Assembly: GCA_913058255.1 (NCBI GenBank)
Contig: CAJXQU010000003.1
Coordinates: 1-64,000, forward strand
Origin: an uncultured Pseudomonadota bacterium
Lineage (GTDB): Bacteria; Pseudomonadota; Gammaproteobacteria; CAJXQU01
Direction: 5' to 3'
Length of the DNA stretch: 64,000 nucleotides
Shown: one piece after another, positions 1-64,000 of the stretch
How positions within the stretch are numbered: position 1 is the first letter of the stretch
Layout: each line of letters starts with the position of its first letter
Translations under genes and position numbers: made by a program
Notes under the pieces: model-generated
Databases searched by the model: none
What the model was told of the DNA's origin: nothing
Seen by the model: the letters and a program-made list of their open reading frames with translations, nothing else

Positions 1-954
<954 letters not shown>

Positions 955-1140
955 AATCATTGCTGTTGCTTTAAAGGCAACAAATCTTGACTCGATGTAT
1001 TTATAAATAAATTGCGTTCGCTTTCGCTTGGCTTCCATCGATAATATATCGTGAAATCAACCTTTTACGTAAGCGCCCACACAAATTGTTTGTCTATTGA
1101 TTTTTAAAGAACCGGGACTTGTTCCCCGAGAGAGAGGCGC
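955..1140 (-). other. rRNA operon leader with boxB/boxA-like antitermination elements
   Basis: This is the transcribed spacer between the rrn promoter and the mature 16S 5' end. Read on the minus strand, a small GGGA/TCCC hairpin (about 1111-1128) is followed by TTCTTTAAAAATC (about 1098-1110). A further stretch resembles the gammaproteobacterial leader segment ending GTGTGGGCGCTTACG. The order hairpin then boxA matches the Nus-dependent antitermination region of enterobacterial rrn leaders. No protein-coding gene lies here. Confidence 0.7.
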
Positions 1141-1168
1141 ATTCTACACGGTATTTACCACCCGTCAA
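1141..1168 (-). promoter_or_regulatory. rrn P1-type sigma70 promoter
   Basis: On the minus strand the -35 is TTGACG (1163-1168) and the -10 is TAGAAT (1141-1146), with a 16-bp spacer. The discriminator that follows is GC-rich (GCGCCTC). A GC-rich discriminator is the classic mark of stringently controlled rRNA promoters. The start point should lie near 1134. The promoter sits about 70 bp past the tyrS stop, so rrn has its own promoter although it follows tyrS on the same strand. Confidence 0.8.
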
Positions 1169-1234
1169 CTCTATTTTTAGCCTTTTTGTTATTAAACTTA
1201 AGTCGTTTTTAACAGTCACATATAAATCAATAAT

Positions 1235-2422
1235 TTACATGACTTCCACTTTTGCAAATTTTCTCTTGCCTACTTGAAAGACACTGACAGTACCTTTTTC
1301 GACATCTTTCTGCTCTGAGATTTTTTCTCCGTCAATCTTCACCGCACCTTGCTTTATCATTCGATTTGCATCTGATGTGCTCGATGTTAGTCCCGCTTCT
1401 TTTAAAAGATTTGCAAGGCGAATAACACCTTTTATAGACTGTACTTTAACTTCAGGTATTTCATCAGGCATCGCTCCTTTCTGAAAGCGCCCGATAAACT
1501 CTTCTCTTGCTTTTACTGCATCGCTTGCACTATGAAACCTTCCGACGATCTCCTCTGCTAAGATAAATTTAACATCCCGTGGGTTCACTCCTTCTTCTGT
1601 GGATGTCTTTAACTTTTCAATTTCCAGTAATGATTTGAAGCTTAGCAGCTCAAAGTAACGCCACATGAGTTCATCAGATATAGACATTATTTTGCCAAAC
1701 ATTTCATTTGCAGGATCCGTTATGCCTATATAATTATTTAATGACTTGGACATTTTTTGTACACCGTCTAAGCCTTCAAGGATTGGCATGGTCAAAACGA
1801 CCTGTGGTTTTTGTCCCCATGCTTCTTGTAATTGCCTTCCTACTAATAGGTTGAATTTTTGATCAGTACCACCAAGTTCCACGTCGGCTTCCATCACAAC
1901 CGAGTCATAACCTTGTATTAAAGGATATAAAAATTCATGTATCGCTATCGACTGCCCAGATTTATAGCGCTTATTAAAGTCATCTCGCTCTAACATTCTA
2001 GCAACCGTATGTTTTGCAGCTAATTGAATAAGATCAGCGGTGGACATCTTGTTCATCCACGTTGAATTAAACATGATTTTGGTTTTATCAGGATCTAAAA
2101 TTTTGAATGTTTGCTCTTGATAGGATTTAGCATTCTCTTCAACATCTTCTCTGGTCAATGCGGGACGTGTTGCACTTTTACCCGTTGGATCCCCGATCAT
2201 TCCTGTGAAGTCACCGATCAGGAACATAATCTCATGCCCTAAATCTTGAAACTGTCGTAGTTTGTTTAATAAGACGGTATGTCCCAAATGTAAATCTGGT
2301 GCAGTAGGATCAAAACCAGCTTTAATTTTCAACGGCCTTTTTTCTGCTAACTTTTTAATAATCTCTTCTTCTAATAAGACATCGACTGTCCCACGCTTAA
2401 TAATATCGAGAGCTTCCTTCAT
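1235..2422 (-). CDS. tyrS: Tyrosyl-tRNA synthetase
   Basis: Class I aminoacyl-tRNA synthetase that charges tRNA-Tyr with tyrosine in the cytoplasm. The 395 residues hold the HIGH-type motif HLGH at 45-48, the KMSKS motif near 226-230 (after GLDGVQ), and a C-terminal S4 RNA-binding domain from about residue 335. The length fits the shorter TyrZ-like bacterial form. The gene diverges from the murein peptidase gene and is followed on the same strand by the 16S gene. The order tyrS then rrn, next to an M23 peptidase and anmK, also occurs in Pseudomonas. Confidence 0.96.
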
Positions 2423-2462
2423 ACCTGTTTATCCTATAAAAGTACTGCAAAATAATCCGAGT

Positions 2463-2490
2463 AGCATACCGCTTCAAACATTGACGTCAA
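2463..2490 (-). promoter_or_regulatory. Probable tyrS sigma70 promoter
   Basis: Read on the minus strand, TTGACG (2485-2490) is separated by 16 bp from TATGCT (2463-2468). This would place transcription about 35 bp upstream of the tyrS start at 2422. The -35 lies inside a 10-bp perfect palindrome, TTGACGTCAA (2481-2490). Assignment is by consensus match only. Confidence 0.5.
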
Positions 2491-2553
2491 ACCCTTGAAA
2501 AGTTAAGGTTGTAGTATAACTATAATATATAAAACGGAAGGAAAACGTGAGTC

Positions 2554-4197
2554 ATGAAGCGAAATAGTATCTTATATGACTACAAGCCTCGTCTAGAATG
2601 GTCAGAATCTCATTCAAGCAAAAAATACGCTAAAAGCAAAAAAATATTAATACTTGCTGGTGCTTTAATTATCGGCGGCGGCCTCTATGTCGGTTTCCAA
2701 GAATTCATTTCAAAGGACAGCTCGTCCGAAACGCTCGCGACAAGTAATTCGAATAGCCAAACATCAAAGGTGACTCAAACACTCGAGCTAAGCCCTTTAA
2801 CATCAAAAAAAACAACAACCGATCGTCTAAGTAAAACGCCTCAACTCACAAGACTTCAAGCATCAATAGTCACAGACACAGACCGAACAGAATCAATACA
2901 AGTGGCTCCATCTATTAAACCTAAGTTAAAAACACCTGAACAAGTACCAGCTGAAACAACAAAGTTGGAAATGGATAAGGGATACAAGCCTTCAGCTGAA
3001 TTAACAAAAACTCTCTCCACCAAAGAGAAGTGGCGAACAGTAACTGTAAAAGATGGCGACAACCTTTCACTTATATTTAGTCGCTTAGCCATAAGTAAAA
3101 ATGATCTGTACCAAATTTTATCTTTGGGTGATGACACACAAAGCCTAAAACAACTAAAACCAGGTCAAGTTCTTCGTCTTAAGTTTGAAAACTCACATAT
3201 TGAAGAGTTAGTACATGAGTCCGATCTGACTCATACGCTAAAAGTGATTAAATCTGACGATGAGTTTAAAGCAAAAGTTATTGAGGAGTTGCCTGAAATC
3301 AAAGTTGCAACATCATCAGGCACGATCCAAGACTCTTTATTCCTTTCGGGCCAAAAAGCAGGCCTGTCAGATAATGTCATCATGCAAATGTTTGGTATAT
3401 TCGGCTGGGATATCGATTTTGTGTTAGATATTCGTAAAGATGATGCCTTTCATGTTGTCTATGAAGAACTCTACAAGAATGGTGAAAAGATTAAAGATGG
3501 TAAAATTTTAGCCGTTGAGTTCGTGAATCAAGGCAAAGCATTTAAGGCCGTGCGATATATCGACTCAGAAGAACAGCCAGGCTACTACACTGAGCAAGGC
3601 AAAAGTATGAAGAAGGCCTTTTTGAGAACACCTGTTAATTTCACTCGGATCAGCTCTCACTTCAATCTAAGCAGAAAACATCCGGTGCTTAATAAAATTC
3701 GCGCTCATAAAGGTGTGGATTATGCGGCTCCTTTAGGAACCCCGATAAAGTCGACAGGTAACGGTAAAGTTATTTTCGTTGGTGTACAAAATGGTTATGG
3801 AAATACCGTTATCATTAAACATGGTGGCAAGTATACGACTCTGTATGCCCACTTATCGAGATTTTCTAGAGGTCTGAAAAAAGGAAAACGAGTTGAACAA
3901 GGCCAAACTATTGCGTATGTAGGAAAGTCAGGTTTAGCTACCGGCCCTCACCTGCATTACGAGTTCCGTGTAAACGGCGCGCATAGAAATCCTTTAACAG
4001 TAGACTTGCCGAAGTCATTACCTTTACCTGAAAAATATATGCCCGATTTTCGTCAAAAAACAAAATCACTGTTAACCCAGTTAGCATCGTTGTCTGATAC
4101 AACACGTCATGCTCAAGCTAAGCCTGAAAAGGAAGCTGTGAAAAAAGTGATTGATGTAGCCTCAAGAGAGTACCCTCTAAACTCTACTATCAACTAG
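2554..4197 (+). CDS. M23 family murein endopeptidase with OapA/LysM-like domain (MepM type)
   Basis: Membrane-anchored periplasmic peptidase predicted to cut peptide cross-links in peptidoglycan. The 547 residues comprise a basic cytoplasmic tail, one membrane helix at about 30-48, a long polar Ser/Thr-rich linker, an OapA/LysM-like segment at about 160-210, and a C-terminal M23 domain. The M23 zinc ligands are visible as HKGVD near 384-388 and HLH near 466-468, with an LYAHL segment between them, so the enzyme looks active. GGAAGGA at 2536-2542 supports the ATG start. The anmK start codon follows the stop codon immediately, so cross-link cutting and anhydro-muropeptide recycling are probably co-expressed. 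Confidence 0.9.
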   Translation: MKRNSILYDYKPRLEWSESHSSKKYAKSKKILILAGALIIGGGLYVGFQEFISKDSSSETLATSNSNSQTSKVTQTLELSPLTSKKTTTDRLSKTPQLTRLQASIVTDTDRTESIQVAPSIKPKLKTPEQVPAETTKLEMDKGYKPSAELTKTLSTKEKWRTVTVKDGDNLSLIFSRLAISKNDLYQILSLGDDTQSLKQLKPGQVLRLKFENSHIEELVHESDLTHTLKVIKSDDEFKAKVIEELPEIKVATSSGTIQDSLFLSGQKAGLSDNVIMQMFGIFGWDIDFVLDIRKDDAFHVVYEELYKNGEKIKDGKILAVEFVNQGKAFKAVRYIDSEEQPGYYTEQGKSMKKAFLRTPVNFTRISSHFNLSRKHPVLNKIRAHKGVDYAAPLGTPIKSTGNGKVIFVGVQNGYGNTVIIKHGGKYTTLYAHLSRFSRGLKKGKRVEQGQTIAYVGKSGLATGPHLHYEFRVNGAHRNPLTVDLPKSLPLPEKYMPDFRQKTKSLLTQLASLSDTTRHAQAKPEKEAVKKVIDVASREYPLNSTIN

Positions 4198-5304
4198 ATG
4201 CAACTCTTTATTGGCTTAATGTCTGGTACTAGCGTTGATGCCATAGATGCTGCGCTAGTATCCTTCGATGAAAACCAAACGATTAAGCTTGAACACTTTA
4301 CCACTCAACCTTACCCCCTTGAGTTAAAAGATAAAATTGCTGAAATGCGCTCAGCTACAGCAAGATTTAGCTTTAAAGAAGTTGCAGAATTAGACATTAA
4401 GTTAGGCCATCTTTTTGCGAAAACAGTTGGCCAATTACTCTCATCAGCGAAAATGTCACATGAAAACATTATGGCTATAGGCAGTCATGGCCAAACTATT
4501 TTTCACTCTCCTGATTCTGTAGAAGCATTTACTCTTCAGATAGGTGACCCAAGCACTATTGCTGCGACAACATCAATCACCACTGTTGCAGATTTTCGTA
4601 GTATGGATATTGCTGTTGGTGGCCAAGGAGCACCACTGGCTCCTGGTTTTCATGCCGAACTTTTCAGACATCCAAAAGAAAATAGGGTGGTGCTAAACCT
4701 CGGAGGAATAGCAAATATAACCTTTATTCCTTCGTCGGCAACTCAACCTATTAGGGGATTTGATACTGGGCCTGCAAATTGTTTGATGGATGACTGGGTT
4801 CTAAAAATCTTAAATAAACCTTACGACGACAATGGCTCGTGGGGACAGCAAGGTACAGTGAGTTCTGAGCTTTTAGCCAAAATGCTGGCTGATGATTACT
4901 TTAAGAAATCTCATCCTAAAAGCACTGGCCGAGAATATTTTAACCTCCAATGGTTAAATCAGAAGTTAGGTACAAGTGAGCATATTCCAAAAGATATTCA
5001 AGCAACGCTTCAGCAATTAACGGTCAGCTCAATAGCAAACTCAATCATCACCTTAAAAGAGAATGTCGCCGAGCTCATTATCTGTGGTGGTGGTGCCCAC
5101 AACCAACAAATAATCAGATTACTTTCGGAAACTTTAACTGAGATAGACGTTAAAACAACGGATGCGTATGGAGTTGATCCTGACAGTATAGAAGCGATGG
5201 CTTTTGCATGGCTCGCGAAACGTCGATTGGATGGCCTACCGGGCAACCTGCCTTCGGTGACAGGTGCTAGTAAGGAAGTTCTACTTGGAGGGATCTACGG
5301 CTAA
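4198..5304 (+). CDS. anmK: Anhydro-N-acetylmuramic acid kinase
   Basis: Cell-wall recycling enzyme that hydrates and phosphorylates 1,6-anhydro-MurNAc to MurNAc-6-phosphate. At 368 residues it matches E. coli AnmK. Family features include the N-terminal GLMSGTSVDAIDA nucleotide-binding loop, GSHGQTIFH, NLGGIANIT, FDTGPANCLMD and the C-terminal VDPDSIEAMAFAW. The ATG directly abuts the TAG of the upstream peptidase gene, which indicates translational coupling. The 3' end faces erpA with only one base between the two stop codons. Confidence 0.96.
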   Translation: MQLFIGLMSGTSVDAIDAALVSFDENQTIKLEHFTTQPYPLELKDKIAEMRSATARFSFKEVAELDIKLGHLFAKTVGQLLSSAKMSHENIMAIGSHGQTIFHSPDSVEAFTLQIGDPSTIAATTSITTVADFRSMDIAVGGQGAPLAPGFHAELFRHPKENRVVLNLGGIANITFIPSSATQPIRGFDTGPANCLMDDWVLKILNKPYDDNGSWGQQGTVSSELLAKMLADDYFKKSHPKSTGREYFNLQWLNQKLGTSEHIPKDIQATLQQLTVSSIANSIITLKENVAELIICGGGAHNQQIIRLLSETLTEIDVKTTDAYGVDPDSIEAMAFAWLAKRRLDGLPGNLPSVTGASKEVLLGGIYG

Positions 5305-5305
5305 C

Positions 5306-5656
5306 TTACGTTGAAAAAGAAGACCCACAACCGCATGTTGTTGATGCATTCGGGTTACGAATAACAAACTGAGCACCTTCTAAACCTTCGGTATAATCTA
5401 TTTCAGCACCTTCTAAGTATTGAAGGCTCATTGGATCAACTAGAAGTTTTACCCCACCCTTTTCGACGATTTCATCACCCTCTGTAACACTCTCTTCAAA
5501 CGTAAAACCGTATTGAAAACCTGAGCAACCACCTCCGGAAATAAAGACTCGAAGCATTAAGCTGTCGTCCTCTTCTTCCTCAATCAATGTACGCACCTTA
5601 TCTGCAGCCGCATCTGTAAAAACTAATAGTTCTTCGCTTTCAATTTCCGTTGTCAT
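5306..5656 (-). CDS. erpA: Iron-sulfur cluster insertion protein ErpA
   Basis: A-type carrier that delivers Fe-S clusters to target proteins. The 116 residues show the HesB/IscA fold with the three cluster-binding cysteines at Cys44 ([11 protein letters not shown]), Cys108 and Cys110 ([10 protein letters not shown]). The N-terminal FTDAAADKV segment is characteristic of ErpA. It is the last gene of the argC-DUF6776-bactofilin-erpA run on the minus strand, 28 bp after the bactofilin gene. Pseudomonas keeps erpA beside anmK and tyrS too. Confidence 0.95.
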
Positions 5657-5684
5657 TCGCTCGTCTCCTTAACAAGGTACTTCT

Positions 5685-6092
5685 TTATGAATCCTGATCA
5701 TGCTCTAGGTTCAAATGTGTTTCATCAGCATTCGTTAACTGATGTATCAATTGACCATTAACTTCAGCACCCATCGCCATTTCTAACAGGTTATAATACA
5801 CATTACCTTCGACTCGCGCATTAGCAGCAAGTTCGATATGTTGATGTACATAAACATTGCCGAGAATCGTTCCATTTAAGATCAAGAATGGCACCTTGAC
5901 CTCACCTTCAATACTTCCTCGGTCACTAACGGTTAAAACAGACGTATCTACATCTTCGGACAGAACATTCCCAACTACACGGCCGTCGATATGACAGCCG
6001 CCAGTAAAGTTAAGCTCGCCCGTTACGACGGTATGTTGCCCTACAAGAGAGTCAACCTGAGTTACTTTTCTTTTTTTCTTTTTTCCTAACAC
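5685..6092 (-). CDS. Bactofilin family cytoskeletal protein
   Basis: Small polymer-forming protein of the bactofilin (DUF583) family. Family members form filaments that scaffold cell-wall enzymes or polar proteins. The 135 residues start with a lysine-rich tail, followed by a glycine- and valine-rich right-handed beta-helix core from about 15 to 110 (G-E-L-N, G-x-V, I-x-G repeats) and an acidic C-terminus. It lies 13 bp after the DUF6776 gene, and M23 peptidases are frequent bactofilin neighbours. The specific role here is not deducible. Confidence 0.85.
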   Translation of the reverse strand: MLGKKKKRKVTQVDSLVGQHTVVTGELNFTGGCHIDGRVVGNVLSEDVDTSVLTVSDRGSIEGEVKVPFLILNGTILGNVYVHQHIELAANARVEGNVYYNLLEMAMGAEVNGQLIHQLTNADETHLNLEHDQDS

Positions 6093-6105
6093 GATTCAAC
6101 CATCC

Positions 6106-6837
6106 TCATACTAGTATGTCCACCCATTGATATTCCTTTTTAATGAGCTTGGCCTTCTCTCCATCCGGTTTGATCATCACCTTAACTTTCACTGGCGCAA
6201 AACCCTTCGGTAACGAAAAAACACCACCAATACGTTTAAAATGCTTTATTTTAAACTTAAGTCGCTCCGATGCTCTACCATCCATTAATTCCTTTAAATC
6301 ATAGTCTATCTGACCACTATTGCCATTCCCTTGCAAGGTAATTGAAACATCCCCACTTGCCAGCCAACCACCTTTGACGATACGCGTTAAAACCAAATCA
6401 AACTTATACCTTTGTTTATTCTTGGATGCCTCTAGCCTAAGACCTTGAATTTTCAAGCCTCGACTCTCTTTCGTCGCCGACATTATATTCTGATAGAAAC
6501 CAAGTTCTTCACGTAATTCTAGATTCTCAGTCTCTAGCTCACCGATCACCTTCCGAACTTCATCCTGCGCCGCTTTATCTACTTGCGCCGTTCTTTCGAG
6601 TGTTGTCACTTGCCTTTGTAAGGCTGTGAGTTCGCTACTCATTCTTTTTTCATTCTCAGAAGGTTCAGCTGATGTCTTCTGAATTATGGCGGCCGCCATC
6701 TCTTGGTAAATATTTCGCCACTTCCCGTAATCCAGTAACAGCCAACACCCCAGTAACAAAATTAATCCGACACAAATTAAGAGCAGTATCCTCTGACGAG
6801 GCTGGGGCTTGTTAGCCTTTAAATAAACGTGATGCAT
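6106..6837 (-). CDS. Single-pass membrane coiled-coil protein (DUF6776-like)
   Basis: The 243 residues have a basic N-terminus, one membrane helix at about 17-36, a coiled coil at about 58-120 rich in Glu, Leu and Lys, and a beta-rich C-terminal domain. This is the layout of the uncharacterised DUF6776 family found next to bactofilin genes in gammaproteobacteria. It lies between argC and the bactofilin gene with 10- and 13-bp gaps, so co-transcription is likely. A role as a membrane partner of the bactofilin is an inference from this pairing. Confidence 0.7.
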   Translation of the reverse strand: MHHVYLKANKPQPRQRILLLICVGLILLLGCWLLLDYGKWRNIYQEMAAAIIQKTSAEPSENEKRMSSELTALQRQVTTLERTAQVDKAAQDEVRKVIGELETENLELREELGFYQNIMSATKESRGLKIQGLRLEASKNKQRYKFDLVLTRIVKGGWLASGDVSITLQGNGNSGQIDYDLKELMDGRASERLKFKIKHFKRIGGVFSLPKGFAPVKVKVMIKPDGEKAKLIKKEYQWVDILV

Positions 6838-6847
6838 AACAAATAGT

Positions 6848-7885
6848 TTACGGTATTAAGGGTACCTGTTCTAAACCCTGCGTTTCAGAAAAGCCCGACA
6901 TGATATTCATATTCTGAATAGCTTGCCCCGCCGCACCTTTTTCTAAATTATCAATCACGGAAAGGACAACAACTCTCCTTCCGCCAGTGGGTCGATGGAT
7001 TGCTATACGGCAGTTATTTGAACCTCGTACCGATCGTGTCTCAGGGTGAGAGCCAGCAGGTAATACATCCACAAATGGTTCATCTGCATAACGTTGCTCA
7101 TATAAATCCTGCAAATCATGATCAGTTTCTATCAGATCTGCATACAACGTTGAGTGTATTCCTCTTAATATCGGTAATAAATGAGGGACAAAAGTCAGAT
7201 CAACAGAATTTGTTCCTAATGAGAGGCCATTCAACGTTTGCATGATTTCTGGTAAATGTCGATGCCCAGAAACAGCATAAGCCTTAAAGTTATCAGCCAC
7301 TTCGGCATAAAGACTAGCAACCTTAGCTTCTCTACCTGCTCCGCTCGTGCCCGACTTACAGTCTGCTATCAAACCTTCTGTTGAAATTATCCCTGCCTCG
7401 ATCAAAGGCAAAAAACCCAATGTTGTTGCTGTAGGGTAGCAGCCTGGGTTCGCAACTAATCGTGCTGTTTTAATTTGCTCTCTATTGAGCTCCGGTAAGC
7501 CATAAACAGCCTCCGCTAATAGATCCGTACAAGCATGCTCACAGCCGTACCACTCCTTCCATTCGGCAGGATCTTTCAATCTAAAATCTGCGGCCAGATC
7601 GATCACCTTTGTCCCTGCTTCGAGTATAACAGGTACCATCTTCATCGCTGTTCCGTTGGGTGTCGCAAAAAACACCACGTCACAAGCAGACAGTGCCGCA
7701 ACATCAGGCTCAGTAAAGCTCAAGTCAGTTAAGCCTCTAAGAGCAGGGTAAATATCTGCAACAAAGACACCTTTTTCTGCCCGAGAAGTTACCAACTCTA
7801 AATTGACGTCGGGATGACCCACTAGCAAACGCAGCAAAGCTATGCCCGTATAACCTGTCCCGCCAACAACACCAACATTGATCAT
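6848..7885 (-). CDS. argC: N-acetyl-gamma-glutamyl-phosphate reductase
   Basis: Third step of arginine biosynthesis: NADPH-dependent reduction of N-acetylglutamyl phosphate to the semialdehyde. The 345 residues carry the nucleotide-binding loop GGTGYTG at 8-14 and the catalytic cysteine in NPGCYPT (Cys149), with SGHRHLPE further on. GGAG lies 9 bases before the ATG. The gene heads a minus-strand run with DUF6776, bactofilin and erpA. Upstream lie a good promoter and a terminator-like hairpin inside the leader, which suggests attenuation or a separate short RNA. Confidence 0.95.
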
Positions 7886-7964
7886 AAAAACAAACTCCAG
7901 GAGAACTAATAATTAGAAAAAACAATAATGAGGGTTATGATATGACGTGTGGGCGGAAAGCACA

Positions 7965-7989
7965 AAAAGAAAAAGCGACCGAAGCCGCT
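7965..7989 (-). terminator. Terminator-like hairpin in the argC leader
   Basis: On the minus strand AGCGGC-TTCG-GTCGCT (7974-7989) forms a 6-bp stem with a stable TTCG tetraloop, followed at once by TTTTTCTTTTT (about 7963-7973). This is a standard intrinsic terminator for minus-strand transcription. No minus-strand gene lies upstream, because the neighbouring gene at 8122 runs the other way. It must therefore act on transcripts started at the promoter at 8058-8086. Confidence 0.65.
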
Positions 7990-8057
7990 TCAAATTCATT
8001 TTTTATTATTATATTTTTGAGCACTTTCAGTGTTTTTAACCGTTAATGCTGAGATTG

Positions 8058-8086
8058 AGGATAATGTGACACAGTTCGCATGTCAA
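8058..8086 (-). promoter_or_regulatory. Sigma70 promoter reading toward argC
   Basis: On the minus strand TTGACA (8081-8086) is a perfect -35 box. It is followed by a 17-bp spacer and TATCCT (8058-8063) as -10. The expected start is near 8051, about 60 bases before the terminator-like hairpin at 7974-7989 and 165 bases before argC. A weak CACTGAAAGTG hairpin lies between start and terminator. Confidence 0.7.
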
Positions 8087-8121
8087 GACTCTGGCATCAT
8101 TAAATTTTTTAGAGGAGCAAA

Positions 8122-8748
8122 ATGGAAACCATTGAACTGATCGCATTAACGATGGGAGTCGGCTGGGCGAGTGGTATAAACCTTTATGCTGTCATTATGA
8201 TGCTAGGCATATTAAGCATGACCGGTAATATGGAATTACCCCAGCAAATGGAGATCGTGCAAAACCCACTTGTGCTTGGAACAGCCTCCATTATGTTCTT
8301 AGTCGAGTTTCTAGTCGATAAGGTGCCCGGTGTCGACACAGCTTGGGATGCCATTCACACCTTTATCCGCATACCTGCTGGCGCCATGCTCGCATCGAGT
8401 GCTATTGGCGATGTCACCCCTGCCGTTGAATTTGCTGCGCTCCTGACAGGAGGCGGGCTAGCCGCAACCAGTCATACCATAAAAGCGGGTAGTCGTGCCG
8501 TAATCAACACCTCCCCTGAACCCATGTCGAACTGGATAGCTTCCATTACAGAAGACTTTGCAGTGGTTGCGGGGCTTTATGCTGCACTTAATCATCCCGT
8601 TGGTTTTTTGATCTTTCTAGTATTGTTCATACTCTTCGCAATTTGGATCATTCCAAAGATCTGGCGTGGCATTAAAAAGATTTATGCCATAATAAAAGGC
8701 TTCTTTAGTTCCTCAAAAACAACTGGCGAGAAAACCATTGAGTCATAA
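8122..8748 (+). CDS. DUF4126 family multi-pass membrane protein
   Basis: Integral membrane protein of 208 residues with hydrophobic segments at about 5-30, 50-68, 85-105, 145-160 and 165-185. Its glycine-rich ALTMGVGWASGINLYA start and FIRIPAGAMLASSAIG segment match the DUF4126 family, whose function is unknown. A strong ribosome site (GAGGAG, 8111-8116) precedes the ATG. It opens a plus-strand cluster (DUF4126, thioredoxin-like, hemJ, thiD) in which genes overlap or nearly touch. Confidence 0.75.
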   Translation: METIELIALTMGVGWASGINLYAVIMMLGILSMTGNMELPQQMEIVQNPLVLGTASIMFLVEFLVDKVPGVDTAWDAIHTFIRIPAGAMLASSAIGDVTPAVEFAALLTGGGLAATSHTIKAGSRAVINTSPEPMSNWIASITEDFAVVAGLYAALNHPVGFLIFLVLFILFAIWIIPKIWRGIKKIYAIIKGFFSSSKTTGEKTIES

Positions 8749-9265
8749 ATTACAACGAAAGTTTATATTTTTTCTGATCGTAGCCTTATTCATCACGGCA
8801 ATATCTTTTCTATACAGAAACACATCTCAAGGTCCTGCAGACCTCAACTTCAAAATTGTTGATGGTAGGCAGCTGAGGCTAGAGCAATATCGTGATCGTC
8901 CCGTATTGATCAATTTTTGGGCGACCAGTTGCACCTATTGTATTTACGAAATGCCTGAGCTAATCAAGCTCTATGAAGAACTCTCAAAAGAAGGCTTAGA
9001 AATTATCGGTGTCGCCATGCCTTACAATAGTCCCGATCTGGTTTTAAAAGTGATAAAAGACTTAGGTATCAACTTTCCTATCGCCTTGGATATCGACGGA
9101 GAGGCCGTAAAAGCATTTGGTGGCATCCCAGCAACCCCAACACATTTCCTAATATCACCACAGGGGAAAATTGCCGAGCGTATTGTTGGGACCGTTAATC
9201 CTGCTACACTGCGCTCCAAAATAGAAGCCATGCTACTTGAAATTAAAAATTCTAAAAAAATATAG
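8738..9265 (+). CDS. Membrane-anchored TlpA/ResA-like thioredoxin
   Basis: Thiol-disulfide oxidoreductase with the active site exposed to the periplasm. An N-terminal membrane anchor (about 8-25) precedes a thioredoxin fold with the redox motif CTYC in FWATSCTYCIYEMPEL (near 67-70) and the cis-proline segment GGIPATPTHF. TlpA and ResA relatives reduce apocytochrome c cysteines or other periplasmic thiols. The start is a TTG overlapping the upstream gene by 11 bp; no ATG precedes the anchor, so the exact start is uncertain. hemJ follows after 9 bp, so a role in heme-protein maturation is possible but inferred. Confidence 0.8.
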   Translation: MSHKLQRKFIFFLIVALFITAISFLYRNTSQGPADLNFKIVDGRQLRLEQYRDRPVLINFWATSCTYCIYEMPELIKLYEELSKEGLEIIGVAMPYNSPDLVLKVIKDLGINFPIALDIDGEAVKAFGGIPATPTHFLISPQGKIAERIVGTVNPATLRSKIEAMLLEIKNSKKI

Positions 9266-9274
9266 AGAAAAACT

Positions 9275-9694
9275 ATGCTCTGGATAAAAGCCTTTCACAT
9301 CATCTTTATGGTCACCTGGTTTGCAGGATTATTCTACCTGCCACGCCTGTTTGTTTATCACGCCATGAGCGATGATCAGATCAGTATTGATCGATTCAAA
9401 ATCATGCAACGAAAACTCTTCTTCGGCATCATGACACCCGGCGCGATCTTAACGATTGGTTTTGGTATCTGGATGATCAGCAAAATGGGAATGGGCTCAT
9501 ACAGTGGTTGGTTGCACGCAAAGCTCGCCTTAGTTGCAGTCTTGATCGGCTATCATATTTACTGCGGAAAACTGATGTTCGACTTCAAACATGATCGTAA
9601 CAAACACAGCCATGTTTTTTATCGTTGGTTGAATGAGTTTCCGGTACTTTTGATCGTCCCTATTGTTATTCTAGCTGTCGTGCGCCCCTTCTAG
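9275..9694 (+). CDS. hemJ: Protoporphyrinogen IX oxidase, HemJ type
   Basis: Heme-containing membrane enzyme that oxidises protoporphyrinogen IX to protoporphyrin IX, the penultimate step of heme synthesis. The 139 residues form four membrane helices of the UPF0093/CopD-like family. Conserved features include KAFHIIFMVTWFAGLFYLPR, with His8 the likely heme ligand, and a later His81-Ala-Lys83. The length matches HemJ proteins of about 140 residues. hemL, an early heme-pathway gene, lies 2 kb downstream. The thiD GTG follows the stop codon with no gap. Confidence 0.85.
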   Translation: MLWIKAFHIIFMVTWFAGLFYLPRLFVYHAMSDDQISIDRFKIMQRKLFFGIMTPGAILTIGFGIWMISKMGMGSYSGWLHAKLALVAVLIGYHIYCGKLMFDFKHDRNKHSHVFYRWLNEFPVLLIVPIVILAVVRPF

Positions 9695-10471
9695 GTGAGC
9701 ATAAAAACAGTCCTCTCCTTCGCAGGACTTGATCCTTCCGGTGGAGCAGGCATACAAGCAGATATAGAGACCGTCGCAGCATTGGGCGGTCATGCGCTGC
9801 CAATCATTACTTGTAACACTATTCAAAACACCCAATCCTTTTTGGAATCTCACACAATTAAGCCAAACTGGATCGATAGACAAACCGAACACCTGCTCAA
9901 AGACATCACACCCGATTCCATAAAAATAGGCTTACTAACATCAAGCACAACTGTTGATATTATAAAAAAATATATTCCAGAAAATATCCCCGTTGTCATT
10001 GATCCTGTTCTACGTTCAGGCTCAGGAAGCGATCTGAGCAACGAAGAGCTGATCCAATCGGTAAAAAAAAACTTATTGCCTCGAACAACCATCATCACCC
10101 CGAATAATTTTGAAGCACGTACATTGACAGGATATGAGTCACTCGATCAAGCCGCAGCAAAACTGATCGATTATGGTTGTCGTTTTGTTCTGATCACCGG
10201 TGCAGACGAAGCTGAAAATAACGTTGAAAATCATTTATATGGACAACAAGGGTTGATCGAGGTTTATCATTACAAAAAACTATCGGCAACCTATCATGGT
10301 TCAGGTTGTACATTATCTGCAGCGATCGCAATTTTGCTTGCTCAGGGTTTGGAAGTAGAAACCGCCATCAGAAAAGCACAAGATTTTACCTGGAAGGCTT
10401 TGCTGGAAGGAAGACATATTGGAAAAGGACAAAAGCATCCGGCAAGAAAAGCACAACCATTAACCCTATAA
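9695..10471 (+). CDS. thiD: Hydroxymethylpyrimidine/phosphomethylpyrimidine kinase
   Basis: Thiamine-pathway kinase that phosphorylates HMP to HMP-P and then HMP-PP. The 258 residues of the ribokinase-like fold include SFAGLDPSGGAGIQADI at 7-23 and the C-terminal anion hole YHGSGCTLSA. The start is a GTG directly after the hemJ stop; the conserved SIKTVLSFAGLDPSG begins right there. In Pseudomonas the order is thiD-thiE-hemL. Here a 162-residue membrane protein separates thiD from thiE. Confidence 0.94.
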   Translation: MSIKTVLSFAGLDPSGGAGIQADIETVAALGGHALPIITCNTIQNTQSFLESHTIKPNWIDRQTEHLLKDITPDSIKIGLLTSSTTVDIIKKYIPENIPVVIDPVLRSGSGSDLSNEELIQSVKKNLLPRTTIITPNNFEARTLTGYESLDQAAAKLIDYGCRFVLITGADEAENNVENHLYGQQGLIEVYHYKKLSATYHGSGCTLSAAIAILLAQGLEVETAIRKAQDFTWKALLEGRHIGKGQKHPARKAQPLTL

Positions 10472-10489
10472 AAAACAAAGGCTTAAGAA

Positions 10490-10978
10490 ATGCCCAGGCA
10501 AAGAGCAAGCAACAAGATACTAAAAAGTATTGCTGTATTTTTAGCCTACGCTATAGGTGGAATAATCGGTGCATTTCTACTCCTAAATTTAGGTTTGAAA
10601 TTTCTACTTGGTGATTTTTTAGAATCATGCGCTGTTACGCCAAAAGTTGAGTATGCGAAATCAATACCACAAAATAGGCTTGAAAATCTTTACTACCAAA
10701 TAGAAAAAATATCATCTGAACTAGATTCTACGTACGACCTAAAATATGAAAATATAAAATATCCTCAGATCTCAGACATCAATTTTTCCTTCATAAGAAA
10801 ACATTCCGAAGATAAAGTCCACATGATGCTCGGAGGTTGTGTTGATAACAAAGTTTTCATGTACTTTGAAGGCCTTAAAGTTTCATCTACAGAACAAGCC
10901 CTTCGCAAGATAACCCTCTCTTGGGGCGAATATCCTCAGGTTGAAGAAACCCTATGGAAGAAAAAAATTAATCACTAG
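10490..10978 (+). CDS. Hypothetical membrane-anchored protein
   Basis: I do not recognise this 162-residue protein. It has a basic N-terminus, a membrane segment at about 13-40 with a GGIIGAF glycine motif, and a polar, probably periplasmic, remainder. Three cysteines fall after the helix region (near 47 and 116, plus one in the helix-proximal ESCAV). AAGG lies 8 bases before the ATG. It is inserted between thiD and thiE, usually adjacent in gammaproteobacteria. Nothing in the sequence suggests a role in thiamine synthesis. Confidence 0.6.
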   Translation: MPRQRASNKILKSIAVFLAYAIGGIIGAFLLLNLGLKFLLGDFLESCAVTPKVEYAKSIPQNRLENLYYQIEKISSELDSTYDLKYENIKYPQISDINFSFIRKHSEDKVHMMLGGCVDNKVFMYFEGLKVSSTEQALRKITLSWGEYPQVEETLWKKKINH

Positions 10979-11082
10979 ATAACACTTGTCGATCGGGATA
11001 GCGGCCGTCCCTAAGCCATAACCTGACAATATATATGTTAGCTTACACTGCGCCAAGTCAATCTGGTTACTCAATATCGCGG

Positions 11083-11088
11083 TATAAT
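11083..11088 (+). promoter_or_regulatory. Candidate -10 box for thiE, possibly giving a leaderless mRNA
   Basis: A perfect TATAAT lies at 11083-11088, only 6 bases before the most likely thiE start codon at 11095. Transcription would then begin at or next to the ATG. I see no good -35 box at 16-18 bp, so the promoter call is tentative. Confidence 0.35.
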
Positions 11089-11094
11089 ATCCTA

Positions 11095-11697
11095 ATGACT
11101 TCTTATCCAAACAAAGGCTTATACGCCATCACCAACAACGATGATTCATTAACGAATGTCGAAGCTGTTTTAAACGCTGGTGCAAGGTTTCTGCAATATC
11201 GAGAGAAACAATCCCCTAATCTTGATCACGCAAAAAAATTAAGATCTCTTTGCACAACTTATCAAACTCGCTTCATCATCAATGACGATCCTGAATTCGC
11301 TCTCTCAGTAAAGGCCGACGGTGTGCATATAGGTGAAGATGATGATTCTTATCAGCACGCTAGAGATTTACTCGGTGATGACGCTATCATCGGCATCTCT
11401 TGTTATGACTCGTTGGATCTTGCGCTCAGTGCTAAAAAACTAGGTGCAGATTACATCGCGCTTGGTGCTTTTTTTCCTTCACAAACGAAACAGACCACAC
11501 GCCGAGCAAGTATTGAACTCTTAATAAAAGCAAAACAACAACTTTCTGTACCTGTTGTTGCTATCGGCGGAATTACCACGGAAAATGCGCCACCTTTAAT
11601 CGCCGCTGGCGTCGATTATATCGCTGCGATCAACAGTGTATTTGGGCATGAAGAACCCGGCGTTGCTGCAAAACAATTTACAGATTTATTTAAATAG
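11095..11697 (+). CDS. thiE: Thiamine-phosphate synthase
   Basis: Couples HMP-PP and thiazole phosphate to thiamine phosphate. The protein is a compact TIM barrel with GLYAIT at the N-terminus, [20 protein letters not shown] and [13 protein letters not shown], all typical ThiE signatures. An in-frame ATG at 11035 would add 20 residues, but the conserved sequence starts at [13 protein letters not shown], so I chose 11095 (about 200 residues). No Shine-Dalgarno precedes this ATG, while TATAAT lies 6 bases upstream, which hints at a leaderless transcript. hemL follows after 17 bp. Confidence 0.93.
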
Positions 11698-11714
11698 AAT
11701 TTAGAGGACTAAGC

Positions 11715-12995
11715 ATGACTCGCTCACAAGAACTTTTCCAACAAGCACAAAAACATATTCCGGGCGGCGTTAATTCACCAGTGCGAGCGTTTAATGGAGT
11801 CGGTGGTGCTCCGATCTTTTTCAAAAAAGCTAAAGGCGCTTATCTGATTGATGATGATAATAATCGCTATATCGACTATGTCGGCTCATGGGGACCGATG
11901 ATCGTTGGTCACGCGCATCCTATGGTGATCTCTGCTGTACAAGAAGCGGCCGCAAATGGGCTCAGCTTTGGAGCACCGACTGCAATCGAGATCGTGCTGG
12001 CTGAAATGGTGTGCCAAATCATACCTTCCATCGAAAAAGTGCGCATGGTCAGCTCCGGCACTGAAGCTACCATGAGCGCGATCAGGCTGGCCCGTGGTTA
12101 CACAGGACGCGATAAAATCATTAAATTTGAAGGTTGTTATCACGGCCATGCCGATTCGCTTTTAGTTAAAGCGGGATCAGGCGCTCTGACATTAGGCGTT
12201 CCTAGCTCTGGTGGCGTGCCCGATTCTCTGGCTCAACATACGATCACCCTGACTTATAACAACATTGCTGAAGTGGGCAAGGTTTTTTCAGAGATAGGTG
12301 ATGAGATTGCTGCTGTTATCGTTGAACCCGTCGCGGGTAATATGAATTGTATTCCACCAGTCACTGGTTTTCTTGAAGGATTGCGTTCGGTCACAGAAAA
12401 GCATGGAACGGTTCTGATTATGGATGAAGTCATGACGGGATTTCGTGTTGCACTCGGTGGCGCACAAGGTCATTACGGCATTACGCCTGATCTGACTACG
12501 CTAGGCAAAATTCTTGGCGGTGGTATGCCGGTTGGTGCATTCGGTGGTAAAAAAGAAATAATGGACCATATCGCCCCTGATGGACCTGTTTATCAAGCCG
12601 GAACATTGTCAGGAAACCCTGTTGCTATGGCTGCCGGACTTGCAACATTGGAACTGATCAATAAACCAGACTTTCATAAAGAACTCTCAGCAACCGCTAA
12701 AAGTTTGATGCAGGGTATTCAAGCTGCGGCAGATAAAGCAAACATTCCTTTAACCACTAATCAGGTCGGTGGTATGTTTGGGATTTTCTTTACTGAGGAA
12801 AAAAATATAACGTCATTTGATCAAGTGATGAAGTGTGATCAAGAACGTTTCAAAAAATTCTTCCACGGTATGTTGGAAGAAGGTATTTATCTTGCTCCTT
12901 CAGCGTTCGAAGCTGGCTTTGTTTCAAGTAAACATACCAGCAAAGAAATCGCTGAAACCATCGCAGCGGCCGAACGCGTATTTACTACCTTATAA
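11715..12995 (+). CDS. hemL: Glutamate-1-semialdehyde 2,1-aminomutase
   Basis: PLP enzyme that converts glutamate-1-semialdehyde to 5-aminolevulinate, the first committed tetrapyrrole precursor. The 426 residues hold the PLP lysine Lys265 in [17 protein letters not shown], plus [16 protein letters not shown] and [15 protein letters not shown] precedes the ATG at a normal distance. The gene ends the thiD-thiE-hemL series and is closed by a terminator hairpin shared with pqqA on the other strand. Confidence 0.97.
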
Positions 12996-13022
12996 GCTTT
13001 AACTTCTCTGAACGTCAGGCAT

Positions 13023-13060
13023 AAAAAAACCCGGAGGAAATTACTTTCATCCGGGTTTTA
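13023..13060. terminator. Bidirectional terminator between hemL and pqqA
   Basis: The stem ACCCGGA/TCCGGGT continues as GAAA/TTTC after one mismatch and is flanked by an A-run on the left and a T-run on the right. It can stop transcription of hemL (plus) and of pqqA (minus). Confidence 0.85.
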
Positions 13061-13075
13061 AGTACGGTCTAAATC

Positions 13076-13150
13076 TTAACGATTCATGATGTACATTGTT
13101 ACTTCAAAACCGAATCGTAGATCTTCGTATGCTGGTGTTTCCCATTTCAT
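13076..13150 (-). CDS. pqqA: Coenzyme PQQ precursor peptide PqqA (orphan)
   Basis: A 24-codon gene on the minus strand. The peptide starts MKWETPAYEDLRFGF and ends FEVTMYIMNR, matching the PqqA family. PqqA is the ribosomally made precursor whose Glu and Tyr are cross-linked and excised to form pyrroloquinoline quinone. The Glu16-Val-Thr-Met-Tyr20 core is intact. A strong ribosome site (TAGGAG) lies 7 bases before the ATG and a terminator follows the stop codon, so this is a complete small gene. No pqqB, C, D or E lies in the window, so the maturation genes must be elsewhere or missing. A PQQ-linked metallo-hydrolase occurs at 29497-30489. Confidence 0.88.
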   Translation of the reverse strand: MKWETPAYEDLRFGFEVTMYIMNR

Positions 13151-13528
13151 AGTATTTCTCCTAATAAAGTTAATAAAGTCACTTGAGTTGTCTTTATAGC
13201 AAACTACTTTGCCTGCTTGTAGTTAGATATAGCATCTGGCATGCCAACTTATTAAAATTTTACTTGCCGAAAACACATAGTCTATATTTATCAATGATTT
13301 AAATGATGGAATATCATTCCAACTTCATTAATATCAGCTCTTAACAAAACAAACTTAAAGCTAAAGTGGTCTATAGCAACCACCGAACTGGTTCTCTATA
13401 ACCAGTTGGTTGATTTTCTTAACAGCATGTTTTCTGGGTGTTGGATCTAAGTTGTTGTAATATTGCTGCCAATCAATCAAAAATAATAATCCCGTTTCGG
13501 CTTGCTGCTAACAACGGCGGAGAATAAT
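13151..13528. other. Divergent intergenic region between pqqA and the glycerate kinase gene, with two inverted repeats
   Basis: This 378-bp stretch has no gene that I can support and must hold the promoters of two divergent genes. It contains the perfect inverted repeat TGGAAT-ATC-ATTCCA at 13307-13321, overlapped by AATGAT/ATCATT at 13302-13318. A second repeat, AACTGGTT-CTCTAT-AACCAGTT, lies at 13386-13407. Both are of operator size and could be regulator sites; no factor can be named. Confidence 0.5.
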
Positions 13529-14686
13529 ATGAAAATCGTAATTGCTTCCGACTCCTTTAAAGAAAACTTGACCTCCTTACAAGTTGCCACTCATATCGAG
13601 AAGGGAATTCACAAAGTTCTACCGAAAGCCAAATGTACAAAGGTGCCGATGGCTGATGGTGGCGAAGGCACTGTTCAAGCATTAGTCGATGCAACACAAG
13701 GCAACATTATTCGTAAGAAAGTCACTGGGCCGGATAACATTCAAGTCACAGCGCGTTATGGCATTTTGGGCGATGGTGTAACCGGTGTGATCGAAATGGC
13801 CGAAGCATCAGGCTTACACCTGACAAGCAGGGAAAGCCGTAACCCACTTAAAATGACCAGTTACGGCACAGGAGAGCTGATCGCCGATGCGATGAAAAAA
13901 GGTATTGAAACGATTATTATTGGTCTTGGAGGATCAGCAACCGTTGATGGAGGTGCTGGTATGGTTCAAGCTCTGGGCGTACGTTTTTTAGATAAATCGG
14001 GTGAAGAGATTACTGAAAATCTCGGTGGCGGCATGCTAAAAAATATCGCGACAATCGATATGTCTCAAGTCAATCCTTTAATAAAAAAAACCAAAGTAAT
14101 CATAGCTTGTGATGTTGTTAATCCTTTAGCTGGTAAAAAAGGCGCGGCTTATGTTTTTGGCCCACAAAAAGGTGCGACACCTGCTCAGGTAAAAACTCTG
14201 GATGACAACCTTAAATACTTTGGTCAATTACTCAAAACACAGTTGAAGAAAGACGTTGCTACAAAACCTGGCGCGGGCGCAGCGGGTGGCCTTGGTGCCG
14301 CATTAATGGCCTTCACTCGTGCGACGACAAAGCGTGGTGTTGATCTGGTTGTTAAAGTTGTCGAGTTGGAAAAACATCTGAAAGGAGCTGATCTGGTGAT
14401 CACCGGAGAAGGTCGTATCGACTTTCAAACAGCTTTCGGCAAAACGCCCGCAGGCGTCGCGAAAGCAGCGAAGAAATTTAAAGTACCAGTCATCGCAATC
14501 GGTGGTGCATTGGCTGATGATGCACCGGGTGTCTTTGAGCATGGGATTCACGGCTTGGATTCTGCCGTTTGCCAACCTATGTCGCTAGAAGATGCTTTAA
14601 AAAATTCTAAAAAATATTTAGAATTTGCTGGCGAACGCGTGATCCGTACTGTTCTGATCGGTCAAAAAATGGCACGTGAAAAATAA
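13529..14686 (+). CDS. Glycerate kinase (GlxK/GarK family)
   Basis: Phosphorylates D-glycerate, in this family usually to 2-phosphoglycerate, feeding glyoxylate-derived carbon into glycolysis. The 385-residue protein starts MKIVIASDSFKENLT and contains PMADGGEGTVQAL, EMAEASGL, GLGGSATVDGGAGMVQALG and PGAGAAGGLGAAL, all typical of the family. I chose the ATG at 13529 because GGAG lies 7 bases upstream; an in-frame start at 13502 would add 9 residues unlike the family. It diverges from pqqA and ends in a strong terminator. Confidence 0.92.
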   Translation: MKIVIASDSFKENLTSLQVATHIEKGIHKVLPKAKCTKVPMADGGEGTVQALVDATQGNIIRKKVTGPDNIQVTARYGILGDGVTGVIEMAEASGLHLTSRESRNPLKMTSYGTGELIADAMKKGIETIIIGLGGSATVDGGAGMVQALGVRFLDKSGEEITENLGGGMLKNIATIDMSQVNPLIKKTKVIIACDVVNPLAGKKGAAYVFGPQKGATPAQVKTLDDNLKYFGQLLKTQLKKDVATKPGAGAAGGLGAALMAFTRATTKRGVDLVVKVVELEKHLKGADLVITGEGRIDFQTAFGKTPAGVAKAAKKFKVPVIAIGGALADDAPGVFEHGIHGLDSAVCQPMSLEDALKNSKKYLEFAGERVIRTVLIGQKMAREK

Positions 14687-14692
14687 GGTCTC

Positions 14693-14732
14693 AAAGCGCC
14701 TGATCAACCTAAAGTGGTCCGGCGCTTTTTTA
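14693..14732 (+). terminator. Intrinsic terminator after glycerate kinase
   Basis: AGCGCC (about 14696-14701) pairs with GGCGCT about 20 bases later. An inner GATCA/TGGTC stem extends the hairpin, and TTTTTT follows directly. The tupC stop codon at 14747 lies just beyond on the other strand. Confidence 0.8.
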
Positions 14733-14746
14733 GATTAGTTTGAGTT

Positions 14747-15748
14747 TTAAAATACTTTAACAGTAGTCGATTTAAAGTTAACCCAAATATCACTTCCAAT
14801 ATTTATCGACATTTCCGACAAAGATTGTCGCGTTATTTGTACGTAGAATTTTTCACCCGCATCAACCGTAATCCAAACCCTGCCTTTATCTTCAGATATG
14901 GCAATAACTCTACCTTGAAAATTATTTCGAATACTCGACACTAAAGACTCATTTGAAAGTACGATCTCCGCAGGATCGACGACGAGTCTTTTCCCAGACT
15001 TAATATCTTCTGGCACATAAATATCTATTTTCCCAGTAGAAAAATAATGTGCTTCTATCTCACCATAGAATAGATTTAATAATGGTGAGTTAACAACATT
15101 TCCTCCAAGTAAACTGACACAGTCACTGGCGACAACCAATCCTTGTAATTGATCATGCGTACTCAAAACGACTGTTGTATCAAACTCATTGGTTAACTTA
15201 GCCAGTAAAAACTCAAGCTGTTCAATACTACTCTGATCAAGATATGAGAAAGGTTCATCCAACAATAAAACTTCTGGCTGTAAAGCAAGCGCCCTTGCTA
15301 AAGTGACTTTTTGAGCCTCACCACCCGATAACTTTCTTACATTACGATCAGAAAAATCACTAATCCCAACCATTTCCATCGCCTGCTCTGCCTGTTGAAT
15401 CTGCAATGCTTTAGAGAAACCATGAAACTTCAAACCGAGTAAAACATTTTCCAACACAGACCCACGTAATAAGTAAGCATTTTGTGAAACAAGCGCGACC
15501 CTTCTGCGTAACTCAAGTTGTACTTTTTCTTTTGTATCCTCTGTGAAAAATGAAACCTGACCCGATGTTGGTTTTTCTAAAAAAGCCAATAGGTTTAATA
15601 GGGTGGTTTTACCTGATCCGTTACTACCAATTAAACTCGTTATCTGATTTTTTTTTATTTTTAAGTGAGGAATTTCTAAAGCTACTCGCTCGAAATATTC
15701 ATAACGAATATCTGTCAGTTCATAAGCCATTTCTTTATTTTGGCTCAT
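14747..15748 (-). CDS. tupC: Tungstate/molybdate-type ABC transporter ATPase
   Basis: ATP-binding subunit of an oxyanion importer. The 333 residues contain Walker A GSNGSGKTT, the signature LSGGEAQKV, Walker B VLLLDEPF, and a C-terminal TOBE/Mop-like oxyanion-sensing domain at about 265-333. Its partner permease is TupB-like, which favours tungstate as substrate. The ATG overlaps the permease stop codon by 4 bp. No TupA-type binding protein lies in this operon; the gene ahead of the permease encodes a YtoQ protein. A separate modABC set lies 10 kb away. Confidence 0.8.
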   Translation of the reverse strand: MSQNKEMAYELTDIRYEYFERVALEIPHLKIKKNQITSLIGSNGSGKTTLLNLLAFLEKPTSGQVSFFTEDTKEKVQLELRRRVALVSQNAYLLRGSVLENVLLGLKFHGFSKALQIQQAEQAMEMVGISDFSDRNVRKLSGGEAQKVTLARALALQPEVLLLDEPFSYLDQSSIEQLEFLLAKLTNEFDTTVVLSTHDQLQGLVVASDCVSLLGGNVVNSPLLNLFYGEIEAHYFSTGKIDIYVPEDIKSGKRLVVDPAEIVLSNESLVSSIRNNFQGRVIAISEDKGRVWITVDAGEKFYVQITRQSLSEMSINIGSDIWVNFKSTTVKVF

Positions 15749-16443
15749 TGGCTTCTTCCCTGTTTAGAAAGAAGCTGTAAACCAAGATTAACGATAAAAG
15801 CAATGGTTAATAAAAGGAGACCCAACGCAAGTCCTAACTCAAATTCCCCTTTACTTGTTTCCAATGCGATCGCCGTGGTCATAGTTCGAGTAAATCCCTC
15901 AATATTGCCACCCAACATCATCGCCGCACCAACCTCACCAATCGCTCGTCCGAAACCCGTCACCACCGCCGCAAGTACCGCAAGACGTGTTTCGCTGATC
16001 ACTTGCGTTGCCAGTTGTAATTTATTTGCGCCTAACGATTTTAAGGTAGGAACCAATCGCTCATCCGATGACTGAACGGCGGCGATGGTTAAATTAAGAA
16101 TAATGGGCAAGATCAAGATACATTCTGCGATCACGACCGCAGCGGGGGTGTAGAGTAAACCGAGATCGCCAAGCGGTCCTTGCCGAGTGAGCAAACCATA
16201 CAACAAAAGCCCGATAACGACCGTCGGCATGGCCATCAAGGTATTGAGGATTTGTTGCAGAAAGGGTTTGCCACGAAATTCGTTTAGAGCAATGGTTATT
16301 CCTAGTGGTATAGCCATCAGTCCTGCAAAAAAAGCCGCTAATAAAGAGACTTTTAAAGACGTCATCACGATCAGCCACACTTCCTGATCAAGTTGAAAGA
16401 TCAGATCAAATGCAGCTGATAATGATTCAGAAAAATAACCCAA
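15745..16443 (-). CDS. tupB: Tungstate-type ABC transporter permease
   Basis: Membrane subunit of 232 residues with about five or six helices. The permease EAA loop is recognisable in LKSLGANKLQLATQVISETRLAVLAAVVTGFGRAIGEVGAAM as the G-x-x-x-x-x-x-x-x-P-like coupling segment near 150-185. The sequence resembles the TupB/COG4662 group more than ModB. The start appears to be TTG, 8 bp after the ytoQ stop, with no better alternative. It is followed by tupC with a 4-bp overlap. Confidence 0.8.
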   Translation of the reverse strand: MGYFSESLSAAFDLIFQLDQEVWLIVMTSLKVSLLAAFFAGLMAIPLGITIALNEFRGKPFLQQILNTLMAMPTVVIGLLLYGLLTRQGPLGDLGLLYTPAAVVIAECILILPIILNLTIAAVQSSDERLVPTLKSLGANKLQLATQVISETRLAVLAAVVTGFGRAIGEVGAAMMLGGNIEGFTRTMTTAIALETSKGEFELGLALGLLLLTIAFIVNLGLQLLSKQGRSQ

Positions 16444-16451
16444 GTGGAAAC

Positions 16452-16904
16452 CTAAGTCAGTTCGCCAGTGATCACATATTTCATGATTTCAACAATTTCT
16501 TCTGGTGTTTGTGCAACGGCGAGTGCGGCGGCATCAACCTCTTTTAAAGGATGTGTGAGATCAGGATCGTGCAAGCTGATCAAAGATTTCCCCAAGGCTG
16601 CGGCATAACCAGCATCAAACGCAGCGTTCCACTGCTTATATTTATCACCAAAACGAACCACTACAACGTCAGCTCGTTCGATGAGGGTCCTAGTGCGGAT
16701 TGAGTTAATTTTCGAGGCCTTGTGATCTTTCCAGAAATTGCTTTCTTCGGCTCCTAAGATCTTCTCTCCACAATCATCACTTGAAGCGTGATCAGTGATC
16801 GGAGTCGATAGGGTCACTGGCAATCCTGCCGCTTTAATTCCCGATTCGATTCTTTCTCTCCAGTCACTATGAATTTCGCCCGAAAGGTAAAGATTCCAGT
16901 TCAT
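16452..16904 (-). CDS. YtoQ family protein
   Basis: A 150-residue cytoplasmic protein of the YtoQ family, related in fold to nucleoside 2-deoxyribosyltransferases. It shows the N-terminal NLYLSGEIHSDWR, then NSIRTRTLIERADVVVVRFGDKYKQWNAAFDAGYAAALGK with the aspartate and glycine-alanine pattern of that fold. No specific reaction is established for the family. GGAG precedes the ATG. It is first in an apparent operon with tupB and tupC, in the place where the binding-protein gene would be expected. Confidence 0.78.
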   Translation of the reverse strand: MNWNLYLSGEIHSDWRERIESGIKAAGLPVTLSTPITDHASSDDCGEKILGAEESNFWKDHKASKINSIRTRTLIERADVVVVRFGDKYKQWNAAFDAGYAAALGKSLISLHDPDLTHPLKEVDAAALAVAQTPEEIVEIMKYVITGELT

Positions 16905-16984
16905 GTTTTCTCCATCTAATTATAAAATAGTCAAAAATTGCCTACGCATGGTTTTCGCCACGCCGCAGATATACACTAAGTTTA

Positions 16985-17536
16985 ATGAATCCTATGACAT
17001 CAATCCAACCCATTACCCAAGAGCAGCAAGATTTAGTTCGTGATCGCTCTCATGAGTTAATCAATACTGCCGCTGTTGAACTCGGAAAAAAAATCCCAGA
17101 AATCGACATTCATTTTGACCTATCAGGTCGTTCAGCAGGTATGTATTGCTCACGTGCGCGACTCCGTTGGATCCGCTACAACCCTTTTATTTTCGCAAAA
17201 TACTTTGATGAGAATTTTAATAATACTATTCCACATGAGGTCGCCCACTATTTAACCCATGTGATGATGGGCCGAAAACGAGCCGCTCCTCACGGTCCCG
17301 AATGGCAATCCATGATGCAATTATTAGGTTCAGAACCTGAAATAACACATAAATTTGATCTGGAAGGCGTTCCCGTTAAAAAACAGCGCCGCCATCTCTA
17401 CCGCTGTGGCTGTCAGGATCATCAGCTCAGCAGCACACGTCATAACCGTATTCAACGACAAAAACAACATAATTACTTTTGTCGTCACTGTGGAAATACT
17501 TTGAGTCTCGTGCAAGCAAATGTTGAGGGCCTATGA
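16985..17536 (+). CDS. SprT-like zinc metalloprotease
   Basis: Cytoplasmic SprT-family protein of 183 residues, related to the eukaryotic DNA-protein-crosslink protease domain of Spartan. It has HEVAH at 84-88 as zinc-binding and catalytic motif, followed by a C-terminal zinc ribbon with CGC at 141-143 and CRHC at 166-169. Two ATG codons (16985 and 16994) are possible starts. The next small gene overlaps its stop as ATGA, indicating translational coupling. Confidence 0.85.
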   Translation: MNPMTSIQPITQEQQDLVRDRSHELINTAAVELGKKIPEIDIHFDLSGRSAGMYCSRARLRWIRYNPFIFAKYFDENFNNTIPHEVAHYLTHVMMGRKRAAPHGPEWQSMMQLLGSEPEITHKFDLEGVPVKKQRRHLYRCGCQDHQLSSTRHNRIQRQKQHNYFCRHCGNTLSLVQANVEGL

Positions 17537-17721
17537 TGGGGAAAATCATTCCCTTTAAAAAACCACCTCTGGCTAAAAAAGCCAAAGCCCACACAATGTG
17601 TAAGAGTAATCTGCATAAATGGCAGATCGTCACTGAAAAGAAATTTGCTGTGAATCAAGGAAAACTCGTAACCTTGTTTCGTTGTTCTCGCTGCGGAAAA
17701 GAGAAAACAAAAAATCTATAG
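17533..17721 (+). CDS. Small zinc-ribbon protein coupled to the SprT-like gene
   Basis: A 62-residue basic protein with a likely zinc site formed by Cys23, His28 and the CSRC pair Cys51/Cys54 near the C-terminus. Its start codon overlaps the stop codon of the SprT-like gene (ATGA at 17533-17536); a second ATG follows immediately. The overlap and the ordered Cys pattern argue that it is a real gene. I cannot name a function. A role as partner of the SprT-like protein is inferred only from the coupling. Confidence 0.65.
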   Translation: MMGKIIPFKKPPLAKKAKAHTMCKSNLHKWQIVTEKKFAVNQGKLVTLFRCSRCGKEKTKNL

Positions 17722-17854
17722 AGCAACTTAAACCTGAGAATAATTTTTGTCCACGGATCCATTACTTAATACTTAATTAAAAAAACATAAAAAGATAGAC
17801 TCATGCCGATTGTTTCGTGATAGGATTCGGCCGTCTTCATTACCTCCGAAATAG

Positions 17855-20800
17855 ATGAAAACCATGCCAAGCAGAATTCGTGAAATACCCTATAATTATA
17901 CTTCATTTTCGGATCGTGAAATTGTGATCCGCTTCCTCGGTAAACCCATGTGGGATGCTATCGAGGCTTTACGTCATAAACGCCGCACTGGCCGATCAGC
18001 ACGCATGTTATTTGAAGTGCTCGGCGATATGTGGGTGATCTCACGTAATCCTTTTATCCAAGATGATTTATTGGAAAATCCAAAACGCTGGGAATCACTC
18101 CGTCACGCACTTCATCATCGATTAGATCAAATAAGTGAGCGAGCTAAAAGCAACGAGTCACCACTCGCCTCCGAACTGGTTGAAAGTACCCGTAAAGCAG
18201 TCACCACATTTGAAACTGACTTGTTCACGATGGCCGACCGTCGTAAACAAATCCTGCCACGACTAGCCAAAGTAACAAAGAAGCATAATATTAAATTTGA
18301 TGGTCTCTCACGCGTCACCCACGTCACCGACGCAACTGATTGGCGTGTAGAGTTACCCTTATTGGTCGTGACGCCAGATACCGAAGCAGAAATGGCTGGC
18401 ATTATAGCCACGTCCATTGAACTTGGTTTGACGGTCATCCCGCGTGGTGGTGGTACGGGCTATACTGGTGGCGCAATCCCATTGTCAGCTGAGAGTGTTG
18501 TCATTAACACAGAGAAGCTTGATACGCTAGGTGATGTTATTTATAAAAAGCTTCCCGGTCGTGATGGCGAACCGGTCGCAACCGTTCGTTGTGAAGCTGG
18601 TGTTGTAACGCGTCGTGTTTCGAACCTTGCTGGACAACAAGGATTAGTTTTTGCGGTTGATCCAACCTCACAAGACGCCTGTACTATCGGCGGTAATGTC
18701 GCAATGAATGCGGGTGGTAAAAAAGCGGTCTTATGGGGTACTACGCTCGATAATCTAGTCTCATGGAGAATGGTTACGCCTGACTCAAAGTGGATCGAGG
18801 TTGAGCGTTTAGATCATAATCTTGGCAAGATCCATGTGATCGACATGGCTCACTTCCAAATCACACGTTATGAGGCCGATGGCCAAACGCCAGTTAGCCA
18901 ACCAGAAAAACTCTCAATTCCTTCAGTACAGCTTCGCAAATCTGGTTTAGGTAAAGATGTCACTAATAAGTTTTTAGGTGGGCTTCCAGGCATCCAAAAA
19001 GAAGGTTGTGATGGTCTGATCACATCCGCTGTTTTCGTCTTACATCGAATGCCGAACCACACTCGCACCGTCTGTTTGGAATTTTTTGGCCAAGATCTCA
19101 GCAAGGCGGTTCCGGCTATTGTCGAAACCAAAGCCTTTATGGACAAAAACGAACATGTCGTTATGGCTGGCATGGAACATCTCGACGAGCGCTACGTTCG
19201 TGCAGTTGAGTATTCCACTAAAGCACCACGTCCAGGTCTGCCGAAGATGGTCTTATTGATCGATATTACTGGCGATGACGAAGATGCGGTGGCGAAAGCT
19301 GGTTCGGAAATCGTCCGCTTGGCAAATGCTCGAGATGCAGAAGGCTTTATTGCTGTTAGCCCAGAAGCTCGTAAAAAATTCTGGGCCGATCGCGCGCGTA
19401 CTGCCGCCATCGCTCGTCATACCAACGCCTTCAAAATCAACGAAGATGTCGTGATCCCACTGGATCGCTTATCTGAATATAACGATGGCATTGAGCGGAT
19501 CAATATTGTGCAGTCGACGCGCAATAAGATGAAAATACTGACTGAAGTCTGTGAGTATTTAGCCACATCTCCCTCCGAGATCGAGCTAATGGGGACAGTA
19601 GAAGCACCAAAAAATGTTAATGACGAGATCTTGATCAACAAGGTTGAAAGCGCACGTACGCTTCTAGCAGAGGTACGACAACGTTGGGAGCAGGTACTAA
19701 ACAACCTTGACTCGCGCGCATCTGAACATAGGAATCTACTCGCTAATGATGTTGAATTCTCTGATGACGAAAGCTTATTCAGGATCATGCAACGTCGTGA
19801 TCTGCGCATTTCTTATCGCAAGGAAGTTGAAAAGCCGTTAAAGGCGATCTTTCAAGGTGAAACTTACGAAGCGCTTTACAATAAGCTTGACGGTATTCAT
19901 AAGACAATTCGTGCAAACCGTTTGTTTGTCGCGACACATATGCATGCTGGCGACGGCAATGTTCATACGAATATTCCTGTCAACTCTAGTAATTACGACA
20001 TGATGCATGAAGCTGAACTGATCGTCGAAAAAGTGATGGGCTTAGCGAATCATCTCGGTGGCGTTATTTCTGGTGAGCACGGTATTGGTTTAACCAAAAT
20101 GCAGTTCCTTGACGAGGCGACCATTACTGCATTTGCTGGTTATAAGGAAAAAGTCGATCCCAATGGCCATTTCAATGCAGGTAAGTTACTAGCAGGCTCC
20201 GGATTAGAGAATGCTTACACACCATCTTTGCAGCTGGTTCAGCAAGAAGCTTTGATCCTTGAGGCCAGTGATCTGAACGAGATCAATGACGACATTAAAA
20301 ATTGTCTGCGTTGCGGTAAGTGTAAACCCGAATGCACAACCCATGTTCCACGGGCAAACCTCCTCTATTCTCCTCGAGATAAAATCCTCGGTACAGGATT
20401 GATCATGGAGGCATTCTTATACGAAGAACAAACTCGACGCGGTGTTTCCGTAAGACATTTTGATGAGATGAATGATGTTGCTGATCATTGCACCATTTGT
20501 CATCGCTGTGTAACGCCTTGTCCCGTCAATATTGACTTTGGTGATGTTACCGTCAAGCTGCGCGCAGTACTCAAGAAGCAAGGTAAGCGCAAACTTAGCC
20601 TAGGAACATTGGCTGGTATGACCTACCTAAATGCAACCGATCCAAGGGTTGTTAAGACGCTACATAAGGGCATGATCAATTGGGGTGCAAAAGGTCAACG
20701 GTTAGGGCATAAATTAGCAAAAACCGCTGGACTGCTCGGCAACAATAAAAAAAGACCTCTGCCGACGACCGGTAAAACACCAGTGCATGAACAGATTGTG

Positions 20801-21715
20801 CACTTTATGAAAAAACCGATGCCAAGAAATTTACCATCAAAAACCGCCCGCGCAATGCTAGGGGTCGAAGATGACAAGATGATCCCGATCATACGTAATC
20901 CACAAAAAGTTACAGAAAACAGTGATGCGGTGTTTTATTTTCCAGGCTGTGGATCAGAACGATTATTTAGTCAGGTTGGGTTAGCCACCTTAGCAATGCT
21001 CTACGAGGTTGGTACAGAAACCGTATTACCCCCAAGCTATTTATGCTGCGGGTATCCTCAAACGTCCAGTGGAGATATCGAAAAGGGGAATTCTATCTCG
21101 ACAGCGAATCAGATTTTATTTCATCGTATGGCCAATACTCTGAATTATATGGATATTAAAACCGTGATCGTTTCCTGTGGTACCTGCATGGATCAACTAC
21201 TCAAATATCAATTTGAATCGATCTTCCCCGGCTGTCGTTTGTTAGATATTCATGAATATTTGATGGAAAAAAATGTCAAGATGGAAGGTGTCGATGGAGT
21301 GCAATACCTCTACCACGAGCCTTGCCACACGCCGATGAAAACCTATCAAGCAACCTCTGTAGCAGAAAGCCTGTTGGGTAAAGAAGTGACCTTAAGTGAC
21401 CGCTGTTGTGGTGAAGCAGGAACTTTCGCAACCGCTCGGCCGGACATCGCTTCACAAGTGCGCTTTAGAAAAGAAGAAGAGATCACCAAGGGAATTCAAA
21501 CCCTCATAGGTGAAGATAAAGCCGTCGCGAATAATGTAAAAATGCTCACTTCTTGTCCTGCTTGCGTGCAGGGTTTGTCACGTTACGCTGATGATACTGG
21601 TTTAGAAACTGACTATATTGTGGTCGAAGTTGCCAATAGTGTACTAGGTGAAAATTGGCAATCTGAGTTTATTGAAGCAGTAAAAGAAGGGGGAGTTGAG
21701 CGAGTTCTACTCTAG
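17855..21715 (+). CDS. FAD-linked oxidase / Fe-S oxidoreductase fusion (DUF3683 family)
   Basis: Large flavin and iron-sulfur dehydrogenase of 1286 residues, likely oxidising a 2-hydroxyacid such as D-lactate or D-2-hydroxyglutarate. An N-terminal DUF3683 segment (REIPYNYTSFSDREIVIRFLG) is followed by an FAD_binding_4 domain from about 165 (IPRGGGTGYTGGAIPL), an FAD-oxidase C domain to about 790, two cysteine clusters for 4Fe-4S near 818 (CLRCGKCKPEC) and 880 (CTICHRCVTPCP), and two CCG domains near 1065 and 1183. This combines GlcD-like and GlcF-like parts in one chain. The substrate cannot be read from sequence. No clear Shine-Dalgarno precedes either nearby ATG. A strong hairpin follows. 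Confidence 0.88.
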   Translation: MKTMPSRIREIPYNYTSFSDREIVIRFLGKPMWDAIEALRHKRRTGRSARMLFEVLGDMWVISRNPFIQDDLLENPKRWESLRHALHHRLDQISERAKSNESPLASELVESTRKAVTTFETDLFTMADRRKQILPRLAKVTKKHNIKFDGLSRVTHVTDATDWRVELPLLVVTPDTEAEMAGIIATSIELGLTVIPRGGGTGYTGGAIPLSAESVVINTEKLDTLGDVIYKKLPGRDGEPVATVRCEAGVVTRRVSNLAGQQGLVFAVDPTSQDACTIGGNVAMNAGGKKAVLWGTTLDNLVSWRMVTPDSKWIEVERLDHNLGKIHVIDMAHFQITRYEADGQTPVSQPEKLSIPSVQLRKSGLGKDVTNKFLGGLPGIQKEGCDGLITSAVFVLHRMPNHTRTVCLEFFGQDLSKAVPAIVETKAFMDKNEHVVMAGMEHLDERYVRAVEYSTKAPRPGLPKMVLLIDITGDDEDAVAKAGSEIVRLANARDAEGFIAVSPEARKKFWADRARTAAIARHTNAFKINEDVVIPLDRLSEYNDGIERINIVQSTRNKMKILTEVCEYLATSPSEIELMGTVEAPKNVNDEILINKVESARTLLAEVRQRWEQVLNNLDSRASEHRNLLANDVEFSDDESLFRIMQRRDLRISYRKEVEKPLKAIFQGETYEALYNKLDGIHKTIRANRLFVATHMHAGDGNVHTNIPVNSSNYDMMHEAELIVEKVMGLANHLGGVISGEHGIGLTKMQFLDEATITAFAGYKEKVDPNGHFNAGKLLAGSGLENAYTPSLQLVQQEALILEASDLNEINDDIKNCLRCGKCKPECTTHVPRANLLYSPRDKILGTGLIMEAFLYEEQTRRGVSVRHFDEMNDVADHCTICHRCVTPCPVNIDFGDVTVKLRAVLKKQGKRKLSLGTLAGMTYLNATDPRVVKTLHKGMINWGAKGQRLGHKLAKTAGLLGNNKKRPLPTTGKTPVHEQIVHFMKKPMPRNLPSKTARAMLGVEDDKMIPIIRNPQKVTENSDAVFYFPGCGSERLFSQVGLATLAMLYEVGTETVLPPSYLCCGYPQTSSGDIEKGNSISTANQILFHRMANTLNYMDIKTVIVSCGTCMDQLLKYQFESIFPGCRLLDIHEYLMEKNVKMEGVDGVQYLYHEPCHTPMKTYQATSVAESLLGKEVTLSDRCCGEAGTFATARPDIASQVRFRKEEEITKGIQTLIGEDKAVANNVKMLTSCPACVQGLSRYADDTGLETDYIVVEVANSVLGENWQSEFIEAVKEGGVERVLL

Positions 21716-21741
21716 GGTAATTCTCAAAAGCGGCCTGCATC

Positions 21742-21775
21742 ATGGGCGAGGGTTTACTCATCAACCCTCGCCCAT
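21742..21775. terminator. Strong hairpin between convergent genes
   Basis: ATGGGCGAGGGTT pairs perfectly with AACCCTCGCCCAT across an 8-base loop, giving a 13-bp stem between the FAD/Fe-S dehydrogenase gene and fabB. A short CGTTTTC follows on the plus strand, so the U-tract is offset and weak. Confidence 0.75.
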
Positions 21776-21818
21776 CGTTTTCATATATTTATGAATCCAC
21801 GTTCAGTACTTGAAACGT

Positions 21819-23033
21819 CTATATTTTTCTAAAAATCAAAGAAGCATTAGTGCCACCAAACCCAAAACTATTCGACATTACTGTCGTCAGACCAGCATTC
21901 TCGACTGTTTCATGAACAATCGGCATACCTTCCGCATTAGGATCAAGCTCTGTTATGTTTGCAGATGCCGCAAGAAAATCATTGTCTAACATCAATAATG
22001 AATAAACTGCTTCATTAATACCTGCCGCTCCTTGAGCATGGCCAGTTAATGATTTTGTCGAACTGATTTTAGGAATAGCCTTTCCTGCAAAAGCTTCTTT
22101 TACAGCATCCAACTCAACCGTATCACCCGCTGGAGTGGCTGTTCCATGTGCGTTGATGTAATCAACCTCTCCATCAATATCGACCATAGCCAGCTTCATG
22201 CAGTTAACGGCGCCTTCACCAGAAGGCTTAACCATATCTTCACCATCAGATGCCGCGCCATAACCAACTAGCTCGGCATAGATCTTCGCACCTCGAGCTT
22301 GTGCATGTTCCAGCTCTTCAAGTACTAACATACCGCCACCGCCAGAGATTACAAAACCATCCCGTTGCGCATCATAAGGCCGGGAGGCCGTTGCTGGGGC
22401 ATCATTATATTTAGAAGATAAAGCTCCCATGGCATCGAACAAAATTGTCAGCGACCAATGCAACTCTTCGCCGCCACCTGCAAACATGATGTCCTGTTTA
22501 CCCATCTGGATAAGTTCAGCAGCGTTACCAATACAATGTGCGCTGGTAGCACAGGCTGAACTGATAGAGTAGCTGGTTCCTTTGATCTTATAGGCCGTAC
22601 TCAAATTCGCGCTAGTAGTACTGCCCATAGTACGAGGAACGAGAGTTGGTGATACTTTTCGAGCACCCCTATCTCTCAGCGTATCTACAGCGAGCAATAT
22701 ATTCTCGTTCGACGCACCACCTGAACCTGTGATAATTCCCGTGCGAGGATTAGAGATATCGTTATCTTCAAGCCCAGAGTCAGCTATTGCTTCAGTCATC
22801 GCGATATAGTTGTAGGCTGCGGCATTACCCATAAAACGCATCAGTTTACGATCGATGTGTTCTGTTGGATCAAGCTTAATACTGCCATGTATATGCGATC
22901 GAAAACCAAGGTCTGCATATTCCTGACAAAATTCAATTCCCGATCGTCCCGTCCGAAGCGACTCAGTCACTTCTTCTTTGTTATTACCAATGCTTGAAAC
23001 GATCCCCACACCAGTTACAACCACTCTTCTCAT
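21819..23033 (-). CDS. fabB: 3-oxoacyl-ACP synthase I
   Basis: Condensing enzyme that elongates acyl-ACP and, with FabA, makes unsaturated fatty acids. The 404 residues carry the catalytic triad Cys161 (SSACATSAH), His296 ([11 protein letters not shown]) and His332 ([12 protein letters not shown]). It lies 74 bp after fabA on the same strand, the common fabA-fabB arrangement in gammaproteobacteria. The hairpin at 21742-21775 closes the operon. Confidence 0.96.
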
Positions 23034-23107
23034 TTTGATTTACCCATCTTTAAGCAGACTCCTCTGACTTAAATTCTAATCCAATCTGATCTTGAAGCGA
23101 CTCAGAC

Positions 23108-23650
23108 TTAAAAGTTCTCAGTTGATGTAAAAAGCCCTACTCTCAGGTCTTTTGCGGTATAAATTACTTTACCATCAACTTCCATTACTGCATCTGCAAC
23201 GCCCATATAAAGCTTTCGCATGATAACTCTTTTCATATCAATACGATAAGTCACTTTTTTGTTTTTCGGAGTTACCTGTCCTGTGAATTTTACCTCACCA
23301 ACACCCAAAGCTCGACCTCTTCCAGGACCTCCGCGCCAACCAAGATAAAATCCGATCAATTGCCATAAAGCATCCAGTCCTAAACAGCCTGGCATAACAG
23401 GATCACCAATAAAGTGACATCCAAAAAACCATTGTTCTGGATCAAGATCAAATTCAGCGATCAACTGTCCTTTACCATCTTTACCACCGCCTTCAGTAAT
23501 TGAAGTGATGCGATCGACCATTAACATCGGAGGATTCGGTAGTTGGGCATTACCAGGGCCAAAAAGCTTACCTTCTGCACATGCGAGAAGATCTTCATAA
23601 CTAAACTGATCTCGGTCCATTAGCGTTACTATTTCCTGTTCTGGTTTCAT
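23108..23650 (-). CDS. fabA: 3-hydroxydecanoyl-ACP dehydratase/isomerase
   Basis: Dehydrates 3-hydroxydecanoyl-ACP and isomerises trans-2 to cis-3-decenoyl-ACP, the branch point to unsaturated fatty acids. His79 ([18 protein letters not shown]) and Asp93 are the active-site pair, corresponding to His70 and Asp84 of E. coli FabA. The start at 23650 gives 180 residues. An internal ATG at 23620 would give 170, closer to the E. coli protein; the conserved part begins at QFSYEDLLA, so the start is open. Confidence 0.96.
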
Positions 23651-23788
23651 TCTGAGCGGCTTTTCCTAGTAAAAATATTTAGCAAGTATCTTAACCCATT
23701 CTATTGAAACAGGCACTTCATTAAATGTTTTATGAAAACTGTCGATAGCATTGAAAACTATCTTTTACGAACTATTGGAGCCCCTAGT

Positions 23789-24751
23789 ATGGACGTGGCA
23801 ACCCGAAATATTGGTCGAGAACGTATTCTAGTTGTCGATGATGAAGCTTTAAATCTCGAAATTATCGCAGATTATATGGAAGAAACAAATTACGAGCTTA
23901 TTGAAGCTCAAGATGGTTTTGAAGCATGGGAAATTCTTAAGGATTCTCCAGAGAGCATTGATCTTGTCTTACTTGATCGTATGTTACCTGGGCTCAATGG
24001 GATGCAAATCCTTTCCAAGATGAAAGAGCATACCGTTCTAAAACATATCCCAGTCATTCTGCAAACAGCAAAAGCCGCAAAAGAAGATGTTCTGCAAGGC
24101 ATGCAAGCCGGGGCTTTTTATTATTTGACTAAACCTTTTGAAGAAGAAATGTTGATTTCCGTTGTCAAAACGGCTCTTGATGAGCGGCGGTATTATGTCT
24201 CTTTACAAGAAGAATTAAAAAAGACATCGGGAACACTTTCTTTAATGAAAGATGGCTGTTTTCAATTCAAAACACTAAAAGAAGCACAAAACCTCGCTCT
24301 ATTTATATCTAATGCCTGTCCAAACCCTGAACAAAGTCTGACCGGACTATCTGAACTCATGGTCAATGCCGTCGAACACGGAAACCTCGGTATCACCTAT
24401 GCTGAAAAAACAGAATTAGTCAATGAAAATCGTTGGGAATCGGAAGTTCAACATCGACTAACTCAGCCTGAATATTCAGAGAAATCAGCACGACTTCTTT
24501 TTCAGCTAAACGACAATTACATACAAATTAGCGTCGAAGATATGGGGACTGGATTTAACTGGCACGATTATCTAGAAATAGCTATAGAAAGGGCTGCCGA
24601 TAATCACGGCAGAGGAATTGCTATGGCCAAAGTCATCAGCTTTGATTCTATCGAATATCACGGTATAGGTAATAAGGTTACAGCAACGATCAATTTTCAA
24701 AAAACTTCCGTTGAAACTATAGAGCAGCAGGAAGAGTTGGTAGCAATTTAG
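23789..24751 (+). CDS. Response regulator with anti-sigma-type (RsbW/SpoIIAB-like) ATPase output domain
   Basis: An N-terminal receiver domain (ILVVDDE, LVLLDRMLPGLNG with the phospho-acceptor Asp, ILQTAK, LTKPF) is followed, after a linker, by a HATPase_c_2-like domain: LSELMVNAVEHGNLG as N-box, VEDMGTGFNW as G1 and HGRGIAMAKV as G2. This output domain normally belongs to serine kinases/anti-sigma factors. I chose ATG 23789 because GGAG lies 8 bases upstream; an in-frame ATG at 23732 adds 19 residues without a ribosome site. The stop codon overlaps the kinase start by one base. No SpoIIE phosphatase or STAS antagonist lies nearby. Confidence 0.82.
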   Translation: MDVATRNIGRERILVVDDEALNLEIIADYMEETNYELIEAQDGFEAWEILKDSPESIDLVLLDRMLPGLNGMQILSKMKEHTVLKHIPVILQTAKAAKEDVLQGMQAGAFYYLTKPFEEEMLISVVKTALDERRYYVSLQEELKKTSGTLSLMKDGCFQFKTLKEAQNLALFISNACPNPEQSLTGLSELMVNAVEHGNLGITYAEKTELVNENRWESEVQHRLTQPEYSEKSARLLFQLNDNYIQISVEDMGTGFNWHDYLEIAIERAADNHGRGIAMAKVISFDSIEYHGIGNKVTATINFQKTSVETIEQQEELVAI

Positions 24752-26919
24752 TGAACTCTAAACTCGTAGAGGTTGACCCTTCCTCTTCGAAGCTGAAAGT
24801 CAGCTTTCTACATAGCTTCGCCTTTCGTATCCCCGCTATTCTTATCATTATGTTTTTTTTGATGATCGCGACGCTTAGTATTACCTTATCAATTTTTGCT
24901 AAACCACTACTAGAAAAACAAATTTTCAGACTATTTGAGCAAACCAGTAATACCATGGTTGCCGAGTTAGGACGCAGAATTGCAAAAGCTGAAACTATGG
25001 CAAAAGCTCTCGCCAATATCGCAGAAAAAGCGCCCAAAAATGACCAGTTACACATTGATTTATTAAAAGCCGTTATCAACGATGAAGGTTCTGAAACATA
25101 TATCGCAGGTGGTGGTATTTGGCCTGAGCCCTTGCTTTACTCCCCTCAGAAAGAACGGCGAAGTTTTTTTTGGGGACGGAACCAACAAGAAAAACTCGAC
25201 TTCCTTGATCATTATAATGCCCCGTCTAGTATAGATTATCACCAAGAGTCATGGTACACCGTTGGTATTGACAAAGAAGAAGGCAAGACCTTTTGGTCAA
25301 GCTCCTATGTTGATCCTTACTCTTCTCAACCTATGGTTACCTGCACCGTTCCCATGTACCGCGATAACCAATTCTATGGTGTTGCGACGATTGACTTAAA
25401 ACTGAAAGGTCTAAAAGATTTTTTTGCTCAAACATCCTCTGAATATGAAGGGTATGCTTTTGCAGTTGATCAAACAGGACATTTGATTTCATTCCCTCTA
25501 GAGGACATCAACCAGACTCCTCTCCAAGCAACAGGGTCGCATGAGGATTCAAAAATAAAAGAGTTTATCCATTTAAACGACTTTTATAAAAAACTACCCG
25601 CATACCAACCTATCAATAGAGCACTATCAGTTTCTATAAGCCAGCAACACAATTCGTCCAAACAACAAAAAACGGCCCCCTCAACACTGCATCAAAGCCA
25701 TCAAGGTAGTAACTACATTATTGATAATGACCCCGTTTTAAAAACAAAATCTGTCGCCAGAATAATTTCCATGCCCGATCTGGGTTGGAATATCGTTACT
25801 GTAATGCCGTATAAGCACGTAACATTCATCTCAGACATGGTCCAACATTCAGTATTGATAACAACCTTAATCACTCTTGGCTTCGTTGCTCTGTTCATTA
25901 TTTTATTACTTGAAAGCCTATTGATACGCCCCATCCATAGAATGACCGAGCAATTAAAAGGGCCATTCCTCAGTAGGTTAGATGAACCGAAAAATGATTC
26001 ACACTATAATGAGCTAGGCTTATTCGCCCACTGGTATAACAATAGAAACGATCAATTAGCAATGGCACTGGATGAATTGCAAAGTGCAAGAACGCAACTT
26101 GAAGAACAAGTTGAATTAAAAACATCTGACTTACTACATGCAAAAGAAAAAGCAGAGTTAGCCACACAAGCAAAATCGCTATTTTTAGCTAACATGTCGC
26201 ATGAGCTAAGGACTCCTATGCACGCCATACTAAGCTTTTCCAAACTAGGAATGAAAAAATCAAGCGAAGAAAATAGCTTAAAAATAAATAATTATTTTAT
26301 GCGAATACGAGAAAGTGGTGATCGCTTAATGAACTTATTAAATGATTTACTTGATTTTGAAAAATTAAATACCAACAAGATGCCTATTATATTAGAAGAG
26401 AACGATCTATTCATTACCATCAGAAAATGCACTCAAGAATTTGAAGCCTATGCTGCAGAAAAGAATATTTCACTTGTTCTCAACAATATTGAGTTTCAAA
26501 CAATGATTAGCCATGACAAGAATAGAATCACTCAAGTTATAGCAAACCTAATATCTAACGCTATAAAATATTCACCTAATACAAGCCAAGTTACGATTAA
26601 CATTAAAGAAACCACCTGTAACACAAAACAAACAGAGACAGAGACAGAGGCCAGCAGCACATCAGCATTGCAAGTTTCGGTAATTGATCAAGGTATAGGG
26701 ATCCCTCAGGAAGAACTTCAGTCAGTTTTTGATGAATTCACACAAAGCAGTAAAACTCGCTCTGGTACTGGCGGGACAGGACTTGGTCTAGCTATCTGTA
26801 AAAAAATCATCTCTGCACATAACGGATTTATCTGGGCAGACAACAACCCTTCTGGTGGCTCGACACTGCACTTTGTTATCCCTCAACAAACATCCGTAAG
26901 CACTGAAACATCAATGTAA
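24751..26919 (+). CDS. Sensor histidine kinase with periplasmic Cache domain
   Basis: The 722 residues contain a first membrane helix at about 28-50, a large periplasmic double-Cache-type sensor at about 55-365 (WYTVGIDKEEGKTFWSSSYVD is typical), a second helix at about 370-392, a coiled linker, the HisKA box NMSHELRTPM with His484, and a HATPase domain with [11 protein letters not shown]. Cache domains bind small extracellular molecules; the ligand here is unknown. The GTG start overlaps the response-regulator stop by one base, so the two proteins probably form a pair. modA starts 39 bp downstream. Confidence 0.85.
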   Translation: MNSKLVEVDPSSSKLKVSFLHSFAFRIPAILIIMFFLMIATLSITLSIFAKPLLEKQIFRLFEQTSNTMVAELGRRIAKAETMAKALANIAEKAPKNDQLHIDLLKAVINDEGSETYIAGGGIWPEPLLYSPQKERRSFFWGRNQQEKLDFLDHYNAPSSIDYHQESWYTVGIDKEEGKTFWSSSYVDPYSSQPMVTCTVPMYRDNQFYGVATIDLKLKGLKDFFAQTSSEYEGYAFAVDQTGHLISFPLEDINQTPLQATGSHEDSKIKEFIHLNDFYKKLPAYQPINRALSVSISQQHNSSKQQKTAPSTLHQSHQGSNYIIDNDPVLKTKSVARIISMPDLGWNIVTVMPYKHVTFISDMVQHSVLITTLITLGFVALFIILLLESLLIRPIHRMTEQLKGPFLSRLDEPKNDSHYNELGLFAHWYNNRNDQLAMALDELQSARTQLEEQVELKTSDLLHAKEKAELATQAKSLFLANMSHELRTPMHAILSFSKLGMKKSSEENSLKINNYFMRIRESGDRLMNLLNDLLDFEKLNTNKMPIILEENDLFITIRKCTQEFEAYAAEKNISLVLNNIEFQTMISHDKNRITQVIANLISNAIKYSPNTSQVTINIKETTCNTKQTETETEASSTSALQVSVIDQGIGIPQEELQSVFDEFTQSSKTRSGTGGTGLGLAICKKIISAHNGFIWADNNPSGGSTLHFVIPQQTSVSTETSM

Positions 26920-26958
26920 CCGAACAATTCAATTAAAATCTACTATCATGTGTCTCCT

Positions 26959-27765
26959 ATGAAGAGACTCTTCACTCATTGGCTCACTCTACTTTCTCTG
27001 CTTTCAAGTGGTCTAAGCTTTGTACAAGCAAGTGAAGTTAAAATTGCAGCAGCAGCAAGCTTAACCTTTGTTTTGGAAAATATTGTTGATCAGTTTCAAC
27101 AAGAAACTGGACACAAGGTTAAAGTTAGTTATGCATCTTCAAGCACACTTACTCATCAAATCATGCAAGGAGCTCCCTTTGAAATATTTTTGTCTGCAGA
27201 TGAGTCATACGTTAAAAGATTACAAGAGAAAAATGTAACTAAAAATGATGGAAAGATATATGCGTATGGCCAACTCACCATATTCATTCCGAATGAGCAG
27301 CATAAAACCAGTGCAGCTCTTCCTAACCCAGATCTTTCCGAGCTGAAACTCGCACTAGAGAATAACACGATCAAACATTTCTCAATCCCGAACCCGGCGC
27401 TTGCTCCCTATGGGAGAATTGCAAAGCAAGCACTAGAACAAGCAAATATATGGAAAGAAATTTCACCCTTGCTCATACTTGGTGAAAATGCATCTCAAAC
27501 AGCTATGTTTGTTAATACACAAGCTGTTGATGGTGCTTTGTTGCCTCATTCACTAGCGATTGTTTTACATCAAAAAGGCCTAGGCAATTTTCAGCTAGTC
27601 TCTAACAAGCTGTATTCAAGACTAAATCAGCGAATGCTATTATTAGATGGCGCGAGTGAAACTGCTCATCTTTTTTATAACTATCTGTTGCAAGACCGTG
27701 CACAAAAAATATTTGTAGAAAATGGACTTGGTTCTATTTTGTCTAACGTCGAAATAAAGAAATGA
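26959..27765 (+). CDS. modA: Molybdate ABC transporter periplasmic binding protein
   Basis: Periplasmic oxyanion receptor that hands molybdate to ModB. After a signal peptide (cleavage probably near VQAS), the mature protein begins EVKIAAAASLTFVLENI, the standard ModA start with oxyanion-binding serines, followed by VSYASSSTL and APFEIFLSADE. A GTG at 26950 would add three residues; no clear ribosome site marks either start. modB overlaps its stop codon by 4 bp (ATGA). The modABC run starts 39 bp after the Cache kinase gene. Confidence 0.93.
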   Translation: MKRLFTHWLTLLSLLSSGLSFVQASEVKIAAAASLTFVLENIVDQFQQETGHKVKVSYASSSTLTHQIMQGAPFEIFLSADESYVKRLQEKNVTKNDGKIYAYGQLTIFIPNEQHKTSAALPNPDLSELKLALENNTIKHFSIPNPALAPYGRIAKQALEQANIWKEISPLLILGENASQTAMFVNTQAVDGALLPHSLAIVLHQKGLGNFQLVSNKLYSRLNQRMLLLDGASETAHLFYNYLLQDRAQKIFVENGLGSILSNVEIKK

Positions 27766-28421
27766 TGGACTGGTCCGCATTTTTTTTATCTATAAAGCTC
27801 GCAGGGATCACAATGTTGATCCTCTTATTTGTTGGACTGACAATCTCAAGGTTTCTTGCATGGCGTCAATTTAGAGGTAAGCTAATCATAGAAGTTATCG
27901 TTGCCTTGCCTTTGGTTTTACCTCCGACAGTGTTAGGTTTTTACCTTCTATCTTTTTTCGGAAAAAATTCATGGTTTGGAAGTTTTTATGAACAAATAAC
28001 AGGAAGCACTTTAGTTTTCTCATTTACAGGTTTGCTACTTGCTTCACTTATATATAGCTTACCTTTCGCTGTTCAACCCATGTTAAGAGCATTTGAAAAT
28101 ATTCCGAGTCAACTCAGAGAAGCAGCTTGGTGCAGTGGTCTAAACCGGTGGCAAACATTCATTAAAATAGAACTCCCATTAGCTTGGTCAGGTATCTTAT
28201 CAGGAATGGTTCTAGCCTTTGCACACACTCTCGGCGAATTCGGTGTCGTACTTATGATTGGTGGCAATATTCCCGATGAAACTCGTACTTTATCAATTGC
28301 AATTTTTGATCGTGTACAGGCCTTTGATGAGCAGTCTGCTCAGCTAATGTCTCTGGTGTTATTACTGTTTGCCTTCATAACGATTAGTTTTGTTTTTTTA
28401 TTAAATAAAAAAATAAGATGA
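27762..28421 (+). CDS. modB: Molybdate ABC transporter permease
   Basis: Membrane subunit of 219 residues with about five helices. It contains LPLVLPPTVLGFYLL, typical of ModB, and the cytoplasmic coupling loop LREAAWCSGLNRWQTFIKIELPLAWSGILSG. HTLGEFGVVLMIGGNIP is also characteristic. It overlaps modA upstream and modC downstream by 4 bp each, so the three proteins are translationally coupled. Confidence 0.94.
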   Translation: MMDWSAFFLSIKLAGITMLILLFVGLTISRFLAWRQFRGKLIIEVIVALPLVLPPTVLGFYLLSFFGKNSWFGSFYEQITGSTLVFSFTGLLLASLIYSLPFAVQPMLRAFENIPSQLREAAWCSGLNRWQTFIKIELPLAWSGILSGMVLAFAHTLGEFGVVLMIGGNIPDETRTLSIAIFDRVQAFDEQSAQLMSLVLLLFAFITISFVFLLNKKIR

Positions 28422-29521
28422 ACAAGCTAAGCGTTCAACTCAAAAATAAAAAGGGTATTCCTCTCGACCTAAATTTTGCCTGCGAGGCAGGGCAAGTGCT
28501 CGCATTAGTTGGACCTTCTGGTAGCGGCAAAACGACGGTTTTACGTTGCATTGCCGGTTTATTTGAAACAGATGAAGGCCAGATAAATTGCGATGGCCAA
28601 CAATGGTTTGAAAGTAAAAAGAATATTTTCATACCCACGCAGCAACGACATGTTGGAATGGTCTTTCAAAACTATGCCCTATTTCCACACTTAACGGTAA
28701 AACAGAATATAGAGCTCGGTATGGAAAAACAATTCTCGTCTTCGACACAAGAGTTGCTATCATCAATGAATCTAGATGGTTTCGAAAATAGGATGCCTGC
28801 AACACTATCAGGGGGCCAACAACAACGTGTTGCTCTTGCTCGAGCACTGGCCAGACAACCCAAAGTATTGCTACTAGACGAACCCTTTTCCGCAGTTGAT
28901 CAAGTGACAAAAAGGAAACTACGTTTAGAGCTATTAAAGCTGATCAGAAAGCTGAATATCCCAATCATTCTTGTCACCCATGACCTTGATGAAGCCGCAA
29001 TGCTTGCGAATAAGATTTGTGTCTTACACAACGGAACAAGCCTGCAAACAGGCTCTCCAATAGAAGTTATGCGCAAGCCAATTTCAGCGACTGTTGCTAG
29101 ATTAATGGATGTTAGAAATCTGTTTGAAGGCCGTTTGATAGCACAAAACTTAAAAAGTAAAAGCGTTATAATTTCATGGGCGGGGATAGAGTTTGAAGCA
29201 TCTTATCAAACAGGATTTTCCGTTGATCAAAAACTAAACTGGAGTATTCCTGCCGATAAAGTTTTATTACACCGCCGAAGAAATCCTTCAAAGGGTGTTA
29301 GAGAAAATCCTGTCTCTGGCATAATTACAGAATTAGTGACTGTTGGTGGTGTTACTAATGTGATCATAGAACTTGCTAACGATTCCAAGATTAAACTTCA
29401 TATGGACTTACCTTCACATGTTCTCGAAAGAAACCATCTCCAAGTAGATGAAAACATTAGCATGTCACTACTCAAAGATGCCATTCATTTAATGCCTCAT
29501 TCCCACTCAAGTTCCCGATAA
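28418..29521 (+). CDS. modC: Molybdate ABC transporter ATPase
   Basis: Energises molybdate import. The 367 residues contain Walker A GPSGSGKTT, Q-loop segment MVFQNYALFPH, signature LSGGQQQRVALARAL, Walker B VLLLDEPF, the switch His (LVTHDLDEA), and a C-terminal Mop/TOBE domain at about 295-360 that senses molybdate. The ATG overlaps the modB stop. The 3' end converges on the PQQ-linked metallo-hydrolase gene with a 25-bp overlap of the two coding regions (29497-29521). Confidence 0.94.
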   Translation: MNKLSVQLKNKKGIPLDLNFACEAGQVLALVGPSGSGKTTVLRCIAGLFETDEGQINCDGQQWFESKKNIFIPTQQRHVGMVFQNYALFPHLTVKQNIELGMEKQFSSSTQELLSSMNLDGFENRMPATLSGGQQQRVALARALARQPKVLLLDEPFSAVDQVTKRKLRLELLKLIRKLNIPIILVTHDLDEAAMLANKICVLHNGTSLQTGSPIEVMRKPISATVARLMDVRNLFEGRLIAQNLKSKSVIISWAGIEFEASYQTGFSVDQKLNWSIPADKVLLHRRRNPSKGVRENPVSGIITELVTVGGVTNVIIELANDSKIKLHMDLPSHVLERNHLQVDENISMSLLKDAIHLMPHSHSSSR

Positions 29522-30489
29522 GCACGACTCACAGCTCTCTTATTCAAGTTGTCGAAGAATAACCAGTTAGGCCTTTCAGATTCCGCAACGATAGTGATCG
29601 CATCCTCCAAGAAAATGCCCTCAACAATCGCCTTGCGTGTCTCATCTATGAGGATTTTAAAATACTGCTGTTGAGGTTCCATTGCAGCTGGCCATACTGC
29701 GCTGGCAGGTCCATGTCCAGGGATAACTTGGGCATACTGTTGTCCATGCAGTTTCTCCATTAGTGAGAACCAACCCAACAAACTACCGTCCAATGAAGGA
29801 ATTCGTTCCATAAACAACAGATCAGCAAGCCATAAAGTATTGGTTTTTATATCATGAATAGTCAGATCGGTTGATGTATGTGATTTAGGATTTGCGGTTA
29901 AAAGCAACTTACGATTACCCAAATCAATCTCCAAAAAATCTTCAACCAAGACATCCGGCCCAATAATCATATCGTCAGTTGGGTTCGCTCCTAAATCATT
30001 AGCAAAATTTTCAAGAAAAAATGCTTTATTCTGAAAAATAGCTTCTTCAAGATTAAGGTGACCTATGAACTGAGGTTTATCCTGTAGAAAGGCCGCATTT
30101 CCAAGGACATGATCAAAGTGAATGTGAGTATTGATCACATAACAAATAGGTAGATCCGTTTTAGATTTCACCGCAGAACGTAATTGGGCACCAATGGCAA
30201 TCGAGCCTCCAGTATCGATCACTGCAACACATTGATCGCCTACTATAAAACCAATATTAGGTATGTCCGCATGATCGGTATGATCAATCTCAACATGGAC
30301 ACCTTGATGTACAAAAATACCTTGTGCAATCTCAGTAAGGCGAAAACCTGATATCCCCTCATCATTAACTATCTGAGTATCCGCAAGCACTAATGATTCA
30401 ACTTCTTGTTTAGAATCGCCAGAATCACAAGCGGTAAGCCAACACACACACATAAGTAGAAAAAAATTACGCATCGAACTAATCTCCAT
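29497..30489 (-). CDS. Lipoprotein metallo-beta-lactamase-fold hydrolase, quinoprotein relay system type
   Basis: Periplasmic lipoprotein of about 325 residues with a lipobox (LTAC, Cys21) and an MBL fold. The zinc motif is THIHFDH at 121-127; later ligands fall in NPKSHTSTD, LWLADLLF and PGHGP. The segment LFMERIPSLDGSLLGW resembles the quinoprotein relay system zinc metallohydrolases, a SoxH-related group that follows PQQ use in genomes. No substrate is established. GGAG 8 bases ahead of the internal ATG at 30474 suggests that codon as start, giving a typical lipoprotein signal. pqqA in the same window supports the link. Confidence 0.72.
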   Translation of the reverse strand: MEISSMRNFFLLMCVCWLTACDSGDSKQEVESLVLADTQIVNDEGISGFRLTEIAQGIFVHQGVHVEIDHTDHADIPNIGFIVGDQCVAVIDTGGSIAIGAQLRSAVKSKTDLPICYVINTHIHFDHVLGNAAFLQDKPQFIGHLNLEEAIFQNKAFFLENFANDLGANPTDDMIIGPDVLVEDFLEIDLGNRKLLLTANPKSHTSTDLTIHDIKTNTLWLADLLFMERIPSLDGSLLGWFSLMEKLHGQQYAQVIPGHGPASAVWPAAMEPQQQYFKILIDETRKAIVEGIFLEDAITIVAESERPNWLFFDNLNKRAVSRAYRELEWE

Positions 30490-30632
30490 CCAAAAACCTA
30501 TAGGCCTTAATTAACTAAGCTATATTTATCGCACCACAATAGGCTATTTTGAAATAAACTGATAGAGAACGAACTCTCCATCATCGTATAATACTCCGAT
30601 CAGACACTCTTAATTTAACAGTAGGATGTAAC

Positions 30633-30947
30633 ATGTCAGAATTCAATAACGTAAAAATCACCAAAAAAGCCAATGTCTATTTCGATGGAAAAGTCTCGAG
30701 TCGTTCAGTTCATTTTGAAGATGGCACACTGAAAACACTTGGTTTTATGCTACCTGGTGAGTACGAGTTCAATACGGTAGAAAAAGAAAATATGGAGATC
30801 ATGTCCGGCAGTTTAGAGGTGTTACTACCGGGCTCTGTCAGCTGGCAAAAAATTCAAGGTGGGGAATCTTTTGACATATCTGCAAACTCAAAATTCAGCC
30901 TAAAAGTATCTGAAGCGACTGACTATTGCTGTTCTTTTATCAAGTAA
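30633..30947 (+). CDS. ppnP: Pyrimidine/purine nucleoside phosphorylase PpnP
   Basis: Small cupin (DUF1255) enzyme that splits nucleosides with phosphate to the free base and ribose-1-phosphate. The 104 residues show the family pattern: [22 protein letters not shown], then the [10 protein letters not shown] segment and [16 protein letters not shown]. It is slightly longer than E. coli PpnP at the N-terminus. It stands alone, with its own ribosome site (AGGATG region) and a perfect 19-bp hairpin about 120 bp downstream. Confidence 0.92.
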
Positions 30948-31290
30948 GTTCGGCGATCTTTTATAAAAAACAGAAAATAGCGTACCACCACTCCATCGTC
31001 AGTTCATTGCGTAAGGTTCATATGCTTTAGTTGTTTTTATCACTTGATCGGGCAGGTGACTGCTCCAACGATACCTCGGTCGATCCAGCGCTTTTAATCG
31101 ACCGAGGTATCGTTGTAAGCAACTTAGATCTTAAATTCTAATAAGTTATTTAAGATGTTCATCACCTAATCTACAGTCGATGTCAGCAGCGAGAATGATT
31201 ACTTTCATAATGTTGCAAACTGTTTAAGAGCGTGAGAATCTACACCTCACGATCGTATATCGTCAAACGCATAAACACAGGGCTCATAAC
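30948..31290. other. Intergenic region between ppnP and cysK
   Basis: I find no coding region or RNA gene in this 343-bp stretch. Its main content is the long perfect inverted repeat at 31066-31115, listed separately. The remainder upstream of cysK is AT-rich and should carry the cysK promoter, but I cannot single out convincing boxes. Confidence 0.5.
31066..31115. repeat. 19-bp perfect inverted repeat with 12-base loop
   Basis: CAACGATACCTCGGTCGAT (31066-31084) is exactly complementary to 31097-31115, across the loop CCAGCGCTTTTA. Neither side has a U-tract. It lies 119 bp after ppnP and 175 bp before cysK. It could be a terminator, a stable RNA element, or a protein site; I see no second copy in the window. 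Confidence 0.85.
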
Positions 31291-32205
31291 GTGAAAATCC
31301 AAAATATACTCGAATCCATCGGCAACACTCCGCATGTACGAATAAATAATCTTTTTGAATCTAAAGTTGAAGTTTGGATGAAACTGGAAAGAGCAAACCC
31401 AAGCGGCAGCATTAAGGATAGAATCGCACTATCCATGGTCGAGACTGCTGAACAACAAGGCTTGCTAAAACCTGATTCTGTGATCATCGAGCCAACCTCA
31501 GGCAATACAGGCATTGGCTTAGCAACTGTCGCCGCTGTAAAAGGCTACCGACTACTCTTGGTTATGCCGGAATCCATGTCCATCGAACGTCGACGTTATA
31601 TGAAATCTCTAGGCGCTGAGCTCGTACTGACGCCACGGGAACTAGGCATGCCTGGAGCGATTGCCAAAGCTGAGGAAATTAAAGCTGCGGATCCCAAGTC
31701 TTGGATGCCGACGCAGTTTAATAATCCCGCAAACATCAACGTTCATAAAGAAACCACTGCGAAGGAAATTCTTGCAGACTTTCCTGAAGGTCTCGATTAT
31801 TTGATCGCAGGTGTTGGCACTGGCGGTCATCTCAGTGGTTGCGCGACAACCTTAAAAGCAGTTTTACCAGAGCTGAAAGTTATCGCGGTAGAGCCAGAAA
31901 ACTCCCCAGTGATCAGTGGAGGGAAGCCTGCTCCGCATATGATTCAAGGTATTGGAGCCGGCTTCATTCCTGAAAATTTACATACTGATCTCATCGACGA
32001 GGTGGTGCAGGTATCAAACCCTGCCGCCTTTGATTTCGCTCAACGCTGCGCCAAGCAAGAAGGGATTTTTGTCGGTATCTCGACAGGCGCATCTCTTGCT
32101 GCAATCAACAAAATTAAAAACAAACTCCCTGAGGGCAGCCGAGTTCTAACGTTTGGTTATGACACGGGAGAACGTTATTTGTCTGTCGAAGGTTTATTTG
32201 AATAA
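31291..32205 (+). CDS. cysK: Cysteine synthase A (O-acetylserine sulfhydrylase)
   Basis: PLP enzyme that makes cysteine from O-acetylserine and sulfide. The 304 residues carry the PLP lysine Lys42 in NPSGSIKDR, the substrate loop TSGNTG at 69-74, [10 protein letters not shown] for phosphate binding, and [11 protein letters not shown], which favours CysK over CysM. The start is a GTG with a weak AGGG upstream. It converges on msrB, with a perfect palindrome between the two 3' ends. Confidence 0.9.
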
Positions 32206-32231
32206 CGCTTTGATAACAATCATTCAGACCA

Positions 32232-32255
32232 AGCTCACTCTTCGAAGAGTGAGCT
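32232..32255. terminator. 24-nt perfect palindrome at the cysK/msrB convergent ends
   Basis: AGCTCACTCTTC followed by GAAGAGTGAGCT forms a perfect palindrome spanning the msrB stop codon (32235-32237). RNA from either strand would fold into a stem of up to 11 bp around a TTCG-like turn. It likely ends both genes, although no U-tract follows on either strand. Confidence 0.6.
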
Positions 32256-32849
32256 AAACTCAGCATAACCTTCTGCCGCCAAGCTCTCTTTTGCGACAAA
32301 CCGCAACGATGCCGAGTTAATGCAATAACGTTTACCTGTTGGTGCAGGTCCATCATCAAACACATGGCCTAAATGATTATCCGCAACCCCACTTCGTATC
32401 TCCGTTCGTACACCGAAAATTCCTCGATCAGCCTTCTTCACCATCGCACTCTCGCTGATCGCACGCGTAAAACTTGGCCAACCAGTACCCGACTTAAATT
32501 TATCGTTGGAACTAAATAAAGGCTCACCTGAAACAACATCGACGTAAATACCTTCTCGTTTGTTATCCCAATACTCATTTTTAAATGAACGCTCTGTACC
32601 TTCTTCTTGTGTCACATCAAACTGTAGAGGGGTCAGGCTTTGTTTTAACTCTTTGTCAGATGGTTTTTTATAATCTTGATGCTTTCGCAGCCATGCTGTA
32701 AAAAGCTCTTCACCTTTTGTACTGGCGACATGCTCGCTCTCAATCATTTCACTAGGTTCGCTAGAAACTTGAACCCCTATCAAAAAACTACCCAAAAATA
32801 CGGCCGCTACCGCAATCGAAAACCACTTACCAAGTTCCATTATTTCCAC
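32235..32849 (-). CDS. msrB: Peptide-methionine (R)-S-oxide reductase, membrane-anchored
   Basis: Reduces methionine-R-sulfoxide in proteins. The 204 residues begin with a signal anchor at about 8-27, so the enzyme probably faces the periplasm. The MsrB domain includes [28 protein letters not shown] and [11 protein letters not shown] with the catalytic Cys. The two CxxC zinc motifs of many MsrBs are absent: the first is replaced by [13 protein letters not shown]. The overall layout matches secreted, zinc-free MsrB forms. An AGG-containing site (AAAACAAGGTGG) precedes the ATG. Confidence 0.9.
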
Positions 32850-32903
32850 CTTGTTTTCCTAATTAACCTGCAATTAAGACAGTGGATAAAACATTGAGTT
32901 CCT

Positions 32904-33995
32904 TCAATTAAATATTTTGTGGATAACGCCACCGCCCAAGCATATTTCGCCCTGATAGAAAACAACCGACTGCCCTGGCGTTACCGCTCGCTGTGTTTCA
33001 TCGAATACAACCTTAACCAGGTCATCTCCGATGGGCTCGACAACACAAGGTTGATCCACCTGACGATACCGTGTTTTCGCCGTGCAGCGAAACTTGCCTT
33101 TTAGTTTATTTCGGGAAACCCAGTGTAGTTCCTTTGCCTCTAATCCTTGGCTAAACAACAATGGATGATCATGACCTTGTGCAGCGATGACAATATTTTT
33201 CTCGACATCTTTACCGACTACAAACCAAGGCTCTTCAGAGACACCTTTGACGCCACCGATCCCTAAACCTTTACGTTGACCAAAAGTATAGTACATCGCC
33301 CCTGCATGTTGGCCTATCACTTGCCCCTCCGGAGTTTTAATTTCGCCCACTTGAGCAGGGATATATTTACTCAGGAACTCTCTGAATGGCCGCTCACCAA
33401 TGAAACAGATCCCTGTACTATCTTTCTTATCATGCGTAACTAAACCAGCTTTTTCAGCTAATTGCCTTACCTCTAACTTGTCTAACTCACCAACGGGAAA
33501 CAATGTCCGAGATAACTCTTGTTGACCTAAAGTATAAAGAAAGTAGCTCTGATCTTTATTCTGATCTTTGCCTCTTAGTAGAAAAAAAACCTCATCTTTT
33601 TCAGCCACTCGAGCGTAATGCCCAGTCGCAATCTTTTCTCCGCCCAGATCAGTTGCATGTTCCAAAAAAGCTTTGAACTTGATCTCACGATTACAAAGGA
33701 TATCAGGGTTAGGCGTCAAACCTTCAGAGTACTCTTTAACGAATCGCTCAAACACTTCTTCCCAATACTCTATCGAAAAGTTAACCGTGTTGAGTTTAAT
33801 GCCGAGCTTATCGCAAATAGACTGTGCATCTTTAACATCTTCAGCCGCAGAGCAATATTCTTGAGAGTCATCCTCCTCCCAGTTTTTCATAAAAAGACCT
33901 TCAGTTTCATAACCTTGCTGTTGCAGCAATAACGCCGTAACAGATGAGTCTACTCCTCCAGAAAGGCCAACAATTATCTTTTCTTCTTTCTTCAT
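32904..33995 (-). CDS. mnmA: tRNA-specific 2-thiouridylase MnmA
   Basis: Adds sulfur to U34 of tRNA-Lys, Glu and Gln. The 363 residues hold the PP-loop GLSGGVDSS at 10-18, the catalytic cysteines Cys101 ([12 protein letters not shown]) and Cys197 ([12 protein letters not shown]), and the family segment [12 protein letters not shown]. In many gammaproteobacteria a nudJ-type gene lies directly upstream of mnmA on the same strand. Here that gene is 5.7 kb away, with two signalling genes of the opposite strand in between. Confidence 0.96.
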
Positions 33996-34082
33996 GCCAA
34001 CAGTATATCAACCTAAAGCTGCAAGATGGTTCAAATCTTGCTTTGATCGTTAAATAAAAATGAAGGGAAATAATTAACTCTC

Positions 34083-37000
34083 GTGCATGATAATAATAAT
34101 TATAGAAAAATCCTTCTTGAGGAACAGGTCAAAGTACTTTACGACGGATGTCGATCATCCGTTATTGCATCCATTCTCATTAGTTTTGCCATTTTTACCA
34201 CGCTAATTGCCGATATTGGAGGAAATATCTCTGCAGCAGTTTGGGTTTTCCCTGTTTGGGCAATTGCTTTTTTCCGTGGAGTCGATGCTTACCTTTATTC
34301 AAGAAAAAATAATAAATCACTTAATCACCGCATATTTTTACATAGATTCATAGCTGGCTCGACCATGGCAGCAATGGCATGGGGTTTATTATTTTGGAAA
34401 CTATTCACTAACAGTTCTTCCGAGTATCAGATGTTTTCAATGCTGGTTCTTACTGGAATAGCTGCATTTGCTATCACGACACTCTCATATAGCTTAAAAG
34501 CAATCGTCCCCTTTTTACTATTAAGCATGCTACCCATAGAGATTCTGTTGCTACGAGAGAGCACCGAGTTTTATACCGCAATGTCAATCATTATTCCTAT
34601 CTACATCATTATGCAGATAAGTGGTGCACGAAGAATTAACAAGAACTATCTTGAGAACATTCGTCTACAAATTGAATCCAAAGAAAAACAAATAGAGCTG
34701 ACAAACCAGCAGTATGCCCTCGATCAACATGCCATCGTCAGCAAAGCTAATGTGCGAGGCAAGATTTCCTATGCTAATGATAAATTCCTAGAGCTAAGCC
34801 AATACTCAAACCAAGAAATCATCGGGCAAGATCATCGTATTTTACAATCGAATGAACATCCCTCTTCTTTTTTCAAGGATATGTGGTTCACCATTACAGA
34901 AGGGAAAGTTTGGAAAGGACAGTTAAAGAACCGTGATAAAGATGGCAACTACTATTGGATAGACTCTACCATTGTGCCCTTCTTAAATGCTAAAGGTGAT
35001 GCCTACCAATATATCTCGATGGGAACTGAAATCACAGCATCTAAACAGAGAGAGCTAGAAACCATTAACGATAAAAATGATGCCCTAATTAGGGCTCAAG
35101 TTGCACAGATACTTCAAGAACAAACACCTCTTAAACAACGTTTGATCACTTTACTCCAGACAATTTCACAGGCAGAAGGCTTACATTTACAAGACAAACT
35201 AGGTGTGCTATTAATTTCTAAAGCCACAAAAGAACTAAAAAAGTTTGTTACTCATGGTTCTTTTCCAGCAGATTTCTCACATAAAAAAAAATGTCACGAA
35301 TTAAACAATATTTGCAATCATAGCGTTACATCCGGCGAACTGATCATTACAGACCATTGCCTCATCGTCCCCGAGAATAAAAAAACGCCAACGAACACCC
35401 ACGGTCATTACATCATACCTCTACGGCATAACGGAAAAATACTTGGCATTCTATTCATGTACACAATGCCTTACCCATCAAGGGTTCAATCCAGAATAGA
35501 GACTCTGCACTTTATTGGTGATTTACTAGGTGTCGCACTTGCAAATGAGTATGTTAAACAAGAACTGCAGCAGGCCAAGAAAAATGCTGAAGATATGGCC
35601 CAAGCAAAGTCAGATTTTCTCGCCAACATGAGTCACGAAATTCGAACTCCTATGAACGGTGTCCTTGGGATGCTTGATCTCTTGAATTGTTCTGATCTAA
35701 GCGAGCAATCTGCAAGCTATGTCAGTACTGCGCATGGTTCTGCTCGAATGCTGCTCAATGTCATTAACGATATTCTTGATATTTCTAAGATTGAATCAGG
35801 CAAGCTTCACATTGAAAAAATTGAATTTGACTTACGAGAAACCGTTGAAAACACTGCCGAACTCCTCGCAGAACTGGCACATAAAAAAGATCTTGAACTT
35901 TCTGTTTTTATTCCTCCAGAAACAAAAAATAGACTTAAAGGTGATGTTTTACGCCTTCAGCAAATACTCAATAACTTGATCAGCAATGCGATTAAATTTA
36001 CTGCCATCGGTGAAGTTTTAATCCATGTTCGTATCATCGATGAAGATAGTAATTCAACAAAATTACGCTTCGAAATAAAAGATACTGGTATTGGAGTTCC
36101 TCCAAATAAACAAGATCAACTTTTTCAGGCTTTCACCCAAGCCGACACCTCAACAAGCCGAAAGTTTGGTGGCACAGGACTTGGTTTAGCGATATCAAAA
36201 AGTTTAGTAGAAATGATGGGAGGGGAAATTGGAATCATTAGTGCTGAAGGGAAAGGCTCCACATTTTGGTTTGAGCTGCCATTTCAGATCCTTACTTATG
36301 ACACTCATCAAGCAGAAGACCTATCTCACCTGAAGATATTAACCATTAGCGATAAAAAGACTAACAGTTTAATCTTAAAAAAATATCTCGAAAATTGGAA
36401 TATCGACAATGTTCTAGAAGTTAAGCCTAAAAATGCTTTAAAACAACTGAATGGTGCTTTAAAACAGAACAAACCATTCGATGTTTTGTTACTCGATGTG
36501 CAAATGCCTAACAACACATGCCAAGACTTAATATCAGAAATTCATCACAACCCATCATTTTCTAAGCTTAAATTTATTCTGCTCAGCCCTGTTAACTTCG
36601 ACTCCAAAACGGAGCAGGATACTCATTTCGTTCGAACGCTCACTAAGCCTGTTAGGCAATCTTTACTATACGATGCCCTCGTTGCGCTCCAACATCAAAC
36701 ACCATTAATAAATGATCAACTCAAAGCCAACGCTTCCAAAGTATCTCAATTAGAAGGCAAGCTCCTGTTTGTTGATGACAACTTTGTCAATCAACAAGTT
36801 GGAAAAGAAATGTTGTTAAAACTTGGGCTTGATTTTGAAATCTGTTCGAACGGATTGGAAGCCCTCAACGCTAGAATGGAAGGTGAATTTGATCTGATTT
36901 TGATGGACTGCCAAATGCCTGTTCTTGATGGGTTTAAGGCAACCCAGCAAATTAGGTTATTTGAGACTGACACAACAAGCAGGCAAATAACAATCATCGC

Positions 37001-37562
37001 ACTGACTGCAAATGCAATGCAGGGAGATCGTGAAAAATGTCTAGCTGCCGGCATGAACGATTACCTAGCAAAACCATATACTCTCCAGAGCCTTTTCAAA
37101 ACATTATCTCAGTGGCTCCCTGTTATATCTAAAACCACCGAACATATTAATCAAAAAAGTAACGATGATACTCATAGTAAAAAGTTAATCGACACTAAAG
37201 AAACAATTGCACTAGCCGATATCATTAACATCACCAAATTTGAAGAAACACGAGAGCTTATGGGAGAAAACATGAGCTTAATCGTTAATGCTTTTATTGA
37301 TTCAGGCACTCGCAATGTTGCTCAAATGCGAGAGAATCTAGCAGAAGGTGATTATAAAGGACTCCGCAACACTATTCATGCCTTAAAAGGTAGTAGTGCG
37401 GCCCTTGGCATACAAAAACTTTATGAATACTGTGATGCTGCAGAAATAGACTGCATATATGGTGTAACCGATAAGTTGGACGAGCATGTTGGGGAGATCG
37501 ACCAATTATTCAATGAAAGTCAAACGGCAATAGATATGCTGATGACGGAGAAGGAAATCTAA
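34083..37562 (+). CDS. Hybrid sensor histidine kinase with membrane, PAS, GAF, two receiver and HPt domains
   Basis: The 1159 residues contain a membrane sensor of about six helices (20-200), a PAS domain (about 215-330), a GAF-like domain (about 345-495), HisKA with [10 protein letters not shown] (His near 518), HATPase with GGTGLGLAI, a first receiver (about 755-865), a second receiver (about 895-1020) and a C-terminal HPt domain with IHALKGSSA. The first receiver keeps its Asp (LLLDVQMP) but lacks the usual N-terminal acidic pair (TISDKK); the second is canonical (LFVDDN, LMDCQMP). The start is GTG. The GGDEF-EAL gene follows after 2 bp, so it is the likely downstream partner. Confidence 0.88.
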
Positions 37563-37564
37563 TT

Positions 37565-39694
37565 TTGAATGCGAGTATAAAAGCACGAAACAAACCTCTC
37601 ATCCTCGTCGTTGATGCTGAGCTAGTGAATCGTATGCTTATACAAAAAGCCTTACAAAATGAAGGCTATGACGTGATCACGGCTGAAAACGGGCAACAAG
37701 CACTCGAACTAACAATACTACAGGCTCCTAGCGTGATCATTATGGATGCCATCATGCCCATCATGGATGGTCGAGAAGCTTGTGCCGCCATTCATAAACA
37801 AGAAAAAGGGCTTCACACACCTATTCTGATGCTCACAAGTATCGATGATGTCGACTCGATTGAAGCATTATTTAATCTCGGCGCAACTGATTTTATTATC
37901 AAACCGATAAATCTTTCTCTCCTCTGTCAACGCATACGCATCGCACTCAGAACTCAACAAACAGATATAGATCTTTATCAACACCAGCGGCGCCAAGCGC
38001 ATGCAAACAAGGTTGCACGCATGGGATACTGGGACTGGGATATCACGAACAATTATCTTTACTGGTCAGATGAAGTCTACGATATTTTTTCAATAACACC
38101 TGGCGATTACTCAAATAATCGTGAAGCTTTTATGGCAATAACCGATGAAGATGATCAGGAAAAAATCAAGTTTGCTACCAAACAATCGCTTAAATTCGGT
38201 ATCCCATACAGTATCGATCACCGAGTGATTCGAGCCGATAAACAAATTCAAATTGTCCATCAAGATGCAGAACTGTTCCGAAATGAATCAGGTGAAGTTG
38301 TGCGTATGCTAGGCATAGTGCAAGACATTACCGAAAAACATCTAGCACAAGAAAAAATACAGCATCAGGCATTCTTCGACAGCCTCACAGACTTACCGAA
38401 TAGAACACTATTCCATGACCGTCTTGATCATGCTCTGGAAATTTCAAGTCGCACAAAAAAAGAAGTTGCTGTATTTATTATTAATCTCGACAGATTTAAG
38501 AATATCAATGAATCACTTGGACATAAAATTGGTGATAAATTTCTACAATCCGTTACCGACCGCTTATTGCAGACAACACGTAAAAGTGACACTGTCGCGC
38601 GAATAGGCGGTGATGAATTCGCTGTGATAGCTGAAGGTATTCCTTCACTCGATGGCGTAACCAATGTGGCGAATAAGCTACTCCACATCATGTCACAAGC
38701 CCATTATATAGACGAAAATGAGCTATTCAGTACCGCCAGTATTGGTATTGCTATTTCTTCTAAAGAAGCTTGTGATAAAAAAGCTTGTGATAATGAAAAT
38801 CTGATCAAGCAGGCTGACTTAGCAATGATCCACGCCAAAGGGTCTGGAGGCAACAGATACTGCTTTTACAACGAAGAAATGAAATCTCAGGCTTACCAAT
38901 CTTTGATTCTTGAAAAAGAACTACGCCATGCGTTAGCTCAAGATGAATTGGTTGTCTACTATCAACCTAAAGTCAATGTCGCGACAGGAAAGATCAAAGG
39001 TATGGAGGCTCTAATTCGTTGGCAACATACGAAAAAAGGTATCGTTTCCCCGCTAGAGTTTATCCCCATTGCTGAAGAAACAGGATTAATCGTTCCTATT
39101 GGGCAATGGGTCTTAGAACAGGCCTGCAAACAAACAAAGGCATGGCACGACAAAGGTTATACCGATCTGGTTATCAGCATCAACGTATCAACTCGGCAGT
39201 TTCATCAATTGAATTTTGTTTCCGAGGTGGAAAGTGCTATCAATAAATCTGGCATCAACCCCAACAATGTTGATCTTGAAATTACTGAAAGCTGTACGAT
39301 GAACAATATTGAGTCAGCCATTCGTCTATTAAAAGCGCTTAGAAAGACAGGTATATCAATTTCTCTCGATGACTTTGGAACAGGCTTTTCTTCCTTAAGC
39401 TTTTTGAATCAATTACCGCTTGATACGTTAAAAGTCGATCGTGCTTTTATAAAAGACATCAATGCTAAAAGAGAAAACAGTGAGCTGGCAAGGTTGATAA
39501 TAGCAATGGCCAAGAGCTTGTCTCTTAATGTCGTCGCAGAAGGAATCGAAACAGAAGATCATCTAGAGTTTTTACAAGAAAATGTTTGTGATGAATTTCA
39601 AGGCTTCCTGTTTAGTCGCCCCCTGCCTGCCGATGAATTTGAAAACTTACTAATAGAAAACCTAAGTACAAGTGCCGAAGAGTGTATAAGTTAA
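37565..39694 (+). CDS. REC-PAS-GGDEF-EAL cyclic-di-GMP signalling protein
   Basis: The 709 residues comprise a receiver (about 10-130, Asp61 in IIMDAIMPIMDG), a PAS/PAC domain (about 145-265), a GGDEF domain with intact RIGGDEF near 346-352, and an EAL domain with intact EALIRW near 480 plus DDFGTGFSS. Both cyclase and phosphodiesterase motifs look active. The receiver reads VVDAE where VDDE is usual, so one magnesium-binding acid is missing. The start is TTG, with AAGGA 9 bases upstream. It sits 2 bp after the hybrid kinase, which probably controls it by phosphotransfer. Confidence 0.9.
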   Translation: MNASIKARNKPLILVVDAELVNRMLIQKALQNEGYDVITAENGQQALELTILQAPSVIIMDAIMPIMDGREACAAIHKQEKGLHTPILMLTSIDDVDSIEALFNLGATDFIIKPINLSLLCQRIRIALRTQQTDIDLYQHQRRQAHANKVARMGYWDWDITNNYLYWSDEVYDIFSITPGDYSNNREAFMAITDEDDQEKIKFATKQSLKFGIPYSIDHRVIRADKQIQIVHQDAELFRNESGEVVRMLGIVQDITEKHLAQEKIQHQAFFDSLTDLPNRTLFHDRLDHALEISSRTKKEVAVFIINLDRFKNINESLGHKIGDKFLQSVTDRLLQTTRKSDTVARIGGDEFAVIAEGIPSLDGVTNVANKLLHIMSQAHYIDENELFSTASIGIAISSKEACDKKACDNENLIKQADLAMIHAKGSGGNRYCFYNEEMKSQAYQSLILEKELRHALAQDELVVYYQPKVNVATGKIKGMEALIRWQHTKKGIVSPLEFIPIAEETGLIVPIGQWVLEQACKQTKAWHDKGYTDLVISINVSTRQFHQLNFVSEVESAINKSGINPNNVDLEITESCTMNNIESAIRLLKALRKTGISISLDDFGTGFSSLSFLNQLPLDTLKVDRAFIKDINAKRENSELARLIIAMAKSLSLNVVAEGIETEDHLEFLQENVCDEFQGFLFSRPLPADEFENLLIENLSTSAEECIS

Positions 39695-39751
39695 TTAACT
39701 CTTAGGTTCAAAACATCATAATTTAAAGAGCTAAACAATAGAGATTAATCT

Positions 39752-40270
39752 TTAATCTTTAAACTGATGTTTCAGGTGATCGAGAGGAATACGGTTTCCC
39801 GCTAGATAATCATTAATACATGTCAGCACCATCGGGCTGCGAAGCCGTTCCACATTTTGGCGAACCTCTTCTAAACTCATCCAATGCACCCTAAGAATTC
39901 CTGCATCTAAAGGCTGTTCAGGTTGATGATCATAGCACCTACCCGCAAAACAGATCCTTAAATAAGTGATATCACTGGAAGGAGATGGATGCATATAAAG
40001 CCCAACTCCAGCCTCTGGCTTAAATCCCCAAGCAGCTTCTTCACGAACCTCTCTAACAACAGCATCGAACAGGCTTTCACCATTTTCCAAATGCCCTGCG
40101 GGCTGGTTATAAACCAAGCGCCCATGAGAAAACTCTTCTATCATCAAAAATTTACCATCACGTTCAATAAGCGCGGCAACGGTGACGTTAGGCTTCCACT
40201 GTTCTTGTTTATGATCGGCCTTGATCGTATTTGTGACTAAGTTTTCGGTCAAATTTGAAATAACATCCAT
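39752..40270 (-). CDS. nudJ: Nudix hydrolase, NudJ-like phosphatase
   Basis: Nudix enzyme of 172 residues. The Nudix box GHLENGESLFDAVVREVREEAAWGF (limits near 59-83) is complete, with the catalytic REVREE. VTVAALIERDGKFLMIEE and YNQPAGHLE resemble NudJ, which removes phosphate from HMP-PP and nucleoside triphosphates. It has about 25 extra N-terminal residues, but AAGGA just ahead of the ATG supports the start. mnmA, its usual downstream neighbour, is displaced by the two signalling genes. Confidence 0.85.
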   Translation of the reverse strand: MDVISNLTENLVTNTIKADHKQEQWKPNVTVAALIERDGKFLMIEEFSHGRLVYNQPAGHLENGESLFDAVVREVREEAAWGFKPEAGVGLYMHPSPSSDITYLRICFAGRCYDHQPEQPLDAGILRVHWMSLEEVRQNVERLRSPMVLTCINDYLAGNRIPLDHLKHQFKD

Positions 40271-40358
40271 AGGTTTCCTTAAACATAACTATCCACATAA
40301 TAGTATTCGGCTAAATAGCTGGAAACATTAATTTTCAAAAGGTTTTTTTATCAAAAAC

Positions 40359-40374
40359 TTGGCATACATTATGC
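40359..40374 (+). promoter_or_regulatory. Possible sigma54-type promoter upstream of nhaD
   Basis: TTGGCATACATTATGC has GG at 40361-40362 and GC at 40373-40374, exactly the 12-bp offset of -24/-12 promoters (TGGCA...TTGC). It lies 90 bp ahead of the nhaD ATG. Two positions of the consensus differ, so a chance match is possible. Confidence 0.3.
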
Positions 40375-40464
40375 GTTGAAACTGGGACAGGCATTTAATT
40401 GCTAATATTACAGACAGTGATAGAATTCACACAAATTTACAAATTCTTGACGGAGAGTTAAAAC

Positions 40465-41931
40465 ATGAAGCACATTTTTTCCATTATTGTTTCTTTTTTG
40501 CTGTTAACCCCAGGCCTTACCTTTGCTGCAGAAGGCGGCCATAGCGCTCATCCCCAAGATTTTACCAGTCATTGGGCTGCAGCCATGGCGCTTGTGTTAT
40601 TTGCCATCGCCTACCTAATGGTTATATTAGAAGAACAACTTCACCTAAGAAAGTCTAAACCTGTCACCGTCGCAGCGGGTATTATTTGGGCGATTGTCGC
40701 CATCGTTTATGCACAATCTGGTGATGTTCATACTGCTGAAATTATGGTTCGCCATAATCTCTTAGAGTTCGCAGAACTATTCCTCTTCTTGTTAGCGGCG
40801 ATGACCTATATCAACACCATGGAATACATGGGTGTATTTGATGCATTAAGAGTCTGGTTGGTCTCACGCGGATTCTCATTAAGAACTATTTTCTGGCTAA
40901 CAGGTGTTATCTCATTCTGCCTATCGCCAATTGCAGACAACCTGACAACAGCCTTGTTAATGTCTACCGTAGCAATGGCTGTTGGTGGTAGCAACACGAA
41001 GTTTGTTATCATTGCCTGTATCAACATCGTTGTTGCAGCAAATGCTGGTGGTGCTTTCAGCCCATTCGGCGACATTACAACTCTAATGGTATGGCAAAAA
41101 GGTATTGTTCAGTTTCAAGAGTTCTTTGCACTATTCCTACCTTCTTTGGTCAATTGGCTTATCCCTGCAGCTATTATGTCGATGGCTGTTCCAACAACAA
41201 AACCTGATGCTGTTGAAGGAAAAATTGAAATGATGAGTGGTGCATTGATTGTTATCGGGCTATTCATTCTGACCATTATCATGGCTGTTTCTGCCCATAA
41301 CTTTCTACACTTACCACCAGTGTTGGGTATGATGACTGGACTTGGTCTACTAAAATTCTTCGGTTACTACCTAAAACGAAAAGGTCATTCAGAACAGATT
41401 ATTGGCGACAACATAGGTTCACGTGCTCTAAGTAATGAAGCTTTAGATAGCAAAGAGCAACAAGCTAAGCCAGAGACATCTCAGAGAACCTTTAATATTT
41501 TTAAGTCTCTGGCACGAGCTGAGTGGGATACGTTAATGTTTTTCTACGGTGTTATTCTGTGTGTCGGTGGTCTAGGTGCTTTAGGTTATCTATCACTTGT
41601 ATCCACGTGGATGTATGACGGCCTTGGTCCAACCAATGCAAATATTCTAGTAGGTATCCTGTCTGCAATTGTTGATAACATTCCGGTAATGTTTGCAGTA
41701 TTGACTATGATGCCTGAAATGGATCATTCTCAGTGGCTATTAGTTACTTTAACCGCCGGTGTTGGTGGTTCATTACTCTCTGTGGGCTCTGCTGCAGGTG
41801 TCGCTGTTATGGGGCAAGCGCGTGGCGTGTACACCTTTTTCAGTCATTTGAAGTGGACGTGGGCAATTTCGCTAGGTTATGCAGCAAGTATCTACTTGCA
41901 CTTATGGCTCAACGCTACTCCAGCAACTTAA
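40465..41931 (+). CDS. nhaD: Sodium/proton antiporter NhaD
   Basis: Inner-membrane Na+/H+ antiporter of the ion-transporter superfamily that exports sodium, common in halophilic and marine bacteria. The 488 residues begin with a signal-like segment ending in FAAEGGHSAHP, followed by about 12 helices. Family hallmarks are LSPIADNLTTALLMSTVA, NAGGAFSPFGDITTLMVWQKG and SAIVDNIPVMFAVL, the paired discontinuous-helix motifs. GGAGAG 7 bases upstream supports the ATG. A 30-bp perfect palindrome follows the gene. Confidence 0.93.
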   Translation: MKHIFSIIVSFLLLTPGLTFAAEGGHSAHPQDFTSHWAAAMALVLFAIAYLMVILEEQLHLRKSKPVTVAAGIIWAIVAIVYAQSGDVHTAEIMVRHNLLEFAELFLFLLAAMTYINTMEYMGVFDALRVWLVSRGFSLRTIFWLTGVISFCLSPIADNLTTALLMSTVAMAVGGSNTKFVIIACINIVVAANAGGAFSPFGDITTLMVWQKGIVQFQEFFALFLPSLVNWLIPAAIMSMAVPTTKPDAVEGKIEMMSGALIVIGLFILTIIMAVSAHNFLHLPPVLGMMTGLGLLKFFGYYLKRKGHSEQIIGDNIGSRALSNEALDSKEQQAKPETSQRTFNIFKSLARAEWDTLMFFYGVILCVGGLGALGYLSLVSTWMYDGLGPTNANILVGILSAIVDNIPVMFAVLTMMPEMDHSQWLLVTLTAGVGGSLLSVGSAAGVAVMGQARGVYTFFSHLKWTWAISLGYAASIYLHLWLNATPAT

Positions 41932-42467
41932 AAGCAGTATCTTTGTTCAAAAACAGCACCGTAGGATGAATGATTACTCTTGAGCTTTTAAAAGCTCAAG
42001 AGTATAGATCCCTGCTTTCAAAAAGGTACTCTTCGGCTTTTCTACGCGCTATGGCTTGATCAACCTCTCGTTACTCGTTAGGCATGCCAACCAATACGCC
42101 CCTCTTCAATCTTAGTGGTTCCATTATGACGCTCAACCAGAACCATCGTTTTTGTCATTCCTTCTACTGTCAAACAGTGAGTGTAACGACTAGCCCTACC
42201 CCTATATTTTAACGACTCCGTAAGTCATCTGAATAGAGCTTAACAAGGTAAGCCCCATTGCTAACCCCTTTCAACTTCCCTGAAAATACTTTTTGAGCTG
42301 ATACGAAAAATGATCATTCATTTTTTGTCACTCTTGCACAAACAGTTCCTTAGTTCCCTCGTTGATTGGATCTAAGTTTTGAATAATTCGTTATCTGATT
42401 TTCTCTTTATCTCAAATGAGAAAACTCCCTTAGTATTCCCACCAACAATCTCGCTTGACTTATCTCT
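41932..42467. other. Intergenic region after nhaD
   Basis: This 536-bp stretch, one of the longest gaps in the window, begins with a 30-bp perfect palindrome (41975-42004). Beyond it I find no gene that I can support. A minus-strand open frame of 26 codons at 42078-42158 is preceded by an in-frame open stretch, so it could be a remnant of a lost gene, but I recognise no family. Confidence 0.45.
41975..42004. repeat. 30-bp perfect palindrome after nhaD
   Basis: TACTCTTGAGCTTTT (41975-41989) is followed directly by its exact reverse complement (41990-42004). RNA would fold into a 13-bp stem with a TTAA turn. It lies 43 bp after the nhaD stop and probably ends or protects that transcript; there is no U-tract after it. 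Confidence 0.85.
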
Positions 42468-43466
42468 CTAATCACCTATTTCCAAGACTTTAATCGCCTC
42501 TATAATAGAAGCATGAAATTTCTCACTCGCACAAATCACACCACGGTTATTTTTCAAACCTGCACCCTTAGAAAAATCTAAAGGCTTGCCATGAATATCC
42601 GAAACAATCATCCCCGCCTCTTGAGCAACTAACATACCGCCAGCATGATCCCAAATTTTCTCCACATAATCGGCTCGCGTAGGCAATCTTAAGTAAGCAT
42701 CCGCCTGCCCACGTGCAACAACTGCGTACTTACATTGACTATCCAACCTAGCCGACTCACCTGCCCCGCCTAACCACTCGACAATCCTAGCAGTATCATC
42801 ATGTTTAGAATGACCGGACTCAACAGACTCGCAAACACGAATAAGACCTTCATTTTGAATCACCTCCAGCCGCAAAGGCTTGGACACTGCATCTGTTGCG
42901 TTTATCACCCAACTACCTTCGCCTACCTTCGCAAAATAGATCAATCCAGTAGTATCAGCCTCATTAAAAGAACGATCAAAATCAACGGAAAGGTTCGGAC
43001 AGCCCAGCACCCCTAATGTGACCACGCCGTTTTCGATTAATGCCAAAGAAATCGCATATTGTCCTCCGCGCAAAAAACCTTTAGTTCCATCAATCGGATC
43101 AAGTGTCCAGTATGAGTCACCGCTTCCATCGTGATCACCTTGATCAATCGCTTCCAAAACCTGAGCTAAAGTTGCGTTTTTCCAAACCGTCTGTGCAGCT
43201 TCAACAACAGAAGATGCTAACCTTTCCTGATCCGCTTGGCGTAACTCACCACTGGTTTCTTCACCCACGAGTTTGTGCTCGCCTAACCTCTCTTTTAGCA
43301 CATGGCTAACAACGGCTTGTGCAGCAAAATCAGCCACCGTTACTGGGCTTTTATCATTCTTTTCAAGCTGCTGGATCTGCTCCAAATCGGCTTGAACCTT
43401 TCTTGTAACGAGACATGCCTTTCTGACTGCATCGATCGCAGCATCTAAAACGTTGTTATTTATCAT
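42468..43466 (-). CDS. 3'(2'),5'-bisphosphate nucleotidase, HAL2/SAL1-like
   Basis: Inositol-monophosphatase-superfamily enzyme expected to hydrolyse PAP, the by-product of sulfate assimilation, to AMP. The 332 residues show the metal-binding segments SPVTVADFAAQAVVSH, LVGEETSGE, WTLDPIDGTKGFLRGGQYAISLALI and EKIWDHAGGMLVAQEAGG-like DHAGG. The length and the DPIDGTKGFLRG form resemble the plant and yeast HAL2/SAL1 type more than the shorter E. coli CysQ. It stands alone on the minus strand; cysK lies 10 kb away. Confidence 0.82.
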   Translation of the reverse strand: MINNNVLDAAIDAVRKACLVTRKVQADLEQIQQLEKNDKSPVTVADFAAQAVVSHVLKERLGEHKLVGEETSGELRQADQERLASSVVEAAQTVWKNATLAQVLEAIDQGDHDGSGDSYWTLDPIDGTKGFLRGGQYAISLALIENGVVTLGVLGCPNLSVDFDRSFNEADTTGLIYFAKVGEGSWVINATDAVSKPLRLEVIQNEGLIRVCESVESGHSKHDDTARIVEWLGGAGESARLDSQCKYAVVARGQADAYLRLPTRADYVEKIWDHAGGMLVAQEAGMIVSDIHGKPLDFSKGAGLKNNRGVICASEKFHASIIEAIKVLEIGD

Positions 43467-43682
43467 TTAACCTTTCTATAAGTCGCAGTGAAAGAATCAA
43501 CAGTGTAAACCATAATTATTACTAGCATTAAACCTTTTGATCACGTAATCCAATGATGCCGATGACACACAAGTAGGATATTGTTGTTCAATAAGAACCC
43601 GTCTGACAGCTGGCCAATGTTGCGCTGCAGCATTGGTCGGTGCTAATATTGTTCGGATAATAAAAAATTGAGAACTTAAACC

Positions 43683-44807
43683 ATGAGTAAAAATGACACC
43701 TTTCCTTTTTGGACTGACGAGTGGATGAAGTCACAACAGGAATACTTAGATACATGGACAGATCTGTCCGAGAAAATGACCAGTGGCTTTCAACCAGCAA
43801 AGAAGCCAATCAACCCTTGGGTAGAGGCTCTCGATCAATGGGAAACATTCATCCCCAATACCGGAGAATCTCAACCCTATGCTCAGCGAATGCTTGATCA
43901 AGGTAAAGCATTTTTCGAAATGAGTGATGGTATTTCTAAATTCCTCAAGGTTCTCAACGAAGTTAATGAGTCGAAAGAGCAGTGGCAAAATACATTGCAA
44001 TCACAAATGGAAGCGATCAAAAAAGCGTTTGAAACAGGTGATAGCAGCCTTGCAGCATTTTGGGACGAGCCCTTAGACTCTTGGAAAAGCTCGCTTGGCG
44101 ATTCTCCAATAGAACTGCAATCATTTATGAAGTTTGTTGATCAAGCTCAAGGAATGGATAGCCTGACAAATCCCATTTATGACGAAATGAATAAGAAACT
44201 AAGCACACCCGCGCTTGGCCAAAACAGAGAAGCTCAAGAACAACACCAAAAGTACACTTGTCTTTTAATGGATTATCAACGCGCCTCTCAAGAGTACAAC
44301 ACAGCACATCATCGAGTAGGACAGGAGGCTATCGAACGCCTGATTGCAAAAATTTCTGAAATGTCAAAACAAGGTGAGTCCATCGACACCATGCGTGGTA
44401 TCTATGATCTTTGGGTTGACTGTGCTGAAGAAGCTTATGCAGAGTTTGCTTTTACGGATGAATACCAAACCGTTTATGGCCGTATGATCAACTCGCTTAT
44501 GGCGCTGAAACAAGCATCACGTAACATCGTTGACAGCGCCATGACTTCTATTGGTTTACCTAGCAGTAAAGCCTTTGATACCGTTTTACAACGTATGCAG
44601 GAAATGAGACGTGAGATACGTCAGTTGCAACGTGAGAAAAAAAAATCAGCTGATCTATCTGAACTTCATAACGAAATTGCAGAGCTGCGCAAGGAGTTAG
44701 CAGCAGTAAAAAAATCGGTCTCTGCGATAAATCGTGTAGAAAAATCCGTTTCAAAAAAGACCGTCACTAAAAAGAAAGCTGCAGCAACAAAAACAACTAA
44801 GGGGTAA
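43683..44807 (+). CDS. phaE: Class III polyhydroxyalkanoate synthase subunit PhaE
   Basis: Non-catalytic partner of PhaC in class III PHA synthases. The 374 residues are hydrophilic, begin with FWTDEWMKSQQEYLDTW, contain the conserved IYDLWVDCAEEAYAEFAFTDEYQTVYGRMINSLM region at about 238-275, and end in a coiled coil (about 305-345) followed by a lysine-rich tail (KKTVTKKKAAATKTTK). The phaC start codon lies 3 bp after its stop. The basic tail resembles DNA-binding phasin-type tails and may tie granules to the nucleoid; that is inference. Confidence 0.92.
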   Translation: MSKNDTFPFWTDEWMKSQQEYLDTWTDLSEKMTSGFQPAKKPINPWVEALDQWETFIPNTGESQPYAQRMLDQGKAFFEMSDGISKFLKVLNEVNESKEQWQNTLQSQMEAIKKAFETGDSSLAAFWDEPLDSWKSSLGDSPIELQSFMKFVDQAQGMDSLTNPIYDEMNKKLSTPALGQNREAQEQHQKYTCLLMDYQRASQEYNTAHHRVGQEAIERLIAKISEMSKQGESIDTMRGIYDLWVDCAEEAYAEFAFTDEYQTVYGRMINSLMALKQASRNIVDSAMTSIGLPSSKAFDTVLQRMQEMRREIRQLQREKKKSADLSELHNEIAELRKELAAVKKSVSAINRVEKSVSKKTVTKKKAAATKTTKG

Positions 44808-44810
44808 GTC

Positions 44811-45875
44811 ATGTTTCCATTCAATATTACACCAGACAGCGCGCTCAAAGAGATCCAAGAATTTGGAAACAAGCTAGGAGAAGGTATGCAAACCCTGACC
44901 GAACTTGGCGAAATCCCTGTCGGAGCAAGTGAGTTTGAAGTTGTTTATCATGAAGACAAACTAACATTAAATCACTACAAGCCTTTAGTAAAAAATCCAA
45001 ATAAAACACCGATTCTAATCATTTATGCATTGGTCAACCGTCCTTATATGACAGACTTACAAAAAGGACGCTCACTCATAGAAGGTCTGCTAAAAAATGG
45101 CCAAGATGTCTATTTAATCGACTGGGGCTATCCTGATGCTGCAGATCGTTATCTATCTCTTGATGATTACATCAATGGATATATCGATAACTGCGTTGAT
45201 AACGTTTGCGATCGGGCTGGGGTTGATAAGCTCAATATCCTCGGTGTCTGTCAAGGCGGTACACTCAGTCTTTGTTACACCTCACTCCACACACACAAAG
45301 TAAATAACCTGATCACCACAGTAACTCCTGTAGACTTTCACACCAAGGATGATCAACTAAGTCATATGGTCAGAAATGTTGATATCGATTTGCTCGTAGA
45401 TACCGTAGGCAATATTTCAGGCGACATGATGAATACAACATTTTTATCATTAAAACCTTTCCGTTTAAATGGTCAAAAATATCTCGATATGGTGAACTTA
45501 TTAGGAGATGAAGATAGCGCATTAAATTTTATGCGCATGGAAAAGTGGATATTCGACAGTCCTGATCAAGCAGGACAAGCTTACAAAGAGTTCATCAGTC
45601 AGTTTTACCAACAAAATAAACTGATCAAAAGTGAAGTCATGGTTGGAGAGCATAGAATTGATCTAAAAAATATTACTGTGCCAGTATTAAATATTTTTGC
45701 TAAAGATGACCACCTTGTACCCGTGGCCGCATCTAAAGCTTTAGAAAAATACGTCGGAACCGATGATTACACGCCGCTAGAGTTTCCAGGTGGGCATATT
45801 GGGATCTTTGTCAGTGGTAAAGCACAAAAAATGATTCCTCCAACCGTTGCTGAATGGCTTACCGAACGAAGTTAA
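44811..45875 (+). CDS. phaC: Class III polyhydroxyalkanoate synthase catalytic subunit PhaC
   Basis: Polymerises (R)-3-hydroxyacyl-CoA into PHA on storage granules. The 354 residues are the usual class III length. The catalytic triad is Cys147 in the lipase-like box GVCQGG, Asp300 (FAKDDHLVP) and His329 (GGHIGIFVSG), matching the spacing of Allochromatium PhaC. It follows phaE with 3 bp between and ends in a terminator at 45893-45919. No phaA or phaB lies nearby. Confidence 0.95.
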   Translation: MFPFNITPDSALKEIQEFGNKLGEGMQTLTELGEIPVGASEFEVVYHEDKLTLNHYKPLVKNPNKTPILIIYALVNRPYMTDLQKGRSLIEGLLKNGQDVYLIDWGYPDAADRYLSLDDYINGYIDNCVDNVCDRAGVDKLNILGVCQGGTLSLCYTSLHTHKVNNLITTVTPVDFHTKDDQLSHMVRNVDIDLLVDTVGNISGDMMNTTFLSLKPFRLNGQKYLDMVNLLGDEDSALNFMRMEKWIFDSPDQAGQAYKEFISQFYQQNKLIKSEVMVGEHRIDLKNITVPVLNIFAKDDHLVPVAASKALEKYVGTDDYTPLEFPGGHIGIFVSGKAQKMIPPTVAEWLTERS

Positions 45876-45892
45876 GCTTTATCAGATTTAAG

Positions 45893-45919
45893 AAAAAGGC
45901 TGCTGTTGCGGTCTTTTTT
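45893..45919 (+). terminator. Intrinsic terminator after phaEC
   Basis: AAAAAGGCTGC (45893-45903) pairs over its whole length with GCGGTCTTTTT (45908-45918), allowing G-U pairs, around a TGTT loop. The right arm ends in a T-run. Confidence 0.8.
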
Positions 45920-46054
45920 ACCTAAAACTTACTTCAGAAGGTTGATCAGTCTCTCATTCTTACGCCATAATGAGGAACAGAGTCTTGAAAATACTAATAA
46001 TCTGGGCAGTCCGCATTGTATATAAACGGAAAAGCTCAATTAAAGAGGTAGATC

Positions 46055-46513
46055 ATGCATATCAAAAACCTACTAGAACAAAAAGAAAATGTTTGCCACT
46101 CGATTAGCCCAGAGAGCTCAATGGCTGAAGCCGTTAATAAAATGATGGAACATTATATCGGCTCTCTCATCGTGATGAGAAATGATAAACCTATAGGCAT
46201 CATCACCGAACGTGATGTGATGCACACCATTCATCATCATGGGTGTGATATTCGCTCAACAAAAATTAGCGAAGTCATGGGGACAGAGCTAGTATTCTGC
46301 GATCTATCTTTTACACTAAAAGAAGCCATGACATTGATGTTTAATAATAAAACAGGCCGAAGAATTCGACATCTTCCAGTTCTAGATGATGGTGTATTGG
46401 TGGGAATGGTCTCTAATGGTGATCTGCTACAGAGACTTAATGAAGAGGCCGAGTTTGAAAATAGAGTGATGAAGAACTATATTCAGAACTGGCCTGAAGA
46501 AGATATCAGCTAG
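46055..46513 (+). CDS. CBS-domain protein
   Basis: Cytoplasmic protein of 152 residues made of a tandem CBS pair (about 8-65 and 72-135), a module that usually binds adenine nucleotides. Typical segments are EAVNKMMEHYIGSLIVMRNDKPIGIITERDVM and RIRHLPVLDDGVLVGMVSNGDLL. No second domain is present, so it may act as a small regulatory subunit. AGAGGT precedes the ATG. Its last 8 bases overlap the 3' end of the DUF3579 gene on the other strand. Confidence 0.88.
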   Translation: MHIKNLLEQKENVCHSISPESSMAEAVNKMMEHYIGSLIVMRNDKPIGIITERDVMHTIHHHGCDIRSTKISEVMGTELVFCDLSFTLKEAMTLMFNNKTGRRIRHLPVLDDGVLVGMVSNGDLLQRLNEEAEFENRVMKNYIQNWPEEDIS

Positions 46514-46826
46514 CAAACATAACTTCACTTTCACTTTCACTTTCACTTGGATATTGAATGAGAAGACTGTTCACCTTACCGAAATTGATTAGGAAATCAA
46601 ACATCATTTTGTTTTCCTGCTCAAGAATAGGATCGATAACAACAGCTGGCAACCCACCTTTAACAGCCATATGTACTCTAGGGTGGCTGACAATTTTTTT
46701 CTTTGGGCCAACCGTTGAAACTGCAACAGTTAACCGTTGAGCCCAGTCACTAGGGCGGAATTTTTGTTCGGCTATTGTTTTGCCAAAAAGAATTATTGGA
46801 TCAGTTTTAGTTTTCACGTATTCCAT
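46506..46826 (-). CDS. DUF3579 family protein
   Basis: Small protein of about 106 residues with the DUF3579 core: ILFGKTIAEQKFRPSDWAQRL, a PRVHMAVKGGLPAVVIDP segment, and FDFLINFGK. The family has no known function. I prefer the ATG at 46826; a TTG at 46841 is an alternative start. The C-terminus is a Ser-Glu repeat encoded by a TTTCAC hexanucleotide repeat (46521-46548). The gene ends inside the last codons of the convergent CBS gene. Confidence 0.75.
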   Translation of the reverse strand: MEYVKTKTDPIILFGKTIAEQKFRPSDWAQRLTVAVSTVGPKKKIVSHPRVHMAVKGGLPAVVIDPILEQENKMMFDFLINFGKVNSLLIQYPSESESESEVMFAS

Positions 46827-46841
46827 ACAGTATCTAAACAA

Positions 46842-47280
46842 TTGAAAGCAAGGCTCCCCAAAATCGAGGCTCCTACATAATTTATCGGCACTAACTGCAC
46901 TTACTGTAGCAGAGGATACCCGTTTATTTGTTTCTTCATAATTAAAAGACCGTTTAAGAGATTCAATTTGAAGATGGAAAGATTACCCGACACAGCGATA
47001 CTTTTGATTTTTGGATATGGCGCTCTTGACCTTAGGATCGGTAGTAACATTTCTAAGCTGGATTCCCTTTTTAAAAATAAAAGGAACGATGACAAGCAAC
47101 AAATAATCTAAAAAAAATCTTGGATACTGTTATTTTCATTTTAAAAGTAAAAGCTGAAAGAATAGAGAACCAAACTCAACCCTTTATAAAAAATAAAAAG
47201 CCTGCTACTCCCTTCATTTTTAGTTGCTCTGTTTCCAACTATAAGGACATTTACTGGTTTCCACCAACTCGTTCTAGCCT
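46842..47280. other. AT-rich intergenic region between the DUF3579 gene and the sensor kinase gene
   Basis: I find no supportable gene in this 439-bp stretch. A 64-codon minus-strand open frame (46901-47095) has no ribosome site and no recognisable family. The segment around 47057-47096 (GCTGGATTCCC, then AAAGGAA and GATGAC) loosely resembles a decayed REP-type hairpin of the kind GGATTCCCG...GGGAATGAC, but the stem is poor. Confidence 0.35.
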
Positions 47281-48627
47281 TTATTTATTAAAAAACACTA
47301 TTATTTTTGCTCCACCCAATTCACTATTTTCTATGCTTAACTTACCTTGATAAACTTCTTCAACCAAATTTCGAACGACAGCCATTCCTATTCCATGACC
47401 TTCTACCTGAGAATCAGCACGAACCCCTCTCTTTAGAATAGCTTCACGATCTGCCACCGCGATCCCCTCACCATCATCTTCAACAATAATAGATAGCTTC
47501 CCTCCCTCAAAGCCCTTCACTGTCAATATGATATTACTAACACACCACTTACAGGCGTTGTCCATCAAATTGCCCAACAATTCGAGCAGGTCACCCTCAT
47601 CTCCTATAAACTTTATATCCGGTTCAATGGAAAGCTTAAAATCGATACCCTTTTCTATATACACCTTACGAAAGGTTTTAAGTAACTTATGAGCAACCTC
47701 CTCTATACAGATCGGAGCAGCTAGTGCCATCCGCCCGGATGCAACGGCTTTTTGAAGTTGGTACTCAACCGTCTTATCTAGTCGTTCAATTTGTTCAGAG
47801 ACTGTTTGCTTTGCTTCTAAAGATAGATTTTCATTATCAACAAGATTATGCAAAACAGCCAAAGGTGTTTTTAAACTATGTGCAAGATCACCCAAGGCAT
47901 TCCTGTAGCGTTTAAGGTGACTGCTACTGGAACGGATCAATACATTGAGATTCGTTGCGAGAAGTGCTATTTCACGTGGATATTCTTCAGAGATTTCTTC
48001 CTTATTTCCCGCCTCAATTTCGGTCACTTCAGCAGCTACTTTCCTTAGCGGAGCCAAACCCCAGCGTAAAATGATAGCTTGAACTAGTAACAAGGCTATA
48101 ACAGCAGCCCCCAACCACATTGCAAGACTTTTCCTAAATCGTTTTCGCTCCTTTTCAAAGTGCTCTTTCGACTCTGCGACATGAAAGCTATACCCTCGGA
48201 CAATAAACGGAGCAACTTCCCAAATAACACCCAGTGTCATTGTATAAAGCTGAGTTCCATCCGCCGAAATCACTTCAGCAAAATGTGAATCACCTTTGAC
48301 ACTAACCTTTTCAAAAGGGATATCAATACCTAGCATTGATCCAGAGCGCCAAATGAGTCGGTTATCATCTGAGATTATTTCTGCATATATGCCTGAGGCT
48401 GGTGTTGAAAAGCGCGCATCAGGATGCGTATTCGGCATGATCAGCGTACTGATATCATCAGAATCAGCTGCTGCTAATAAACTATAGATCTCCGTTTGAA
48501 GACGATCTTTGACAGCAACGATGCCACTATCTTTGAAGGCACGATCGAGCGCAAAACCAGTAAGGCTTAGAAAAGCAGCGAGTACTATACTTGCAGCAAG
48601 CAGTAATCGCGCGTTGAGAGACATCAT
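47281..48627 (-). CDS. Sensor histidine kinase, PhoQ-like
   Basis: Inner-membrane kinase of 448 residues: first helix about 7-27, periplasmic domain about 30-167, second helix about 168-190, HAMP-like linker, phospho-acceptor His250 in LGDLAHSLKTPLAVLHNLV, and HATPase domain with VEDDGEGIA and GHGIGMAVV. The periplasmic region and LAHSLKTPL box resemble PhoQ-type sensors in pseudomonads and relatives. It lies 12 bp after the regulator gene. The signal cannot be stated from sequence. Confidence 0.87.
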   Translation of the reverse strand: MMSLNARLLLAASIVLAAFLSLTGFALDRAFKDSGIVAVKDRLQTEIYSLLAAADSDDISTLIMPNTHPDARFSTPASGIYAEIISDDNRLIWRSGSMLGIDIPFEKVSVKGDSHFAEVISADGTQLYTMTLGVIWEVAPFIVRGYSFHVAESKEHFEKERKRFRKSLAMWLGAAVIALLLVQAIILRWGLAPLRKVAAEVTEIEAGNKEEISEEYPREIALLATNLNVLIRSSSSHLKRYRNALGDLAHSLKTPLAVLHNLVDNENLSLEAKQTVSEQIERLDKTVEYQLQKAVASGRMALAAPICIEEVAHKLLKTFRKVYIEKGIDFKLSIEPDIKFIGDEGDLLELLGNLMDNACKWCVSNIILTVKGFEGGKLSIIVEDDGEGIAVADREAILKRGVRADSQVEGHGIGMAVVRNLVEEVYQGKLSIENSELGGAKIIVFFNK

Positions 48628-48639
48628 ACTAAATAGCAG

Positions 48640-49314
48640 CTATTCAATGGATCTAAAGCGATAACCACGTCCACGTAGTGTTTCGATTGGGTTAAGTGAT
48701 TTATCGGGGTCAAGCTTCTTCCGTAAACGCCCAATGATCACTTCCAATACATTACTATCTCGATCAAAATCATCTTCATATAAGTGCTCAGATAGTTCAG
48801 ATTTTGAAACCACCTTATCAGCATGCAAAATTAAGTACTCTAGAACTTTATACTCAAATGCAGTGACATCAATCTCAACATTATCAAACAACATTTTTTG
48901 ACCCGCTGTATCAAGAACAAAGCGTCCCATCGGGATTTTAGGATCAGAGAATCCTGCTGAACGACGAATTAATGCCCGCAAACGAGCGATTAATTCTTCT
49001 GTATGAAATGGTTTCACCAGATAATCGTCCGCACCACTTTCAAGACCTTCAACCTTCTCTTCCCAACGGCCGCGAGCGGTCAAAATCAGAACGGGAAAAT
49101 CTCGCTCCTCTTCCCGCCACTTTTTAATGACTTCAATACCGGAAATATCTGGTAAACCTATATCGACTACTGCGACATCAATAGGATATTCATTTCCAAG
49201 ATAAAGCCCATCCTCACCATTATTTGCGACATCGACAGCAAACCCAGCTTCTCTCAAACTAGTTGATATTTGCACGGCTAGTGGTATTTCATCTTCGATC
49301 AGTAACAATCTCAT
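48640..49314 (-). CDS. OmpR-family response regulator, PhoP-like
   Basis: DNA-binding regulator of 224 residues from the ATG at 49314, with MRLLLIEDE at the start, phospho-acceptor Asp51 (AVVDIGLPDISG), LTARGRWEEKVEGL and LVKPFHTEEL in the receiver, and an OmpR-type winged helix ending in ETLRGRGYRF. A GGGGGAG ribosome site 9 bases upstream decides for this start over an upstream in-frame codon at 49341, which would overlap the PepSY gene. It lies between the PepSY gene and the kinase gene in one operon. Confidence 0.92.
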   Translation of the reverse strand: MRLLLIEDEIPLAVQISTSLREAGFAVDVANNGEDGLYLGNEYPIDVAVVDIGLPDISGIEVIKKWREEERDFPVLILTARGRWEEKVEGLESGADDYLVKPFHTEELIARLRALIRRSAGFSDPKIPMGRFVLDTAGQKMLFDNVEIDVTAFEYKVLEYLILHADKVVSKSELSEHLYEDDFDRDSNVLEVIIGRLRKKLDPDKSLNPIETLRGRGYRFRSIE

Positions 49315-49315
49315 A

Positions 49316-49603
49316 TCAAAGAATCTCCCCCGTTTTAGCATTGACCTTCACATTTTTCACTCGACCATCACTCATCAGTACCTTGAAAGAGTAAACGGTG
49401 ACTCCTGCCGTGCCACTAGTCTCACTACTAATCACTTGCCCACCGCTAGTTTTTGATGCAATAACGGCTGCTTCATCCTCAGAAATACCGGTTTGTTTTG
49501 CTTCCGCAAGCATAATTGGCGCTTGTTCTGAAGCACTCACAAGCCCTGCAATCAATGGTTGCAAGGTGAAGAACAATATCAAGTGGAGAGTTTTAAAATT
49601 CAT
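49316..49603 (-). CDS. Secreted PepSY-domain protein
   Basis: Small periplasmic protein of 95 residues: a signal peptide at about 1-25 (cleavage near VSASEQ) followed by a single PepSY domain, ending SDGRVKNVKVNAKTGEIL. PepSY proteins often inhibit or sense via membrane partners. One base separates its stop from the start of the regulator gene, so it heads the PepSY-regulator-kinase operon and could be an accessory sensor of that kinase. This role is inferred from position. Confidence 0.87.
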   Translation of the reverse strand: MNFKTLHLILFFTLQPLIAGLVSASEQAPIMLAEAKQTGISEDEAAVIASKTSGGQVISSETSGTAGVTVYSFKVLMSDGRVKNVKVNAKTGEIL

Positions 49604-49706
49604 CTATTTAAGTTATTAAACCTATTTATGTAACTAACGATACAAAAGATCAGCTGAACTCTTTCTGAATGCCAATCCATTCAACGTCTTATAAAATATT
49701 GAGCAA

Positions 49707-50513
49707 TCAGCCATGTCTTAATGATGGGATCATTTTACGTACTTCTTTGACTCGTGTAGGATTAATCTCGGCAACGATAAAGCCAGACACACTACCGGCA
49801 TCAGCTAATATAGTCCCCCAAGGATCAATGATCAAGGAATGACCAAACGTCGCTCTACCCGTTTTTCTTACGCCACTCTGGCCTGCTGCAAATACAAAAC
49901 AACCATTTTCAATTGCACGAGATTTTAGTAGTGCGTGCCAATGAGCCTCGCCCGTTGTCTGCGTAAAAGCTGCCGGAACAGTCATGAAAGATGCCCCCTG
50001 CTTAGCCATAAGACGATACTGTTCAGGAAAACGAACATCATAACAAACTGACATGCCGAGTTTACCCCATGGTAAATCTGCTACGATTAATTCCGTTCCT
50101 GCCATCACAACCTTAGATTCTTGGTAAATCTCACCATCAGCTAAAGTGACATCAAAAAGATGTATTTTGTTATAACGAGCAACTATTTCGCCAAAGCTGT
50201 TGATCAGAAAAGCACGGTTATTGACTTGAGTTTCGCTAACACGGATCGGTAAAGAACCAATTTGTAGCCACGCCGAAAGTTCTTTAGCTAAACGGCAAAA
50301 CTGTTGTAACACAGGATGTTGTTCTTCAGTTAACGCCTTCTTGAGTGTTGTCTGATCATCCACTTCAATAGCTGCGAAGTACTCAGGTAAGCAAATTAGT
50401 TCAGCACCAGCAGCGTGTGCTTCGCGTGTTAGTTGCTCCGCTTGACTGAGGTTTGCACTGAGATCATCATCAGCGCAGAATTGCAGACAGCCAACTCTAA
50501 ATGATTCAATCAT
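49707..50513 (-). CDS. Carbon-nitrogen hydrolase (Nit/omega-amidase-like)
   Basis: Nitrilase-superfamily amidase of 268 residues with the catalytic triad Glu44 (LICLPEYFA), Lys116 (RYNKIHLFD) and Cys157 (MSVCYDVRFPEQYR). The pattern matches the Nit1/YbeM group, whose known role is removing deaminated glutathione; the exact substrate here is not shown by the sequence. The ATG overlaps the rraA stop by one base (TAATG), so the two are translationally coupled. Confidence 0.88.
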   Translation of the reverse strand: MIESFRVGCLQFCADDDLSANLSQAEQLTREAHAAGAELICLPEYFAAIEVDDQTTLKKALTEEQHPVLQQFCRLAKELSAWLQIGSLPIRVSETQVNNRAFLINSFGEIVARYNKIHLFDVTLADGEIYQESKVVMAGTELIVADLPWGKLGMSVCYDVRFPEQYRLMAKQGASFMTVPAAFTQTTGEAHWHALLKSRAIENGCFVFAAGQSGVRKTGRATFGHSLIIDPWGTILADAGSVSGFIVAEINPTRVKEVRKMIPSLRHG

Positions 50514-50989
50514 TACAACTCTTTGTCTGACACAACAAAGCCATCTTCATCAGCATAAAGAAAATATCCTGGTATAAAATTAACTCCGGCAAAAGTGACA
50601 GGTACATCACGTTCTCCGATACCTTTCTTTAAACTTTTTTTAGGATTGGTATTCAGACCTTTAACACCGATACCCATTTTTCTGATCATAGCTGAGTCTC
50701 GTATACAACCGTAAACTATGATACCTGTCCAGCCATTTTTAATCCCTAGTTCAGCCAACATATCGCCAAGTAGTGCACAACGTAATGAGCCACCGCCATC
50801 AACAACGAGAACCTTTCCTACACCGGGCTGTTCTAATGTCGATCTAACATAGCTATTATCTTCATGACATTTAACCGTTGAAATTACTCCAGAAAAAGCC
50901 TTTTTACCACCATAGTTATTAAACATTGGAATTGGAACTTGAAGTTTATCCCCATACTCGTCATATAGGTCAGCTGTTGCGCGGGACAT
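50513..50989 (-). CDS. rraA: RraA family protein (ribonuclease E regulator)
   Basis: The 158 residues match RraA, a trimeric protein that binds RNase E and restrains RNA decay in E. coli; relatives can act as 4-hydroxy-4-methyl-2-oxoglutarate aldolases. Visible features are ATADLYDEYGDKLQV, VLVVDGGGSLRCALLGDMLAE and GIIVYGCIRDSAMI. AAGGAG 7 bases upstream supports the ATG. Length and sequence are closest to true RraA. Confidence 0.9.
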   Translation of the reverse strand: MSRATADLYDEYGDKLQVPIPMFNNYGGKKAFSGVISTVKCHEDNSYVRSTLEQPGVGKVLVVDGGGSLRCALLGDMLAELGIKNGWTGIIVYGCIRDSAMIRKMGIGVKGLNTNPKKSLKKGIGERDVPVTFAGVNFIPGYFLYADEDGFVVSDKEL

Positions 50990-51095
50990 TGTTCTGCTCC
51001 TTGTTGGCTCTCTTTAAAAGAACATAATAACAATCTGGGCATCGATCAGACAATAAATCATGAGGCTGTCCTAGTGTCCTAGTAATCGGCTTATT

Positions 51096-52460
51096 TCATT
51101 TATTCTTAACGGGACGCTTCCAACCCGATATAGAAACCTGCTTGGTACGACTCAGCGTTAACTGGCCTGCAGGAGCATTTTTAGTGACAGTCGTTCCCGC
51201 AGCTATCGTAGCCCCATCAGCTATTTCTATTGGAGCAACCAGTTGTGTGTCAGATCCTATAAAAACATTGTCACCTATAACCGTGCGGAATTTATTAGCA
51301 CCGTCATAGTTACAAGTAATGGTACCTGCTCCAATGTTTACATCTTTACCAATATCTGTGTCACCTATATAAGTGAGGTGATTCACTTTAGAACCATTAG
51401 CAACGTTAGAGTTCTTAATTTCGACAAAATTACCAACATGAACGTTTTCAGCGAGTTTAGTCCCTGGACGAATTCGAGCGAAAGGACCAATTTTTGTACC
51501 TTTACCTATAACTGCATCTTCTATAACGCAGTTGGCTAGTATTTCTACATTTTCACCAATTTGAGAATTTCGAATAACTGTATTAGGACCTATCTTTACC
51601 TTGTCACTGAGGCTAACGTTACCTTCAAATATAACATTTACATCAACGATTATATCCTGCCCAACTTCAAGATCACCACGTACATCTATGCGAGCTGGAT
51701 CTTTCAAAGTTACTCCAGCAGTCATAAGCTCATCAGCATGCTTTAGTTGATAGAAGCGCTCAAGCTCGGCTAGTTGTAGGCGATTATTCACGCCAAGGAC
51801 TTCATATTCATTCTCGGGCTGAATGGATTTAATTTCTATATTATCAGTCACCGCCATTTCAACAATATCGGTAAGATAATATTCACCTTGAGCATTATCA
51901 TTGCTCAATTGACCCAACCACTTATTTAGATGCTTACCTGAGACAGCCATCATTCCTGTATTGACTTCAGAAATAGATTTAATCGCATCATCAGCATCTT
52001 TTTCTTCTACAATTCTTTCGATAAAATGCTCGGAGTTTCTTACAATCCGGCCATAGCCAGCAGGATTTTCGAGCGTAACTGTTAATAAACTGAAACCTGT
52101 TTCCTGTGAAGCCGTTACTAAATCATTCAATGTAGATGATAACGTAAGAGGAACATCGCCATAGAGAATTAATACCGTATCATTTTCTGAAACGACAGGT
52201 AACGCTTGCTTAACAGCATGCCCTGTACCTAGCTGTTCACGTTGTTCTAACCACTCCGCTTTTAGGTGGTTCAACTCTTCAAGTACAAGCTCACCGCCAT
52301 GCCCATAAACAATCCCAACTTTGCAGTCTGGAATTGTCTTAGCGGTATGATAAACATGCTCTAATAAAGGCATGTGAGCAACCTTGTGTAAAACTTTTGG
52401 TAAGACGGATCGCATTCTAGTTCCTTTACCAGCAGCGAGAATGATTGCAGTAGTACCCAT
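51096..52460 (-). CDS. glmU: Bifunctional UDP-GlcNAc pyrophosphorylase / glucosamine-1-phosphate acetyltransferase
   Basis: Makes UDP-GlcNAc for peptidoglycan and lipopolysaccharide. The 454 residues have an N-terminal nucleotidyltransferase with IILAAGKGTRM at 6-16 and GDVPL, and a C-terminal left-handed beta-helix of hexapeptide repeats (about 250-430) with the acetyltransferase active site. It follows the ATP synthase operon on the same strand, as in E. coli and Pseudomonas, separated from atpC by a terminator. Confidence 0.97.
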   Translation of the reverse strand: MGTTAIILAAGKGTRMRSVLPKVLHKVAHMPLLEHVYHTAKTIPDCKVGIVYGHGGELVLEELNHLKAEWLEQREQLGTGHAVKQALPVVSENDTVLILYGDVPLTLSSTLNDLVTASQETGFSLLTVTLENPAGYGRIVRNSEHFIERIVEEKDADDAIKSISEVNTGMMAVSGKHLNKWLGQLSNDNAQGEYYLTDIVEMAVTDNIEIKSIQPENEYEVLGVNNRLQLAELERFYQLKHADELMTAGVTLKDPARIDVRGDLEVGQDIIVDVNVIFEGNVSLSDKVKIGPNTVIRNSQIGENVEILANCVIEDAVIGKGTKIGPFARIRPGTKLAENVHVGNFVEIKNSNVANGSKVNHLTYIGDTDIGKDVNIGAGTITCNYDGANKFRTVIGDNVFIGSDTQLVAPIEIADGATIAAGTTVTKNAPAGQLTLSRTKQVSISGWKRPVKNK

Positions 52461-52550
52461 ATTATATTTCCCTAATTCGTGTATTCATAAAATTACTGAC
52501 TAAACAGATACAAGAACTGTGCCTTTATATAGATTAGGACAATTTTTTGT

Positions 52551-52585
52551 AAAAAAAAACCCGGTAAGGATAAATCCAAACCGGG
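52551..52585 (-). terminator. Intrinsic terminator of the ATP synthase operon
   Basis: On the minus strand CCCGGT and ACCGGG (52560-52585) pair around an inner GGA/TCC stem. A run of nine T residues follows (52551-52559). Confidence 0.9.
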
Positions 52586-52622
52586 CTTCATTTTCTATTT
52601 GTTATGACTACGGAAGATAGAT

Positions 52623-53045
52623 TTATCTAGCTCGCTTCCTTAAACGTTCGATCGCTTGTACCTGAGCCGTCGCCTCTGCATAGTCTGCAAGAGCTTTTGC
52701 ATAGTCCATTTCAGTAGACTGATCTTTAAGAGCTTGACTGGCTTTATCACGAGCTTCAAGAGCGCGAGCCTCATCCAAATCATCAGCCCTAACAGCCGTA
52801 TCAGATAGTACTGTGACAACTTTAGGTTGAACTTCTAACATTCCGCCTGAAACATAGAATGATTCTTCTTTTCCATCAGCAAGCTGAACCCTCACTTCAC
52901 CAGGCTTGAGACTTGTGAGCAAAGGAGTATGACCTGGGGCAATCCCCATTTCACCCATACTTGCCGGTGCATACACCATCTCAGCTAGACCTGAAAAGAT
53001 CTCAGCTTCAGCACTTACAATATCAACATGAACTGTCATAGCCAT
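52623..53045 (-). CDS. atpC: ATP synthase epsilon subunit
   Basis: Central-stalk subunit that couples rotation and can inhibit ATP hydrolysis. The 140 residues have the N-terminal beta sandwich (HVDIVSAEAEIFSGLAEMVYAP, GEMGIAPGHTPLLT) and a C-terminal helical hairpin rich in Ala, Arg and Glu. It is the last gene of the atp operon, 16 bp after atpD, and is followed by the terminator at 52551-52585. Confidence 0.96.
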   Translation of the reverse strand: MAMTVHVDIVSAEAEIFSGLAEMVYAPASMGEMGIAPGHTPLLTSLKPGEVRVQLADGKEESFYVSGGMLEVQPKVVTVLSDTAVRADDLDEARALEARDKASQALKDQSTEMDYAKALADYAEATAQVQAIERLRKRAR

Positions 53046-53061
53046 AGTTATTTCTCGGTAA

Positions 53062-54453
<1,392 letters not shown>

Positions 54454-54483
54454 CTATTTCTATTTTTTTCATCATATATAAAA

Positions 54484-55344
54484 TTAAACTGCTGCTGCAC
54501 CACTGACTATCTCAGACAACTCTTGAGTAATCGCAGATTGACGAGCTTTGTTGTATATTAACTGTAACTCGTCAATAAGTTTTCCGGCATTGTCGGATGC
54601 ACTCTTCATTGCGACCATTCTCGCAGACTGCTCACATGCACCATTTTCAACAACACCTTGAAAAACCAGAGATTCAACATAACGAATCATTAACTGATCA
54701 AGAACTTCTTTTGCATCAGGCTCATAGATATAATCCCAATGATGACGAAGTTCATCGTCTCCATCTGACCTAATCGGCAACAGTTGCTCTAGTTGAGGTG
54801 TCTGTGTCATTGAGTTAACAAAACTGTTATAGACCACATACACTTGATCAACAGATCCGTCTTCAAATGCATCAAGCATCACCTTAACCGTCCCAACAAG
54901 CTCCTCCATAGAGGGAGCATCGCCTAGGCTTGAGACTTGACCAATGAGGTCGCCACCAACTCTTCCAAAAAATCCAGCTGCCTTACTGCCGATTGTGCTA
55001 AGTTTTACACCAACACCTTGGCCATCCCATTCTTTCATCTGCTTTACTAGCATCCGAAACAAGTTTGCATTAAGCCCACCACAGAGACCACGGTCAGTTG
55101 AAATGATAATCAACCCAACGTTTTTGATCTCTCTACCCAACATATACGGATGGTGGTATTCACTATTTGCATTTGCTAAATGGGCAACAACATTACGCAT
55201 TTTTTGAGCGTAAGGTCTGGCTGCTTTCATACGATCTTGTGCCTTACGCATTTTACTCGCGGCGACCATTTCCATCGCTTTAGTAATTTTTTGCGTATTT
55301 TGAACGCTTCCGATCTTGGTTCGTATTTCTCTACCGACTGCCAT
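54484..55344 (-). CDS. atpG: ATP synthase gamma subunit
   Basis: Rotor shaft of F1, 286 residues. The conserved N-terminal helix ([31 protein letters not shown]), central [11 protein letters not shown] and C-terminal [17 protein letters not shown] are present. It lies 45 bp after atpD's start on the upstream side and 30 bp after atpA. Confidence 0.97.
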
Positions 55345-55374
55345 GAATTATCTCCTGATTAAAGGTCTTTGAAC

Positions 55375-56916
55375 TTACCAGGAATGATTCTTCTTAAAGT
55401 CTTCGATAGAGGTCTTTAATGACTCATCGATATCTTTACCGAATGCACCAGTTTCATTAATCTCGCTCATCAAATCGGAACGGTCACTATTCATAAAACT
55501 ATGTAACGCAGCTTCAAAATCACCAACCTTTTCAACATCGACATCATCGATATAACCACGGTCTACGGCATAAAGACTTACCGCCATATCTGCAACGGTA
55601 AGAGGAGCGTATTGTTTCTGCTTCATCAACTCCATTACACGTTGACCACGTTCAAGTTGAGCTCGTGTAGCTTCATCGAGATCAGAGGCAAACTGTGAGA
55701 AAGCAGCTAGTTCACGATACTGGGCTAATGCAAGACGAACACCACCACCAAGCTTCTTGATAATTGATGTTTGTGCAGCACCACCAACTCGAGAGACAGA
55801 TAGACCCGCATTTATTGCTGGACGGAAACCAGAGTTAAACAAATCTGTTTCCAAGAATATCTGACCATCTGTAATCGATATAACATTTGTTGGTACAAAT
55901 GCGGATACGTCACCAGCCTGAGTTTCTATAATAGGTAAAGCCGTTAAAGAACCTGTCTTGCCTTTCACTTTACCAGCCGTTAACTTCTCTACTTCAGCCA
56001 CGTTAATTCTAGAAGCTCGTTCTAGTAAACGTGAATGAAGATAGAAAACATCACCAGGATATGCTTCACGACCCGGTGGGCGTTTTAACAATAATGAAAT
56101 TTGACGATACGCCCAAGCCTGCTTAGTCAAATCATCAAATACAATCAGTGCATCTTCACCTTTATCCATGAAGTACTCACCCATGGAGCAACCAGAGTAA
56201 GGTGCTAAATATTGCATAGCTGCAGATTCAGAGGCAGTTGCAGCAATAACGATAGTATGATCCATCGCACCATGCTCTTCTAGCTTACTGACAACCGTGT
56301 TGACTGATGAGGCTTTCTGGCCAATCGCAACATAGATACATTTAATACCTGTACCTTTCTGATTGATAATCGCATCGATCGCTACAGCGGTTTTACCTGT
56401 CTGACGGTCGCCGATGATCAACTCTCGTTGCCCTCGTCCGACAGGAACCATCGCATCAATTGATTTCAATCCTGTTTGAACAGGTTGGTCAACAGATTGT
56501 CTTGCGATTACACCTGGAGCAACTTTTTCAACAGGTGATGTTTCTGTAGTTTTGATTTCGCCTTTACCATCAATGGGGTTACCAAGAGCATCTACAACAC
56601 GACCCAACAGTGCTTCACCAACAGGCACTTCTAAGATACGTTTCGTACATTTGGCCACATCACCTTCCGTGAGATGTTCATAATCGCCCATGATAACGAC
56701 ACCAACAGAATCTCTTTCGAGGTTCAAAGCTAGGCCGAAAACATTACCAGGAAATTCAATCATCTCACCAAGCATTACATCGCCAAGTCCATGGATCTTC
56801 GCAATACCATCAGTCAAACTGACGATTGTACCTTCGGTACGTGCTTCTGTATCCAGATCGAAGTCTTTAATCTTTTTCTTTATCAGTTCACTGATTTCTG
56901 TCGCACTGATTGTCAT
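55375..56916 (-). CDS. atpA: ATP synthase alpha subunit
   Basis: Non-catalytic nucleotide-binding F1 subunit, 513 residues, the same length as E. coli AtpA. The P-loop GDRQTGKT is at 169-176. Other landmarks are [34 protein letters not shown] and the C-terminal helical domain. Confidence 0.98.
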
Positions 56917-56958
56917 TTGTGACCCTCACTAATCCAGTGGGTTATTAATCTAAAAAAT

Positions 56959-57495
56959 TTATTTAAAATCATTTGTCAGCTTTTGTAGCCTGCCGCGCAA
57001 AGAAAGATCGATCACCATATCACCGGCTTTTATAACCGCACCGCCGATAAGGCTTTTATCTACACTTGAGGAAATTTCAATGTCTTTACCTAAATTTTTC
57101 CTCATTGCCTCAGCTATACTCGCTGATTCTTCTGAGCTAAGTTCATGTGCTGACATCACCTCAACTCCCACAACACCTTTTTTCTCCGCAAGGAACTCCT
57201 CATACATACGAGTCATTTCTGGCGTGTATTGTAGACGCTCGTTCTCCACCAGAATCTTCAAGAAGTTTGTAACCTCCTTCTGACTCAGTGCATCACCACC
57301 AATTGAAGACACAATATCTAAAAGCAGTTCATTTGATACTTTGGGGTCATTGATCACAGCCTGCATCGATGCATCAGAGGAAATACTTCCTAAGATACTT
57401 AAAGCATCGGACCACTGTTCCATAGAATCACTCTCGACAGCATAATCAAAGGCTGCCTGAGCATATGGTCTTGCGATTGTAGTACTTTCTTGCAC
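56959..57495 (-). CDS. atpH: ATP synthase delta subunit
   Basis: Peripheral-stalk subunit on top of F1 (OSCP), 178 residues. The N-terminal ARPYAQAAFDYA and the C-terminal VDKSLIGGAVIKAGDMVIDLSLRGRLQKL are typical. It lies between atpF and atpA. Confidence 0.96.
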   Translation of the reverse strand: MQESTTIARPYAQAAFDYAVESDSMEQWSDALSILGSISSDASMQAVINDPKVSNELLLDIVSSIGGDALSQKEVTNFLKILVENERLQYTPEMTRMYEEFLAEKKGVVGVEVMSAHELSSEESASIAEAMRKNLGKDIEISSSVDKSLIGGAVIKAGDMVIDLSLRGRLQKLTNDFK

Positions 57496-57513
57496 AGTGT
57501 TTTACCTATAAAC

Positions 57514-57984
57514 CTACAGTTGAGCGCTCAATTTGGCTAGAACATCTTTGTGTGCGGAGGCATCAACCTCTCGCATTAAGACTTGTTCTGCGCCAGCGAG
57601 AGCAAGCGTAGAAACTTCATTCCGCAAGCCTTCTCGAGCTTGTTGAATGTCTTGCTCTACATTTGCTCGAGCGGCAGTCAAAATTCGTTCACCTTCAATT
57701 CGGGCATTATCTTTCGACTCATCCACAATCTCATCAGCACGTTTTTGAGCATTAGAAATAAGCGCTTGAGCCTGCTCCTTACCTTCCTTAATAATACTAG
57801 CAGAACGCTGCTCTGCAAGTTCAAGCTCATGTTGCCCCTTCTCTGCAGCAGCAAGACCGTCAGCTATTTTAGCTTTTCTGTCTTCCAGCATTTTTGAAAG
57901 AAAAGGCCAGACATACTTCATGATAAACCAAAGGTAGATCGCAAAAGCTATCGATTGCCCTATCAGGGTTGCATTAAAATTCAC
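57514..57984 (-). CDS. atpF: ATP synthase b subunit
   Basis: Peripheral-stalk membrane subunit, 156 residues. One N-terminal helix (about 5-25, QSIAFAIYLWFIMKYVWPF) is followed by a long charged coiled coil typical of subunit b. It lies 18 bp ahead of atpH. Confidence 0.96.
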   Translation of the reverse strand: MNFNATLIGQSIAFAIYLWFIMKYVWPFLSKMLEDRKAKIADGLAAAEKGQHELELAEQRSASIIKEGKEQAQALISNAQKRADEIVDESKDNARIEGERILTAARANVEQDIQQAREGLRNEVSTLALAGAEQVLMREVDASAHKDVLAKLSAQL

Positions 57985-58037
57985 CTTAAAACCCTCTTGT
58001 TCCTGTTAATGTTGTTAACTTGGGTAACATCGGTTTC

Positions 58038-58328
<291 letters not shown>

Positions 58329-58351
58329 TTATAAAAAATTATCATTAATTC

Positions 58352-59224
<873 letters not shown>

Positions 59225-59281
59225 CTATCTCTTATTCTCAGTTAGTTTTTATGTATAACTTTATCAATCTACATCCTAGGC

Positions 59282-59674
59282 CTAACGCCTAGTGTTTAAT
59301 ATCGCTAACCCAACCATATTCACGACTGTTATAGCTAAAAAGGTGAGAAACATCGCCGACATTTCCAGCGGTTCTACCGAATTTATGCTCAGAGCAAATA
59401 TCAAGGCAGTCAATAACAATTTTCCAGCTTCGCCGATCATGAACCACTTCATCACCAGTGCTGGCGAATGCGCCGCGGAGTACCTAAATGCACATCGCGC
59501 GAAAATGGAGGTCGGCCCAATCGAAGCAAACCCGCCAAGTATAGCTGAGTATGCAAAAACGTTACCTTTCGTCATGTATAACAAGCCTGCTACGAAGAGC
59601 GTAACAATGACTTGTATTGCGATTACTTTATATGCGGTAACTTTATTTTGTAAAAGTTCTTTTTCTGAGTCCAA
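59282..59674 (-). CDS. atpI: ATP synthase subunit I (assembly factor)
   Basis: Accessory membrane protein of 130 residues with about four helices, encoded first in the atp operon; AtpI helps assemble the c ring. The start appears to be TTG, with AAGGTG 8 bases upstream. A strong promoter lies just ahead. Confidence 0.87.
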   Translation of the reverse strand: MDSEKELLQNKVTAYKVIAIQVIVTLFVAGLLYMTKGNVFAYSAILGGFASIGPTSIFARCAFRYSAAHSPALVMKWFMIGEAGKLLLTALIFALSINSVEPLEMSAMFLTFLAITVVNMVGLAILNTRR

Positions 59675-59704
59675 CTACCAACACCTTCAGCTTGTCTGCT
59701 AGTT

Positions 59705-59722
59705 AAACATTTCGAGATGTTT
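59705..59722. repeat. Near-palindrome in the atp operon leader
   Basis: AAACATTTCGAGATGTTT is an 18-bp palindrome with one mismatched pair. It lies about 10-27 bases after the predicted atp transcription start. It does not match the parS consensus, although parAB are the neighbouring genes. It could be an operator or a leader hairpin. Confidence 0.5.
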
Positions 59723-59737
59723 GTTACCGACGCGCGG

Positions 59738-59765
59738 ATTATAGCAGCAAATTACCAAGGATCAA
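59738..59765 (-). promoter_or_regulatory. ATP synthase operon promoter
   Basis: On the minus strand an extended -10, TGCTATAAT (TATAAT at 59738-59743), is preceded by a 16-bp spacer and a -35-like TTGATC (59760-59765). It lies between parB and atpI, 64 bp ahead of the atpI start. Confidence 0.75.
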
Positions 59766-59837
59766 TCAAACAGTTTAGTTCTTTATAGTAAACACCGTTT
59801 CCTCATTAAAGATTCTGCTCATGTTCTGTTGTCAAAA

Positions 59838-60713
59838 CTATTTGATATGCTCGATGATCCCATCTAGCTCATCTAAAGAATTAAAGTGTATGGTCATAGT
59901 ACCTTTACCTTTAGAGCTATGCTTTACGGCAACTTTTGCTCCGATCTGTTCCGATAATCGGCCTTCTAAATTCACGACGTCGGGGTTTTCATGCATCATC
60001 TTGGAATTAGCAGGTTTATCAATTTGTTCTTGTAATTTTCGAGCTAAAGCCTCTGTCTGCCTTACAGAGAGCTGTTTAGTAATGACTTCACGCGCAGCTT
60101 GCTTTTGAGAAACACTACCCAGAGATAAAAGAGCTCTAGCATGCCCCATCCCTAGCTTACCCTCAGATAAATAACGCTTTAGCTCATCATCCAGCTCTAG
60201 TAAACGTAACAGATTACTAACCGCTGCTCGTGAACGACCTACCGCATCGGCCACAAGCTGATGAGTTAACTCAAACTCGTTAAGCAATCGATCTAAGGAG
60301 ATAGCTTCTTCAAGCGGATTGAGATCTTCACGTTGAATATTCTCAATAATTGCGACACTTAATGCTACTTTGTCAGGCATGTCCCTAACTACGCTAGGAA
60401 TTTCTTGTAAGCCTGCTAACTGAGATGCACGCCAACGCCGTTCTCCGGCAACTATTTCGTAACGTCCTCCATCTATCGGACGAATGACAATTGGCTGAAT
60501 GACCCCTTGAGATTTGATTGAGTCAGCCAACTCTTCTAATGCTTCTTGGTCAAAATCACGGCGTGGTTGGTATTCTCCACTTTGGATCAGATCAACAGGA
60601 ATCGAACGTAGCTCATCTCCATCACCTCTTCCAGCATCGGCTACATACTCGCTAGCCCCAGCTCCTAATAAGGCATCGAGCCCACGACCTAGACCTTTTT
60701 TCTTTGCAACCAT
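59838..60713 (-). CDS. parB: Chromosome partitioning protein ParB
   Basis: CTP-dependent clamp that loads at parS sites near the origin. The 291 residues show the basic N-terminus KKGLGRGLDALLG, the CTP-binding GERRWRASQLAGL and ENIQREDLNPLEEA, a helix-turn-helix (ADAVGRSRAAVSNLLRLLEL) and a C-terminal dimer domain. It lies 3 bp after parA. I found no convincing parS site in the window. Confidence 0.96.
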   Translation of the reverse strand: MVAKKKGLGRGLDALLGAGASEYVADAGRGDGDELRSIPVDLIQSGEYQPRRDFDQEALEELADSIKSQGVIQPIVIRPIDGGRYEIVAGERRWRASQLAGLQEIPSVVRDMPDKVALSVAIIENIQREDLNPLEEAISLDRLLNEFELTHQLVADAVGRSRAAVSNLLRLLELDDELKRYLSEGKLGMGHARALLSLGSVSQKQAAREVITKQLSVRQTEALARKLQEQIDKPANSKMMHENPDVVNLEGRLSEQIGAKVAVKHSSKGKGTMTIHFNSLDELDGIIEHIK

Positions 60714-60716
60714 GTT

Positions 60717-61505
60717 TTATTGTACCGCTCGCATTGGAGTATTTTCTGAACGTCTTAGCATTTCCCCTGCGAGCGCTAAATAAGCAACTGCGCCGGTTGA
60801 TGATTTGTCATAGACCAGAATCGGCAATCCATGACTTGGAGCTTCTGCTAATCGAACATTCCTTGGAATTATTGTTTGGTAAACCCTATCACCAAAATGT
60901 TTAAGTAGTTGAGCTGAGACCTGATTGGCCAGATTATTACGAGAATCAAACATCGTACGAAGAAAACCTTCAACTTTTAAAGTCGGATTCAAATACGTGC
61001 GGATCTTTTCTACCGTATCCAAAAGTGCGGATAAACCTTCAAGCGCGTAATATTCACATTGTGTTGGAATGAACACCTTATCAGCAGCCACAAGCGCATT
61101 AACCGTCAACATACTTAATGAGGGAGGACAATCGATAATAATATAGTCATAATTATCTCGAACAGGCTCAAGCGCCATACGAAGTCTTAATTCTCGCCCG
61201 ATCTCTTCCAACAAGCCAACTTCCGCCCCTGTCAGATCAGCATTCGTTGGTAATACATCAAAGCCAGACTCTTTAACGGTAACCAAAACCTCTGTAATAG
61301 GCTTTTCGTTCATCATCACCTCATAAGAGGAAGCTTCTAGCTCGTATTTGTTAACCCCGCTCCCCATGGTTGCATTACCTTGAGGATCAAGATCAACCAG
61401 CAGGACACGACGATTCATTGCAGCAAGGCTAGCAGCAAGATTAACGCTGGTCGTAGTCTTACCTACCCCACCTTTCTGATTTGTTACTGCAAATATTCTA
61501 ACCAT
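60717..61505 (-). CDS. parA: Chromosome partitioning ATPase ParA
   Basis: Deviant Walker-type ATPase that moves ParB-parS complexes over the nucleoid. The 262 residues carry KGGVGKTT at 11-18, LVDLDPQGNATMG and IIIDCPPSLSMLTVNAL. The length marks it as chromosomal ParA (Soj) without an N-terminal DNA-binding domain. It lies between rsmG (32 bp) and parB (3 bp). Confidence 0.96.
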   Translation of the reverse strand: MVRIFAVTNQKGGVGKTTTSVNLAASLAAMNRRVLLVDLDPQGNATMGSGVNKYELEASSYEVMMNEKPITEVLVTVKESGFDVLPTNADLTGAEVGLLEEIGRELRLRMALEPVRDNYDYIIIDCPPSLSMLTVNALVAADKVFIPTQCEYYALEGLSALLDTVEKIRTYLNPTLKVEGFLRTMFDSRNNLANQVSAQLLKHFGDRVYQTIIPRNVRLAEAPSHGLPILVYDKSSTGAVAYLALAGEMLRRSENTPMRAVQ

Positions 61506-61537
61506 CAGGACTCTCTAAGATATTTAGCCAAACATTA

Positions 61538-62164
61538 TTACTGATTTTTGTCTTTGATCATAATGATACTTCTTTCCGCGGTATCATGGGCAACCCGAAC
61601 TTGATGGATCACAACCTCACAACTTTCAGGTAATTCTTTTAGTTCATCATCAGGGATCTTACCTTTCATTGCCAGCAGGTTTGGGCACAAATGCTTAACC
61701 TGTTCTTTCAGAGCGAGTAGGCTAGTAACGGCACGACTCGTCGCCATATCAAAACGACGACCATCATTAAACGCTTCGATACGAGCATGCACAACGTCAA
61801 CATTTTTTAGACCCAGCTCGATCACAACCTGCGTTAAAAAACGTGTTTTTTTCTGGTTACTATCGAGCAGAACCCAGTTTGTATCTGGCGCTGCTATCGC
61901 TGCAACCATGCCTGGCAAACCGGCACCAGTCCCTACATCAATAAATCGCTTACCATTTAAAAATGGAAGAATCGTCAAACTGTCGATCAGATGCCGAGAA
62001 ATCATTTCCTCAGGATCACGAATAGCCGTTAGGTTATAAGTCTTATTCCAGCGAACCAAGAGTTCTAGATAATCGATCAAGCGATCCTGAGCATCATCTT
62101 CTAAAGAAATATCTTGCAGAACTAGCGCATGATCGAGCTGTTGTTTTAAATCTTCCTTATTCAA
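61538..62164 (-). CDS. rsmG: 16S rRNA (guanine527-N7)-methyltransferase
   Basis: Methylates G527 in the 530 loop of 16S rRNA. The 208 residues have [20 protein letters not shown] and the SAM-binding [12 protein letters not shown]. The ATG overlaps the mnmG stop by 4 bp (ATGA), the usual mnmG-rsmG coupling. Confidence 0.96.
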
Positions 62165-64000
62165 CCGACTTTCTTCAAATGGACGAGTAATAGAGAAATT
62201 GCAGCGGGAGTCACACCTGAAATGCGTGATGCTTGGCCGATAGTGGTTGGCCGAAAGTCAGTCAATTTTTGACTAACTTCCGCTGACAAGCCATGCACAG
62301 AAGCATAATCAAAGTTTTCTGGGAGCGATTTACCCTCGAGCTTCTTCGTTCGCTCAATTTCCACTTCCTGTCTTTCTATGTAACCACTATATCGGGCTTG
62401 AATAGTCACCTGTTCGGCGATGACAGGATCAGACACACCCTCACCCGCTCCCGGAAGGCTCATAAGATCCTTATAAACTACATCGGGTCGTTTCAATAAA
62501 TCAGCCAACGAATACTCTCGACCTAACGCTTTACCAACGACGCGTTCAGCATCTTCTGCTGGAACCTTGTCCGGATGAAGCCAAGTAACAGACAGGCGTT
62601 GCTTTTCTTTTTCGACCTGCTCTAGCTTGGTTTCAAACAAACGCCATCGTTCATCATCAACCAAACCTAGTTCTCGGCCTTTCGGTGTCAGTCGCAGATC
62701 CGCATTATCTTCACGTAACATCAGCCGATATTCAGCACGGGATGTAAACATTCGATAAGGTTCTTTGGTTCCCCTTGTTGTCAGGTCATCAACCAAGACT
62801 CCAAGATATGCCTCATTGCGACGTGGAGTCCACGGCTCACGATCTTGAACTTGTAATGCTGCATTTGCTCCCGCTAACAAGCCTTGTGCACCCGCTTCTT
62901 CGTAACCCGTTGTGCCATTAATTTGTCCCGCAAAAAACAATCCACTTAGATATTTAGTTTCTAGCGTTTGCTTCAAATCACGCGGATCAAAATAATCATA
63001 TTCGATCGCATAGCCTGGACGTGTAATATGTGCATTTTCAAAGCCCTTAATTGATCGAACCAGATCCAGCTGCACATCAAACGGGAGGCTGGTGGAAATA
63101 CCATTAGGATAAACCTCGTGCGTATCTAATCCTTCTGGTTCTACAAAGATCTGATGTGAATCTTTTTCGGAAAATCGTACAACCTTATCTTCAACCGAAG
63201 GGCAGTAACGAGGCCCAGTACCTTCGATGCTGCCGTTGAACATAGGCGAACGATCCAGCCCAGCTTTGATCACATCATGCGTTTGCACATTGGTATGTGT
63301 GATATGGCATACCTTTTGTTCTGGATGCTCAGAAACATCGCCGATGAATGAAAACACCGGCATAGGATCATCGCCCGGCTGTTCTTCCAATTGGCTGTAA
63401 TCAATAGTACGTCCATCAATTCTCGGCGGTGTGCCTGTTTTTAACCGTTCGACTCGAAAAGGTAATTCTCGTAATCGAGCAGCCAATGCATTTGAAGGTT
63501 GATCTCCCGCGCGTCCGCCTTGGTAATTACTCTCACCTATGTGAATTTTTCCGGCAAGAAAAGTCCCAACGGTTAAAACAACGGTTGGTGCCTCAAACCG
63601 CAAGCCCATTTGCGTGATAACACCTTTAACTTGCGTCCCCTCAATGATCAAATCATCAACTGACTGTTGAAAAATCGAAAGGTTTTCCTGTGCCTCTAAC
63701 CAGCGACGTGTTTCTATCTTGTAGAGAGTCCGATCAATCTGTGCTCGGGTCGCGCGCACAGCTGGTCCTTTGCTGCTATTTAATGTTCGGTAGTGGATCC
63801 CTGAACGATCAGCGACTCGCCCCATCATGCCACCCAGTGCATCAATCTCTTTAACTAAATGTCCTTTACCAATGCCACCAATCGCTGGATTGCAAGACAT
63901 TTGTCCCAAGGTATCCATGCTCAACGTCAATAAAAGTGTACGCGCACCCATTCGTGCCGCAGCTAGCGCAGCTTCTGTACCGGCGTGCCCTCCACCGACA
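62161..64000 (-). CDS. mnmG: tRNA uridine-5-carboxymethylaminomethyl modification enzyme MnmG, 5' end outside window
   Basis: FAD enzyme that with MnmE modifies U34 of several tRNAs. About 613 of the usual 630 residues are visible. The open frame continues to the window edge with [18 protein letters not shown], the FAD dinucleotide fold, so only about 10-15 residues are missing. Other marks are [41 protein letters not shown] and the C-terminal helical tRNA domain. The GTG or ATG start lies beyond 64000. Confidence 0.96.

Follow-up and report, generated by a model that had tools for sequence, protein, structure and literature searches.

The short pqqA gene that stands alone between hemL and a glycerate kinase gene in this DNA is very likely a functional, selectively maintained second copy of pqqA, switched by a sigma-54 two-component circuit and giving an excess of PqqA. 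We also consider it likely that the circuit is one instance of a two-component, sigma-54-dependent regulon devoted to PQQ supply, which would take in pqqA copies (solo copies included, many of them beside regulator genes), the pqq operon and a PqqU-like importer, with a GAFT[S/N/H]A activator, in at least 14 families of PQQ-making Gammaproteobacteria. The window, that is, the whole stretch of 64,000 nucleotides analyzed, is positions 1-64000 of contig C3 in a genome of 2.78 Mb (33 contigs, 96% complete; G000). The gene, the operon, the promoter and enhancer architecture with its conservation, and the co-occurrence and adjacency with the regulator were all computed directly.

The solo pqqA reads from 13150 to 13076 on the minus strand, and the plus-strand frame is closed. 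Its peptide scored 44 bits (E 2e-11) against the Pfam PqqA family PF08042, for which the curated cut-off is 21.1, and 44.5 bits (E 9e-12) against the NCBIfam equivalog TIGR02107, with a cut-off of 20. The ExxxY cross-link core is present as E16-V-T-M-Y20 in a peptide within the 20-30 residue range. A sequence-only reading of this DNA had proposed a complete 24-codon pqqA with an intact core, a ribosome site and a divergent glycerate kinase, and all of these were recovered (Table 1). The "dedicated" terminator of that reading held up as a terminator; the hairpin is flanked by A/T tracts on both sides, has equivalents at L014 and L015, and is probably a bidirectional terminator common to pqqA and hemL, hence not dedicated. 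No sigma-54 site of its own was found for the glycerate kinase, and an Rfam scan of the solo pqqA region gave no match above the gathering threshold.

Table 1. Features of the solo pqqA locus, in positions of the window
Feature	Position	Strand	Description
pqqA (solo second copy)	13076..13150	minus	24 codons plus stop, MKWETPAYEDLRFGFEVTMYIMNR; Pfam, TIGR02107, peptide identical to operon PqqA
Shine-Dalgarno AGGAG	13158..13162	minus	7 nt before the pqqA ATG, from sequence
Terminator hairpin	13026..13059	.	Between convergent pqqA and hemL; -18.2 kcal/mol, z -5.2
hemL-like aminotransferase class III	11715..12995	plus	Convergent neighbor; same position in G001 and G002
Glycerate kinase	13532..14686	plus	PF02595, 485 bits; divergent neighbor across a 381-bp intergenic region
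Sigma-54 -24/-12 element TGGCATGCCAGATGCT (GG-N10-GC)	13231..13246	minus	About 95 nt upstream of the ATG; conserved in orthologous solo and operon copies
Putative UAS2, enhancer-like inverted repeat TGGTTGCTATAGACCA	13367..13382	minus	Conserved
Putative UAS1, enhancer-like inverted repeat TGGTTATAGAGAACCA	13389..13404	minus	22 bp start-to-start from UAS2

Elsewhere in the genome, contig C6 carries a full pqqABCDE operon, in which PqqB-E exceeded the cut-offs of the NCBIfam equivalogs TIGR02108, TIGR02111, TIGR03859 and TIGR02109. The PqqB-E enzymes expected to accompany a PqqA are thus encoded in the same genome, while the window itself holds none of their genes, as the earlier reading had stated, and the sole PqqE above its cut-off lies on that other contig. 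A terminator-like hairpin (-16.3 kcal/mol) was located directly behind the operon pqqA. Because the operon PqqA and the window peptide agree in 24/24 residues (the DNA differs at 4/72 sites), we regard the window gene, by its sequence, as a duplicate pqqA and not a precursor for another maturase. Of the possibilities raised previously, duplication was therefore borne out by the second copy in the C6 operon, and use of the peptide by another maturation enzyme was not. That the solo peptide serves a different radical-SAM maturase instead of PQQ synthesis is highly improbable. In its favor, no maturase is encoded nearby and the genome has four further radical-SAM matches; none of these, however, reached the PqqE cut-off, and the identity with the operon peptide speaks directly against a separate use.

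Comparison within the order involved three genomes, G000 and two relatives (G001 and G002). Both relatives have an operon copy plus a pqqA copy in the same hemL/glycerate-kinase gap, the latter being tandemly duplicated in G002, and this recurrence of the same peptide in the same gap excludes a chance open reading frame. The gap copies of the relatives differ from the window copy by 4-8 synonymous differences and by zero amino acids. Across the three species, seven pqqA copies showed no amino-acid change although pairs of them differ at up to 10 nucleotides, a pattern that, as read from these alignments, places the duplicate under purifying selection. Moreover, codon 5 (Thr) separates the two types, with ACA in every solo copy and ACT in every operon copy of the three genomes, and so speaks against the solo genes having been copied anew from the operon in recent times. 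The position outside the operon might be taken to mark a non-functional relic drifting to loss, which is scarcely credible for a gene whose peptide stayed constant despite these nucleotide differences, whose ribosome site, terminator, sigma-54 site and enhancers are conserved, and which was duplicated again in tandem in G002.

The control region of the solo gene has the makings of a sigma-54 promoter. Specifically, its -24/-12 element agrees with TGGCAY...TGCW at 7/8 flanking consensus positions, a score reached by 0.25% of shuffles of the region, and it is accompanied by two conserved, putative upstream enhancer sites (UAS). GG-N10-GC was found 82-95 nt before the ATG in 6/6 leading pqqA promoters (solo and operon, three genomes), and two TGGTT-N6/7-AACCA inverted repeats, with starts 22 bp apart and a distance of about 125-160 bp to the -24 box downstream, were likewise in 6/6; the DNA around these motifs has otherwise diverged. 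For each of the six promoters, both features together appeared in 0/2000 dinucleotide shuffles. Searched across the three genomes, the tandem UAS marked two pqqA loci per genome plus one further site, with 0 for a reversed-pattern control. Single UAS sites, counted genome-wide, were at chance level (20 matches versus 16 for the reversed pattern). Specificity resides only in the tandem pair, not in the single site. The "isolated copy with its own regulation" proposed earlier consequently survives in part: the gene has its own promoter, yet regulation is not separate, since promoter type and enhancer sites are those of the operon copy and presumably the regulator is as well.

We then placed this promoter type in a sample of 369 gammaproteobacterial genomes, 50 of which have pqqA, with two or more copies in 23 of the 50 and up to nine in one genome. 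The motif rules, set on the six order-level promoters, were applied to 68 pqqA copies, of which 46 had the sigma-54 element, 40 the UAS and 37 both; as many as 4000 control windows, placed at random in those loci but clear of pqqA, yielded 0 with both motifs. The combined architecture occurs at pqqA in about 14 gammaproteobacterial families, and the spacing of paired UAS is 22 bp in 17/22 cases, a tally in which a few copies were entered twice, with no effect on the genome-level counts given below. Two loci with a UAS pair and no sigma-54 site at the threshold (G120 L137 and G235 L141) count against the circuit. An ordinary duplicated pqqA on a housekeeping promoter, with the sigma-54 and repeat motifs coincidental, would fit the frequency of multicopy pqqA both in the genomes above and in methylotrophs (PMC4109929), as well as two sigma-70-like matches on the minus strand near the solo gene. 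Those matches are weak (9/12), and the motif statistics, the conservation and the co-occurrence with a regulator described below make coincidence very unlikely.

Two further observations came from the same sample. The 2.6-Mb genome G161 (L119-L124) has nine pqqA copies, eight of them outside the operon and none with this architecture, and a regulator 54% identical to the one considered here. Additionally, four genomes have a second PQQ-like locus in which a divergent PqqA, W[VI][DN]P[AE][YF]CDLRLGFEVTAYVYVR, is encoded near pqqE (L132, L140, L146 and L129 of G134, G341, G121 and G163, respectively), with pqqD detected in 3/4 and sigma-54 plus UAS in 2/4.

The candidate regulators in G000 are a histidine kinase and an NtrC-type regulator encoded at about 48.4-51.2 kb of contig C11, away from pqqA, so that their assignment rests on orthologs. 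Seven solo pqqA loci adjoin a kinase/NtrC-type pair of one orthologous group, at 55-63% identity to the C11 regulator. In five of the genomes (G120, G235, G071, G200 and G030) solo pqqA and the kinase gene diverge from one another across the UAS pair; G086 and G209 show this arrangement for a pqqA that is followed by pqqE; and G132 has solo pqqA, regulator, kinase and PqqU-like receptor in that order. A regulator near pqqA was also present in G175 and G172. Altogether, regulator genes adjoin pqqA in about a dozen genomes, mostly with UAS between, and a kinase ortholog lies beside the regulator in 27/30. At L167 5026-6342 (G000:C11), between a cytochrome b561 gene and the kinase, there is a sorbosone/glucose-dehydrogenase-like gene (PF07995, weak), in the position where a solo pqqA sits in several other families.

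With orthologs called at E 1e-115, the regulator was present in 30/50 genomes with pqqA and 0/20 without. UAS lay upstream of at least one pqqA in 27/30 of the regulator-bearing pqqA genomes versus 0/20 of those lacking the regulator (Fisher p 3.8e-11, for related genomes whose counts are not fully independent); by family, which controls for kinship only roughly, co-occurrence was about 14 versus 0 (p 8.6e-8). In 16 genomes the pqqA promoters were first scanned after the motif rules had been fixed. Both motifs were found in 6/6 of those whose ortholog was at least 54% identical, and UAS were absent in G172 and G122 (48-49% identity) and in 8/8 without the regulator. Counting against the circuit are the three genomes with a regulator-like protein and no UAS by our criterion (G161, G172 and G122).

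These data also bear on whether the sigma-54 promoter is real and a different enhancer-binding protein (EBP) of G000 reads TGGTT-N6-AACCA, the linked kinase/regulator pair being a mere frequent neighbor. About ten strong EBP matches in the genome, together with the distance of the C11 pair from pqqA there, lend this some weight. We nevertheless judge it unlikely, because no EBP other than the C11 protein has its orthologs encoded beside pqqA in several families, the next-best G000 EBP being at 40% identity or less to the group, and because the UAS tracks this protein across the 50 genomes, with none in its absence and with UAS in all six of the later-scanned genomes that have an ortholog at 54% identity or more. 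An AcoR-like EBP encoded near a PQQ alcohol dehydrogenase on contig C8 was considered as the regulator and rejected, since the pqqA-linked regulators are not its orthologs.

The C11 regulator combines a receiver (PF00072), a Sigma54_activat domain (PF00158) and a Fis-type HTH (PF02954), as in the NtrC family. In the kinase, a region of about 130 residues is enclosed by what appear to be two membrane helices and followed by HAMP, HisKA and HATPase_c. A PDB profile search of the periplasmic domain of the kinase returned no significant relative. This layout resembles NtrB/NtrC-family systems (NtrC, AtoC/AtoS, ZraR/ZraS, PrsR/PrsK) in the kinase with HisKA/HATPase_c and HAMP, in the receiver, AAA+ sigma-54 activation domain and Fis-type HTH of the regulator, and in inverted-repeat enhancers 100-160 bp upstream of -24/-12. 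It differs in that the apparent targets are PQQ genes, in the sigma-54 contact loop, and in scores far below the equivalog cut-offs: among the matches listed, neither kinase nor regulator reached any of them, those of NtrC, AtoC, ZraR and PrsR included, the best for the regulator being AtoC (348 versus 714). The loop is GAFTNA in place of the canonical GAFTGA, and GA[FY]T[SNHT]A in 28/30 regulator orthologs (L188-L217), the second Gly being replaced by S, N, H or T; GAFTGA was found in four other G000 EBPs, those in which the search pattern matched an NtrC-like loop. Since Asn and Ser at this position in NorR (G266N/S) keep activity and relieve repression (PMC2941729), NorR mutants at this residue becoming constitutive, and since GAFTHA and GAFTDA occur naturally in Desulfovibrio (PMC4641369), the altered loop appears compatible with function. 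Speculatively, it may alter the need for phosphorylation.

The further tandem UAS site in the order-level search precedes a TonB receptor gene by about 190 bp, again with a sigma-54 site. The closest solved relatives of this receptor are the PQQ transporter PqqU/YncD (E 2e-62). PqqU homologs with the sigma-54/UAS architecture are found in G001 and G132 (PDB 9c4o and 6v81, E down to 9e-109), and in the G002 ortholog a perfect repeat and a weaker one accompany a sigma-54-like site; no PqqU ortholog was found in G000. The G132 gene (L154) has an 8/8 sigma-54 site and two UAS. We call its product PqqU-like, as NF041535 (PqqU), although its best family at 453 bits, falls below the equivalog cut-off of 1200, while the match to PDB PqqU has E 9e-109. 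A general lack of synteny between PqqU and pqq operons has been reported, from which independent regulation was suggested (PMC12124388). Here, in contrast, PqqU-like genes carry the cis-code of pqqA, which suggests, on motif evidence, co-regulation and would revise that view for some taxa.

PQQ-dependent dehydrogenases, which the earlier reading had proposed to look for, were present: two xoxF-type genes, split at the ends of contigs C5, C10, C17 and C21, and, on C8, a complete PQQ alcohol dehydrogenase. With pqqE on C6 they run counter to the condition that would have refuted that reading, a genome lacking both pqqE and such dehydrogenases. As members of the regulon they were rejected on the UAS and sigma-54 criterion. 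The xoxF promoters on C17 and C21 had neither element, nor did the kinase promoter in G000, and the C8 gene has a 7/8 sigma-54 site at -125 and no TGGTT UAS. The C8 cluster (L058 3686-5437 and 11847-13784; G000:C8 about 57.7-67.8 kb) also encodes an aldehyde dehydrogenase and the AcoR-like sigma-54 activator, and is probably a second, separate sigma-54 alcohol regulon. A Cas9-like protein, Cas1- and Cas2-like open reading frames and a short repeat array adjoin the broken xoxF end on C10 (L061 about 1573-5970).

In the circuit that we favor, a signal, possibly alcohol, lanthanide or PQQ status, would pass through the C11-type kinase to the NtrC-type regulator, most likely the C11 pair in G000. 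We infer DNA binding by the regulator, activation and transcription of pqqA: the regulator would bind the paired TGGTT-N6-AACCA sites, which lie about 137-159 bp ahead of the -24 box of the solo gene, contact sigma-54 RNA polymerase by DNA looping, and remodel the closed complex to give a short pqqA transcript. Solo PqqA would be used in trans by PqqD/PqqE and the remaining PqqB-E enzymes from contig C6. At the operon, the same promoter type with a hairpin behind pqqA would favor pqqA over pqqB-E and so yield more PqqA than enzymes, which fits a precursor consumed one per PQQ made. The suggestion that the isolated copy could control PQQ supply is plausible, with its own promoter and a full pqqABCDE in the genome; PQQ output could instead be limited by the other enzymes.

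Solo and multicopy pqqA are already known, and the new part is the control region. Reported cases are 3-12 copies in Methylophilaceae (PMC4109929), five in Hyphomicrobium denitrificans, three of them solo (PMC9851590), multicopy or solo pqqA in Methylovorus (Ge 2015, cited in PMC9851590) and a separate pqqA in Methylosinus trichosporium OB3b (PMC3615186). The OB3b expression values given there, 11857 for pqqA and 166 for pqqE, about 70-fold, fit the proposed PqqA excess. As here, these extra genes for PqqA lie apart from pqqBCDE and presumably add to the supply of the precursor, whereas no sigma-54 promoter, tandem enhancers or dedicated two-component regulator is described in the accessible text of those papers. 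A literature search on pqqA with enhancer-binding protein, sigma-54 or response regulator, with most subscription journals outside its reach, found no description of the circuit. Among Pseudomonas regulators, AgmR, PedR2 and ErdR are LuxR-type proteins, not known as sigma-54 activators of pqqA, and CbrB is sigma-54-dependent but global. The ped/exa systems (AgmR, PedS2/PedR2, ErdR, CbrAB; PMC12997753, PMC6115532) are alike in placing PQQ-dependent alcohol oxidation under two-component control.

How PQQ supply is matched to methanol and alcohol oxidation has had no general answer so far. The proposed circuit makes this question, and that of why many methylotrophs keep several pqqA copies, directly testable, including in cultured relatives, and the defined cis-code (paired TGGTT-N6-AACCA plus sigma-54) with its candidate kinase/regulator pair would offer a handle on PQQ production and on the coordination of synthesis and import.
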